This document shows, piece after piece, positions 1 to 52,695 of a stretch of 52,695 nt of DNA. The stretch spans positions 1 through 52,695 of the forward strand of contig CAMHHL010000008.1 of NCBI GenBank assembly GCA_946184925.1, given 5' to 3'. The DNA is from an uncultured Clostridia bacterium (GTDB taxonomy: Bacteria > Bacillota > Clostridia > Oscillospirales > Acutalibacteraceae). The notes below the pieces were generated by a model. The model made no database searches. It was not told the DNA's origin and saw nothing but the letters and a program-made list of their open reading frames with translations. Both the position numbers and the translations under genes were made by a program. Position 1 is the first letter of the stretch. Each line of letters starts with the position of its first letter.

Positions 1-6
1 TAATAT

Positions 7-44
7 AAGCCATGTTTCAACTTCCGCCGAAACATGGCTTTTTC
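7..44 (+). terminator. Rho-independent terminator-like hairpin
   Basis: Perfect arms aagccatgttt (7-17) / aaacatggctt (30-40) followed by T-run ttttt. Confidence 0.7.
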
Positions 45-53
45 TACAGACTG

Positions 54-87
54 AGACATAGCCAAACGGCTATGTCTGTTTCTTTTT
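54..87 (+). terminator. Second terminator-like hairpin
   Basis: Arms agacatagcc (54-63) / ggctatgtct (68-77), loop aaac, then gtttcttttt. Confidence 0.6.
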
Positions 88-156
88 GATAAAAGACAAG
101 AGATTCGAAACCTCGTCGTCGCTGAATCTGTTCATCTGCGATTAAGGTATTTATCG

Positions 157-241
157 CGTGATGAACGCCTTCGCTCCTCCTCTTCCCAAAAAAGACAAGT
201 CTTTTTTGGGAGCCCTTTTTTGGGAGGAGCGTTGATGCACG
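157..241. repeat. Imperfect inverted repeat with nested hairpins
   Basis: cccaaaaaagac (185-196) / gtcttttttggg (199-210) perfect; outer cgctcctcc (172-180) / ggaggagcg (223-231); cgtgatgaacg vs cgttgatgcacg at the ends. Confidence 0.55.
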
Positions 242-352
242 TTTCTGCGAGTAATGGTACCCAACAAGCGGCGCAGAACATTTCTCAAAGTACATAGATA
301 TTGAAAAAACTGCCACGATAATCGCGGCAGTTTTTCGTTTGTAGAATTATAA

Positions 353-2011
353 TTATCTCCCGAAGCCATCGAACGGATCAAAGGAGAATTCATCTTCGCT
401 CTCCTGATTGCTTTTACTGTCGGAAGAGAAGGTGTCCTTGTATTCCTCAAGCTTCATCGAAATCGTACCCTTCCTGCCGCTTCTTGTTACGGAGAAGGTT
501 GCGGTATCGCCTACCTTGAGCTTGTTGATGATGCTCTTGACATCCTTTGTGGATTCAACGGTCTCGCCGTTAATCTTGGTGATGATGTCACCGGCAGAGA
601 ATCCGGCTTCGTCAGCGTTGCTTCCGCGGTTAACTCCGGTTACATAAACGCCAGTGTCGCTTACTCCGTACATCCAGAGCTGAGCAGTTGAGGTGATGTC
701 CGTGAGCGACATACCGAGGTCAATCTGTCCCTTGACGTAGCCATACTCCTTGAGATCGGAGAGAACGTCCTGAACATCATTGATCGGAATAGCGAAGCCG
801 ATGCCCTCCGCCTCGCTCTCACTTGACTTGGCATTGACGATTCCGACGAGCTCGCCGTTGCCGTTAAAGAGACCGCCGCCGGAGTTGCCGGGGCTAATCT
901 CGGCGTTTGTCTGGAGAAGGTTCATGGTCACATCGTCGATTGTTACCTCGCGGTCAAGAGCGGAAACAATTCCGTCGGTAACGCTGCCGCCGAGCTGTCC
1001 GAGAGGATTGCCGATTACGACTGAATAATCGCCTACGGAAAGCTTTGATGAGTCACCGAAGGTCGCTGCGGTGAGCTGCTCCTTGGGTTTAATCTTTAGA
1101 AGAGCAATGTCACCGTCGGAATAAACTCCGACAACCTCAACATTGGTGTACTCGGTCTGATTTTTGAGCGTTACTGTAATGTTTGAAGCGCCCTCGATAA
1201 CGTGGTAGTTGGTAATGATGTAGCCATCGGTTGAGATAATAACGCCGGAACCTGCACCCTGCTGAATGTAGGACTGGTTGAAGGTGCCGGTTTTTACGGC
1301 TTCTGTTGTAATCTCAACTACAGAATCGGCAACCTTGTTGACTATTTCGGTGGTTGAAAGTGCCGAACCGTCAGCGTGGTAATCCGGGCTTTCTCCGTCT
1401 GACTTGGAGACAACGAGAGCTCCTGACTTTGATGTTGTTGTGTTTGCTGATGAAAGCTTTCCTGCCAGGAGACCGCCGCCTACGCCGAGAGCAGCCGAGG
1501 CTATCATACAAACCGCGATAACCGCGGCGATGGTTGAGCGTGTTACGGGTTTCTTTTCCTTCTTGGTAGTTTTTTTAGCGGTTCGAGCGTTGTAGCTGTC
1601 GCCGTAGGAAGAATAGGAACCGTATGGGTTCTGTGAATTATAAGAGCTTGCGTAAGGATTCTGCTGATAAGAATTGGAATAAACGTTGTTTCCGTATTGG
1701 TTCTGTGATGTTGTATTCTGTTCATATGACGAGCGTGAATATGGTTGATTTGCGGAATACGAGGTTTGCTCGGTTGTCTGTGCATTTTCCTGCACCGAGT
1801 CTTCGAGCGGTTCAGCTTTGGGCTCAGACGGATTAACCGTGCCGTTGAAGGCGTCCTCGCCGTAACGGGCGTAGTTATCAGCCTGATTTTCGGCGGACGG
1901 TGTCTCGCTGTAATATTCCTCCGGAGACGGAGCCTGCTGAGCATCCGGACGATAGGAATCGTTGCCGCCTGATGTAAAATCGCTTTCGTAAGGATTGTAA
2001 TGGTTATTCAT
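353..2011 (-). CDS. Membrane-anchored HtrA/DegP-like S1C serine protease with C-terminal PDZ domain and low-complexity N-terminus
   Basis: Triad context TNYHVI / DGDIALLKI / SPGNSGGGLF; PDZ AGFSAGDIITKINGETV; one TM segment; start set at MNNHYNPYES behind RBS GGAGGT. Confidence 0.92.
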   Translation of the reverse strand: MNNHYNPYESDFTSGGNDSYRPDAQQAPSPEEYYSETPSAENQADNYARYGEDAFNGTVNPSEPKAEPLEDSVQENAQTTEQTSYSANQPYSRSSYEQNTTSQNQYGNNVYSNSYQQNPYASSYNSQNPYGSYSSYGDSYNARTAKKTTKKEKKPVTRSTIAAVIAVCMIASAALGVGGGLLAGKLSSANTTTSKSGALVVSKSDGESPDYHADGSALSTTEIVNKVADSVVEITTEAVKTGTFNQSYIQQGAGSGVIISTDGYIITNYHVIEGASNITVTLKNQTEYTNVEVVGVYSDGDIALLKIKPKEQLTAATFGDSSKLSVGDYSVVIGNPLGQLGGSVTDGIVSALDREVTIDDVTMNLLQTNAEISPGNSGGGLFNGNGELVGIVNAKSSESEAEGIGFAIPINDVQDVLSDLKEYGYVKGQIDLGMSLTDITSTAQLWMYGVSDTGVYVTGVNRGSNADEAGFSAGDIITKINGETVESTKDVKSIINKLKVGDTATFSVTRSGRKGTISMKLEEYKDTFSSDSKSNQESEDEFSFDPFDGFGR

Positions 2012-2210
2012 AATGTTACCTCCAAACTTTTGATTTGATGATGTAATAATATTCCCCGAAAGTGAAAACTGTATGAAATAATACTGAAACAAATATGAAT
2101 AATGAGAAAAAAGTGAGAGAATTTAGTAAGCTCAATTAAACTTTGTCCGATTCGGGAATTCTGCATATTATGAGATGAAGGAAACTTCAAATTCGAATAA
2201 GGAGACCTAT

Positions 2211-2414
2211 ATGGATATTGTTTTATCAGCTATGAAGGATTACGGAGTCTCTCCCCTGCCCTCTGAAACGGCAGTGGCGATGGCTTATGTTCCGTTCCAA
2301 CAGCTCGGCTCAAAACTCTACTCTCCTGCGCAGGCGCTTGAGTCAGGCACGGTGTATCCGATTTTAGACAAGCCGTTTTTTGGCAAGAAATGCTCGGGAG
2401 GAAAAGATGACTGA
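2211..2414 (+). CDS. cotJA: Spore coat associated protein CotJA
   Basis: MDIVLSAMKDYG..AMAYVPFQQLGSKLYSPAQALESGTVYPILDKPF is CotJA-like; RBS aaggag; directly upstream of cotJB/cotJC. Confidence 0.88.
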   Translation: MDIVLSAMKDYGVSPLPSETAVAMAYVPFQQLGSKLYSPAQALESGTVYPILDKPFFGKKCSGGKDD

Positions 2415-2658
2415 GAGAGAAATAATGTGCAAAAAGCTGTCGTCATATCAGTTCGCGGTTGACGACATGCAGCTTTACCTCGACACTCACCCCTACGACG
2501 CGGATACAGTTGACAAAATGAATGACCTCAAAGCAAAGCTCGAAAGTGTACGCGTTGAATTCGAGAAAAAATACGGTCCGCTGACCGCCGACGCGAACAG
2601 CAAAAACCGCTGGAGCTGGGTCAAGGCACCATGGCCTTGGGAAACGGAGGATGACTGA
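2407..2658 (+). CDS. cotJB: Spore coat protein CotJB
   Basis: FAVDDMQLYLDTHPYDADTVDKMNDL...W.W...PWPWE pattern; overlaps the end of cotJA. Confidence 0.88.
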   Translation: MTEREIMCKKLSSYQFAVDDMQLYLDTHPYDADTVDKMNDLKAKLESVRVEFEKKYGPLTADANSKNRWSWVKAPWPWETEDD

Positions 2659-3284
2659 TGTTTGTATATGAAAAAAAGCTGCAATACCCGGTAAACATCA
2701 AAACGCCGAACCTAAAGCTTGCAAAAATCATAGCTAGCCAGTACGGAGGTCCCGACGGCGAATTGGGCGCGTCGCTCCGCTATCTGAGCCAGCGCTTCAC
2801 AATGCCGCTCCCCGAGCTAAAAGCAACGCTGACGGATATCGGTACCGAGGAGCTCGGACATCTCGAGATGATTGGCGCGATACTCTATCAGCTAACAAAG
2901 GGAGTTGACCGCAAGGAAATCGAGGCGGCAGGTTTTGAAAGCTACTTTGTTGACCACACAACAGGCGTGTACCCTGCATCCGCTGCCGGTGTTCCGTTCA
3001 CCGCGGCGTATATACAGTCTAAAGGCGATCCGATTACAGACCTTCACGAAAACCTTGCCGCAGAGCAGAAAGCGCGGACGACCTACGACAACATTCTCAG
3101 GTTTGCGGACGACCCCGATGTCAAGGACGCGATACGCTTCCTCAGACAGCGCGAGGTGGTACACTATCAGCGCTTTGGCGAGAACCTCAGAATCCTCACC
3201 GACAAGCTCGACGAAAAGAACTTCTATGCCTTCAACCCGAGCTTTGACAAGAAATGCTTTAAGAATCAGATGAAAAAGAAATAA
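2658..3284 (+). CDS. cotJC: Manganese catalase family spore coat protein CotJC
   Basis: EELGHLEMIGAI and REVVHYQRFGE metal-ligand motifs; TGATG overlap with cotJB. Confidence 0.92.
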   Translation: MFVYEKKLQYPVNIKTPNLKLAKIIASQYGGPDGELGASLRYLSQRFTMPLPELKATLTDIGTEELGHLEMIGAILYQLTKGVDRKEIEAAGFESYFVDHTTGVYPASAAGVPFTAAYIQSKGDPITDLHENLAAEQKARTTYDNILRFADDPDVKDAIRFLRQREVVHYQRFGENLRILTDKLDEKNFYAFNPSFDKKCFKNQMKKK

Positions 3285-3298
3285 TTCTCAAGAAGAAA

Positions 3299-3340
3299 AA
3301 TCTCCGTCCTCGGAAAACCAAGGGCGGAGATAAATTTATA
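3299..3340. terminator. Hairpin between convergent cotJC and acetolactate decarboxylase genes
   Basis: atctccgtcct / agggcggagat arms (G-U tolerant) between convergent stops. Confidence 0.55.
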
Positions 3341-3350
3341 TTATTGATAA

Positions 3351-4079
3351 TCAGCCTTTGCCCTGTTCTACTTCTTCTATTTCGTCCTGTGACGCTTCTT
3401 TGAGTGAATATGTATCAAAAGCGGCTTCTCTCGGCAACTGTATTTCAATTTTGTCCATTTTTTGAAGGAGACATTCTCCGGAGCTCATTTTTACCTTGAA
3501 TACGTGACCGCCGAACTTCCTGTCCTCGGAAAGAAAGTGCATATGCCAGCCCGAGGCGTTTATGCCGTCCATATAATCGGGATAATATACGCACACAAGT
3601 GTTCCCTGAATACCTTCAAAGCAAAAATCCTTCTGTGTTTTCGAGAGGATATCCTTCAAAGAAACATGCTGTGAGCGATACGGCGCTCCGGCACGGGCGT
3701 GTATTGAGTCGAAAAATCCGTCAATGCGAGCTATATGAATGCTGTTCAGTCCGAAGTCCTCTTCTATACGCAAGGTCAGTTCCAGTTTTATGGCGTCAAT
3801 ATCCGGCATGGCGTCAAATTTTATCTTCCTGCCGCTCTTCACCGAGCCTGCAACCGCAAACGGAACGCCTGCCGAATCATCGGAACGAACAATGCTGCCA
3901 TCCTGCTTTGCCTGGTAGCATATGTCGTCAAGGATAATCATCTCGCCGTCTACACTTTCAAAAGTTCCAAGTCCCGTATCACCGTGCTCCAAAAGCTCCT
4001 GAACGGTCACAACCGGTCTTGTATATCCGAGTGCCAAAGCCTGCAATGTGGAGACCTGATATATTTTGTTTGATTTCAT
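3351..4079 (-). CDS. Alpha-acetolactate decarboxylase, no signal peptide (cytoplasmic form)
   Basis: ALDC motifs HGDTGLGTFESVDGEMIILD, YRSQHVSLK, GWHMHFLSEDRKFGGHVF. Confidence 0.9.
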   Translation of the reverse strand: MKSNKIYQVSTLQALALGYTRPVVTVQELLEHGDTGLGTFESVDGEMIILDDICYQAKQDGSIVRSDDSAGVPFAVAGSVKSGRKIKFDAMPDIDAIKLELTLRIEEDFGLNSIHIARIDGFFDSIHARAGAPYRSQHVSLKDILSKTQKDFCFEGIQGTLVCVYYPDYMDGINASGWHMHFLSEDRKFGGHVFKVKMSSGECLLQKMDKIEIQLPREAAFDTYSLKEASQDEIEEVEQGKG

Positions 4080-4203
4080 ATGAGTTCCTCCTTTAGTTGT
4101 TATCTCAAATGTCTATGATACTGATATAATAGCATAACGAATAATGATGTTCAAGAAAAATCAGAAGATATTTAATATACTTTTCTATTATAATAGGACA
4201 AAA

Positions 4204-4233
4204 AATCTCCGCCACTGAAATGGAGCGGAGATT
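4204..4233 (-). terminator. Rho-independent terminator downstream of small peptide gene
   Basis: aatctccgc / gcggagatt arms, T-run on the minus strand (ggagattttttg). Confidence 0.75.
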
Positions 4234-4238
4234 ATCTG

Positions 4239-4400
4239 TTATAAAATGTTCCTAAGCGAAGTTATGTCATTCCGTCCGTTGCCTTTATTGCCCGAAACAA
4301 CATTGTCAAAGCTATTGGGATCAACGCCGGAAGAGCAGAGAACGTCTTGCTTTTCGAGCTCTTCGATTTTGATTTCAGGCGCGGTGTAAATTATTCTCAT
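4239..4400 (-). CDS. Small acidic peptide (53 aa), YxxPEIxIEELExxDVLxSSG type, unknown function
   Basis: ATG behind GAGGTGAACAAT, 16 nt downstream of the giant-protein stop, followed by a terminator. Confidence 0.7.
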   Translation of the reverse strand: MRIIYTAPEIKIEELEKQDVLCSSGVDPNSFDNVVSGNKGNGRNDITSLRNIL

Positions 4401-4416
4401 ATTGTTCACCTCGTTA

Positions 4417-7400
4417 TCAGTTTCCGGAGAATGCGGCAAGCTTTCCGTAGCTTGTGCAGCAGCCTCTGTAATTGTTTTTGCCGGCGTCTGTATAGCGCGC
4501 GTAATACCTTATACCGTCGATTTCCACATAGAAACGAACAGCAATACCCTGATCATCGGGAATATCGGTTATCGCAAGCGTAACGTACTTGTAGCTTGTA
4601 GACAGGCTGTCGTTATCGCCGTAGCTCTTATCGCCGGTGATGTTGTTAGTTGTTCCTTTGCAGGAGATTGACTTGATGTTGTCGTCGTTCCTATCAATCA
4701 ATGTTTGCATTATATCAAAGCCGCCCGCGTCGTTAAAGGCTCCGGTGCTGTTCTTAGAGTTCTTTGCGACCTCAAAGCCGTAGTCGTCCGCATCAAGGAG
4801 CCTTGATGACAGCTCGGCAATAAAGCGCAAGCCTGTTCCCTCTGTATCGGTTTTTATGAGTTCCTTCTTTTGGACGCCGAGGAGCCTGCCCTCGGTATAA
4901 ACGAGCTCACCGGGCAAATCGAAACGGTTCCCGTCCTCAGAGAGAGCGGTTGCGGCGTTAATCTCGGGAATATAGCCATTGTCCAAAGGATTCGGAAGGG
5001 CAACAACATCGGTATATTCAGTGCCGTTAAATGTTGCCTTTGCCGTGAACTCGGGCGCTCCCTCAACATATTTTGAGGTCACATTCGCAGCTGTCTTCTC
5101 CTCGTAATCACATCGGGAATCAGTACATGTAAAAACGGCGTTTGCAGAGCGGTAGTTATCCGCCCACTCCCATTGGGCGTCGTCGTGCAGGTGGGCGTCG
5201 GTGAAGATATAGTTAATCTTCTTCTCCCATAAGTTACTTCCCGAGAAGGTTGTTATGTGTTTGAGCCGTGCGGTAACGTTCATATGGTTGAACATACCTG
5301 CGCCGGTAGTAATCTTCCCCGGATAATCAAGAGTAATGTCGAGCGTATAGCCGCCCGGGCTGTTAGCCCATGAGAAAGCATATTTACCGATTTTACTGAG
5401 ATTTGAGGTATCGCCCTGAACTTTCTTGACCCACATGGTGTAGAATGAGTAGGGCTTAATCTCAATTATGTTCTCGTTGAGTATCAAGTCAAATTGCGGC
5501 TTGGAACCGTCACCGACAACAAATACATCATAATCGTTGCCGCTGCCGAGCGAAGTGACCGGCTTGCCTTTGAAGGTTTTGGGGATAACGAGTTCCGTAA
5601 GATTATCCGTAGGTCCTGTATAGTGTGTGATTTGATAAGAAGTGCCCATATCCTCAAAGTCAAAGTATGAGACATCAACGTTATCAAGGGATTTATTTCC
5701 CGTTACACCGTTCTCAACTGCATAATAGAAGCCGTCATATTCGCAGTATTCAACGTTGCCGAGGTGATACACGCCGTTTTCGTCGATATACGGTTCCTTT
5801 GCCGGAACAATCGGAATGAACTCAGCGTATACGGTTACGGCAGTGTCGGGCATAATCAAATTGCCGTCGAGAATATTGGCGGAAACGCCCCCCTCGTCAT
5901 CCTCAGCGTAAATGTTAAAGAGCGCATATCCCTCAGCGGGTGTAATTGTCAGCGGAACCTCTTCATTAAACTTTCCGGTTTCAGCTCCGGAAACAGTACC
6001 GTTTCCGGTTATATCATATGTTATGTGTAAATCCTTTTTCTTAAATATTGCCTTTACGGTAACGTCGGAGAGAGGCATGGTGAATGAGGTGTTCTCATAT
6101 ACGGTAACGTCGTCGCCGTTGCTTCGTGTAACCTTCAAACAATCAAGCTCATATCCGGTCGCCGGAGTTACGGCAGGAGTAATATCATCTAAGTAATTTG
6201 CGGAACAAACACCGCTTACCCAGCCGCCTGCTGTGCTCTCGTAATTTATGTTATATTCCATTGCGTCAAACTCAACATATACATAAGCAAGTTTTGCCGG
6301 CATAATAAACTTGTTGTCGGTTACTTCAACAGGCGTACCGTTTTCGCCTCCGGCAGTTACTTTAAATGTCTTGAGCTTATATCCGGTGTCTGGTCTGATG
6401 GTAATTGTAACAGTCTCACCCTCATACGCGGTGGATTTATCGGACTCTACCGAACCATGTTGATCGTAGACTACACGAACCTCAGAGCTTACCTTGTTCT
6501 TTACTTGTTCATCTGTATATGTATTACCTTCAAACTCAGCAATTGCGGTGTAGACTGTCTTTTCTCTACTATCATTTACTGAAACAGTCGCGTCAACTGT
6601 TTCCTCGTGCCTACAGCGCTCATCATCGCAGGTGAACTTGGCTTTAGCCGAGCTGTAATCAGGCTCCCATGTCCACTCCGGCTTGTCAATGATATGACTG
6701 TCGGTGAAGACGTATTCAATCGACCTTTGGCTGAAAGTTGTTCTGCTGAGCTTTGTGGAGTGTTTCAACCGAGCGGTGATATCCATATGATTGAAGATTT
6801 CACTTCCGGCGATGATGATTCCGTCGTAATCAAGCTTGATGTCGAGGGTATAACCGCCGGGGCTGTTCGCCCATGAGAAGGCGTAACTACCGATTTTATT
6901 GAGCCCGGAGGTATCGCCCTTGACCTTTGTGACCCACATTGTATAGAAGGCGTAGCCCTTTATCTCACTTATGTTCTCATTGAGCTTGAGCTCGAACTGA
7001 GTTTTCAGCTTGTCGGTATAGTCGATAATCGGTTTCGAATCATCGTTACCGAGTACTGTAACCTTCTTGCCGTTGAAGGTCTTGGGGATAACAAGCTCTG
7101 TGAGAGTATCCGTGGGACCTGTGTAGTAGTTAATCTGATACTCGGCGTCGTCGTTAATGAGCTCAAAGTCGAAGTACGATACATACATCTCTTCTTCGGT
7201 GAGCTCGGCACCTAAGCTGCCGTCATCGTTGACGGCATAGTATTTGCCGTTCGTCTCATAATGCTCAACCGTACCTAATATATACTCACCGTCGGAATTG
7301 ATGAAGGGCTCGCTTGCGGGAATAAGAGTTGCAAAATCAACATTTACCGTAACATTGCACGCCGGCATTTTGAAGCTGTCGCCATCGACATTCACCTCAA

Positions 7401-10400
7401 GTGACGAATCACTTGGAACGGCGGTGATTGACTTGACCGCGTATCCCTCGTTTGGGATAACGTTTACATGAATCTTTGTGCCCGGAGCAGCCGGGTTTTC
7501 GCTGAACTCCATATCACCGTGTATGCAGGAGCCCTTGGAGATTTTCCAGCGGATACGAACTGTATGGTCGTCTGTGTAAGTGACTTTTTTGAATCTTACC
7601 GTTGCAGTTGAACACCTGTACTCGCCCTCGTCCGTATATGTGACGTCGGCATTAAGAGTCACGTTATAGGCGGAGTCGCTCAGGCACCTGAAGAAAGCCT
7701 CTGCCTTTGTGCCGTCATCCGACCATGTCCATTGCGGATTATTGCTGTATTTCAGATTGGTTGCAGGTACAAGGGTTGAGCCGGAAGCCTCGGCTATCTG
7801 AGCTTCGTTCAGCTGACCGGGGTTGAAAACCTTTCTGTCATTATCCTGAATCTGGAGCGGCTTTCCCTCCGTGATAATAACCTCCGGTCTGTTGCTGTCG
7901 CTGTAGCGTGAGAAATCTCCGGAACGGAAGGTGTCGTTCCATCTTGTCCAGCCGAGCTCTACCCGATTTGCACGCAGATGTTCCGTCTCAAAATTACCGC
8001 CGACAAAGTTAATATTATTCTTCGCCCAAACACGTGCGGCCTTTATTACGCCTCCGTACTGGGTAAAGTTGTAGAACTCGCCCAAAGTGTTTGGTCTCTC
8101 GACGTTCAGAAGGTCGATTGTACCGGTCTGTTCCTTCTGACCGTAGATGGCAAAATTATATTCGCGAGAACCGAAATTCATAAAATTGGCATTGGTGTTT
8201 GACCATGTTACACCGTCCGCAAGAATAAGATTAACGTCGCCGAGTATCAAATAGCGGATACTTTCCGTGTCCCCGGCAATTGAGTCGTAATCTATAACAT
8301 ACCATCCCGATTGCAGATTACAATCCGTTTTGGGCAGTCTTCTTGCGATAACAGTCTGCTGAATTCCCTCCTTGTCAATATAATTTGTTTCAACGTCTTC
8401 AAAATACACCGCGGTGTATGTTTCTTCCGAGACGTTCCTTTCCTCTCCGGGTTTTATAAAACTGCTGCTGCCGTTCGTCCAGTAATACATAGTGTAGCCG
8501 TCGGGGATGTTCTCGGGCTCCGGCATAACAAACCTGGAAAATCTCGGCTTTTCAATTGTTCTTGTTACCTCGCCGCTGTTGTTCCTTTCAACAAATGTAA
8601 TTGTAACCATCTCAGCAGAAGCGCCGCACTCAATGCATTTGTTGTCCGAGCCCCAGTGATGCTCCGAATAGTCAAAAGACGCTCCGCAATCCTTGCAGTA
8701 TTTAACGTGATACCATTCTGTCTCAGCGCACCAAACAGCGTTTTTGTGGTCACACGAATGAATGAGGGCGTATTTATTATTACAGCATGCGTTATAGCTG
8801 CTCGGTGAACTGAATCTGTTATATTCCGACGTATTGTCCTTGTCGGAGCCGGCGCTTACTATATAATTATTTGAGAAATAGATTGAGCCGTTGGACGGAT
8901 AATCCCCGGTTAACCCCGCCCCGAACGTATTGTAGTCGCCGTGACCTATGGCTACGCTATTGCCGTCGGAGCCGGCAATGGCTTCCACGCGGCTGTCTCC
9001 GTGTATTTCGATGGAGCTTAAGCCCTTGTTCTCGCCACCGCCTATGCCGGCGCCGTATTCTTTTCCCTGTGCGGTTACGTCGGAATTATCTATTACTATT
9101 TTTCCGCCCTTGCCGTCTTCTCCGCCGCCAATTCCGGCGCCGTCAACACCACCATAGGCTTTTACAACAGAATGGTTTTTTATGGTGATTGTTCCCTCGC
9201 AGTCGCCGTCGTCTCCGCCGCCGATACCGGCTCCGTAAGCGCCGCCCGTGGCGGTTACGGTAGAGTTATCAATGGTTATGTTGCCTGCATCTCCGCTCTC
9301 GCCCGAGCCGATTCCCGAGCCGTCTGTTTTGGTGTCGGCTGTGACTGTGGAATTTTTTATTATGATTGTACCGCTGTCAACTTCGTCACCGCCGCCGATT
9401 CCGGCTGCATACTCACCGCCGTGAGCTACAACTGTAGAGTCGGTTATAGTGATGTCGCACGTTTCGTCAACCTCGTTACCCGAGCCGATAGCCGCGGCGT
9501 CGGTTCCGGAGTTCGCTGTGACATTTGCTCCGTTTTTGATTATAATCTTTCCGCCGCCTTTGCCGTCGTCGCCCGAGCCGATAGCCGCGGAATAGGAACC
9601 GCTTTCGGCGTTTACTGTGCTGCCGTCAATCGTGATTGTTCCTGCGCGTCCTTTGTAGCCGCCGCCGATTCCGCAGCCTGAATCCTCGCCGCCGAACAGC
9701 TCAACGAGGCCTTTGATAAAGAGCATAGCGGTTGCATAGTACTTGTGAGCGTCGGAGTAAAAATTAGTATTATTTATTCCCGCATTCATCGCGTCAGACC
9801 ACGCCTGACCGTCCTTGTAGGTTTCGGAGGTTGCTTTAACCTTTGTATTTGAACCCGATATGTTAACGGTTCCGTTGTCGCCCTCGCAGCCGCCGCCGAT
9901 TCCGGCGCCGCCCATTGTAGCATTTGCGACAACATTGCCGCCCGTGATATTGATTACGGTTGCGTTACCTTCGTCTCCGCCGCCGATTCCGGCGCCCTCG
10001 GCTCCTGTAGCGAATACGGTACCGCCCGAGATGGTAATCGCGCCTCTCTGGTTTCCGAGCATACCTCCGCCTATTCCGGCGCCGCTGTCGTAGTCAGGTT
10101 CACCTACAGACATAGCGTTGACCGTACCGCCGTAGATATTAATCGGTCCGTTATATCCCAAATCATTACCACCGCCTATTCCGGCGCCCGTCCGTGAATA
10201 AGCCGTAACATCACCGCCGTATATCGCAATCGCGGCATCGCTGTTGAAAACATAGTCCGAGCGTCCCCTGCCTCCGGTTCCGATTCCTGCGCCTCCGTTT
10301 CCTTTGGCATAAACCTTACCGCCGAAGATGCGGACGCCTTCTCCGCTTTTATTACATGACACGGGAGCATTGTAGCCGCCGCCAATGGCCGCTGCGCGGA

Positions 10401-11028
10401 AATAATAGCTGGCTTCGGTGGTTTCATCGCGATGGCAAAAGATGTCTCCGTCCCAAATGGTTACACACTCCGGAGCCGCCTGATTGCCTCCGCCGATACA
10501 TGCTCCGTATGCGCCGTGATCAGCCGTAATGTCTATTTTTCCGCCGTGAATATTGATTGTTCCCGCGTTTTGGCGGTCATCAGAGCCAATCGCGGCGCAA
10601 TATAAATAATCCTTTGAACCCTTGTTCGTATCTACAATTAGTTTGCTGTTTGTATTTGTCGCAGCGTAGATATTAAGAGTTGCGCCCTTGTCAACGCGAA
10701 TTCCGCCGTAGCTGGTAAGTGTAGCGTTATTGCCGAGGTAGATACCTACCGTCCTTCCATTTGCTACGTGAAGCCTTTCTTTTACGGTTGTATTATTTTT
10801 CACCGTATAATAACCGCTTTCAAGCTCATCTGAGGTTCTGTTTAAAAGCTCGGTGTAATTTGTGATTTCAAAAGGGTCATTAATCACCTTTTTGTTCACA
10901 GTGTCCCAGTGGTGGCTGTAAATAGTAACACTCTGAGCGGCTTCCGCCTCAAAAGGAACTATTGTGAACAAACTGACTATCATCAATAATGACAGAAGTA
11001 TGCTCATAGGTTTTTTTAAAAGCTTCAT
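4417..11028 (-). CDS. Giant secreted repeat protein (2203 aa): signal peptide, predicted beta-helix of GAGIGGG repeats, Cys-rich C..C region, duplicated ~250-aa region, InlB/Listeria-Bacteroides-like repeats, conserved C-terminal module
   Basis: Single ORF; N-terminal signal MKLLKKPMSILLSLLMIVSLFTIVPFEAEAA; repeat units read directly in the translation. Confidence 0.9.
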   Translation of the reverse strand: MKLLKKPMSILLSLLMIVSLFTIVPFEAEAAQSVTIYSHHWDTVNKKVINDPFEITNYTELLNRTSDELESGYYTVKNNTTVKERLHVANGRTVGIYLGNNATLTSYGGIRVDKGATLNIYAATNTNSKLIVDTNKGSKDYLYCAAIGSDDRQNAGTINIHGGKIDITADHGAYGACIGGGNQAAPECVTIWDGDIFCHRDETTEASYYFRAAAIGGGYNAPVSCNKSGEGVRIFGGKVYAKGNGGAGIGTGGRGRSDYVFNSDAAIAIYGGDVTAYSRTGAGIGGGNDLGYNGPINIYGGTVNAMSVGEPDYDSGAGIGGGMLGNQRGAITISGGTVFATGAEGAGIGGGDEGNATVINITGGNVVANATMGGAGIGGGCEGDNGTVNISGSNTKVKATSETYKDGQAWSDAMNAGINNTNFYSDAHKYYATAMLFIKGLVELFGGEDSGCGIGGGYKGRAGTITIDGSTVNAESGSYSAAIGSGDDGKGGGKIIIKNGANVTANSGTDAAAIGSGNEVDETCDITITDSTVVAHGGEYAAGIGGGDEVDSGTIIIKNSTVTADTKTDGSGIGSGESGDAGNITIDNSTVTATGGAYGAGIGGGDDGDCEGTITIKNHSVVKAYGGVDGAGIGGGEDGKGGKIVIDNSDVTAQGKEYGAGIGGGENKGLSSIEIHGDSRVEAIAGSDGNSVAIGHGDYNTFGAGLTGDYPSNGSIYFSNNYIVSAGSDKDNTSEYNRFSSPSSYNACCNNKYALIHSCDHKNAVWCAETEWYHVKYCKDCGASFDYSEHHWGSDNKCIECGASAEMVTITFVERNNSGEVTRTIEKPRFSRFVMPEPENIPDGYTMYYWTNGSSSFIKPGEERNVSEETYTAVYFEDVETNYIDKEGIQQTVIARRLPKTDCNLQSGWYVIDYDSIAGDTESIRYLILGDVNLILADGVTWSNTNANFMNFGSREYNFAIYGQKEQTGTIDLLNVERPNTLGEFYNFTQYGGVIKAARVWAKNNINFVGGNFETEHLRANRVELGWTRWNDTFRSGDFSRYSDSNRPEVIITEGKPLQIQDNDRKVFNPGQLNEAQIAEASGSTLVPATNLKYSNNPQWTWSDDGTKAEAFFRCLSDSAYNVTLNADVTYTDEGEYRCSTATVRFKKVTYTDDHTVRIRWKISKGSCIHGDMEFSENPAAPGTKIHVNVIPNEGYAVKSITAVPSDSSLEVNVDGDSFKMPACNVTVNVDFATLIPASEPFINSDGEYILGTVEHYETNGKYYAVNDDGSLGAELTEEEMYVSYFDFELINDDAEYQINYYTGPTDTLTELVIPKTFNGKKVTVLGNDDSKPIIDYTDKLKTQFELKLNENISEIKGYAFYTMWVTKVKGDTSGLNKIGSYAFSWANSPGGYTLDIKLDYDGIIIAGSEIFNHMDITARLKHSTKLSRTTFSQRSIEYVFTDSHIIDKPEWTWEPDYSSAKAKFTCDDERCRHEETVDATVSVNDSREKTVYTAIAEFEGNTYTDEQVKNKVSSEVRVVYDQHGSVESDKSTAYEGETVTITIRPDTGYKLKTFKVTAGGENGTPVEVTDNKFIMPAKLAYVYVEFDAMEYNINYESTAGGWVSGVCSANYLDDITPAVTPATGYELDCLKVTRSNGDDVTVYENTSFTMPLSDVTVKAIFKKKDLHITYDITGNGTVSGAETGKFNEEVPLTITPAEGYALFNIYAEDDEGGVSANILDGNLIMPDTAVTVYAEFIPIVPAKEPYIDENGVYHLGNVEYCEYDGFYYAVENGVTGNKSLDNVDVSYFDFEDMGTSYQITHYTGPTDNLTELVIPKTFKGKPVTSLGSGNDYDVFVVGDGSKPQFDLILNENIIEIKPYSFYTMWVKKVQGDTSNLSKIGKYAFSWANSPGGYTLDITLDYPGKITTGAGMFNHMNVTARLKHITTFSGSNLWEKKINYIFTDAHLHDDAQWEWADNYRSANAVFTCTDSRCDYEEKTAANVTSKYVEGAPEFTAKATFNGTEYTDVVALPNPLDNGYIPEINAATALSEDGNRFDLPGELVYTEGRLLGVQKKELIKTDTEGTGLRFIAELSSRLLDADDYGFEVAKNSKNSTGAFNDAGGFDIMQTLIDRNDDNIKSISCKGTTNNITGDKSYGDNDSLSTSYKYVTLAITDIPDDQGIAVRFYVEIDGIRYYARYTDAGKNNYRGCCTSYGKLAAFSGN
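8930..10610 (-). repeat. Coding tandem repeats, about 17 copies of (G/A)AxIG(G/S)G units
   Basis: Repeated ccgccgattccggcgcc-type words on the + strand encode GAGIGGG on the minus strand. Confidence 0.9.
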
Positions 11029-11141
11029 GCAAATACCTCCTATAATTAGTCTGAAATATATATTTAATTTATTTTAACATTATTTAGGTTATTTTACAAA
11101 TAAAAATAGCGATAGGTTTTATAAAACTTTTTGTGAAAATA

Positions 11142-11167
11142 GCCCGAAGCGGCGAACCGCTCCGGGC
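11142..11167 (-). terminator. Terminator-like hairpin downstream of SpoIIE-family phosphatase
   Basis: gcccgaagcgg / ccgctccgggc arms, 13 nt past the stop codon. Confidence 0.6.
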
Positions 11168-11179
11168 ATATATGATATA

Positions 11180-12910
11180 TTAATTTTTGGACTTTCCCTT
11201 GTATTCAAGACAGAGCATTGTCAAATCGTCGAACTGTTCGGCGTCCTTGACGAACCCGTCAACGGACTCGCGAACGTTTTGCAGAGTTTGCTTTGCGTCC
11301 GCCTCGGGATGATTATTGAGGGCTTCGAGCATTCTGTCATTGGCGAAGAGCTCCTGATTTGCGTCAGTCGCCTCGGGAACACCGTCGGTATACAGGAACA
11401 GTTTGGTTCCGGGCTTGAGCTCGAGATTATACTCCCAGTACTTTACGCCGCTCATTCCGCCGATTACAAAGCCGTGCTTGTCCCTGAAAAGCTCGTAGTT
11501 TCCGTCGGGGGATTTCAGAGCCGGATATTCGTGACCTGCGTTAGCCGCAGTGAGCTTGCCGGTGGAAATTTCGAGAATACCGAGCCAGACGGTAACAAAC
11601 ATATCAAGCTGGTTGTTTGAGCAGATGGAATTGTTTGTATCCGTCAGAATCTGAGCAGGCGACTTGCCCATCATCGCGTTGTTCTGGAGAATAATCTTTG
11701 ACGCCATCATGAACAGCGCAGCCGGGATTCCCTTTCCCGAAACATCAGCCATCACAACGCAGAGGTGGTCGTCATCAATTAGGAAATAATCGTAGAAGTC
11801 GCCGCCTACCTCCTTTGCCGGATCCATCTTAGCGTAAACATCAAATTCATCGCGCTCCGGGAACGCCGGATAGATATTCGGAAGCATACTCTCCTGAATC
11901 TTCGTAGCCATATCAAGCTCGACGCTTACGCGTTCCTTCTCCGCTGTAACTCGCGTCAGGTTCTCAACATAGTCTGAAAGCTCACGCTCCATATCAGCCA
12001 TAACAAGACTGAGGTTCTCAACCTCGTCGCCGGTGTGAATGTCGAGTTTGGCAAAATGATTTGAGCTGATGATCCCGGCGCGCTTGTCGCTGACATAATT
12101 CATTGCGGCGTCGGCAATTTGGTTGATTGGTTTGACTATCTTCTTTTTCATTCTGCGCGCGAATATATACGCAAGCAGAACAGTCGATATTCCGATTCCG
12201 ATGAAATAAAGCAGAGCGAAGGTTTTCATGCCGTTGAAAACATTTCCGATTGTAACGTCTGTCAGCACAAAGGCTACAATCTCACCCTTATCATTGGTTA
12301 TCGGAACGCCCGAAGTACACATCCAGCCGTACTTCTCGGTATCGCCGATATCATAGAGCTTGCCTTCTCCGTTCCAGTTGAGGAAACGGTCAATCTCTTT
12401 TTTCTCAACAGTTTCCCAGTCGCCGGGCATACACATGTATTCGGGATCGTCATCCGGGTCGGCAATATATACAAGAGATGAGGTTTCGGCGTCGTACATA
12501 CCGAGGTATACGTCATACACGTCGCTTTTCTCGAGAAAAACCTTCAAAACTTCGATTGAGGTTTTATACTCGGGAAGCTTCTGAATCTCAGCAAAACGCG
12601 AACGGTAGGCATCCGTACCTGTACCGGCACGCTCTTCCTCCGACTGGGAATGATACAGCTCAAGCGTTCTTTCAGCCATAGGCGCAACGTCAACAACTCT
12701 GGACATAGCGGAAGCGACATTTCCCGAAAGCTGGAACGATTCAGTAATATACTGTCCCGCCAGAGCGTATGTATAAAGACCCAGCCCGATGATGAAGGCG
12801 ACCAGTCCGAGAACTACGCAGCTGTTAAACGCGGAGTGAAACACTCTGGCTTCGATGGAATAGTGCTTCCTTTCAAGTTTGTTCATTTCTCTGATTGATT
12901 TTTTCGGCAT
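11180..12910 (-). CDS. Membrane sensor (extracellular Cache-like region + HAMP-like linker) with C-terminal SpoIIE/PP2C phosphatase
   Basis: EVGGDFYDYFLIDDDHLCVVMADVSGKGIPAALFMM; two TMs flanking ~200-aa extracellular region. Confidence 0.92.
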   Translation of the reverse strand: MPKKSIREMNKLERKHYSIEARVFHSAFNSCVVLGLVAFIIGLGLYTYALAGQYITESFQLSGNVASAMSRVVDVAPMAERTLELYHSQSEEERAGTGTDAYRSRFAEIQKLPEYKTSIEVLKVFLEKSDVYDVYLGMYDAETSSLVYIADPDDDPEYMCMPGDWETVEKKEIDRFLNWNGEGKLYDIGDTEKYGWMCTSGVPITNDKGEIVAFVLTDVTIGNVFNGMKTFALLYFIGIGISTVLLAYIFARRMKKKIVKPINQIADAAMNYVSDKRAGIISSNHFAKLDIHTGDEVENLSLVMADMERELSDYVENLTRVTAEKERVSVELDMATKIQESMLPNIYPAFPERDEFDVYAKMDPAKEVGGDFYDYFLIDDDHLCVVMADVSGKGIPAALFMMASKIILQNNAMMGKSPAQILTDTNNSICSNNQLDMFVTVWLGILEISTGKLTAANAGHEYPALKSPDGNYELFRDKHGFVIGGMSGVKYWEYNLELKPGTKLFLYTDGVPEATDANQELFANDRMLEALNNHPEADAKQTLQNVRESVDGFVKDAEQFDDLTMLCLEYKGKSKN

Positions 12911-13139
12911 ACAGACCTCCGATTTAATGGTTTTTAGCTAATTCCATTATTAATTTTACCACAATAATTTTTCAGTTTCAAGAAAAAAGAATACCGTCCG
13001 CTAAATTCAGAAGGCAAAATTGAAAATAATACCGAAATTCAGTAAATTTATAATAATCGCTTGCTTATAATTTACATTTATAATATAATTGTATAAATAA
13101 TTCGCTATAAAACAGGCGTAAAAAGAAAGGAGCATATGC

Positions 13140-16100
13140 ATGAAAAGTAAACTCAGCCTTCGCGCAATTGCGTTAGTATTGTGCGCTCTGTTATTGGTTG
13201 CGTGCTTCCCGATTTCCGCTGCCGCGGAAGAAGCAAACGCAATCACAATGGAGGAAGGCGAAATCAAAACAGATTTCGTGCCTGCCGGTACGGAATGCAC
13301 ATCAACCGACAAAAGTGTCGCGTGGGTAGACGAAAACGGAAACCTCAACGCACTTAAGGAGGGCGAGGCGACAATTTCCGACGGCACAAGCGAATACAAA
13401 GTCACCGTTGAGGATTATACCGACGGTTCCGAAACAGTCGGCAACCTCAAAATTGTAACACGTTACAACGACTCAATGCAGTTTTATGACGGTCATGTTT
13501 ATCTTATCTTCACATCATATCAGGACGGTGTTGAATTTAAGGTTGACGATCTTTACGCGGGATATGAAATTTCGGACTCATATTATGAGGACATCGCAAA
13601 GGACATCTCCGCAGGCTCCAACCATACCGGCACCGAGTCAGATTACTTCAGTCTCGAATATGGTATGGAAGGTTGCACTCTGAACAGAGGTCAGGTCGTT
13701 ACCATCGGAATGTACCGCGGTTTTGAGCTCAGCACTACGCAGGCGGCTCTCGGAGCAATCACCAACAGCACCGCCTGGAACAAACTCAAAACCGAGGGCA
13801 AGACCGCTATAATCAAAAACATTTTCAGCGTACTCAAATCCGGCAAGACTTCGGTTGAAGAGGCTACCGCAAAACTCAAAGCTATCTTTGATGAGGTCGG
13901 CGTTGACTACACCAAGGCGCTCAACGGAACGGTTAACGGCGGAGTATGCTTCAACAGAGAGCTCTTTAACCAAAAGGCAGAATGGGATCAGTATGAAAAC
14001 GTTACATATGACCTTGACATCACTGCAAATGAGCTCGGTAGGCTAAAAACTTCGCTGAACGGAAATCTCAATAATTTCTCGCTGTTCAAGAACAGCTGCG
14101 CTACAGTTGCTCTCAGAGCATGGAACGCCGCAGTCGGAACAAGATACGGCATCGACACGGCATATAAGCTCAGCGCCGAGGGCAAGGGTATCTTCTCGAT
14201 AGTTGACGCTCCCAAGGGAGTCAGGGACAGCATCGTTAAGAGACTTCCGGGATATTATCTCAACAACGCTCAAGGTGTTGAAGAACCCGGCGCCGGATAT
14301 CAGGATGATACCGGATGGGTTTATGTCAGCGCTCCCAAGCAGGTGAGCCCCGTATCCTATAAATTCGCCGAAGGCTCGCTTGCTATCGACGAAGATATCA
14401 CCGATATGCCGCTGCTTATCGCTGCTGCCGCAAAAGGTGAGGATAAAATAGTTTATAACAAAGATAAGCAGGAAATCGACGTAAAGGTTAATTCTTCCGA
14501 GGACGGCGACTACACTGTAATTGAGAGCGTTGAGCTCACAGTAAACGAAAAAACATACACTATTGACAGTGAGAATATCGAGAATTGCGAATTCTGGGTA
14601 AATCTTCCGCTCGAGAACCCGGATAATCTCGATTTTTACGCTGTTAACGACGCAGGAGAACCGATTGCTTCAGCATACGGCGGAGGAAACCTCAGCGTTT
14701 GCGTTAATTATCTGCCGCTTAAAATCAAGCCGTGCAGCGAAGAAATCAAAGAGTTTAACACGCTCAGTGTAATGATTTCAAATCAGGACGAAGTCAAAGC
14801 GGAAACCGAAGTATATACCAAAGACGGTCCGGTTAAAGAGGACGAAGAGGTTGCCCCCGGCACCACCGTGTATGTTAAATCCACGATGTCTCCGGACGAA
14901 TATACTTATGTACTTGATGATCTTATCGTAAGCGGAGAATCAATTTTTAACAAAGAGCATTATGACGCCGATGAGGGTGCATATTTCTTCAGCAAGCCCG
15001 AGGGATACACCGATTTGTTCGTGAGTTATTCGGAAGCCGAAGTCAAAACCAAGGGACAGTCACCCGTTCAGTTAGGCGTCGGCGATGTTTTCAAAATCAC
15101 CGACTATGTTGATCTCGAAATATACGGAATGTCAAAGCCCGAAATGCTTGAATGGAGCGTAGTTGACGGAGCAGACGATTTGTTTGCCGAAAGCGGCGAC
15201 GATATTGAGGCAAAGAAGGAAGGCTCTGCTCACATCTGGGTTCACGCCAAGGGTAATGAAAACATCGGCGTTATGCTGATTGTTGAAGTTTTCGGCGATA
15301 AAAACGAAACAGCCGCAATTACATTCAGCGATGACATTAACGGTAAGCTTGAAATTGTTCAGGTCTCCGATGATAACAAAACAGCAATCCCCTACTCCGG
15401 ATATCTCGTAAAGAAGAACACCGTCCTCGACATTAAGAATGTTTCGGACGACGGCAAAGCTATACTCTCCCTCACCGCTAACGATAAAAAGGTTGCACCG
15501 GGCGAAAAGCTTACAGTAAGCGAAAACACAGAGATTAAGGCTTCGTTCGCTGACGCTGAGATTCAGGGCGTTCCGAGAACAATCAAGCTTGACGAGGATA
15601 CAAAGACATATCAGCTCAACGCAAAGATTGCTTACAAAGGTCTGAATTCACTCAAGCCGGTATATGACAGCAGCATAAGATACGAATCAGGCGACCCGCT
15701 CGTTACAGTTGATGAAAACGGTCTTATCACACTTGCCGGGGATATTCCCGAGGACGGAGCGGCTGTTATCGTAACCGCTTATGCAGGCTCAACAAATGAC
15801 AAGGTAAGCGCTCAGACAAAGGTTATCGTTGGCGACTACAAGGGTGCCAAAATTGTCGGAAAGATGACAATTCACGCCCGCAGGATTTATTCCGGTGAAT
15901 TGACGCCACACGGCTGCATAACCTTCACAACCTACGATGTTGTTGACTTGGATTCAAGCTACTATGAGTTCAACAAGCCAACGGAAAAATACACCGAGCT
16001 CATGCTCGATTATGAGAAGAATCCCGAAAAATATAAATCCGACCCTGCTCTCTATAATGATAACGAGCTGAACCTCGAGAACAGAGAAGAAACATACTTT

Positions 16101-17870
16101 GACACCGTTACAAAGAAACGCGAGTCCGAGCCTGAAACAATCAGCCTAAAAGCCGGAGAAAGCCTTTCGGTGTCTAACTACTGCTTCGCTCCCAACCACA
16201 TTTATACACTTCTCGGAACACTTGAAGAAAGCACACTCTCCCAGATTCCGTCAACACAAGCGCTTATTCGTCAGTTGAGAAAGTATGCCGAGAGCGATGA
16301 GCTTGACGGCGTAGAAGCGTTTGACAGCTTCGTGGCGACTTTGGTTCAGATGTTCTCATATCAAATCGCGACGGGCAAAAACCCTGCCGACGGTCGCACC
16401 GCAGACGGCGGTCTGACAATTGACAGAGAGCTCTTCAATCAATTCAGAAGAGATGACTCCCAGTATCCGAACAATTATTACTCGGTTGAGATTACCGCAG
16501 ACGAGCTTGCGGCATTCAAGTCTTATATCGCAAATCCCGAAAACAACTACTATTCGCTTTTCACAATGAACTGTGCGACAGGTGCTGTTGAAATCTGGAA
16601 CAAAACCTTAGCCGACCGTCCGGAGCTCACAGTCAAGGGCAATTATTCGGGACTGTTCGTTGATCCCGAATCACTGTACTTTGAGTTAGGAGCTATGGGA
16701 CTGAAAAAAGACATTGACGGCGAAGGCGGAAAAGACTTTTATCCCAGAAGCGTCCCCTACACCGACGAAGTCAGGAACGCGATTGCAAAAATAGATGGAA
16801 TCGGCAAGGTTGAATTCACCGACGAATTCAAGGCAAGACTTGACGAGGCGCTCGAGGCTTACAACGCGCTGAACGACGTTCAGAAAAACAGAGTTCACAA
16901 TTACAGCACACTGGAAAAAGCTGTTAAAGAATACAATAAGCCGGATGATTCCGAGAAAGCTGACTTTGATATTCAGAAAGTAATTGAAACAATCAAGGCG
17001 CTGTTCCCCAATTTGAAAGACGCCGGGAATTACGGTGAGCTTATTGAAGAAGCGTGGAAGAAAATCTCTGAGATTCAGTTTGACCCGAGCAGTATGATCG
17101 ACGGAGCCAAGAGTTCTATTGAAGGTATCATCAATAAGATAAAAGAAGCGATGGGTTCTCTGTTCCCGGATTATGAAGAAGAACCCGAGCCTGAACCGAC
17201 ACCGTCTCAGCCGACAATAATCGCTCCTTCAAAGGTTAACTTCAGCAAGAGCCCTGATGTTAAATCCGCCCTGAACGCGCTGAAGAAAATCAAGTCCGAC
17301 GCCGATCCCAAGGGCAGCAAGTTCAACAAGCTCAGAGCAAAGTCTACTAAGGTGACTGCAAAGACAGTAAAAGTAGTCTGGGGAAAGGTCAAGGGTGCAA
17401 AGAAATATATTGTTGTAGGCAATAAGTGCGGCAACAAGAACACTCTCAAGAAGCTCAAAACTACAACCGCAACAAGCTTCACACAAAAGAAGCTCAAAAA
17501 GAACACAAACTATAAGTATGTGGTTCTCGCTGTTAACTCCAAAAACAAAGTTATCACAGCTTCAAAGGTCGTTCATGTAGCCACAAAGGGCGGCAAGAAA
17601 ACAAACTACAAGGGTATTGCAATCAAGCCGTACAAGAACACGGTTATCAAGAAAGGCAAGACCTTGACGCTCAAAATCGCAAAAAAGGTTAAGGATAACA
17701 AAAAGGGCACTGTTACAATTCACCGCTATATCAAGTATGAATCCGCTAACACAAAGATTGCCACTGTAACATCAAAGGGCAAAATCAAAGCTGTAAAGAA
17801 AGGCTCAACCTACATTTACGCTTACGCTCAGAACGGTGTTTACAAGAAAATCAAGGTAACAGTTAAATAA
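13140..17870 (+). CDS. Giant secreted protein (1576 aa): two putative permuted-papain-like modules, Ig-like (Big) regions, Lys-rich Fn3/Big C-terminus
   Basis: Signal peptide; paralogous modules with GHVYLIFT...NSCATVALRAWN and PHGCITFT...MNCATGAVEIWN; C-terminal repeat-like KKGKTLTLKI...TVTSKGKIKAVKKGSTYIYAYAQNG. Confidence 0.85.
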   Translation: MKSKLSLRAIALVLCALLLVACFPISAAAEEANAITMEEGEIKTDFVPAGTECTSTDKSVAWVDENGNLNALKEGEATISDGTSEYKVTVEDYTDGSETVGNLKIVTRYNDSMQFYDGHVYLIFTSYQDGVEFKVDDLYAGYEISDSYYEDIAKDISAGSNHTGTESDYFSLEYGMEGCTLNRGQVVTIGMYRGFELSTTQAALGAITNSTAWNKLKTEGKTAIIKNIFSVLKSGKTSVEEATAKLKAIFDEVGVDYTKALNGTVNGGVCFNRELFNQKAEWDQYENVTYDLDITANELGRLKTSLNGNLNNFSLFKNSCATVALRAWNAAVGTRYGIDTAYKLSAEGKGIFSIVDAPKGVRDSIVKRLPGYYLNNAQGVEEPGAGYQDDTGWVYVSAPKQVSPVSYKFAEGSLAIDEDITDMPLLIAAAAKGEDKIVYNKDKQEIDVKVNSSEDGDYTVIESVELTVNEKTYTIDSENIENCEFWVNLPLENPDNLDFYAVNDAGEPIASAYGGGNLSVCVNYLPLKIKPCSEEIKEFNTLSVMISNQDEVKAETEVYTKDGPVKEDEEVAPGTTVYVKSTMSPDEYTYVLDDLIVSGESIFNKEHYDADEGAYFFSKPEGYTDLFVSYSEAEVKTKGQSPVQLGVGDVFKITDYVDLEIYGMSKPEMLEWSVVDGADDLFAESGDDIEAKKEGSAHIWVHAKGNENIGVMLIVEVFGDKNETAAITFSDDINGKLEIVQVSDDNKTAIPYSGYLVKKNTVLDIKNVSDDGKAILSLTANDKKVAPGEKLTVSENTEIKASFADAEIQGVPRTIKLDEDTKTYQLNAKIAYKGLNSLKPVYDSSIRYESGDPLVTVDENGLITLAGDIPEDGAAVIVTAYAGSTNDKVSAQTKVIVGDYKGAKIVGKMTIHARRIYSGELTPHGCITFTTYDVVDLDSSYYEFNKPTEKYTELMLDYEKNPEKYKSDPALYNDNELNLENREETYFDTVTKKRESEPETISLKAGESLSVSNYCFAPNHIYTLLGTLEESTLSQIPSTQALIRQLRKYAESDELDGVEAFDSFVATLVQMFSYQIATGKNPADGRTADGGLTIDRELFNQFRRDDSQYPNNYYSVEITADELAAFKSYIANPENNYYSLFTMNCATGAVEIWNKTLADRPELTVKGNYSGLFVDPESLYFELGAMGLKKDIDGEGGKDFYPRSVPYTDEVRNAIAKIDGIGKVEFTDEFKARLDEALEAYNALNDVQKNRVHNYSTLEKAVKEYNKPDDSEKADFDIQKVIETIKALFPNLKDAGNYGELIEEAWKKISEIQFDPSSMIDGAKSSIEGIINKIKEAMGSLFPDYEEEPEPEPTPSQPTIIAPSKVNFSKSPDVKSALNALKKIKSDADPKGSKFNKLRAKSTKVTAKTVKVVWGKVKGAKKYIVVGNKCGNKNTLKKLKTTTATSFTQKKLKKNTNYKYVVLAVNSKNKVITASKVVHVATKGGKKTNYKGIAIKPYKNTVIKKGKTLTLKIAKKVKDNKKGTVTIHRYIKYESANTKIATVTSKGKIKAVKKGSTYIYAYAQNGVYKKIKVTVK

Positions 17871-17878
17871 GAACATTT

Positions 17879-17910
17879 AAAAGGAGCCGTCAAGTGACGG
17901 CTCCTTTACA
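17879..17910 (+). terminator. Rho-independent terminator of the 1576-aa gene
   Basis: aaaggagccgtca / tgacggctccttt hairpin just after the stop. Confidence 0.8.
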
Positions 17911-17923
17911 TTATTTAGTTTAG

Positions 17924-18895
17924 CTATTCTTCAAGAAGAGCAAAAAGCTTGTTCTTGAAGGTATCGCTTTCTGTTTCTGTCGCGATGTAGAAGTTATAAT
18001 TATCAAAAGTCACCTGAGTATCATAGGTAAAACTTTTTTTATAGAGTATAACCTCACCGTAGGCTTCATCGTTATTCGTAATTACGCTCGCGTGACATGA
18101 CTCGGTCTTTTTGAGATAACCATCCCACAAGGCGCACGCAACGGCAACACCGTCGGGGCAATCGGCAAAGCTGTTTCCGCTTTCATCTTTATTAAACTCA
18201 TACAGTGCTCTGAAGGATTTTGACACAAACTCGGAAAGTCCGCCTTTTTTCTCCAGAGCATCAAGGTCAGTCTTGGTGAATAGAGTGTTATTTGTCATCA
18301 TATCTAGCCCGATTGCCGTAATCTCCACACCGGATTCAGTCAAAACCTTGTATGCCTCAGCGTCATGATAGACATTGAACTCAGCCACCGGAGTTGCGTT
18401 TCCCGAGCCAAACCCTGTCGTCCCCATTGACCAATACTTCTTGACTTGTTTCATTGTCTCCGGATCCCTGTCGAACGCAAGCGCAAGGTTTGTCGCGGGT
18501 CCGAGCTCGATAATCTCAACCTCACCCGGGTTAGCCTTGACAGTCTCCAAGATAAAATCAACTGCACTTTGCTTTTCAGCTTTTCTCTTGGGGTGAATCA
18601 GACCGGCGTCCCCCATTCCGTCCTTGCCGAAAACGCTGAAGGTCTCGCGCTTTTTTCCTGTATATGTTGCGGTTGCGCCTTTATAAACCGGAGCATCGCA
18701 GCCTGAAAGCTCCAACGTCATGAGCGCGTTGTCAACCGCTTGATTAATACTGACGTTGCCGGCACAAACAGTTACTCCGAGAATATCAACATTCTCCGCT
18801 TTTGCTGCCATTATCAGTCCTACAGCGTCATCTCCTGCCGTATCGGTATCAATTATTATCTTTCTTTTTTCCGAAGCTGTCTTTGCTTCTGTCAC
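17924..18895 (-). CDS. Inosine-uridine preferring nucleoside hydrolase; probable remnant of a lipoprotein with disrupted signal sequence
   Basis: IIIDTDTAGDDAVGLIMAA..., GPATNLALAF, EFNVYHDAEA motifs; GTG start without clear RBS; upstream in-frame MFKKIIATSLVL*CVFSVGCTNTKSQNN. Confidence 0.88.
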   Translation of the reverse strand: MTEAKTASEKRKIIIDTDTAGDDAVGLIMAAKAENVDILGVTVCAGNVSINQAVDNALMTLELSGCDAPVYKGATATYTGKKRETFSVFGKDGMGDAGLIHPKRKAEKQSAVDFILETVKANPGEVEIIELGPATNLALAFDRDPETMKQVKKYWSMGTTGFGSGNATPVAEFNVYHDAEAYKVLTESGVEITAIGLDMMTNNTLFTKTDLDALEKKGGLSEFVSKSFRALYEFNKDESGNSFADCPDGVAVACALWDGYLKKTESCHASVITNNDEAYGEVILYKKSFTYDTQVTFDNYNFYIATETESDTFKNKLFALLEE

Positions 18896-19092
18896 TGACG
18901 TGTCGGTTGTTGTATTATTCTGAGATTTTGTATTTGTACAGCCGACCGAAAAAACACATTACAAAACCAGTGACGTTGCAATTATTTTTTTAAACAATTC
19001 TTTTATCCCCTTTATGGTAAAATTACGTTAGCACCGAAACTATGGTTTATTCTATCACAAAAGCCACACAACTACAATACATTTTATGTAAA

Positions 19093-19118
19093 AAGGCTGT
19101 CGCAAACGCGACAGCCTT
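19093..19118 (-). terminator. Rho-independent terminator
   Basis: aaggctgtcgc / gcgacagcctt, loop aaac; T-run on the minus strand. Confidence 0.8.
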
Positions 19119-19143
19119 AACAGTGCTTTTAACCTTGCGGATA

Positions 19144-19785
19144 TTAAGCCAGCATAGCCTTTGTCTTGCTGAGGAATGAGAGATAAAGGAAATACTGAAC
19201 GATGCTGATGATACCTGAAATAATAGCGATGATTGCGGCAGCAACTGTAACACCGGTGTTGGTAAAGATCATTGAAAGGATTTTTGCAATAACAACAAGC
19301 GCATAAGAAACAATGATAAGCATGTAGAGTGTAGCACCCTTGTTCTGAACGTCAACGTTGCCAACCTTATTAGCGAGGTTGATGCATCCCTGAATGACGA
19401 AGATTGTGATGAAGAGGTTAACTACATCGGAAACAATTGTAACGATTGTCTGGAAGGTGTTGTTGTTTGAGAAGAAGCCGCCGATGAAAGAAAGCACAAT
19501 TCCTGCAATAATAAGGAAGAATGCGGTCTTGAATGAGGGCTCATCCTTTGAAGCCTTGTTAACACCGATAATCATGATGATAAAAGCGATGATAGCAAGA
19601 ACGCCTGCGGCGAGAGCGAATACGAGAAGTCCGCCGCCGGAAACAGCTAAACCTGCTCCGCTTTTAGACTTGATGACAAAAAAGCCGAAAACAATCATAA
19701 GCGTGCTGCAGATTGAAGCGATAAGCGCCAGAATCTCGGCAGTAAAGATTTTCTTTACGCCTTCATAAGCATTTGTTAATTTCAT
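19144..19785 (-). CDS. Multi-pass membrane protein, unknown function
   Basis: Several hydrophobic segments; RBS aaaggag upstream; terminator downstream. Confidence 0.75.
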   Translation of the reverse strand: MKLTNAYEGVKKIFTAEILALIASICSTLMIVFGFFVIKSKSGAGLAVSGGGLLVFALAAGVLAIIAFIIMIIGVNKASKDEPSFKTAFFLIIAGIVLSFIGGFFSNNNTFQTIVTIVSDVVNLFITIFVIQGCINLANKVGNVDVQNKGATLYMLIIVSYALVVIAKILSMIFTNTGVTVAAAIIAIISGIISIVQYFLYLSFLSKTKAMLA

Positions 19786-19953
19786 TTCATTTTCTCCTTT
19801 AAAAAGATTTTTTAAACAACAAATTAATGCTGTTTTAAATGTGATAAGATTATGCGAAAACCAATCGCATACTCTTATTCGTAAAGTATTATAACAGATA
19901 TTTGCGACATTTTCAAGTGTTTTATTGTATTAATATGTAAAAGCGCAAAAAGA

Positions 19954-20359
19954 TTATTCAGAACCTTTGAGATCTTCGACCATATCAATCTTTTTGTTTC
20001 GCCGAGCGACCATCAGGCTGACAAGCAGCGATACGCCGAAGGTAAGCATAACCGAAACGCCATAGGTGAGCAAGCCGAGCATAAGCCTTGTCGAGGTTTT
20101 CATCGAGCATATCATCGGTGATTAACATTTTGCGAAGGCTTTCGTCAAAAAACTCTTTTGGTACGGTGGTTTTTTTGAGCTCCTTAATATAGGTATACTC
20201 AATCCTGTTACGCATCACGCTTCTCAGCTTCTTCGGAGAAATATATGCGTATCCAAAGGTGGTATAGTCCGGCATCAGCTGGTTTTTGTCGGCAACGCAA
20301 ATCATATGCTCGCCGCTCGTGTATGTTCTTGTAACGTTTTCAAATTCTACAATAGCCAT
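19954..20359 (-). pseudogene. Collapsed ABC-transporter locus: ATPase N-terminus joined to FtsX/MacB-like permease fragment, then frameshift
   Basis: MAIVEFENVTRTYTSGEHMI (ATPase start) runs into DYTTFGYAYISPKKLRSVM (permease-like); C-terminus LGLLTYGVSVMLTFGVSLLVSLMVARRNKKIDMVEDLKGSE* lies in another frame ending at 19954. Confidence 0.82.
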
Positions 20360-20409
20360 ATGATTCTCCAATTCGGTTAGCTAACGCTAACTAACGCTTT
20401 CGAAATAAA

Positions 20410-20435
20410 CGCTTGCGCCTTGAGCAACGCAAGCG
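20410..20435. repeat. Perfect 8-bp stem inverted repeat upstream of the ABC remnant
   Basis: cgcttgcg (20410-20417) / cgcaagcg (20428-20435); flanked by ttagc/gctaa words. Confidence 0.5.
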
Positions 20436-20557
20436 AGTGGTTAGCTTGACCTAACTATATTATACAACATCAGTTATTTTTGTCAAGAAAGAATTGAAAA
20501 CAATCAAAGCTGTTAAATATTTAAGAAATTATAATTCTAATATAGAATTATAACATG

Positions 20558-21775
20558 CTATCTTCGATGCTTTCTCATATATTCCGCAGTTCTGTGAAGA
20601 GTTTCGGCGTTATAAATCTGCTCAACATGACCTGCAAAGTCAAGTCCGTAGCGGTTTTGCATAGCGTCAAACTGAGCTTTTAGCTCCGCTTCACGGTTCA
20701 GGCGTGAGGTTTCGAGATAATCCTCGAGTGAAAGCTGACGTTCCGTTTCGTCAGAGAGATTGTATATACCTGCTCCGATGAGACGAATCGGGCGTTTTTC
20801 GACCTCGCGAAAAAGTAATGAAGCCTCGCGGAAGATGTCAAGCGCTGTATCGCACTGAACAGGACTTTTTGAGCGCGATATGCTTTTCATATCCGAAAAA
20901 GTGATTTTGAGCGAAACGCCGTTTCCATGAAGCCCATGACGCTTTGCTCTATGTTCAACGCAAAGTGAAATCAGAAACAACACATCCCCGAGCAGTACTT
21001 CGTCGAAAACATCCTGCTGAAAGGTCAGCTCGCGGCTGATTGATTTTGCATTCTGAGGCAAATACGGAGTGACCTTGCGGTTATCTATTCCGAAGGAGAG
21101 CTGAGCGAGCCACCTTCCCTGCTTGCCAAGCAGGCGAGCGACTTCGTCCTGCTTTTGTTGAATATCCCTGACGGTGTGAATCCCGGCAGCGTGAAGCTTT
21201 TCTGCGGTTTTTTCGCCGACGGTGTAAAGCTCGCGAACATCACGGTCAATCATCAATTCAACGAACGCTTTCTCGTCCGGAATCTCAAAATAACCGTCGG
21301 GCTTTTTCTCCTCACTGGCGGTTTTCGCGGCAGTTTTTGAATATGCGACACCAACGGAACAGGTCAGCCCGAGCTCAGCAAAAGTTCTGCGCTTGATTGT
21401 CCGGGCAATCTCACAAGCGCCGTCAAAGCTTCCTGCGCGTTCCGTAACATCGAGATATGCCTCATCAAGCGCTATCGCCTCGGACGCGGTTGCATAGGAA
21501 TCCCATATTTCATGAAGCGCGGCGGAGACAGCCCTGTATTTCTCAAAATTCGGATGCATATAAATTCCGCCGGGGCAGCGCATATACGCCTCTTTGATAT
21601 TCATTCCGGACCGAACACCGTATTTTCTGGCTTCGTAGCTGCATGTCGCGGCGACACCGCGCTCGTTCGGGAGCGAACCGATTATTAGCGGCTTTCCCCG
21701 CAGTGAGGGATTATCTCGTATCTCTACGGAAGCATAGAAAGCGTCCATATCAACGTGTATTATAATTTGATTCAT
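20558..21775 (-). CDS. dinB: Y-family DNA polymerase IV
   Basis: IIHVDMDAFYASVEIRDNPSLRGKPLIIG, ATCSYEARKYGVRSGM, SIALDEAYLDVT-type motifs. Confidence 0.95.
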   Translation of the reverse strand: MNQIIIHVDMDAFYASVEIRDNPSLRGKPLIIGSLPNERGVAATCSYEARKYGVRSGMNIKEAYMRCPGGIYMHPNFEKYRAVSAALHEIWDSYATASEAIALDEAYLDVTERAGSFDGACEIARTIKRRTFAELGLTCSVGVAYSKTAAKTASEEKKPDGYFEIPDEKAFVELMIDRDVRELYTVGEKTAEKLHAAGIHTVRDIQQKQDEVARLLGKQGRWLAQLSFGIDNRKVTPYLPQNAKSISRELTFQQDVFDEVLLGDVLFLISLCVEHRAKRHGLHGNGVSLKITFSDMKSISRSKSPVQCDTALDIFREASLLFREVEKRPIRLIGAGIYNLSDETERQLSLEDYLETSRLNREAELKAQFDAMQNRYGLDFAGHVEQIYNAETLHRTAEYMRKHRR

Positions 21776-21817
21776 ACTTTCTCCTCCGTAAAAAAATTTT
21801 GGAATTATACCGCTCCC

Positions 21818-22510
21818 CTATTTTCCGGAAATTTTCAGAGTTCTGAGATATTCCTTCTGTTCGGGAGAAATTCTAAAGCTCTCTATGCTCTTCTGAATTG
21901 TTTTATTATGTGTCCAAGTATCAAGTTTTTTCTCTTTGAGAAATATAACAGCACTGTCGTACTGTTTTGCCAGCGCTGTCGCAAAATACCAAGCTATCAT
22001 CATATTGATGTAGTATTCATCACTGCGGACGGATGCAACCATATTCAGATAGTCAGGGCTGAAAGCATCATCAAGGAAGTGTTCCATCAGCATTTTGATT
22101 CCGAAACGAACTGTATATGTATCGGGACTGTTTAACCAATCGCTGATGAACGGAAGCAGCTCTTCCGTATGCTTTTTGAACGCCTTTGGTGAAAGCTGAT
22201 CGCAGGTCGCCCAATTGTCTATATATGGCAGAAACTCGTTGAGCCCGGCAATCGCCGTATCAAAGTCCTTAATAAGCGATATTATAAACGCGTGGAGTTG
22301 ATTTTCATCAAAATACCGATGAGGAAGATCTGAAAGAAACGTATCAACATCATTCCTCTTTGACAGCTCCTTCGCAAAGGAACGCAGCTCAGGAGTGCGA
22401 ACTCCGACAAAAGACGATTTTTCAACAGTCGGAATAAGCTTGCTCTGGAATTCAAGATACTGCACATCACGCAGCGCAAAAAGGCGGTCTCTGATTTCAC
22501 TGATAATCAT
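21818..22510 (-). CDS. DNA alkylation repair protein (AlkD-like HEAT repeat family)
   Basis: VGVRTPELRSFAKEL...ATCDQL..K.F..H.EELLPFISDWLNSPDTYTVRFGIKMLMEHFL. Confidence 0.9.
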   Translation of the reverse strand: MIISEIRDRLFALRDVQYLEFQSKLIPTVEKSSFVGVRTPELRSFAKELSKRNDVDTFLSDLPHRYFDENQLHAFIISLIKDFDTAIAGLNEFLPYIDNWATCDQLSPKAFKKHTEELLPFISDWLNSPDTYTVRFGIKMLMEHFLDDAFSPDYLNMVASVRSDEYYINMMIAWYFATALAKQYDSAVIFLKEKKLDTWTHNKTIQKSIESFRISPEQKEYLRTLKISGK

Positions 22511-22583
22511 TTTATCCTCCGGTTATATTGATTTTTTTGACAGAATATATATAATTAGTGTATCAAAGAAACGAAAACAGGTG

Positions 22584-23444
22584 ATGAAAATGAGCATAAA
22601 CGAACATACCGGTCTCGCGGAGAGCTTCAAGTCTGCCGGCTTTTCAGCTCAGGAAACGACAGCCGTACTGACTGAAATCGCAAAAATGCGCGCCGAGGAA
22701 AAATCCTTCGCCGAAAAGCTGGAAAAGGACTGGTCGGCAGCTGTCCTAGCGTCGGAATGCTTCTATGCAATTCTCGGTCAGGTAAACGAAGTGTTCACAA
22801 AATATGTCAAAGCCATGTCAGACGAATCATTCGAACCAAAGCGTCACACATACACCGCCCTGAGCAGACTGCAAAGGCGTGCCGCTCAGCAATATATGGA
22901 GATAATCACGCTGGTCAAGAACGGTTTCTCCGACGGCGCGTTCGCAAGATGGCGCTCAATGTATGAGCTTTCGGTCATCAGCTCGTTTATACTGAAATAT
23001 GGCGAAGCTGTCGCCGAAAAATTCATCGAAGCGTCGGAATCGCAGGACAGATACGACTGGGCGATGGCATGCGGCGAGTTTCCGGAGACAAAACGTCACG
23101 TAACCTTCGGCGATATACTGAAGCTATGCGACATGGACACCGAAGTATGGAGAGATAATTACACCGTAGCAAACCAGACGGTTCACGCGTCACCGCAAGG
23201 GACCTTCGGACGGTTGGGCACTCCGGACGGAGAAAAGTTAAACTCCGGACGAAGCGAATACGGTATAGCCGCTCCGGCGATCCAGAGTGCAAACACACTC
23301 GCGCTTGTATCATCAATGTTATTCTCGGTTTTCCCCGAAGAGGACACAATGGAGAAAATGTCGCTTGCCGTAAAATGGCTTGAACAGCTGATAGACATAT
23401 ATTCCGATACTCACGATAAGCTTTTCCCTGATGACGATAACTAG
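22584..23444 (+). CDS. DUF5677-like protein
   Basis: ALSRLQRRAAQQYMEIITLVKNGFSDGAFARWRSMYELSVISSFI is typical of this family; start at ATG 22584. Confidence 0.7.
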   Translation: MKMSINEHTGLAESFKSAGFSAQETTAVLTEIAKMRAEEKSFAEKLEKDWSAAVLASECFYAILGQVNEVFTKYVKAMSDESFEPKRHTYTALSRLQRRAAQQYMEIITLVKNGFSDGAFARWRSMYELSVISSFILKYGEAVAEKFIEASESQDRYDWAMACGEFPETKRHVTFGDILKLCDMDTEVWRDNYTVANQTVHASPQGTFGRLGTPDGEKLNSGRSEYGIAAPAIQSANTLALVSSMLFSVFPEEDTMEKMSLAVKWLEQLIDIYSDTHDKLFPDDDN

Positions 23445-23491
23445 TTCAAATGAGCCGTCGCGTAAAGCGGCGGCTCGGTTGAATATATTGA

Positions 23492-24985
23492 CTAAGTGTT
23501 TTCCGAGGTTGCCGGTTCAGGCGACCTCTTTTTTCCGTTGTATTTTAGGCAGAGCATTGTAAGGTCGTCAAAGCGCTCTGCTTCGCCGACGAAATCCGAA
23601 ACGGAGTTCGCGACATTATTGATAATATCCTTGGGTGAAGCCGACGGGTTTATATTCAGCGCGGCAGTCATGCGCTCCGTTCCGAAGAGTTCTTCATTAT
23701 TATTGTGAGCTTCGGGAATTCCGTCGGTATATACGAACAGAGACTCGCCTTCGCGAAGTGTAAACTCATAGTCGGAAAACTTAACACCTGAAATTCCGCC
23801 GAGAACAAAGCCGTGCCTGTCCTTGAGAACCTCAAACTCACCGTCAATCTTGCGAACCGCAGGATATTCGTGACCTGCGTTCGCCGCGATCACCTTACCC
23901 GAATCAATCTCCAGAATTCCAAGCCAAACGGTGACAAACATATCGGCAACGTTATTTGAACAGATTCTCTCGTTGACGAAGCTGAGAATTTCAGAAGGAG
24001 TTCCACCCATCATAGCCCTGTCGCTGATGAGGATTTTCGACGCCATCATAAAAAGCGCGGCAGGAATTCCCTTTCCCGAGACGTCAGCTATAACCATAGC
24101 AAGGTGATTGTCGTCAATCAGGAAAAAGTCATAGAAATCTCCGCCAACCTCGCGCGCCGTGTGCATTGCGGCGTATATATCGAACTCGTCATTATCGGGA
24201 AAAGCCGGGAAAATTGTCGGAACCATGCCCTGCTGAATCTGCGTTGCAGTGTTGAGCTCGCTTTTGGCGCTTGCCGACGCACGGGATATTTCAGCCTGCT
24301 CTATTACCATTTTGTGACCGTGCTTTGCAATAAGCACGGATATCATCGAAATAATTCCAAACACGAGCAGTCTCGGCAAAAATCCGTGAACCATTACTCT
24401 GAACACTATCGTTGCAAAATCGGTGTCAATCGCGGTAACGGTTGAACGAAGATTGTCGTGAATAATGAGCAGCGAACCCTCCGCAGGATTCGGATAAAAA
24501 TTGAGGTCAATTACACCGTAGAATATTGTCGAAAACGACGCCAAAGCAAGCATGACAATCGAAATCAAGGCAATATTCAGCGTGAAGCCCTTGGAGAAAT
24601 ATCTGCTCGACAGGAGCACGGGCAGCACCATAATCAGGATTACGTTATGGTTAAGCACGCTGAAAAGCCGCGTGCACACCAGCAGGAACGCAATCACCAT
24701 AACATATTTTAACCAACGCTTTTTGCCGTTGAATATTTTGTACAGAATATATGTTACGATAAGCTCCGCAAGTCCCTGAATCGAGAGAATATTCATCCGC
24801 GTCTTGTCGATTGTAAAGATACCGAACAGATTGAGAACCCACGAAACAGCAAGCACAACAGCGCTCGCCAGCAGTACATAAGAAACCAAGTCGTTGGACT
24901 GGATTTCATTCTGCTCAAATATTTCTTTAGTATCATCTGAACCGTAAACCGAAAAGACAGAGCGGATTTTTTTAGCTACTGCCAT
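23492..24985 (-). CDS. Multi-TM SpoIIE/PP2C phosphatase (last gene of the NRPS operon)
   Basis: EVGGDFYDFFLIDDNHLAMVIADVSGKGIPAALFMM; hydrophobic N-terminal half; RBS ggggtga. Confidence 0.93.
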   Translation of the reverse strand: MAVAKKIRSVFSVYGSDDTKEIFEQNEIQSNDLVSYVLLASAVVLAVSWVLNLFGIFTIDKTRMNILSIQGLAELIVTYILYKIFNGKKRWLKYVMVIAFLLVCTRLFSVLNHNVILIMVLPVLLSSRYFSKGFTLNIALISIVMLALASFSTIFYGVIDLNFYPNPAEGSLLIIHDNLRSTVTAIDTDFATIVFRVMVHGFLPRLLVFGIISMISVLIAKHGHKMVIEQAEISRASASAKSELNTATQIQQGMVPTIFPAFPDNDEFDIYAAMHTAREVGGDFYDFFLIDDNHLAMVIADVSGKGIPAALFMMASKILISDRAMMGGTPSEILSFVNERICSNNVADMFVTVWLGILEIDSGKVIAANAGHEYPAVRKIDGEFEVLKDRHGFVLGGISGVKFSDYEFTLREGESLFVYTDGIPEAHNNNEELFGTERMTAALNINPSASPKDIINNVANSVSDFVGEAERFDDLTMLCLKYNGKKRSPEPATSENT

Positions 24986-24988
24986 AAC

Positions 24989-25399
24989 TCACCCCAGATG
25001 TTTTTTAATCTTAAGGATATTGCTGCCGTCCTTATACTCATAGTCGACCATATTCATCGACTTCTTGACAAGAAAGATTCCGAGACCGCCGATTTGTCTC
25101 TCCTCTGCGGAGAGCGTCGTGTCAGGATCGGCTGTTTCAAGCGGATTGAACGGCTTGCCGTTGTCGATAAATGTGATTATCACGGCAAGGGGGTCATCCT
25201 CAAGCTCGAAACGAACAGTAGCGTCGCCCTTGTTGGGGTTATACGCATATCTCGCTATGTTGCCGAAGAGTTCGTCAATCGCGATATCAATCTGCATCTG
25301 AGCTTTCATGGGGCAGCCGAGAGCTTCAAGCTCATCGTTGATAAAATCTGTAACTGTTTCTATATTTTCTATTGCAGCTTCAATAGTCAGTTCTTTCAT
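24989..25399 (-). CDS. RsbW/SpoIIAB-like HATPase (anti-sigma-type kinase)
   Basis: N-box DELFGNIARYAY; G1 FIDNGKPFNP; G2 GGLGIFLVKK. Confidence 0.92.
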   Translation of the reverse strand: MKELTIEAAIENIETVTDFINDELEALGCPMKAQMQIDIAIDELFGNIARYAYNPNKGDATVRFELEDDPLAVIITFIDNGKPFNPLETADPDTTLSAEERQIGGLGIFLVKKSMNMVDYEYKDGSNILKIKKHLG

Positions 25400-25407
25400 T
25401 GAATCAC

Positions 25408-27069
25408 CTAATCCTTTAAAAGCTTTCGCACAGCAATGACAGTCGCCGCTGTTGCCGCCGAAACAGCAAGCACATGGACAACCGCCTTTCGGACAAACGG
25501 AACATTGAAGTCAAGTCCCGAGGAAGAAGCATTAAGCATATGGCGCAGTATCGGCGAAAGATGCTTGCGGTGCACGCTGTGGACATCATCCACCATACGC
25601 AGCTTCATAGAAAGAATCATCGTTTTCCTATTCGAGCAGTCATATTCATCCCAGTTCAAATTCGGGAGCGACGGATTTCCGGTCTTGGCGAAATTAGCCC
25701 ACATACTCATAACGGCTGCCGAAAGATTTTTGTTGGCAGGTTTTCCGGTATAAATAGCCTCATTCGTGTTTCCGAAAACATAAGCAAGCTCGACCGCGTG
25801 ACAAGCTCCCCTGAACGGGATTGAGCTCGGCTCGGTCCAATAGTACATAAAGACCTTTCCGCCGTTTCTGCTGTGATACTCAGCCTGCTTGATGGCAGGG
25901 AGTCTGAACATAATCTCGTTATAAAATTCGGTTATCTTCCAGATGCTGTGCCCCTTGAGCCCCGACATAAAATGATGAACCCTGCGCCTGTCAATCTTAG
26001 TAAGGAGGCGAATGTCATTCTCATACTTCACCGGCATACTGAATCTGTACGGAACGATTCCGCCCAGTTCGCCTACCCAATAGTTAAGCTCGTTGGCATT
26101 TGTACCAATCAGCATATCAACATCGACGGTGTAGCCTTCTTCATACGGAGCATAGGGATCAAGCGGAATCAGCTTGCCGTCGCGCTGCGGGAAATTGTTA
26201 TCGAGGTTTAACTTCTTGTTCAGAGCGATTATTTCGTTGGTGCTGAGTTTCATCAAATCGTTGATGTGACGAACTCCTGTACCTTCAATCAGCTTTCTTG
26301 TATACTCGCGGCACTCAGCCTTTGATGAAGTGAGCGCGACGGAGCCGCTCTGCGCGATAACACGCCTGAACAGTCCTTTTGCCTCCGGGATAATCGGCAG
26401 AAGCGACACGCTGCCGCCGCCTGCCGACTCGCCGAAAATCGTTACGTTATCGGGATTTCCGCCGAAAGCTTGAATATTTTTCTTTATCCAGCGCAGAGCT
26501 TCAATCTGGTCGAGCAGACCGAGGTTGGGAGCGTCGGGATAGTCCTCGCCGCCGGGAATATAGCTCAAATCGACAAAGCCGAGAAGCCCGACACGATAAC
26601 CTACGGTAACAAGAATGATATCGGGATGCGCGCTGACAAAGTTGTGCCCGTTATACAGAGGGTCAGCGGTGCCGCCCCAACCGTAGGAACCGCCGTGAAA
26701 GAAAACCATGACGGTTTTGTCGGCGTCCGGACATGTCTCGTTTAGCCAAATGTTAAGATAAAGGCAATCCTCTCCCTGGGGATAATAAGAAGCCTTCTCG
26801 GACTCCCATTCTGTCTGAACAGGAGATTTACCGTTATAATACGCTTCAAAGACCTCATCGCAGTTATCCGGCGGAACCGGGCGCTTCCAGCGCAGGGAGC
26901 CTACCGGCTGTTTCGCAAAGGGAACGCCTCGAAAGGAAATGATATTATTCCTGCGCTTACCGACGAAAGTACCGTTGAGACATTTTGCGGAGAGCTCAGC
27001 CTCGTATTCGCCGGTAATTTTATTGTTGACGCCGTAGCTTTTTTGAATCTCTGTCTTTGATGTACTCAT
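25408..27069 (-). CDS. Type-B carboxylesterase / para-nitrobenzyl esterase family, hydrophobic C-terminal segment
   Basis: GESAGGGSVSLL nucleophile elbow, FHGGSYGWGG oxyanion region, CHAVELAYVFGN catalytic His region; ATGA overlap with NRPS. Confidence 0.93.
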   Translation of the reverse strand: MSTSKTEIQKSYGVNNKITGEYEAELSAKCLNGTFVGKRRNNIISFRGVPFAKQPVGSLRWKRPVPPDNCDEVFEAYYNGKSPVQTEWESEKASYYPQGEDCLYLNIWLNETCPDADKTVMVFFHGGSYGWGGTADPLYNGHNFVSAHPDIILVTVGYRVGLLGFVDLSYIPGGEDYPDAPNLGLLDQIEALRWIKKNIQAFGGNPDNVTIFGESAGGGSVSLLPIIPEAKGLFRRVIAQSGSVALTSSKAECREYTRKLIEGTGVRHINDLMKLSTNEIIALNKKLNLDNNFPQRDGKLIPLDPYAPYEEGYTVDVDMLIGTNANELNYWVGELGGIVPYRFSMPVKYENDIRLLTKIDRRRVHHFMSGLKGHSIWKITEFYNEIMFRLPAIKQAEYHSRNGGKVFMYYWTEPSSIPFRGACHAVELAYVFGNTNEAIYTGKPANKNLSAAVMSMWANFAKTGNPSLPNLNWDEYDCSNRKTMILSMKLRMVDDVHSVHRKHLSPILRHMLNASSSGLDFNVPFVRKAVVHVLAVSAATAATVIAVRKLLKD

Positions 27070-30053
27070 TTCTTTCTCCTGAAAATACCCTTTACCGTCT
27101 CGAAGAAGTTCTTCTTGTCGGTGAGCTTCTTTCTGAGCTCGCCGATTGTAACATCCTTCTGAGAGTTGTGAGTTACAAGAGACTGAGCGGTATTTACGAA
27201 GAGATCACGGAATTTCTCCATGCTTGAATCCTCATAGCGGCTTGCGGCATAGTCCATCATCAGGACGAGACCATCAGCGCCGTCGAGAATTTCCATATCA
27301 ATAATTGTCTGGGAAGCAGCCTGATTCTGCCTGATGTCGATTGTCTCAACACTGAGCTCCTCAAGTCCGCCCATATCACGGATATCCTGCTGATAGAGCA
27401 GATATGCGGTGTCGTCGTTGACAACCTCTCTGTCCTTCTCAACATAAGGATAACAGCTGTGCTCAATGCCCTTCTGAACCTGATTGTGAACATCGGCAAA
27501 AGCCTCGCGCAAGGTCATATCGTCTCTGAACCTGATACCGACAGGAAGGTCGCGGAAGAGAAGTCCTACCGACGACATGCTGAGCATATCCTCTCTGCCG
27601 TTATAAATCCAGGACAGCTTAATATCATTCTTATGGTTATATACAGCGATTGCAAGCGCAAGAGCGGTAATAAAGAACTCGTTACGGCTGATTCTGTACT
27701 GTTTTTCCATAGCCTTCATTTGGGGCTGTTCAATACCGATGGGCGCAAACACCTCGCCCATCTCATTCTCGCGAGACTCGTGGTCGGTTTTCGGATAGCT
27801 TGACCATTCGATTCCGTCGTAGGTTTCTTCGAAATACTTCTTGCTCTCCTCATAGAAGTCGCTGTGCTCAGCGTCCTCACGGTTTTGAAGCATAAGATAA
27901 TAGTAATCCGGGTCGGGGAGCATTCCCATATACAGCTTTCCGACGTTACCCATAAACAGCTTGAGCGATGTGCCGTCAAAGAGTGTGTGATGAATATCAA
28001 AGAAGATGTAGCCGTTCTTCTCTGTCTCGAACACACGACAGCGATAAAGGCTTCCGTCAATAATCTTAAACGGCTGAACAAGAGTATCCTTTATGCAGTC
28101 GAACTCGAATTCGGTCATCTTCTCAACATGTATATCACGGAGAGTTTCGGGAGAATACTTCTGAACGATATCGCCGTCATCATTGAATTTAAATGTAGTA
28201 AGAATCGCAGGATGATGCTTGATAGCGGTTTTCATTGCATCGGCGAGTTTTTCGAGATCAAAGGTTTCCTTATCAACCTTCATCATCGAGAAAAGATTAT
28301 ACATGGTGGACTTGGGAGTATAGAGCTGATAGTCAACCATATAAAGCTGCTCGGTTGTGAGCGGATGCTCGGACTTCATCGCGCGAGCATTCTTGATTTC
28401 GGGGGATTCACCGTCGTCATTTGCGTGAGCCTCTTCATAGAGCACTGCAATCTTGGCGGCAGTTCTGCCACGGAAAATCTCACCGGAATTGAGTCCGGGA
28501 AGCCCGCTTTCTACAATGAGCTGAATAGAGGTGAGCGAATCACCGCCGAGCTCATAGAAATCGTCGTTGATACCTACCTGTTCAAGCTTCAGAACCTTCT
28601 CCATTGCTAAGCAAAGCTTCTCCTCGGTCTCGTTGGTAGGAGCGGCGTACTCGGTTCTGAAATCCTTGGTGTCGGGCTCAGGCAGAGCCTTTCTGTCCAT
28701 TTTACCGTTGGGTTTCAGCGGAACCTTGTCAATCTTGATATAAAACGCCGGAATCATATAATACGGCAGACGCTTTGAGAGTTCTTCACGCATCCTGTCC
28801 GGATCAACATCAACATCGGCAGTATAGTAAGCGCAGAGATAGCTCTTGCCGTTGTTATCAAAGCCCTTTGCGGCAGCCCAGTCAATGCCGAGAACCTGCT
28901 TTACGGAGGCTTCAATCTCGGCAGGCTCAATACGGTTGCCGTTAATCTTTATCATATCGTTGGAGCGACCGAGGAGGAGATAATCTCCGTTCTCGTTCTT
29001 GCGCGCAAGGTCGCCGGTATGATAAATGCCGTCGGTGAACGCCTTCTCGGTTTCTTCGGGAAGGTTGATATATCCGCGGACGAAGGGATTCTCGAAGCAG
29101 AGTTCGCCTGTTTCGCCCTCATCGACCTCATTGCCGTCCTCATCAAGAAGGAGGATTCTGGTATCAATCTCCGGCTTACCTACCGGGCAGGTGTCATAAG
29201 CCTTATCAATCTTGAATACGCCGACAGCAAAACCGCTTTCAGACGCAGCGTAGATATTGATGAGGTCAAGATTCTTATTATAGATATTATTCGCAGGCTC
29301 ACTTCCGACGAAGAGCATTCTGAGGAAGGGGCCGGTCTGGTTGCCGAGCATACGTACATATGACGGCGTAAGGAATGTGATTGAAATACGCTTCTCAATA
29401 AAGAATTTCTTGAGAGCGAGCGGATTCTTGATTGTGGCATAGCCGACAACGAACATCTTACCGCCGCAGATACTGAGCATCTCAAGAATTACAATAACCG
29501 ACGCGACAAAGTTCATCGGAGCCAGAAGCGCAACTCTGTCCTTACCGTTGAACGGAATCTCTCCGTTAAGGCGGACAGATTCAATCGCCCTTGTGAGGTT
29601 GCCGTACTCATGAAGCACGCCCTTGGGGTTGCCTGTAGTACCTGAGGTGTAAATTGCATAAGCGGCGTCGTGCTCGTCAGCCTGCTCAAAGCCGGCAAGC
29701 GGCTCCGTCTGCATAACATCGTCCCAGTTTGCGCCGCAAATCTCAGCCTTGCAGCCGCAGTCCTTGCGAATAAACTCAATTCTCTCGGGGGCGTAGGTAT
29801 CCTCAACCAGCGCCCAAGCCGCTCCTGCCTTCCATACGCCAATCATAGCGATAATCGGCATAATGCCGCGCGGCAGGTTAATCAGCACAAAATCCTCTCT
29901 GCCGATTCCTTGATTTTTCAAATAAGCATATACGCGTCCGCTGAGGTCATCGAGCCTTGAATAAGTTATACCTTTGGTATGAGCCTCATCATAGAGCACG
30001 GTGGCGTTGGGCTTCTCATGCGTATACTGCTTAAGCATTTCCAATACTGTCAT
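27066..30053 (-). CDS. Single-module NRPS, order adenylation-thiolation-condensation (A-T-C)
   Basis: A: YTSGTTGNPKGV, YHTGDLARKNENGDYLLLGRSNDMIKINGNRIEPAEIE, NGKMDRKALP; T: YELGGDSLTSIQL; C: FDIHHTLFDGTSL (HHxxxDG); no TE motif seen. Confidence 0.93.
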   Translation of the reverse strand: MTVLEMLKQYTHEKPNATVLYDEAHTKGITYSRLDDLSGRVYAYLKNQGIGREDFVLINLPRGIMPIIAMIGVWKAGAAWALVEDTYAPERIEFIRKDCGCKAEICGANWDDVMQTEPLAGFEQADEHDAAYAIYTSGTTGNPKGVLHEYGNLTRAIESVRLNGEIPFNGKDRVALLAPMNFVASVIVILEMLSICGGKMFVVGYATIKNPLALKKFFIEKRISITFLTPSYVRMLGNQTGPFLRMLFVGSEPANNIYNKNLDLINIYAASESGFAVGVFKIDKAYDTCPVGKPEIDTRILLLDEDGNEVDEGETGELCFENPFVRGYINLPEETEKAFTDGIYHTGDLARKNENGDYLLLGRSNDMIKINGNRIEPAEIEASVKQVLGIDWAAAKGFDNNGKSYLCAYYTADVDVDPDRMREELSKRLPYYMIPAFYIKIDKVPLKPNGKMDRKALPEPDTKDFRTEYAAPTNETEEKLCLAMEKVLKLEQVGINDDFYELGGDSLTSIQLIVESGLPGLNSGEIFRGRTAAKIAVLYEEAHANDDGESPEIKNARAMKSEHPLTTEQLYMVDYQLYTPKSTMYNLFSMMKVDKETFDLEKLADAMKTAIKHHPAILTTFKFNDDGDIVQKYSPETLRDIHVEKMTEFEFDCIKDTLVQPFKIIDGSLYRCRVFETEKNGYIFFDIHHTLFDGTSLKLFMGNVGKLYMGMLPDPDYYYLMLQNREDAEHSDFYEESKKYFEETYDGIEWSSYPKTDHESRENEMGEVFAPIGIEQPQMKAMEKQYRISRNEFFITALALAIAVYNHKNDIKLSWIYNGREDMLSMSSVGLLFRDLPVGIRFRDDMTLREAFADVHNQVQKGIEHSCYPYVEKDREVVNDDTAYLLYQQDIRDMGGLEELSVETIDIRQNQAASQTIIDMEILDGADGLVLMMDYAASRYEDSSMEKFRDLFVNTAQSLVTHNSQKDVTIGELRKKLTDKKNFFETVKGIFRRKK

Positions 30054-30062
30054 GTTCGCTCC

Positions 30063-30359
30063 TTATTCTACTGTAAGAATGTCGGAAAAACCTGTAACTT
30101 CAAAGATGTCACGGACAGTCTCATTAACACCGATAAGCTTCATTGAACCCTGCTTGTTCATCGTCTTCTGGAGTGAAAGAAGTACTCTCAGACCTGCGGA
30201 AGAGATGTAATTGAGCTCAGAGAAATCGAGAACGAGTTCTGTTACTCCGTCGAGCTCCGCCTTTGTCTTCTGCTCAAATTCGGGAGCTGTCGCGGTGTCG
30301 ATTCTGCCCTCAACATTTACTGTGAGTTTTGTTGAGTCCTTGTGTGTTTTGATTGTCAT
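30063..30359 (-). CDS. STAS-domain anti-sigma factor antagonist
   Basis: ELVLDFSELNYISSAGLRVLLSL (phosphorylatable Ser context), DIFEVTGF. Confidence 0.93.
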   Translation of the reverse strand: MTIKTHKDSTKLTVNVEGRIDTATAPEFEQKTKAELDGVTELVLDFSELNYISSAGLRVLLSLQKTMNKQGSMKLIGVNETVRDIFEVTGFSDILTVE

Positions 30360-30390
30360 AATAATGTCTCCTTTTATTATATATTATTAT

Positions 30391-32160
30391 TTATAACTGA
30401 ATTGTAAGGTTATTGAGTTCCATGGTACTGAGATAACTGACCTTTTTCGCCATTCCGCAGACCATTCTGATTCCGATGTTGGAGGTCGGGTCGTCACTCT
30501 CATGGAGCTTTATCCATTCTGTAGGGTCAAACTGCTTGCAGTCGTCTCGGAAACGAATCGTCCAGCCGTCGGAAAGCTTCATTACACGAATGTCTATACT
30601 GTATTTTTTGCCGTCCTTAAAGCCGTATTCAACAATATTGTTGCTGAGTTCCTCGACAAACAAAGCAGTCAGAGTTGAAATCTTGTTGCCGGCATTATGT
30701 CTTAGGCAAAATTCGCTGACAGCCTCGGAAGCGGGAATAATATCGTTTTCTTCCGAAATGGTTGTTTCAAACAAATCCTCTTCAGGAACACCGAAGGGCT
30801 CCTTGAGGAAAAGAAAGTCTGAGAAACGGAACGGAAAACCCCGCTTTTGGATTGCCGCAAATACGATAATGCAAAGCAGCGTCGCAACCTCGGCAACTAT
30901 ATACGCAATCCATACAGCGTCGGCGTCCATAGCTCCCGAAAGTAAAAGCGCAGGGAGGACAAGGAACACAAAGCTCTGCAGGAAGCAGAAAATGTTTGAG
31001 ATCGTCATTCTTCTCATTCCCTGAGTATAGTTGACAAATACATTATTTAAGCCGTAGAGGACGATACTGAGCGCATAGAAACGCAGACCTCGGGAAGCAA
31101 GCTCGACCATCTGTTTTCCGTCAGCCGAGCCGAACACTCCGGCGATAAAGTCCGCGCAAACGAACACAATCACTGCGAGAATCAAGCCGACTACCAGGGC
31201 AGTTTTTACCGCGGTTTTCACGAGCGCTTCGGCAGCGCTTCTGTCCTGCTCGCCGAGTATCATCCCGGCAATCATCGCCGCCGTAAGCCCAACGCCAATC
31301 ATTGTTGACGAGGTGAAGTTATAAACAGTATTAAGTACTCCGAGAGCCGCGACAGCAGTTGCCGAAAGGACAGTTCCTGCCATAATATTGTTCAGAACGC
31401 CGTTGCGGAGCATTGCCGAAACTGAGCCCACCGCGGACGCAGAACCGATGGAAAGAATATCGCCGAGATCCCTGAGCTTCAGACCCTTGGGCGAAAATCT
31501 AAAGATGATATCCTTCTTTCTGAAATGAAGAAGCATAATCACGAGCGCAACGAAATAGCTGATTGAGGTAGCGAGCCCCATTCCGAGCATTCCGCCGTGG
31601 ATAACAAGAGCATTGAGCAAATCGCCGGCAACATCAAGAAGCGTCATAACAACAACAGCTACGATAACACGGTTGGGGTCGCCGTCGAGCCTCATTAGAG
31701 AATTAAACTCAAAGAGAAGCAAAACGGACGGGAACGCAAAAACCATTCCGAGCAGATAGTCTGACGCAAGCGGAAGAAGGTGAGCGGACTTTCCCCTTGC
31801 GCCGAGGAGCACGCAGATGTTACCTCTGAACAGGAGAATAACCGCCATCATAACAACAGCTATAATCGCCGTAATAACCATACACATCGAAAAAGCCCTT
31901 CTGGCTCTGTCGGCTTTTCCTGCGCCGAGATGCTGAGCACAAACAACCTGTGCGCCGGCGGCGAGAATACCGCTGAATGCGGTCGCCAGGTTAATAACGG
32001 GAGTGACAAGACCATACGCAGCCATGCTGTCTGTTCCGAGAAAACGACCGATAACTATTCCGTCGATGACTACGCCTATCATAGTCGCAACCGCTGCGGC
32101 GATAATACTTACTACCGATTTCTTGAAAAGCTTGCTGATAATCATGCCTTTACTTTTCAT
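30391..32160 (-). CDS. MATE-family transporter fused to C-terminal RsbW-like HATPase domain
   Basis: MATE core IDGIVIGRFLGTDSMAAYGLVTPVINLATAFSGILAAGAQVVCAQHLGAG; C-terminus LTALFVEELSNNIVEYGF...FRDDCKQFDP...SNIGIRMVCGM. Confidence 0.9.
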   Translation of the reverse strand: MKSKGMIISKLFKKSVVSIIAAAVATMIGVVIDGIVIGRFLGTDSMAAYGLVTPVINLATAFSGILAAGAQVVCAQHLGAGKADRARRAFSMCMVITAIIAVVMMAVILLFRGNICVLLGARGKSAHLLPLASDYLLGMVFAFPSVLLLFEFNSLMRLDGDPNRVIVAVVVMTLLDVAGDLLNALVIHGGMLGMGLATSISYFVALVIMLLHFRKKDIIFRFSPKGLKLRDLGDILSIGSASAVGSVSAMLRNGVLNNIMAGTVLSATAVAALGVLNTVYNFTSSTMIGVGLTAAMIAGMILGEQDRSAAEALVKTAVKTALVVGLILAVIVFVCADFIAGVFGSADGKQMVELASRGLRFYALSIVLYGLNNVFVNYTQGMRRMTISNIFCFLQSFVFLVLPALLLSGAMDADAVWIAYIVAEVATLLCIIVFAAIQKRGFPFRFSDFLFLKEPFGVPEEDLFETTISEENDIIPASEAVSEFCLRHNAGNKISTLTALFVEELSNNIVEYGFKDGKKYSIDIRVMKLSDGWTIRFRDDCKQFDPTEWIKLHESDDPTSNIGIRMVCGMAKKVSYLSTMELNNLTIQL

Positions 32161-32322
32161 TTTTCCACTGCCTTTATTCTATAATATACTATTATAATAT
32201 ATCATTTTTCACCTAAAAACGCAAGGAAATATAATAAATAAAATAAAAAGTGAACAAAAAGACGTATATGTTCACTGCCCGAACGAGATGATATATGCTC
32301 TAATGTCGAATTTTGAATTTTT

Positions 32323-32351
32323 TTGACATTTCAGAATGACTTTTGTAATAT
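32323..32351 (+). promoter_or_regulatory. Candidate sigma-A-type promoter for the VanW-family gene
   Basis: TTGACA (32323-32328), 17-nt spacer, TAATAT (32346-32351). Confidence 0.5.
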
Positions 32352-32412
32352 AATGTGTTATAATAAATGAAATATATTCTAAAACAGATTAAATTAAGGC
32401 ACGGGAAAGCCA

Positions 32413-34029
32413 TTGAACGATTATTACTCCAAAAAATATAACTTCGACGAAACTGAGTCCGAGAGACAATCCTCCGCCCAAAAGCGAGAGGATTTAAAAG
32501 TGCGTCGTGAAAGATATACCGCCGAACGCGCCAAGCGCCGCCAAAGGGCTGTATTTCTCAGGAGAACGGCAATAATCGCAGTATGCGCTGTAATAGTTCT
32601 TTCGGTAGTTTCTCTCGTTTGGTTTATTACGGCTCAGATTATAAGAGGAAGCGAGTTCAGATATTCGCGCGGCGTGAAAATCTCCGGAATGGATATCGGA
32701 GACAAAACGCATGACGAAGCCCTCGTATTCCTGAAAGAAAACGCCGAAAAAGCCGTAAGGGACTTTTCGCTTAAAGTGAACGCCGGCAGCGAAAACAGTT
32801 CCTACGGCAAGAAGGACTTCAAGTATGATTTTGACTTTGACGAAGCGCTCTCTCAGGCGCAGGCTTACAGCGAGCAGGAGCAGTCGGATAACCCCGAACC
32901 CGGCTTTGATAAAAATGCGTCCGAGTTTAAGCTTGCCTACAATGTCAACTCCGCTTCACTGAGAGAGAACGTCGTAATGCTTGCAAAAAAGGTACGCAAG
33001 GAACCGGTCAACGCGAAAATATCCAAATTCGAGCCTTTCGCGTATGAACGTTTCACATATCAAGACGGAAAGAACGGCGTGAGCCTTGACGAAAAGCTGT
33101 TCACTAAAGAGCTGAGAGCATTTTTGAATTCAGATAAATCCGAAGGCACAATCAAGGCTGAAACAAACACACTTGAACCGGATATCACAACCGAAAAGCT
33201 GAGAAATGAAATCGTCGGACTGTCAACGTTCACCTCGGTTTCAAATAATACCGATGACGGAAACACGAACATGCGGCTTGCGATGGAAGCCTGCAACGGT
33301 TCAATAATTGAGCCGGGCGCCGTATGGTCGTTTAACGAATGCACCGGAGACACAACCAAGGAAGAAAACGGATATAAAATCGCAACCGTAATCTCAAATC
33401 AGCGGCTGGAGCAGGGCGTCGGCGGCGGAATTTGTCAGGCGAGCACTACAATATTCAACGCCGCAATGTTAGCGAATATGGCGGTTATGGTGAGATACAA
33501 CCATTATTGGACTGCGTCGTATGCCTACCCGGGAGAGGACGCGACCGTTGATTATCCCGGACTTGACCTGAAACTCAAGAACACGACGGATTATCAGATG
33601 TTTATGGAATGTAAGATGGAGGGCGTTACACTCACCGTCAACATTTACGGATATCAGGATCCGAGTTACGACAATATCAAAATCGCGACCGAAAACTACG
33701 ATATTGTCGAAGGGCAACAGTACAGCACACGAACGACGAGAGTGCTTTATCTTAACCATGAGATTGTTAGAAGCGAGGAAATTTGCACATCAACCTACAG
33801 TCTCACCGACGACTACAGCGTAAAGCCTGCCGACAGCGGAACATTCAGAATGACAACGGACGGTTATGTTCAATATGAGGTTGACGAAACCGAGCCCGAA
33901 CAATATGACGCAACCGAAAGTACGGACAGCTACGAGGAATATACAGAAAGCGCTGATGAAACAATAGGGTTTGAAGAGACTGAACCCGAACCGATATATG
34001 AAGAAGAAACATATCAGCAATCAGAATAA
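32413..34029 (+). CDS. VanW-family membrane protein with acidic C-terminal tail
   Basis: WSFNECTGDTTKEENGYKIATVISNQRLEQGVGGGICQASTTIFNAAMLA; N-terminal TM; TTG start. Confidence 0.88.
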   Translation: MNDYYSKKYNFDETESERQSSAQKREDLKVRRERYTAERAKRRQRAVFLRRTAIIAVCAVIVLSVVSLVWFITAQIIRGSEFRYSRGVKISGMDIGDKTHDEALVFLKENAEKAVRDFSLKVNAGSENSSYGKKDFKYDFDFDEALSQAQAYSEQEQSDNPEPGFDKNASEFKLAYNVNSASLRENVVMLAKKVRKEPVNAKISKFEPFAYERFTYQDGKNGVSLDEKLFTKELRAFLNSDKSEGTIKAETNTLEPDITTEKLRNEIVGLSTFTSVSNNTDDGNTNMRLAMEACNGSIIEPGAVWSFNECTGDTTKEENGYKIATVISNQRLEQGVGGGICQASTTIFNAAMLANMAVMVRYNHYWTASYAYPGEDATVDYPGLDLKLKNTTDYQMFMECKMEGVTLTVNIYGYQDPSYDNIKIATENYDIVEGQQYSTRTTRVLYLNHEIVRSEEICTSTYSLTDDYSVKPADSGTFRMTTDGYVQYEVDETEPEQYDATESTDSYEEYTESADETIGFEETEPEPIYEEETYQQSE

Positions 34030-34077
34030 CAAGAAATGCACGCTTTGCGCGCATACAGTTTCCTATAGAGTAAACAA

Positions 34078-34109
34078 AGGAGCATTTCCGTGCGGAAATG
34101 CTCCTATTT
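34078..34109 (+). terminator. Terminator of the VanW-family gene
   Basis: aggagcatttccg / cggaaatgctcct then attta. Confidence 0.75.
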
Positions 34110-34117
34110 AATGCTTT

Positions 34118-34561
34118 TTAATGCTTTTCGGGTTTTGTATACTTAGCTGATCCAAAGCCAAGAATTAAAGAGAACAAGCCGGGAATGAAGAACAATCCGA
34201 TTTTGAAGCCTGTTCCCTTGCCGAAACAATTGCCCAGATGATGAACACGAAGAACCAGTCCGATGAAAGTAATAACAGCTATTATCACTGCTACAACAAA
34301 CTTAACGTTCTCATCAAAACCGTCCTCAAACAAATCGAGGACAAATTCTGTCGCTATAGCGCAAAGGTCAAGAATCAGCCAGATGTGACGCATTCCAATC
34401 ACGCGGTGCTCCACAAAAAGACTGTAAATCGGAATCAGAGATTTCCAGCCCTTCTCCCCCGCCTTTTTGAAAATTCGCCAATCACCTATAATAGTCAAAA
34501 TATAATTATCTGCCGCTAAAAACAAACAGATGATAAATAAAACCAGATAAAAAATATCCAT
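34118..34561 (-). CDS. DUF5684-like small membrane protein
   Basis: WRIFKKAGEKGWKSLIPIYSLFVEHRVIG; four predicted hydrophobic segments. Confidence 0.65.
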   Translation of the reverse strand: MDIFYLVLFIICLFLAADNYILTIIGDWRIFKKAGEKGWKSLIPIYSLFVEHRVIGMRHIWLILDLCAIATEFVLDLFEDGFDENVKFVVAVIIAVITFIGLVLRVHHLGNCFGKGTGFKIGLFFIPGLFSLILGFGSAKYTKPEKH

Positions 34562-34575
34562 CTCTATTATCTTCC

Positions 34576-35403
34576 TTATTCTTTCTCAAATACTATTGCC
34601 TGCATACCCATATCCTCGTAGCAGCTCTCGGAATCCTCTCTCGAGAAATGTCCGATATTGCCTGCTACGGAATCGGTGAAGATGAAATCCTTCTTATCAT
34701 AGCCTATAAGACCGAGACAGTGCTCGTTCTTAGGCCAGCTGAAGGTGTCGCCGATTTTATGAGTTGCGTTTTCATCGACATAATCGACAATCCATGTGAC
34801 ATATTCTTCGGGCTTCTCCATATATGCGTTGCCCCAAATCATTACCGGGTTGTCTTTTGAAACGTATTTTTTGCAGAGTTCATCGAGCGTCATACCGTCG
34901 ACGCGCTTTGCTCTGAGTTTAATATTTTTTGCTTTGAGATATTTGTTGATTGAGGTCTCCATAGCGGTGGAATATATGCCGTAGCCTTCCTTTATATCAC
35001 CGGCAAACGCGGAGCGGAGATCGGGACCGTGGCGAGCCCAGTCCTCGCCGTAATAGGAAATCGGTTGTTTTATGAGATAGTTCTCGGCAAAATCGACCTC
35101 GTCAAAATTCACTCCGTAATGAGTGAGAACCGACTTGCACGCGAAGGTCTCGCAGCCTGCCCAAAGGTCGGTCATACCCTGTGCCGTAACAGTCATACCC
35201 TTAATCTCATATGACTCGGGGTATTTTGAAGTTGTGATTTTTTTAATTTTGGTTGAGCCGGGCTGACACGCGCACCCTCTTATCAACAATATTATGCATA
35301 ACAACAAAAGTGCCGGAACACTGAGTATAACGCCTCGCCGGATATAGAGACGGATTTTACGCCGGCGGAGATACTCCTCGCGGCTCATTCTTCTTCCTGA
35401 CAT
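34576..35403 (-). CDS. Membrane-anchored C39-like papain-fold peptidase
   Basis: GCETFACKSVLTHYG (Cys), EHCLGLIGYD (His), FTDS (Asp); N-terminal TM. Confidence 0.8.
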   Translation of the reverse strand: MSGRRMSREEYLRRRKIRLYIRRGVILSVPALLLLCIILLIRGCACQPGSTKIKKITTSKYPESYEIKGMTVTAQGMTDLWAGCETFACKSVLTHYGVNFDEVDFAENYLIKQPISYYGEDWARHGPDLRSAFAGDIKEGYGIYSTAMETSINKYLKAKNIKLRAKRVDGMTLDELCKKYVSKDNPVMIWGNAYMEKPEEYVTWIVDYVDENATHKIGDTFSWPKNEHCLGLIGYDKKDFIFTDSVAGNIGHFSREDSESCYEDMGMQAIVFEKE

Positions 35404-35435
35404 AAGAACCTCTTTAAACGAATTAGGACAATACA

Positions 35436-35460
35436 AATAGGGCGGTAGCTCCGCCCTATT
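35436..35460 (-). terminator. Terminator downstream of L,D-transpeptidase (overlaps end region)
   Basis: aatagggcgg / ccgccctatt located immediately past the L,D-transpeptidase stop. Confidence 0.6.
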
Positions 35461-35461
35461 A

Positions 35462-36946
35462 TTAATATACTATTACGGGCATTCCGACATAGCCCTTGGC
35501 GTAAACCTTCTTAACAGCATCAATCGGAGTGTTGACGCAGCCGTGAGAGCCGTTACCTCTATAGATTGTGCCGCCGTAGTTGGAGCGCCATGTGCTGTCG
35601 TGGATTCCCTGACCGTCGCTCGTAAATCCGAGCCAATAATTAACGGTAACATCCCACGAATCACCTCTGAGCCTTGCGGGCGAGGATCTGCTGATAACCT
35701 TGTGATGACCTTTTGTAGTGTCATGACCGCCGGGATTGCCGGTAACTACAGAAGTCTTAACATAAAGCTTGTTATCGACATACATCATCAAAGTCTGCTT
35801 TTCGATGCAAATCTGAACCCAAGTACCTCTCAGACCGCCGGGGACGGTCGGAACCTTCACGGTTGTGTATCCCTTGACGCTCTTAAACGGGCTTTTGTAG
35901 GTCTTGCCGTTGGTTTCTCTGATTGCTCTGACAGAGTAGACATATTCGCTTCCTGTCTTGAGCTTTTTGTCGGAGAACTTGTTTTTCTCTACGGTTTTGA
36001 TGAGCTTTTTGTTTCTGTAAACCTCATATTTATCGACAAACTTGTTCTCCTTCCACGAAATACGGAGGGAATTAAGAAGCGATTTGCTGTTTACAAGCTT
36101 TTCCGGAGCGGAAAGCTTTGTCATACCGCGAGCGGCAACGCCGTCGCCCACCTGAGTGATGGTCTGACCATCGCGCTTAGCGGAGACAAGATATCTGTAA
36201 ATTGCGCCTGATGAAAGCTTTTTGTCAACATATTCATCTACGAGATTGTTGACCTCGGAAACGGTTTTATACTCGCTGAATGTACCGTCGGGCTGTTCGT
36301 CGGAGCGCTGAATAACATATCCTGTCGCTCTCGGATTTTGAGTCCAGTTAAGCTTGAGCGAATGTGTTTTCCTCTCGGAGAGCGCAAACTCATCAACTTG
36401 CTCGGGCTTAGTCATGGCTGATGTTGTAACCTCCGGACTGCGAACGGAATAATCATCGAGAATACCGCAGGCATAAATCTTATAGTTATAGGCTGTAGCC
36501 TGACTGAGACCCTTGTCTGTAAAGCTGTTAACAGAAACAGTAGCACGCTTTTTATAAGCGGACATTGTGCCGTCGGGCTTTTCATCGGAACGATAAATAG
36601 CAAACTCTGTTGTTGATTCATCCTTATCCCATGAGAGCGAGATTGTATTGGTGCCGGATGACGCCACCTTAAAGCCGGAAACCGGGTCTACCTTGTAGGG
36701 CTTAACCGAAACAGGCTTTCCGAAGGTTACTCCGGCAGCCGCAATTCCGACAAATGAAGCTATCATCAAAAGAACTACAACAAGAAAAGAAATCTTGCCG
36801 AATTTATGTACACCGCGTTCCGCGGAGCCCTTACGCTCTTCGACCTTGACCTGACGGACATTTTCGGAATGAGCGGCGTGAGCAAGTGCGGAAGAATATG
36901 TATTATTAGCGGATTTAAAATGTTTCGCGTTCTGTGCGTGTTTCAT
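35462..36946 (-). CDS. Fn3-repeat L,D-transpeptidase (YkuD domain)
   Basis: WVQICIEKQTLMMYVDNKLYVKTSVVTG...GIHDSTWRSNYGGTIYRGNGSHGCVNTP; three Fn3-like units; N-terminal TM. Confidence 0.93.
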   Translation of the reverse strand: MKHAQNAKHFKSANNTYSSALAHAAHSENVRQVKVEERKGSAERGVHKFGKISFLVVVLLMIASFVGIAAAGVTFGKPVSVKPYKVDPVSGFKVASSGTNTISLSWDKDESTTEFAIYRSDEKPDGTMSAYKKRATVSVNSFTDKGLSQATAYNYKIYACGILDDYSVRSPEVTTSAMTKPEQVDEFALSERKTHSLKLNWTQNPRATGYVIQRSDEQPDGTFSEYKTVSEVNNLVDEYVDKKLSSGAIYRYLVSAKRDGQTITQVGDGVAARGMTKLSAPEKLVNSKSLLNSLRISWKENKFVDKYEVYRNKKLIKTVEKNKFSDKKLKTGSEYVYSVRAIRETNGKTYKSPFKSVKGYTTVKVPTVPGGLRGTWVQICIEKQTLMMYVDNKLYVKTSVVTGNPGGHDTTKGHHKVISRSSPARLRGDSWDVTVNYWLGFTSDGQGIHDSTWRSNYGGTIYRGNGSHGCVNTPIDAVKKVYAKGYVGMPVIVY

Positions 36947-37170
36947 ATATCCACTTCCCCTATTTACATTATTGCTCTATAATTTTAAATAATCGGAGTT
37001 CTTTTGTCAATATGAAAAACCAAAAAGCAAATTTTATAAAACGCAGTTTTTTTGTGACAATTGACAGAGGTTTTAAAAATTTTTTGGCATTTTCACCAAA
37101 AAACAACCTGTAGTGGATAAAGCTGCATAAAAGCACAAGATATTTGAACTTCAAAAGCTAAAGGTAAAAG

Positions 37171-37199
37171 AAAAGGTGCCGCGATTGCAGCACCTTTTA
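37171..37199 (-). terminator. Terminator downstream of 167-aa lipoprotein
   Basis: aaaaggtgc...gcacctttt hairpin. Confidence 0.6.
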
Positions 37200-37207
37200 C
37201 GATTTAA

Positions 37208-37711
37208 TTATTCAGCTTCCTTTACGACTTCAACCTTGTCGGCAGGAACCATAAGCTTGCGTGCTCCGATATCGTCAACCTTGAGGATACCTGTCAAGGT
37301 AACCTTTGCGTCATCGGCGGGATAATCATCAGGGAAGTTGCCCCCGATAAGCTCCCATGAACAGCCTCTGCCGTTACCGTCCTTATCCTCTTCAAGAATA
37401 GTGCAGTTGCTATTTCTGTGCTCGCTTTTGCCGGTAATCTTGATGATTTTGTCATCATATTTGTTCTCGCCCCAGCCTTCAAGGAATTCAACCATAGCGT
37501 CAAAGTCGCCGTCCTCGATTGTGAGGTCAACCTTTGAAAAATCAACGTTGCTGAAATCGGAAGAATCCGCAGCAGCTGTTGTCTCTTCAACCTTGCTTGA
37601 AGTTGAAGCGGTGTCGTCAGCTTTCTTCTCTCCGCCGCCGCAGGAAGCGAAAAGACTAACGCTGAGCGCGAGCACCATTGCAAGCGCCAATACTGATAAT
37701 AATTTTTTCAT
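37208..37711 (-). CDS. Lipoprotein with OB-like C-terminal region, unknown function
   Basis: Lipobox LFASC; RBS ataggagg. Confidence 0.8.
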   Translation of the reverse strand: MKKLLSVLALAMVLALSVSLFASCGGGEKKADDTASTSSKVEETTAAADSSDFSNVDFSKVDLTIEDGDFDAMVEFLEGWGENKYDDKIIKITGKSEHRNSNCTILEEDKDGNGRGCSWELIGGNFPDDYPADDAKVTLTGILKVDDIGARKLMVPADKVEVVKEAE

Positions 37712-37753
37712 AATAGTCCTCCTATAAAAATATATTTACGGCATAGCCGCAGT

Positions 37754-38605
37754 TTACGTATTTTTGCCGTAGCTCTCGAGGAACGAACGGGTTTCTCCGC
37801 CGGTTTTGATTCCGGGGAATGTGTCAACATGTACATTATGCAGACTGTTGAAAATACTCTTTTCGATGTTAGGATTGGATTTTTTGAGCTCTTTAATCAA
37901 GAGCTTAATCTCCTGACGCTTGCTCTCGCCTATTCCGTTCGGGTCGGCGGCGCTGCGCTCGGTCACGCGGCAGGCGCAGTTGAGGAACTCGAGATTGTTA
38001 TAGTTCTTCCACGCAATGATGTCGTCCTCGCGGATTTTGTACATCGGGCGAATGAGCTCCATTCCCTCGTAGTTCTTGCTTCTGAGCTTTGGAATCATAC
38101 CTTGGAGCTGAGCGCCGTAGAACATCGACATTACAGTGGTTTCAATAACATCGGAGAAGTGATGACCGAGAGCGATTTTGTTGCAGCCTAAAGCAGAAGC
38201 ATTCTTGTAGAGGTAGCCGCGGCGCATACGCGCGCAGAGATAGCAGGGGTATTTTTCGGCGTTATCAGCAATCTCAAAAATATCGGTCTCGAAGATATTG
38301 AGCGGTATGCCGAGCAGCGAAGCGTTATTCTCAATCTTGGCTCGGTTTTCGGGAGTATAGCCGGGATCCATCGCGAGAAATACAACCTCAAACGGAAAGT
38401 CGGAATGGCGCTGCAAAAGCTGCATTAGCTTTGCGAGGAGCATACTGTCCTTTCCGCCGGAAATGCAGACGGCAATCCTGTCGCCTTCCGCAATGAGCTC
38501 ATATTCCTTGACCGCTGAGATGAACTTTGTCCAAATTCTCTTGCGATATGTTTTTGTGATACTTCGCTCAACCTGAGCGGCAAAATCCGTCGAAGCGTTA
38601 TCCAT
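37754..38605 (-). CDS. TtcA/TilS-like ATP-PPi alpha-hydrolase (tRNA 2-thiocytidine biosynthesis TtcA family)
   Basis: PP-loop CISGGKDSMLLAKL; CYLCARMRRG; start at MDNASTDFAAQ behind aggggga. Confidence 0.88.
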   Translation of the reverse strand: MDNASTDFAAQVERSITKTYRKRIWTKFISAVKEYELIAEGDRIAVCISGGKDSMLLAKLMQLLQRHSDFPFEVVFLAMDPGYTPENRAKIENNASLLGIPLNIFETDIFEIADNAEKYPCYLCARMRRGYLYKNASALGCNKIALGHHFSDVIETTVMSMFYGAQLQGMIPKLRSKNYEGMELIRPMYKIREDDIIAWKNYNNLEFLNCACRVTERSAADPNGIGESKRQEIKLLIKELKKSNPNIEKSIFNSLHNVHVDTFPGIKTGGETRSFLESYGKNT

Positions 38606-38779
38606 ATTATCCCCCTGTCTCGTATATTTTAGCAGAACAGAGTGTATATTGCAATAATAATTATGCATTAAAATCCAATATTTGTCACTGTCATTTGTGA
38701 CAGTAATGAGAATATATTTCTAATACGGAAAAAAGCCAACCCGACCGGATTGGCTTAACTATCTGCAAACAAGATGTCA

Positions 38780-39010
38780 TTATTTGGTGCATTTGCCGGC
38801 AAGCTTCATGAGCTTGTCGCGATTTATGTAGGCAATGCAGCCTGCTGCCGCGACAGTACCGATAACCGCAACACGTCTCACTTTTTTAATTGCGCGGCGT
38901 CTAAGCTCCTTTTTGACTTCTCTTCTGACGGTTTCCTTGATTGACTCGGCAATGGCGTGTTTTACCTCGGAAGCCTCAGACTTTACGACATTCTTTACTG
39001 CTTCGTTCAT
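38780..39010 (-). CDS. Small basic protein with one hydrophobic segment, unknown
   Basis: 76-aa ORF with one TM segment; adjacent to GntR regulator. Confidence 0.5.
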   Translation of the reverse strand: MNEAVKNVVKSEASEVKHAIAESIKETVRREVKKELRRRAIKKVRRVAVIGTVAAAGCIAYINRDKLMKLAGKCTK

Positions 39011-39090
39011 AATTCAATACCTTTCCGCCCACAACGGGTAATTTTATCAATCATTCCCGCAGTGGGCAACACTGAATGATTGAGAGAAGA

Positions 39091-39465
39091 TTATTTTTCG
39101 TTAGGTTTATAATACTCAGCAACCATCTTTTGAAGGTCTTCAACAGTATATCTGAGGCGTCGCGCCTCCTCAAGAGCCGCCTTGATGTAACGTTCCTTAT
39201 AGGTACTGCGGCGCTCCTTGATGAGCTTATCGACTGCACCCTCTGCAACGAACATTCCGATTCCGCGCTTTTTGAAAACAATCCCCTCGGAAACAAGCAC
39301 GTTTATTCCCTTGTTGACAGTGGCTATGTTTATGTCGTTATCCTTGGCAATCTGGGTTGTTGAGGCAATCTGCTCGCCTTCCCTGACATCGCCGGAAAGA
39401 ATATGATCCTTTATCCCCTCGGCAATGCGGGCAAAAATCGGAATATTTTCATTTATAACGTTCAT
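39091..39465 (-). CDS. GntR-family (YtrA-like) transcriptional regulator
   Basis: PIFARIAEGIKDHILSGDVREGEQIASTTQIAKDNDINIATVNKGINVLVSEGIVFKKRGIGMFV. Confidence 0.93.
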   Translation of the reverse strand: MNVINENIPIFARIAEGIKDHILSGDVREGEQIASTTQIAKDNDINIATVNKGINVLVSEGIVFKKRGIGMFVAEGAVDKLIKERRSTYKERYIKAALEEARRLRYTVEDLQKMVAEYYKPNEK

Positions 39466-39581
39466 GGGCTCCTCCTGAAAATCGGTTAAATAGTTAAATG
39501 CTTAACTTAACTATTATTATATTACTAAAGCAATGAAAAGTCAAGCAATACCGAATAATCATCAGGTGAAATAAAATAACC

Positions 39582-41414
39582 TCAGCCCTTATAATAAATC
39601 GCGAGAACAGTCAGGTCATCCGACTGCGGAGCGGAGCCGGTGAACTTGAGAACATCCTTCTTGACTGCGGTGCACATTTCCTCCGAGTTTTTAAAATTAC
39701 CGCGCGAAACAGCCTTGAGAAGTCTGTCTTCGCCATAGAGCTCCTCAGCGGTGTTTTGCGCCTCGGTGACGCCGTCGGTATAGAGGAAAACAGCGTCTCC
39801 TTTGTCGAGCTTGAGCTCGTGCTTGCGATACTGCATACCCTCCATCGCGCCGAGCGAAAGATTAGGCTTGCAAACAGCGTAGGAACAATCGCCGTCGCTC
39901 TTGCGGATAATGGGATGGCAGTGACCTGCGTTCGAGAAGTCGATCTCGCCTGTGTCCGTGTTGAGAATACCAAGCCAGAGTGTGACGAACATATCCTCAT
40001 TGTTACCCTCGCAGAGTATGCTGTTCGCAATGTTCATAACCTCATTTACCTCTCTGCGCGACTGGGCAAGAGATTTGACAACAGCCTTTGCCTTCATCAT
40101 AAACAGCGCGGCAGGAATCCCCTTGTCGGAAACATCAGCCATTATAAAAGCGAGCTTGTTTTCGTCTATGAAGAAGAAATCGTAGAAATCTCCGCCGACC
40201 ATTTTTGCGGTTGTCATTGAGGCAAAGATGTCGATATCTGTTCTGTCGGGGAACGCTGGGAATTCATTCGGAAGCGCGGAAAGCTGAATTGAGCTTGCAA
40301 ACTTGAGTTCTCTGTCAAGGCGTGCAGCCTCGCGCGCGATATATTCCTTCAATGTGTCGACTGTTGAATTTATGTCGTCGGAAAGCTGTGAGAACTCTAT
40401 GTTGCCTCGGACATCTATGACGGTGTCAAGGTTTCCGGCGGTAATTTCGGCAAGCCCGTCGTTCACCTTGCGTATATTATCAACGATAAGCTTTCTGCTT
40501 AGATCATTTACTCGGAAGAACATCACAACAAGCAGCAAAAGAACAAGCACGCTGATGATGCTCAGAATGATATACCATCTTGAAAAGCTCTCTGACGTTG
40601 GAACAGCGCTGAAGAAATATATTTCCTCGGAAATGACGCACATCATATAATACTCTTCGCCGTTAATCGTTGCGGTAAACACCTTGTCGGGTTCTACCTC
40701 CGATAATGAGGCAACTCCGAAATCCTCAGTGGTTTTATAGTTTGAGTTGTGAGGTGCGCTGAGGATTTTTCCTTTGTTGTCACAAACAATGCAAAAGCCG
40801 CTCTCACCCACCAGCGTAAATTTTGTACTGTCGGTAACGAACATTACAAGAGATTGATAGTATGATTCAAAGCTGACGCCGACAACAACAAAATCGCCGT
40901 TTTCAAGCGGAATTCCGGCATAGCTATACAAATCGTCTCCGAGAAGCTTATCTTTGAAGAAATCTGTTTTCACATAATCCTTCTCCTTATTCAGAAGCTT
41001 GCCGAACACGGATGTGTTTTCATTACCGAGAATATTTAAGCCGATGCATTTTTTCTCGCTCGAGCAAACAACCTTGCCGTTTGAATCGACAACATCGACA
41101 ACAGCGGTGGAAAGATTTTTAGTCGCTTCCTTCAGGGACGAAACTGTAATTTGGTCGGCGGTATTGATATCTTCGGCAATAATCTCAGCTCTTATTCGCA
41201 TGACAGAATCAATATTATAGCTGATTCCGTCGGTGATGCGATTGATTTGCTTTTTGAGCATTGACTCGTTCGCTCGTCTGACAAAAAATGTCAGCGAAAC
41301 GATAACTATGAAAAATGCAACAAGAAAAATTATTATTGTAGTTTTGAGAAGGCGAAGCCGAAAGACCGTAGAAATTTTCCTTAGCTTTTTCCCTTGTTTT
41401 AATGAAGCGCTCAT
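39582..41414 (-). CDS. Extracellular Cache-type sensor + HAMP + SpoIIE/PP2C phosphatase
   Basis: MVGGDFYDFFFIDENKLAFIMADVSDKGIPAALFMMKAK; ~250-aa extracellular domain between two TMs. Confidence 0.92.
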   Translation of the reverse strand: MSASLKQGKKLRKISTVFRLRLLKTTIIIFLVAFFIVIVSLTFFVRRANESMLKKQINRITDGISYNIDSVMRIRAEIIAEDINTADQITVSSLKEATKNLSTAVVDVVDSNGKVVCSSEKKCIGLNILGNENTSVFGKLLNKEKDYVKTDFFKDKLLGDDLYSYAGIPLENGDFVVVGVSFESYYQSLVMFVTDSTKFTLVGESGFCIVCDNKGKILSAPHNSNYKTTEDFGVASLSEVEPDKVFTATINGEEYYMMCVISEEIYFFSAVPTSESFSRWYIILSIISVLVLLLLVVMFFRVNDLSRKLIVDNIRKVNDGLAEITAGNLDTVIDVRGNIEFSQLSDDINSTVDTLKEYIAREAARLDRELKFASSIQLSALPNEFPAFPDRTDIDIFASMTTAKMVGGDFYDFFFIDENKLAFIMADVSDKGIPAALFMMKAKAVVKSLAQSRREVNEVMNIANSILCEGNNEDMFVTLWLGILNTDTGEIDFSNAGHCHPIIRKSDGDCSYAVCKPNLSLGAMEGMQYRKHELKLDKGDAVFLYTDGVTEAQNTAEELYGEDRLLKAVSRGNFKNSEEMCTAVKKDVLKFTGSAPQSDDLTVLAIYYKG

Positions 41415-41510
41415 GCTCTAACCTCCCGGTCAGTATGACAACATTATACTTGATGATATGAATTATTTCAAGTCTTTTAAAGCCTTTCGAGACAGGAATA
41501 CGCAACGAAT

Positions 41511-41541
41511 AAGCCTGCCCGGATTATTTTCGGACAGGCTT
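41511..41541 (-). terminator. Terminator downstream of 295-aa membrane protein
   Basis: aagcctgcccgg / tcggacaggctt arms. Confidence 0.65.
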
Positions 41542-41553
41542 TGAATATTAATA

Positions 41554-42441
41554 CTATTTTATTTCCTCAAGCTTGATTTCAGTCTCCTGAATATCCAGAT
41601 TATAACGGTATTCCTTTTTGCCGTCTTTGATGACAAGCTCGGTTTTGCCGTATTTGTTGGCATTGATAACCATAACCGGATCGTCGCCATGATTCTGAAA
41701 ATCAATCGTTGCGAGAGAATCGTCCTTCAGCTCGACAACAGCCGCGGAACTGAGCTTCGGAAGCTCATCGGAAACAATGCGTGAGATATTGGCTTGCATC
41801 AGTGTCTGCGACATAATGAACAATACTATAACAACAACTACCGGAACGGCAATTCCGACGAGACGCTTTTTCCAATCGTCAAAGAAGGCGTAAATATAGA
41901 GCAGAATCTGCGCAAAGCAGAAAATCATAGCGATAATCATCTTCGGCGGATTTTTGAGCGTCGCGGTGAAAAAACCGAACCCCATAGACGCAAGTGCGGC
42001 AAAAACAGGGGCAAAAATAAGCAGACTGAGCCAGTTTTTCTTCTTAATAAACCATCCGACAAACGCCATGGGGAAAGTGAACAGCGTCCAGATGAACCAG
42101 TAGTAATAGTAATTGAAAAGTCCCCAGCCCAAATCGGCGAAGGGCACCTGAAAAAGATAAATCAGCGGTTGGCTAATCAGAAAAAACACAAAGGTTTTCA
42201 GAGCTGATTCGAGGGGCTTTTTACAATTAGACATTATAATAACGGCAAAGAGTATCCACGCTTCAAAGGTGGCGCCTATATTGCGGATTGAAGTATCCTT
42301 GAACACCGGAATCACCATAACCGCTGCGGTGACTGCCGCTGACGCTACCGCAAAGATAATAACCGCAAGCCAGCTCATGTTAATTCCGCCGAACAGCTTA
42401 TCGCATGCTCTGCGGAAAATATTTTTGTTAGTTGTTTCCAT
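41554..42441 (-). CDS. Multi-pass membrane protein, unknown function
   Basis: Multiple hydrophobic segments, 295 aa, soluble C-terminal domain. Confidence 0.75.
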   Translation of the reverse strand: METTNKNIFRRACDKLFGGINMSWLAVIIFAVASAAVTAAVMVIPVFKDTSIRNIGATFEAWILFAVIIMSNCKKPLESALKTFVFFLISQPLIYLFQVPFADLGWGLFNYYYYWFIWTLFTFPMAFVGWFIKKKNWLSLLIFAPVFAALASMGFGFFTATLKNPPKMIIAMIFCFAQILLYIYAFFDDWKKRLVGIAVPVVVVIVLFIMSQTLMQANISRIVSDELPKLSSAAVVELKDDSLATIDFQNHGDDPVMVINANKYGKTELVIKDGKKEYRYNLDIQETEIKLEEIK

Positions 42442-42565
42442 TTCTTTACCTCCGTTATTTTGCTGTATTATAGCATATCATTCACTATATTTCAACTAAG
42501 CAATCGATGATTACATAAAGGAAACCGCAGCCGGAACACTACCGGTTGCGATTGTTTTTCATAAT

Positions 42566-43363
42566 TCAGCCGAAGAAGAAATCGTCATCAGGAGCGTTCG
42601 CAGGCTCAGGCTGATTATCATCGGCTTTCGCAAAGAAGAAATCGTTGTCAACGGGCGCAGGGCGTTCCTCGTCAGCTGTATCGTTCTTCACAAAGAGGAA
42701 TTCGTCGTCGGCTGCAACAGACGGCGCTGTGTCAATATCGTCGTTTTTCGCATAGAAAACATCATCGGAAACGGCAACATGAACTCCGTCCTCGCCGGGA
42801 GCAGGCTCGTCCTCAGTCTTGGTGAAGAAAACATCCTCCCCTGTTTTGCGGACGACGCGTCCGCTCTCGTCACGTTCTATGTGGTTCTTTGCGTCGTCAG
42901 CAAAGGCACGCATACGTATTATCTTGAACACAAGAAAAACGAGCTTCACAAGCAGGAAAAGCATCATTCCAATCAGAACGCTGTAGCCCAGAATATTGTT
43001 GAAAAGATGCTCGCGGAACGCTATAAACAAGTATGCCGCGCCAATCAAAAACTCAGCAATAGTCGCAATCCTAGGTGTGAAGATTGTGAGAGCGAGAAAC
43101 ACCGCCATAGAAATTATCCATGTAACCAGCAGGAATGTGCCGTTGAGATGCGCGCCCGGTATAAAATGCGCCTCGACATACGTATAAATGGTTTCAAGAA
43201 CGACGTTAATCGGAATTATGAATAACATAAACGGTATAACCCTGAGTGCAAACAGAGAATACCATAGTCCCATCGACTGCTTGATATCGTCAAGCTTGAT
43301 TATAAACCGCTCGGTCGGGTCGGTTATAACCTCATTGTTTTCAGATTTTACATAATCCGTCAT
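42566..43363 (-). CDS. Membrane protein with acidic C-terminal tail carrying repeated D-x-FFFAK-x-D motifs
   Basis: DVFFTKTED, DVFYAKNDD, EFLFVKNDT, DFFFAKADD, DFFFG* in the last ~90 aa. Confidence 0.8.
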   Translation of the reverse strand: MTDYVKSENNEVITDPTERFIIKLDDIKQSMGLWYSLFALRVIPFMLFIIPINVVLETIYTYVEAHFIPGAHLNGTFLLVTWIISMAVFLALTIFTPRIATIAEFLIGAAYLFIAFREHLFNNILGYSVLIGMMLFLLVKLVFLVFKIIRMRAFADDAKNHIERDESGRVVRKTGEDVFFTKTEDEPAPGEDGVHVAVSDDVFYAKNDDIDTAPSVAADDEFLFVKNDTADEERPAPVDNDFFFAKADDNQPEPANAPDDDFFFG

Positions 43364-43394
43364 CAAATCACCGCCTTATATTGTACTGCTGTTT

Positions 43395-44207
43395 TCAGAC
43401 AAGATATTTTGCCTTCAATATCTCGATTTCATCCGCAGTAACATTGAGCTCACTTAAAATATAGTTTTTTACTGAGCCGTACTTATCCTTTAGGTAGTCT
43501 ATCGCGTTCTGCATAAAGCTTTTATCAACCGCGTCAAAAACAAGAGTTCCTCTTTTGACATATTCATCATCGCAGCCCTTTGCTCTGAGGAGCTGTTCGG
43601 TCATGGCAATTTCTTTTGAATAAAACTTGTTTGTGAGTGTATAATCATCGAGGATTATTTCTTCATCAACCCCGAGAGCCGAGAGCAGAAGCATAGCACC
43701 AAGACCGGTTCTGTCCTTTCCGCTTGTGCAGTGCCAAAGAACCGCACGGTCGGAATCCGCGTCAAGAAGAATGCGGAAAAATTTCGAATAGGCTTTCTTA
43801 CCCTTTTCGTCAGATAGAAAGGTAATGTACATCTTGCTGCCCATCATTCCGGATTGAACAGTGAGTTCAACAATCTGAATCAAATCGAGACTGCTGATAT
43901 CAACCGCACTCATCTCATCAGTCATATTAAAGGACGATAAATCAATGACATCAAGGATATTGTAGCGCACGCCGTTAATCTCCGGGTCATCTGCGCCCAA
44001 AAGCTCCATATCCATACGGAAATCAACAATATCCTGCAAACGATACTTTTCGGTAAGAACCTGAACGTCTTCATCGGAGATGCCGCATAGCTTTGCCGTG
44101 CGCAGGAGCACGCCGCTTTTTACTCTTCGTCCGTCCAACGTTGGGTATCCGCCGAGCTCACGTGCGTTTTTTATGCTTTTCAGCGGAATGGACTGTACTA
44201 ATTCCAC
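43395..44207 (-). CDS. Tyrosine-protein phosphatase (Y_phosphatase3/PTP-like)
   Basis: VLWHCTSGKDRTGLGAMLLLSALG (HCxxGKDRTG); NARELGGYPT. Confidence 0.92.
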   Translation of the reverse strand: MELVQSIPLKSIKNARELGGYPTLDGRRVKSGVLLRTAKLCGISDEDVQVLTEKYRLQDIVDFRMDMELLGADDPEINGVRYNILDVIDLSSFNMTDEMSAVDISSLDLIQIVELTVQSGMMGSKMYITFLSDEKGKKAYSKFFRILLDADSDRAVLWHCTSGKDRTGLGAMLLLSALGVDEEIILDDYTLTNKFYSKEIAMTEQLLRAKGCDDEYVKRGTLVFDAVDKSFMQNAIDYLKDKYGSVKNYILSELNVTADEIEILKAKYLV

Positions 44208-44459
44208 AAGAATTCACCTCTCATGATTGAATAAAAAAGACTCAAAAAGACTCAAATATATTTAATTTGTATTCTAATGATAGCACAATTGAATATCCCA
44301 TGTCAATTTTTATATCTCTGTTTCAAGACAAAAATACAAAAGTATGATTGTTTCAGAAAGCTATAAAAACCGCCGGGGATTTCCCCGACGGTCATTTCCA
44401 AAAATTGATTGATGATTAGTTCAAAGCAAGGCGTGCGCCGTAAATTGTGCGGTGTTGCC

Positions 44460-45509
44460 TTAATATCCGAAATCAACAATCTCCCAGCCGTCATCTTTGC
44501 TGAGTGAAAGCCACCACTGATAGTCAACATAATCGTGATTAGGCGTAAATGTTGTTCCGCTTGTGTCCTCGGGTGTAGTGAAATCCATCAGGAACTCGGC
44601 GATTTGAGTGTAGTTTGCGTCCGGATTCTTCTTATTTAACCGGTTGAGATTCTTCTCTGTCGCGGCTTCGTCTCCGGCGTAGCGAATGCTCTTGAGTTCA
44701 AGACCTTTGTAGAACGCGAACTGACACTTTATCTGAATAACAGCGTCCTTGAGTTCTTCCTCGCTGTAAAGCTTTGATGTGCCATAGTCAATGTCGACCT
44801 TATTTCCGCTTGCGGTCCCGAGATACTCCTCAAAGGTAATACCCTTGTCCATAATCTCCTTGGCAGCTTCGACATTGTCGATATAACGAATATGCCAGGG
44901 CTCGTAGCCGTAACCGGTTATATGCTCGCTTCCGTCGAGATATCTGAGGATAAAGCCATAATCGGCAAGCTTCTCGTGAATTTTCGCCCAAATTTCGGGA
45001 TACTGTATCATATCCTCGTTCTCAACAACATCCTTGCCGTCGATAATGAGATACAAATCAAGAGCAAGACCGGTATGATGTTCGGAATATCCGGGCTTAG
45101 CGACTGTTTTTGCCGCGTAATCCGCGCCGTATTCCTCAGTGAACTCATCCATAATTCTCTGCTGGTCGGCAACGCTTCTGCGCGCAGAGTCAAGGTCAAC
45201 AAAGATGTCTTCCTTCTCCAAATCTGCTTTGAGCTTCAGATAAGCATCATAGGCTTTCTTCTCGACCTCAACATTATCTTTGATTGAATTGGTCATGTGG
45301 ATTGTCTCGAGCTCCTTCTCCCAATCATCGGGAAGAGCGTTTGTTTTATTGACAAGAGCCATATAGTCAATCCCGTCGGATTTTGCCGCTTCGGTTGTCG
45401 GCTGTGTTTCTTTTGAATCCGACGATTTCTGACCTGAGCAGCCGGCAAAAACGCCGAGAGCCATAACAGCAATCATAAGCAAGGCTATAATTTTTCTTGA
45501 AGGTTTCAT
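44460..45509 (-). CDS. VanY-type D-alanyl-D-alanine carboxypeptidase lipoprotein
   Basis: SVADQQRIMDEF...PGYSEHHTGLALDL...EPWHIRYI; lipobox VFAGC. Confidence 0.9.
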   Translation of the reverse strand: MKPSRKIIALLMIAVMALGVFAGCSGQKSSDSKETQPTTEAAKSDGIDYMALVNKTNALPDDWEKELETIHMTNSIKDNVEVEKKAYDAYLKLKADLEKEDIFVDLDSARRSVADQQRIMDEFTEEYGADYAAKTVAKPGYSEHHTGLALDLYLIIDGKDVVENEDMIQYPEIWAKIHEKLADYGFILRYLDGSEHITGYGYEPWHIRYIDNVEAAKEIMDKGITFEEYLGTASGNKVDIDYGTSKLYSEEELKDAVIQIKCQFAFYKGLELKSIRYAGDEAATEKNLNRLNKKNPDANYTQIAEFLMDFTTPEDTSGTTFTPNHDYVDYQWWLSLSKDDGWEIVDFGY

Positions 45510-45681
45510 GTTTATTCCTCTTTTCTTGAATTATTTTTCAGCATTATATCATCTTTGCGCGTAATTGGCAATATGTATACATATTTTTACAAATGAAGAA
45601 AACGCACGAACAATTAATGTGCGTGCGCCTTCATATAGTGTTTTATTCTGTTTGGTTATGGTTGAAAAATGCAAGCGTTGA

Positions 45682-46191
45682 TTAGTTGTCCGCTACGGCT
45701 GCTGAGAAAATCATTGTAAAGCCTGTATCTATAAAGAATATTCCGATGAGTATTCCGAATGAAAGAGGCACAATTATAGGCTGGAAGAAAGTAAAGCAAC
45801 CGAGAATCAGCGTAAGAATACCGATAATAAGCTGGAAAACCCACATTTTGCCGCCAACCGCGTTTTTTGCAACTATTGAGTTATAAATGGAAACAACGCC
45901 CTGTAACACAAACCAGCCTGCGACAAAATAGAACAGCAAGCCGTTCGCGAATACGAATATATTCGGGAAGCACAAAACCAAAATACCTAAAATTGTACTG
46001 AGAATGCTGAAAACGAATCCCACGCCGAATCTTTTTTCGACAATGTTCTTGATAATACCGAAAACACCGAACACCATAACAAGGATTACGATGAAGTATT
46101 CTAAGTTCAGATAAGTCCAAAGCGGTGTGAACATACAGGAAAATCCGCAGATAACCATCAGAACTCCGAGAATAATGAATAAAATTGTCAT
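45682..46191 (-). CDS. HdeD/DUF308-like membrane protein
   Basis: Six short hydrophobic segments with paired-helix pattern, 169 aa. Confidence 0.7.
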   Translation of the reverse strand: MTILFIILGVLMVICGFSCMFTPLWTYLNLEYFIVILVMVFGVFGIIKNIVEKRFGVGFVFSILSTILGILVLCFPNIFVFANGLLFYFVAGWFVLQGVVSIYNSIVAKNAVGGKMWVFQLIIGILTLILGCFTFFQPIIVPLSFGILIGIFFIDTGFTMIFSAAVADN

Positions 46192-46303
46192 AATATCACC
46201 TTTCAAAATAATTTACAGCTGAAACAACTATATTGTCTCAGTGATTTACAAAACTCATACATCAACCTTAACCATACTTTTGACAAACATATTTATAACT
46301 GTT

Positions 46304-46879
46304 TCATGAGGACGCCTTCTTCATCTTTACAGGCACAAATCCGAGCTCCTCCTGCATCAGTATCATCAAAGGAATACCGAGGAAAAGCGGGAACACAAAG
46401 CCGTTGAGAAGTATTGTCACGAATAAAAGGATAACATCTATCTCCGGATAGGTCAGTTTCACAAAAGGCGCTATTATTGCCGCTTCCAAAACCGACGAAA
46501 TGGCAATAACTGCGATTTGCCTGAGAAGATTACCTCCGGTTCTGAGCGAAAACGGTGCTTTTGAGATATGTCTCCAATAAAGATAGAATACGAACGGACC
46601 TATAAAATTCGCCGCGAACCCGGCAATTGACGACCATCTGAGGCTGTCGCTGATAATGTCGCCGATTAAATTACCGACAGCAAAGGCAAAACAACCGGGA
46701 ATTCCGAAAAACACACCAAAAACAGGTTTTAACAGCATGACCGGACGGATATCCGTAAACCCCGGAATAACGCTCATAACCTTAAAAGGTACAGCGATAA
46801 TCAGATAAACCGCAATCAGAATCGCAGTCAGACAAATCATTCGTACAGTCTTGGGAAACCTTGAGATATTAAGAGCCAT
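46304..46879 (-). CDS. ECF-transporter S-component-like membrane protein
   Basis: MLKPVFGVFFGIPGCFAFAVGNLIGDIISD; overlaps the EamA gene end; RBS gaggagg. Confidence 0.65.
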   Translation of the reverse strand: MALNISRFPKTVRMICLTAILIAVYLIIAVPFKVMSVIPGFTDIRPVMLLKPVFGVFFGIPGCFAFAVGNLIGDIISDSLRWSSIAGFAANFIGPFVFYLYWRHISKAPFSLRTGGNLLRQIAVIAISSVLEAAIIAPFVKLTYPEIDVILLFVTILLNGFVFPLFLGIPLMILMQEELGFVPVKMKKASS

Positions 46880-47786
46880 TTTGAAGCCTCCTCTTCCCTT
46901 TGAACTCGATGATTTCCACCAAACTGCCCGACACAATCAGCAAGGCTCCGATAATCTGAAACGGAGTGGGGATAGCACGGTCTATCAAATTTTCCGGCAA
47001 AATCGCACCCCAAAGCAGAGAAAATACAATCTCCAGCGCATATATTATTGTCGCCTCTGTAGCTGTCGCGCGTTTCTGAGCGAAAATGTTCAGCGTTTGC
47101 GCGAACACGATTATGAAATATGCGTGGATAAACATGCCGGCGATTATCGTGTCTGACCATGGAACAGCTCCGAAGGTCGCAGGCTGCATCACAAACCATA
47201 TTGCAAAGCTGATTACGGCGACAAAGCCGGAAATAAACGCCGATAGAGAAACCGGATCGTGCTCCTTGGCGAAATCGTTCAGTTTGACGATAAATACAGC
47301 CCTGACTATACAGCCGAGCAACATAAACAAAAAGCCAAGGGGCGAAATACCCGCTATGTTACCGCCGAGAGCAATTAGTATTCCCACAAGTACAAGCGCT
47401 ACGGAAATCCACGTCCTGACACCGACTGTTTTCCTCATTGTAATCAGTACTACAGGAAGCACAACAACTGTCATTGAAAAAGTAAAAGCGCCCGTAGACA
47501 CATCAAAGAAATTCAGACCATAAAGGTAAAGTACGTTATAGCCGCAATTGAGCACGCCCAAGAAAAAGCAGCGCAGCACAATCCTCTTTCCGGTTCTGCG
47601 AAGTTCAGCCTTTATGCGCTTGAAAAAGCACGCAAACAGAACCAGTGTGGCGATAGCGTTACAAATACAGGTTGTGGCAAACGGTAAAATATCATCGGGG
47701 ATGCAAGCAAAAATGATTACCTCCGTTGACCAGCATAAGGTCACGCAGATAAGACAGAGATTAGCCTGTAATCTATTCATACTCAC
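46869..47786 (-). CDS. DMT superfamily (EamA) transporter
   Basis: Ten hydrophobic segments; YNVLYLYGLNFFDVSTGAFTFSMTVVVLPVV; EIVFSLLWGAILPENL. Confidence 0.88.
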   Translation of the reverse strand: MSMNRLQANLCLICVTLCWSTEVIIFACIPDDILPFATTCICNAIATLVLFACFFKRIKAELRRTGKRIVLRCFFLGVLNCGYNVLYLYGLNFFDVSTGAFTFSMTVVVLPVVLITMRKTVGVRTWISVALVLVGILIALGGNIAGISPLGFLFMLLGCIVRAVFIVKLNDFAKEHDPVSLSAFISGFVAVISFAIWFVMQPATFGAVPWSDTIIAGMFIHAYFIIVFAQTLNIFAQKRATATEATIIYALEIVFSLLWGAILPENLIDRAIPTPFQIIGALLIVSGSLVEIIEFKGKRRLQNGS

Positions 47787-47810
47787 ACCCCTTTTATGTA
47801 TATATCCGGA

Positions 47811-48947
47811 TTATAGTGTTTTAAACAGATATTTAATAGTCTGCTCGTTGGGAATTACAACACCTCTGAGCAATTTGTCCATCAAAATCGGAGCCAGCTC
47901 ACGCGCCTTTGGCGAGCCGCCGCCGACAGTCAATATTACATTGAAAGCAATCAGCAAGCCGAGTTTCTGAAAATATTCCTTGAGCTGTTCGGAATCTGTG
48001 ATACCGGTGTACTTCATAAAGAACATATTGCCGACCTTGATACACAAATCAGCAGGCATACCGGTGCTGCGCTCGATACTTCCCTTTTCCGCACCTGCCG
48101 GAGCGCTGACCATATCGCGAAAGGTCGCGACAAGGTCGCATATCGGCGGTCCCATAGAAATCCCGGGCATATCAATCAGCACAAGCTCGTCGTTATGAAT
48201 CATAATATTACCCGGGTGAAAATCGCCGTGGACTACCGTGTTAACCTTGGGGATTTCGTCCGTAATACTGTGCATTATCGCGATTTCCTCATCGGAGCAC
48301 CACTGTGTAAGATTATCTATATGGCGATGATACACATCCTGCACACGCTCTATGCTGCCGTCGGGCATCTCCGTTGAATGAAGTGTTTTCGCAAGATCAA
48401 CATATTGGTCGGTATATTCGACGAGCTTTTCCGGATTGTTCTTCATAGCGTGACCTAATGTATCGGAGTTGAGCAATTCAAATACAACGCCGTAGCTATC
48501 CCCTACCTTGACCATATCATAAGCTATAACAGACGGAATGCCGCTCATAAACGCCGAACGCGCGTACTCACGCTCGCGGTCAATTCCTTCAATGCCGATT
48601 TTTGACTTATAGACCTTAACAATAGTTTCGTTATCGAGACGATAAACGGCACCGTTGCCGCCTTCTCCGATAAGCTCGCAGCCGTCCACTGAGATTTCAC
48701 GCAAGGCTTTTTTGACATTCAGGATTGTTGTAAAGCCTGTGACATCAAAAATCTCGTAAACCTCGGGGCTGACGTTGAAGATTGTTACATCATCAACCTG
48801 TTTTCTGAGCTTCATCAGCACGCGAAGTCCTGCACTCGAAATATACTGAAGCCCGGAAGCGTCAATCTCGGTAGGCTTTGCCGCTAAAATCTCTTCTTCA
48901 AACTGAGGAGCGTTGGTTGAGTCAATTTTTCCTTTTATTTGATACAT
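47811..48947 (-). CDS. STAS domain fused to APH/choline-kinase-like phosphotransferase
   Basis: N-terminus TEIDASGLQYISSAGLRVLMKL; C-terminus LIGEGGNGAVYRLDNETIVKVYK, VHGDFHPGNIMIHNDELVLIDMPG. Confidence 0.92.
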   Translation of the reverse strand: MYQIKGKIDSTNAPQFEEEILAAKPTEIDASGLQYISSAGLRVLMKLRKQVDDVTIFNVSPEVYEIFDVTGFTTILNVKKALREISVDGCELIGEGGNGAVYRLDNETIVKVYKSKIGIEGIDREREYARSAFMSGIPSVIAYDMVKVGDSYGVVFELLNSDTLGHAMKNNPEKLVEYTDQYVDLAKTLHSTEMPDGSIERVQDVYHRHIDNLTQWCSDEEIAIMHSITDEIPKVNTVVHGDFHPGNIMIHNDELVLIDMPGISMGPPICDLVATFRDMVSAPAGAEKGSIERSTGMPADLCIKVGNMFFMKYTGITDSEQLKEYFQKLGLLIAFNVILTVGGGSPKARELAPILMDKLLRGVVIPNEQTIKYLFKTL

Positions 48948-48959
48948 TTACTTCCCTCG

Positions 48960-49787
48960 TTATTCCTCGTTTGTTTCAACCTTCTTTATCGCGCTGCTCA
49001 CGTCCTTTGAGAGCTCCATCTTCTGGAAATCATCCGTATCGGACAAACACATCTCAAATTCAGGAGTGATATCAAGCTCAGCCTCAGCCGAATCAAACGC
49101 AAGCTCAAGGATATGTCCGCCCTTTGTTTTGTCGTCGGAAACAAAGTGGAAATGCCAGCCCGGAGTATTGAGTCCGCCCATATAATCAGGGCAATAAAGG
49201 GCTACTACAGTTCCCTTGATATTTTCGTAGTTAAACTCGCGCTGGTCTGTCGCGAGAGCCTTGTCGAGAGATTTGTAAGGCTTGTTCTGCTTCAACTCAC
49301 TGCGCACGTTCATCTTCGCGAACTCTCCGCCGACCTTTACAAAGTAAAACAGGTTTTTGCCGTTCTTCTCAACTATTTTATCGAGAGAAGCTTTGAGCTC
49401 GTTTATGTCCTTGATGTTGCTGAGCTTTTCGGTAACATCACTGTCAAAAAATGTGACGTTTGAGAAAGGAACAGTCTCGTCGTCCGAAGCTTCCTGAACA
49501 GAACCGTCACCGAGAGCCTGATAAACCTTGCCGTCGAGAACAATCATCTCGCCGTTGACGCCTTCAAAGGTGCCGATACCGATGTCGCCGTGCTCCTTGA
49601 GCTCGCTGACCTTGATGATACCGTCGTAATAGCCTTGAGTCAAAGACTGGAGCAGAGCAACCTGATAGACAGTTTCTCTGTCGCCGTTTGTTTTTTCAGC
49701 AGCTTTGCCGGTATCCTGCTGAGCTGAGCAGGCTGTAAACGAGAGCAATGCTACCACCGATAAAACGATTGCAACTATTTTCTTCAT
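48960..49787 (-). CDS. Lipoprotein-form alpha-acetolactate decarboxylase
   Basis: Lipobox LSFTACSAQ; GIGTFEGVNGEMIVLDG; GWHFHFVSDDKTKGGHILEL. Confidence 0.9.
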   Translation of the reverse strand: MKKIVAIVLSVVALLSFTACSAQQDTGKAAEKTNGDRETVYQVALLQSLTQGYYDGIIKVSELKEHGDIGIGTFEGVNGEMIVLDGKVYQALGDGSVQEASDDETVPFSNVTFFDSDVTEKLSNIKDINELKASLDKIVEKNGKNLFYFVKVGGEFAKMNVRSELKQNKPYKSLDKALATDQREFNYENIKGTVVALYCPDYMGGLNTPGWHFHFVSDDKTKGGHILELAFDSAEAELDITPEFEMCLSDTDDFQKMELSKDVSSAIKKVETNEE

Positions 49788-50019
49788 CGTACTAATCCTC
49801 CGTTTTTCATATTGATGAAATAAAATTTGGTTTTCAGAGAAAATTAAAAACTAACATATATTTTATCATATATTATGTGTTCAACACAATATGAAATAAG
49901 AAAATACTTTTGAATTTTTAAGAAAGCAATCAAAATAACGCCGAGTTTTTTCTCCAAAATGAATGATTGATTTGTTTTTGTTCTAATATAGAATTAAAAC
50001 GCCTGACAATTTCAAAGGA

Positions 50020-50059
50020 AAAACAGCAGGCCGCGCCTTTATGCGCAAACTGCTGTTTT
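50020..50059 (-). terminator. Terminator-like hairpin downstream of HATPase gene
   Basis: aaaacagcag / ctgctgtttt arms. Confidence 0.55.
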
Positions 50060-50080
50060 ATACGTCAAAAGTCGTGTTTT

Positions 50081-50491
50081 TTAATTCAGATTTTTCTTTA
50101 TGGTGAGAATATTCTGTCCATCCTTATATTCGTAATTGACTTGATCCATAGATTCCTTAACCATAAAGATACCCAAGCCGCCGATTTTGCGTTGCTTTGC
50201 GGAGAGAGTTGTGTCGGGATCCGTCCGTTCAAGCGGATTGTACTGTCTGCCGCCGTCGATGAAAGTTATCTCGACGGAGAGCGGTTCATCATGCATGGAA
50301 ATCTGAACAACAGCGTTTCCGGTTTCCGGACTGTAGGCATAGTTTGCGATATTGACGAACAACTCCTCAACAGCTACGTCAATCGCTATCTGCGTTAACA
50401 TAGGACAATCTGCACTTTCGAGTTCCCCGTCGATGAAAGCCTGAACCTCGGGCAGATTATTTCTGTCAGCTTCAATTACAAGTTCCTTCAT
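50081..50491 (-). CDS. RsbW/SpoIIAB-like HATPase (paralogue of 24989-25399)
   Basis: VEELFVNIANYAY; FIDGGRQYNPLERTDPDTTLSAKQRKIGGLGIFMVKES. Confidence 0.92.
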   Translation of the reverse strand: MKELVIEADRNNLPEVQAFIDGELESADCPMLTQIAIDVAVEELFVNIANYAYSPETGNAVVQISMHDEPLSVEITFIDGGRQYNPLERTDPDTTLSAKQRKIGGLGIFMVKESMDQVNYEYKDGQNILTIKKNLN

Positions 50492-50493
50492 TG

Positions 50494-52026
50494 TTATTCC
50501 TCCGCCGCAGGACCTTTGTATTTCAAGCCGAGCATTGTCAAATCGTCAAACTGCGGAGCTTCTTTTACAAAAGCGTCAACAGCAACGCGGACGCACCTCA
50601 GCACTTCCTTCTGCGATGAGCCCTCAGGAACAGCGTTGAGAGCTTCGAGAGTGCGGTCTGTACCGAACAGCTGATTTTCAGCATCGGTAGCTTCGGCAAC
50701 ACCGTCGGTATAGACAAATATGCTGTCACCCTTTTTGAGCGTGACTTCGGTATTTCTGTACTTGGATATCGGCATCGCACCTATAGCCAGACCGTGCACG
50801 TCCTTCAAAATCTCGTATTTTCCGTTTGTGTTAATCATCGGGTATTCGTGGCCTGCACTTGCGCTTGTGAGCTTTCCGGTGCTGATTTCGAGTATTCCGA
50901 GCCACACGGTGACAAACATATTGGCGTCGTTGTTCTCATAAACCAGCTTATTTACTCTCTCTAGTATCTCTGCCGGTGTGCCGCCGATGATCGCGTGGTC
51001 GTTGATTAGAATCTTCGAGGACATCATGAACAGCGCCGCCGGGACGCCCTTTCCCGAAACATCCGCTATAACCATTCCGAGGTGGTCGTCGTCAATCATA
51101 AAGAAATCGTAGAAATCTCCGCCGACCTCTTTTGCAGGATCCATGGAAGCGTAAATATCAAACTCACTGCGATTCGGAAAAGGCGGAAAGATTGAAGGGA
51201 GCATACTCGTCTGTATTTCCGTAGCCATATTGAGCTCAGTCTGGGTTGCGGCAAGTTTTCTGCTCCTGTCATTGAATATGACGCAGTACATAATAACCAG
51301 CGACATAAGCACAATTCCGTACTGGCTGCCTTCACCGAAGGTCGCGCCGAGCAAGATGTATTCAATAATGGGCAGGAAAATGAACGTTAGTATTGCAGCT
51401 TTCTGGTTTATGGAGATTCGGACCATAATAACCTTTATCGTCGTAAGCACAGCGGTTACGGCAAGAAAAACTTGCTCTATCATGAAAATTTCCGTATCCT
51501 GATACACACCATCGGAATTAACCGAGAATGTGACAGGAAAGAAAATATTGGATAACAAAATCAGCGTTTGGATTGCTAACACTATGGGGATGATTATGTC
51601 AGCAATTTTTGTATACTTTCCATCAAAGCCGAGTACTGCTCTTACATAAAGGTAAAAAACAAGTATCATCGCAAGGTCAATAAGCTTGCTCACAAAGCAA
51701 AGTATAAAAAATATTGTTCTGCTCTGAGGCACGCCACCTGTATAGCGCACAACCTCATTGACAGCAAAGCAAGCGCTGACCATAATGATTAGTATTCTGA
51801 ATGATCTTGACCCGTCGCCATCTTGGTTCATACAGCCGTAAAACAGCGCAGCGCAGATAAGCGAGCCCAATGAGTCTACACCGGCGTCAAATAAGTAAGG
51901 CTGCAGCCTTTGCTCCATGAAAAACGGTGTGCTGAGCAACATTATAAAAGCGGTTGATGCAATGGTAAAAATCAATCCGTATAATCTGAAATCTTTTAGT
52001 TTCTTAACCATTTTGTTTTCTCCCAT
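50494..52026 (-). CDS. Multi-TM SpoIIE/PP2C phosphatase
   Basis: KEVGGDFYDFFMIDDDHLGMVIADVSGKGVPAALFMMSSKIL; N-terminal membrane domain with several TMs. Confidence 0.93.
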   Translation of the reverse strand: MGENKMVKKLKDFRLYGLIFTIASTAFIMLLSTPFFMEQRLQPYLFDAGVDSLGSLICAALFYGCMNQDGDGSRSFRILIIMVSACFAVNEVVRYTGGVPQSRTIFFILCFVSKLIDLAMILVFYLYVRAVLGFDGKYTKIADIIIPIVLAIQTLILLSNIFFPVTFSVNSDGVYQDTEIFMIEQVFLAVTAVLTTIKVIMVRISINQKAAILTFIFLPIIEYILLGATFGEGSQYGIVLMSLVIMYCVIFNDRSRKLAATQTELNMATEIQTSMLPSIFPPFPNRSEFDIYASMDPAKEVGGDFYDFFMIDDDHLGMVIADVSGKGVPAALFMMSSKILINDHAIIGGTPAEILERVNKLVYENNDANMFVTVWLGILEISTGKLTSASAGHEYPMINTNGKYEILKDVHGLAIGAMPISKYRNTEVTLKKGDSIFVYTDGVAEATDAENQLFGTDRTLEALNAVPEGSSQKEVLRCVRVAVDAFVKEAPQFDDLTMLGLKYKGPAAEE

Positions 52027-52111
52027 ATAACAGCACCCGATATCATAACCGATATGCGCATATTATGCGACATTCACGGGCATTATCGGGTCTGTTTCAT
52101 ATTAATTTGTC

Positions 52112-52450
52112 TTATTCGATGGTAAACATCAGGCTAAAGCCGGTAAGGTCAAAAACGTCGCGCACAGCCTGCGAAAGATTGCGAACGACCATGTCACCTC
52201 TGCCATCTATTCCCTGCACAGCACCGAGCAGGACACGAAGTCCGGCGCTGGAGATGTAATCGAGCTTTGCGAGGTCAAAAATCATCCTCTCGGCTTTGTC
52301 AATCACGTTCTTGACCTCAGCATCAAGGTCAGGGGATGTCAGCGTATCAAGCCTTCCGTTAAGCAGAAATGTGTATTCCGCTCCGTTCTTTTTAACAGAA
52401 ATATTCAGACCGGAAGCAGTGTTTGAATTATTTTTTCTTCTCAGAGCCAT
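52112..52450 (-). CDS. STAS-domain anti-sigma factor antagonist
   Basis: RMIFDLAKLDYISSAGLRVLLGAVQGI; DVFDLTGF. Confidence 0.92.
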   Translation of the reverse strand: MALRRKNNSNTASGLNISVKKNGAEYTFLLNGRLDTLTSPDLDAEVKNVIDKAERMIFDLAKLDYISSAGLRVLLGAVQGIDGRGDMVVRNLSQAVRDVFDLTGFSLMFTIE

Positions 52451-52539
52451 ATCTGTATTCTCCTGTTCAAATAATCATTTCCGCGCCTGTAGATAATATG
52501 CGGGCTTGGTCATTAATATAGCACCGGAATTATCCGTGA

Positions 52540-52586
52540 ATTCATGTTGCTGTCGGATTCTATTCCGACAACAGCATGAATTTTTG
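52540..52586. terminator. Long terminator-like hairpin
   Basis: aattcatgttgctgtcgga / tccgacaacagcatgaatt (two G-U type changes) followed by ttt on + strand. Confidence 0.5.
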
Positions 52587-52603
52587 AAGAATAAAACCGA
52601 TTG

Positions 52604-52695
52604 TTATGCGACATTATCTCTTTTCTTTTTAAGCTTGGGGAGCATTATGAAGGTAGTGCCGAGAATACCAAGCACCAAGCCGCCGATTCCGGCAA
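52604..52695 (-). CDS. Partial CDS: C-terminal TM helix and basic tail of a protein starting outside the window
   Basis: AGIGGLVLGILGTTFIMLPKLKKKRDNVA* read from the minus strand. Confidence 0.6.
   Translation of the reverse strand, partial: AGIGGLVLGILGTTFIMLPKLKKKRDNVA

Follow-up and report, generated by a model that had tools for sequence, protein, structure and literature searches.

A MATE-family transporter fused to a SpoIIAB/RsbW-type domain as a candidate output of partner switching in Clostridia

The window, i.e., the whole stretch of DNA analyzed (52,695 bp), is one entire contig of the genome of an uncultured Clostridia bacterium (Acutalibacteraceae). It contains a tight run of six genes on the same strand, separated by gaps of 31, 9, -4, 8, and 3 bp. 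The first gene encodes a MATE-HATPase protein and is followed by genes encoding a STAS protein, an NRPS-like protein, a carboxylesterase, an RsbW-like kinase, and a SpoIIE-type phosphatase. The features of this operon, in window coordinates, are as follows.

30826..32160, minus strand: MATE core of the first protein, residues 1-445 (Pfam MatE in two stretches; NCBIfam matE)
30394..30810, minus strand: SpoIIAB/RsbW-type HATPase domain of the same protein, residues 451-589 (Pfam HATPase_c_2, AF2, Foldseek, motif table)
30063..30359, minus strand: STAS protein, 98 aa (Pfam STAS, E = 1.8e-18; NCBIfam ant_ant_sig over cutoff)
27066..30053, minus strand: NRPS-like protein, 995 aa (Pfam AMP-binding, PP-binding, and Condensation over cutoff)
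25408..27069, minus strand: carboxylesterase, 553 aa (Pfam COesterase, E = 1.5e-94)
24989..25399, minus strand: stand-alone RsbW-like kinase, 136 aa (Pfam HATPase_c_2, E = 7.9e-20; motif table)
23492..24985, minus strand: SpoIIE-type phosphatase, 497 aa (Pfam SpoIIE, E = 7.4e-45, residues 291-482)

The first ORF (589 aa, positions 32160-30391 of the minus strand) is open without a break. According to the Pfam analysis, its MatE core (PF01554) covers residues 19-417 with high significance (E = 2.7e-36; 125.1 bits against a cutoff of 24.9). The match to NCBIfam TIGR00797 (matE) spans 2-396 of 396 (E = 3e-40) and its score of 138.3 bits lies under the curated cutoff of 147.4, which is a naming threshold for the matE subfamily and corresponds to no structural feature. 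Twelve long helices were counted in a full-length AF2 model, which was built from four sequences with low confidence (mean pLDDT 49) and was used for the helix count only. As for the C-terminal part, HATPase_c_2 was matched at residues 476-587 (E = 1.4e-8; 35.3 bits against a cutoff of 27.4). Its N-box keeps E504 and N508. The G1 box keeps D539, with the Gly replaced by Cys (D539-x-C541), and in the G2 box (N561-I-G563) the first Gly of G-x-G is Asn, with G563 kept; owing to C541 and N561, the transporter's domain lacks an intact set of N, G1, and G2 boxes. The preliminary description of this DNA had read the ORF as a MATE core followed by an N-box and G1-like and G2-like boxes, with a STAS ORF immediately downstream. 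The motifs and both Pfam families bear this out, and the STAS ORF indeed begins 31 bp further on the same strand, preceded by a Shine-Dalgarno-like AAAGGAG.

An AF2 model of residues 451-589 had a pLDDT of 85.9 and a pTM of 0.80; the underlying alignment combined three homologues with both RsbW-like proteins encoded in the window, and the RsbW rows may steer the model. The top Foldseek match of the modelled domain in the PDB was SpoIIAB (1tid, TM 0.74), followed by mycobacterial UsfX and then B. subtilis RsbW. A PDB search with the single HATPase sequence gave no credible match; a profile of 18 transporter-borne domains, which requires no model, matched RsbW (6m36, E = 3.9e-6) and SpoIIAB (E about 4e-4). 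The model, the Foldseek match, and the family profile agree with the GHKL fold that had been expected for the C-terminal domain. These comparisons confirm the 589-aa ORF as encoding a predicted MATE transporter fused to a SpoIIAB/RsbW-type domain.

Further fused proteins were collected in surveys of the phylum (399 genomes) and of the order (295 genomes), and the fusions were confirmed by reading the loci, including those of families outside the order. About 70 fused examples, spread over several families of the phylum, were examined. A match to the whole fused protein was present in 55 of 59 related genomes, many of these matches being full-length fusions. A chance ORF or an assembly artefact is ruled out by the full-length fused homologues (20-77% identity) of many other genomes. 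The fusion is considered real because of these homologues, the purifying selection described below, and the confident SpoIIAB-like model.

Trees of the MATE cores and of the HATPase domains were constructed and read without an inferred root. The fused proteins lay on one side of the MATE-core tree, except for the split copy L026, and the transporter-borne domains grouped together in the HATPase-domain tree with weak support (72). One old fusion event is the simplest account, the lineage being compatible with a single origin. L026, found in a relative, is an apparently broken MATE-HATPase gene split into two frames; the genome of the window itself also contains an apparently broken copy with an internal TAA (L029, G000:C88:4368-5126).

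In the 98-aa STAS protein, the phospho-acceptor Ser sits in YISSAGLR and is kept in all 40 of the aligned STAS domains. The NRPS-like protein contains adenylation, carrier, and condensation domains. All six of the checked nucleotide-site residues are intact in the 136-aa RsbW-like protein, and the SpoIIE-type phosphatase is likely membrane-bound, judging from its hydrophobic N-terminal half. The preliminary description had seen the STAS gene and had overlooked both this intact kinase (24989-25399) and the phosphatase (23492-24985). Since the STAS protein, the RsbW-like kinase, and the SpoIIE-type phosphatase are encoded in one operon, the switch is complete without the MATE-borne domain, and since the kinase is motif-complete, the STAS protein could be switched without this domain. 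Holding all three usual parts, the operon probably functions as a partner switch. A search for sigma factors found none on the contig of the window, all 14 Sigma70_r2 matches of the genome falling on other contigs; only one STAS and RsbW pair of this genome has a sigma factor next to it, and that pair is located on contig C61 in a spoIIA-like order. Promoter-like consensus sites were found upstream of the first operon gene, but the same sites occur throughout the AT-rich stretch and therefore carry little weight.

The contig contains other genes of these types. A second STAS, SpoIIE-type phosphatase, and RsbW set is located at positions 50081-52450 with no transporter or sigma factor beside it. 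Two further SpoIIE-type phosphatases, one with a HAMP domain, are encoded at 39582-41414 and 11180-12910, which brings their total on the 52.7-kb contig to four. In addition, STAS is fused to an APH-type phosphotransferase domain at positions 47811-48947 of the window and in two other loci (L014:2528-3706 and L051:9812-11404), and the L051 protein additionally carries an RsbW-type HATPase domain.

The surroundings of the fused genes were compared with those of 19 unfused MATE genes drawn from the same survey, switch-gene neighbours being called with custom profiles. Of 52 fused loci, 37 had a STAS, RsbW, or SpoIIE gene on the same strand at most four genes away, versus 1 of 19 ordinary MATE loci, some of the counted loci stopping at contig edges; the Fisher p-value of 9e-7 overstates the evidence and is a guide only, because the loci are related by descent. 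NRPS domains were found near fused genes in 24 of 52 loci versus 0 of 19 ordinary ones. Twenty further loci were picked from other genomes by the C-terminal profile. All 20 contained fusions, with switch genes in 13 and an NRPS gene in 1, so that the link with the switch is general and the link with NRPS is not. Several fused copies have no switch gene nearby (e.g., L017-L021, L052-L054, and L117-L119), and their partner would therefore have to act in trans.

NRPS terminal reductase domains can release peptide aldehydes. Two NRPSs encoded beside MATE-HATPase genes (L023:3-6701 and L033:8858-14794) consist of two modules with a C-terminal NAD_binding_4 reductase domain and in this respect resemble peptide-aldehyde synthetases; such neighbours bear on the possible cargo without proving it. 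A STAS-condensation domain fusion of approximately 530 aa adjoins the MATE-HATPase gene in L093, L094 (5252-6841), and L096, as confirmed by Pfam in L094 and indicated by a custom profile in the other two.

Catalytic potential was scored at six positions, namely, Glu and Asn of the N-box, Asp and Gly of G1, and two Gly of G2. Not one of 54 transporter-borne domains had all six intact (0 of 54), nor had any of the 20 further ones, versus 25 of 27 RsbW-type domains from the same loci. The N-box Asn is a Mg-binding residue (PMC9137472). Of 71 transporter-borne domains, 39 keep it and 32 lack it; the family tree implies about seven changes of this residue, at least six of them forced by well-supported branches. 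The lid motif GGLG is gone from nearly all fused copies. The lid Arg, which in SpoIIAB contacts the gamma-phosphate (excerpt of PMC10120452), was found in 8 of 54 fused versus 21 of 27 RsbW-type domains, the lid alignment being the least certain of the motif counts. Throughout the 10-member clade of the window, E504, N508, and D539 are kept, so that ATP binding is possible in this clade; the G1 Gly is Cys there. No clear pattern, in which motif-degenerate copies would be paired with an RsbW gene and motif-rich ones would not, was seen by eye among the loci.

The fused HATPase domain is under purifying selection. Most close pairs, among them pairs and clades without the N-box Asn, give dN/dS values of about 0.07-0.18 for this domain; the exceptions (0.24 and 0.33) are both more diverged pairs. 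A vestigial domain is ruled out by these low values, and their combination with lost motifs indicates that selection keeps the domain for a role that is not, or not solely, catalytic.

Partner switches are known above all for the control of sigma factors. Like the Bacillus SpoIIAA-SpoIIAB-SpoIIE and RsbV-RsbW-RsbU systems, the operon encodes a STAS protein with an acceptor Ser, an RsbW-type kinase, and a SpoIIE-type phosphatase, and the transporter domain has the SpoIIAB fold. Unlike them, it lies on a contig with no detected sigma factor, and its transporter carries a further copy of the kinase domain, with degenerate motifs. This domain was not filed as an anti-sigma kinase because it failed the motif test and has no linked sigma factor. 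NorM, MepA, and DinF-type MATE exporters have the MatE core in common with the fused protein, which differs from them in having about 130 additional residues that form a cytosolic HATPase domain, and in the switch-gene neighbourhood.

The SLC26/SulP transporters carry STAS domains. In MlaFEDB, the STAS subunit MlaB takes part in transport (excerpt of PMC7367683). Both resemble the arrangement proposed here in that STAS domains participate in a transport system; in both, STAS is inside the transporter, whereas here the kinase-like partner is on the transporter and STAS is separate. Neither transporter family is related to MATE. Kinases of the GHKL type also pair with STAS proteins in SypA-SypE of Vibrio fischeri, CapK-CapS, and VapK-VapS (excerpts of PMC10120452 and PMC13373217). 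The targets of CapS and VapS lie outside sigma pathways (PMC13373217, same excerpt), and SypA is a downstream component with an unknown target (PMC10120452, same excerpt); these excerpts, unlike the present proposal, describe no membrane transporter as a target. SspH of Streptomyces, a HATPase-only regulator of antibiotic genes, is likewise an RsbW-like HATPase protein linked to secondary metabolism, but it is stand-alone, has no transporter, and needs the N-box Asn and the G1 Asp (PMC9137472). No description of a MATE-HATPase fusion was found in the open-access papers that were searched, although domain databases may list the architecture, and a transporter carrying a kinase-like STAS partner is not described in the open-access papers found.

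Taken with a probability of roughly one half, our main reading is that the transporter domain is a mostly non-catalytic site of STAS docking that puts export, probably that of the NRPS product, under the control of the RsbW/SpoIIE pair. Here we infer STAS binding, its dependence on phosphorylation, the direction of gating, and the exported product. The C-terminal cytosolic domain of the MATE exporter would derive from an anti-sigma kinase, its main function now being to dock STAS. The RsbW-like kinase of the operon would phosphorylate the STAS protein and the SpoIIE-type phosphatase would take the phosphate off; unphosphorylated STAS would then move from the kinase to the C-terminal domain of the transporter and, once docked, alter export. 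The cargo would most likely be the small-molecule product of the operon's NRPS-like protein and esterase. By analogy with the SpoIIAB-SpoIIAA pair, the role that most economically fits a SpoIIAB-like domain which is conserved but non-catalytic is STAS binding, and if the transporter domain binds STAS, export would be the output.

The preliminary description had left open whether the transporter is gated by STAS or itself phosphorylates STAS. Its link between transporter and partner switching is upheld by the gene neighbourhood, the operon structure, and the fold; of its two options, the sequence comparisons favour gating and disfavour this protein as a STAS kinase. An active kinase, with the MATE part sensing substrate or transport state and the fused domain phosphorylating STAS, appears improbable, although the clade of the window keeps the catalytic Glu and Asn and the adenine-binding Asp, and although L022, L023, and L050 combine a fused transporter and a STAS gene with no RsbW gene found nearby (at L022 and L050 the search was limited by contig ends). 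Against it stand the RsbW-like protein of the same operon with all checked motifs intact, the fact that no examined fused copy has all six residues together, the repeated changes of the N-box Asn, the Cys in place of the G1 Gly in the window's clade, and the loss of the lid motif and, mostly, of the lid Arg.

The domain could also serve for dimerisation or nucleotide sensing and tune the transporter with no part played by STAS, the adjacent switch controlling something else. SpoIIAB/RsbW-type GHKL domains do dimerise (excerpt of PMC10120452) and some fused copies have no switch genes nearby; the strong, repeated linkage to STAS, RsbW, and SpoIIE, whose components persist while gene order varies, makes this unlikely. 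It is hardly probable, too, that the output is ordinary transcription through an unlinked sigma factor or regulator, with the transporter merely co-transcribed and its domain of minor function. At least 13 Sigma70_r2 genes elsewhere in the genome would allow it, but the contig has no detected sigma factor, the HATPase domain is kept by purifying selection, and the linkage recurs though operon contents differ.

Docking of STAS on the transporter remains our preferred reading. Extended to the family, it becomes more tentative and falls somewhat short of even odds: a widespread MATE subfamily may be a direct, non-transcriptional output of partner switching, in which the secretion of a peptide-type metabolite, made locally, would be gated by phosphatase signalling. 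Several sigma-free STAS systems, such as SypA (excerpt of PMC10120452), have no known target; here the genome itself names a likely one, namely, a transporter that carries a kinase-like docking domain and belongs to the same operon. Should this hold, phosphatase signalling would be linked directly to secretion in gut and rumen Clostridia, and a GHKL kinase domain would have been repurposed as a receptor, which is rare. It would also give a handle on when these Clostridia release NRPS products. The arrangement suggests that the cell may turn export on and off by a switch known mainly from the control of gene expression.
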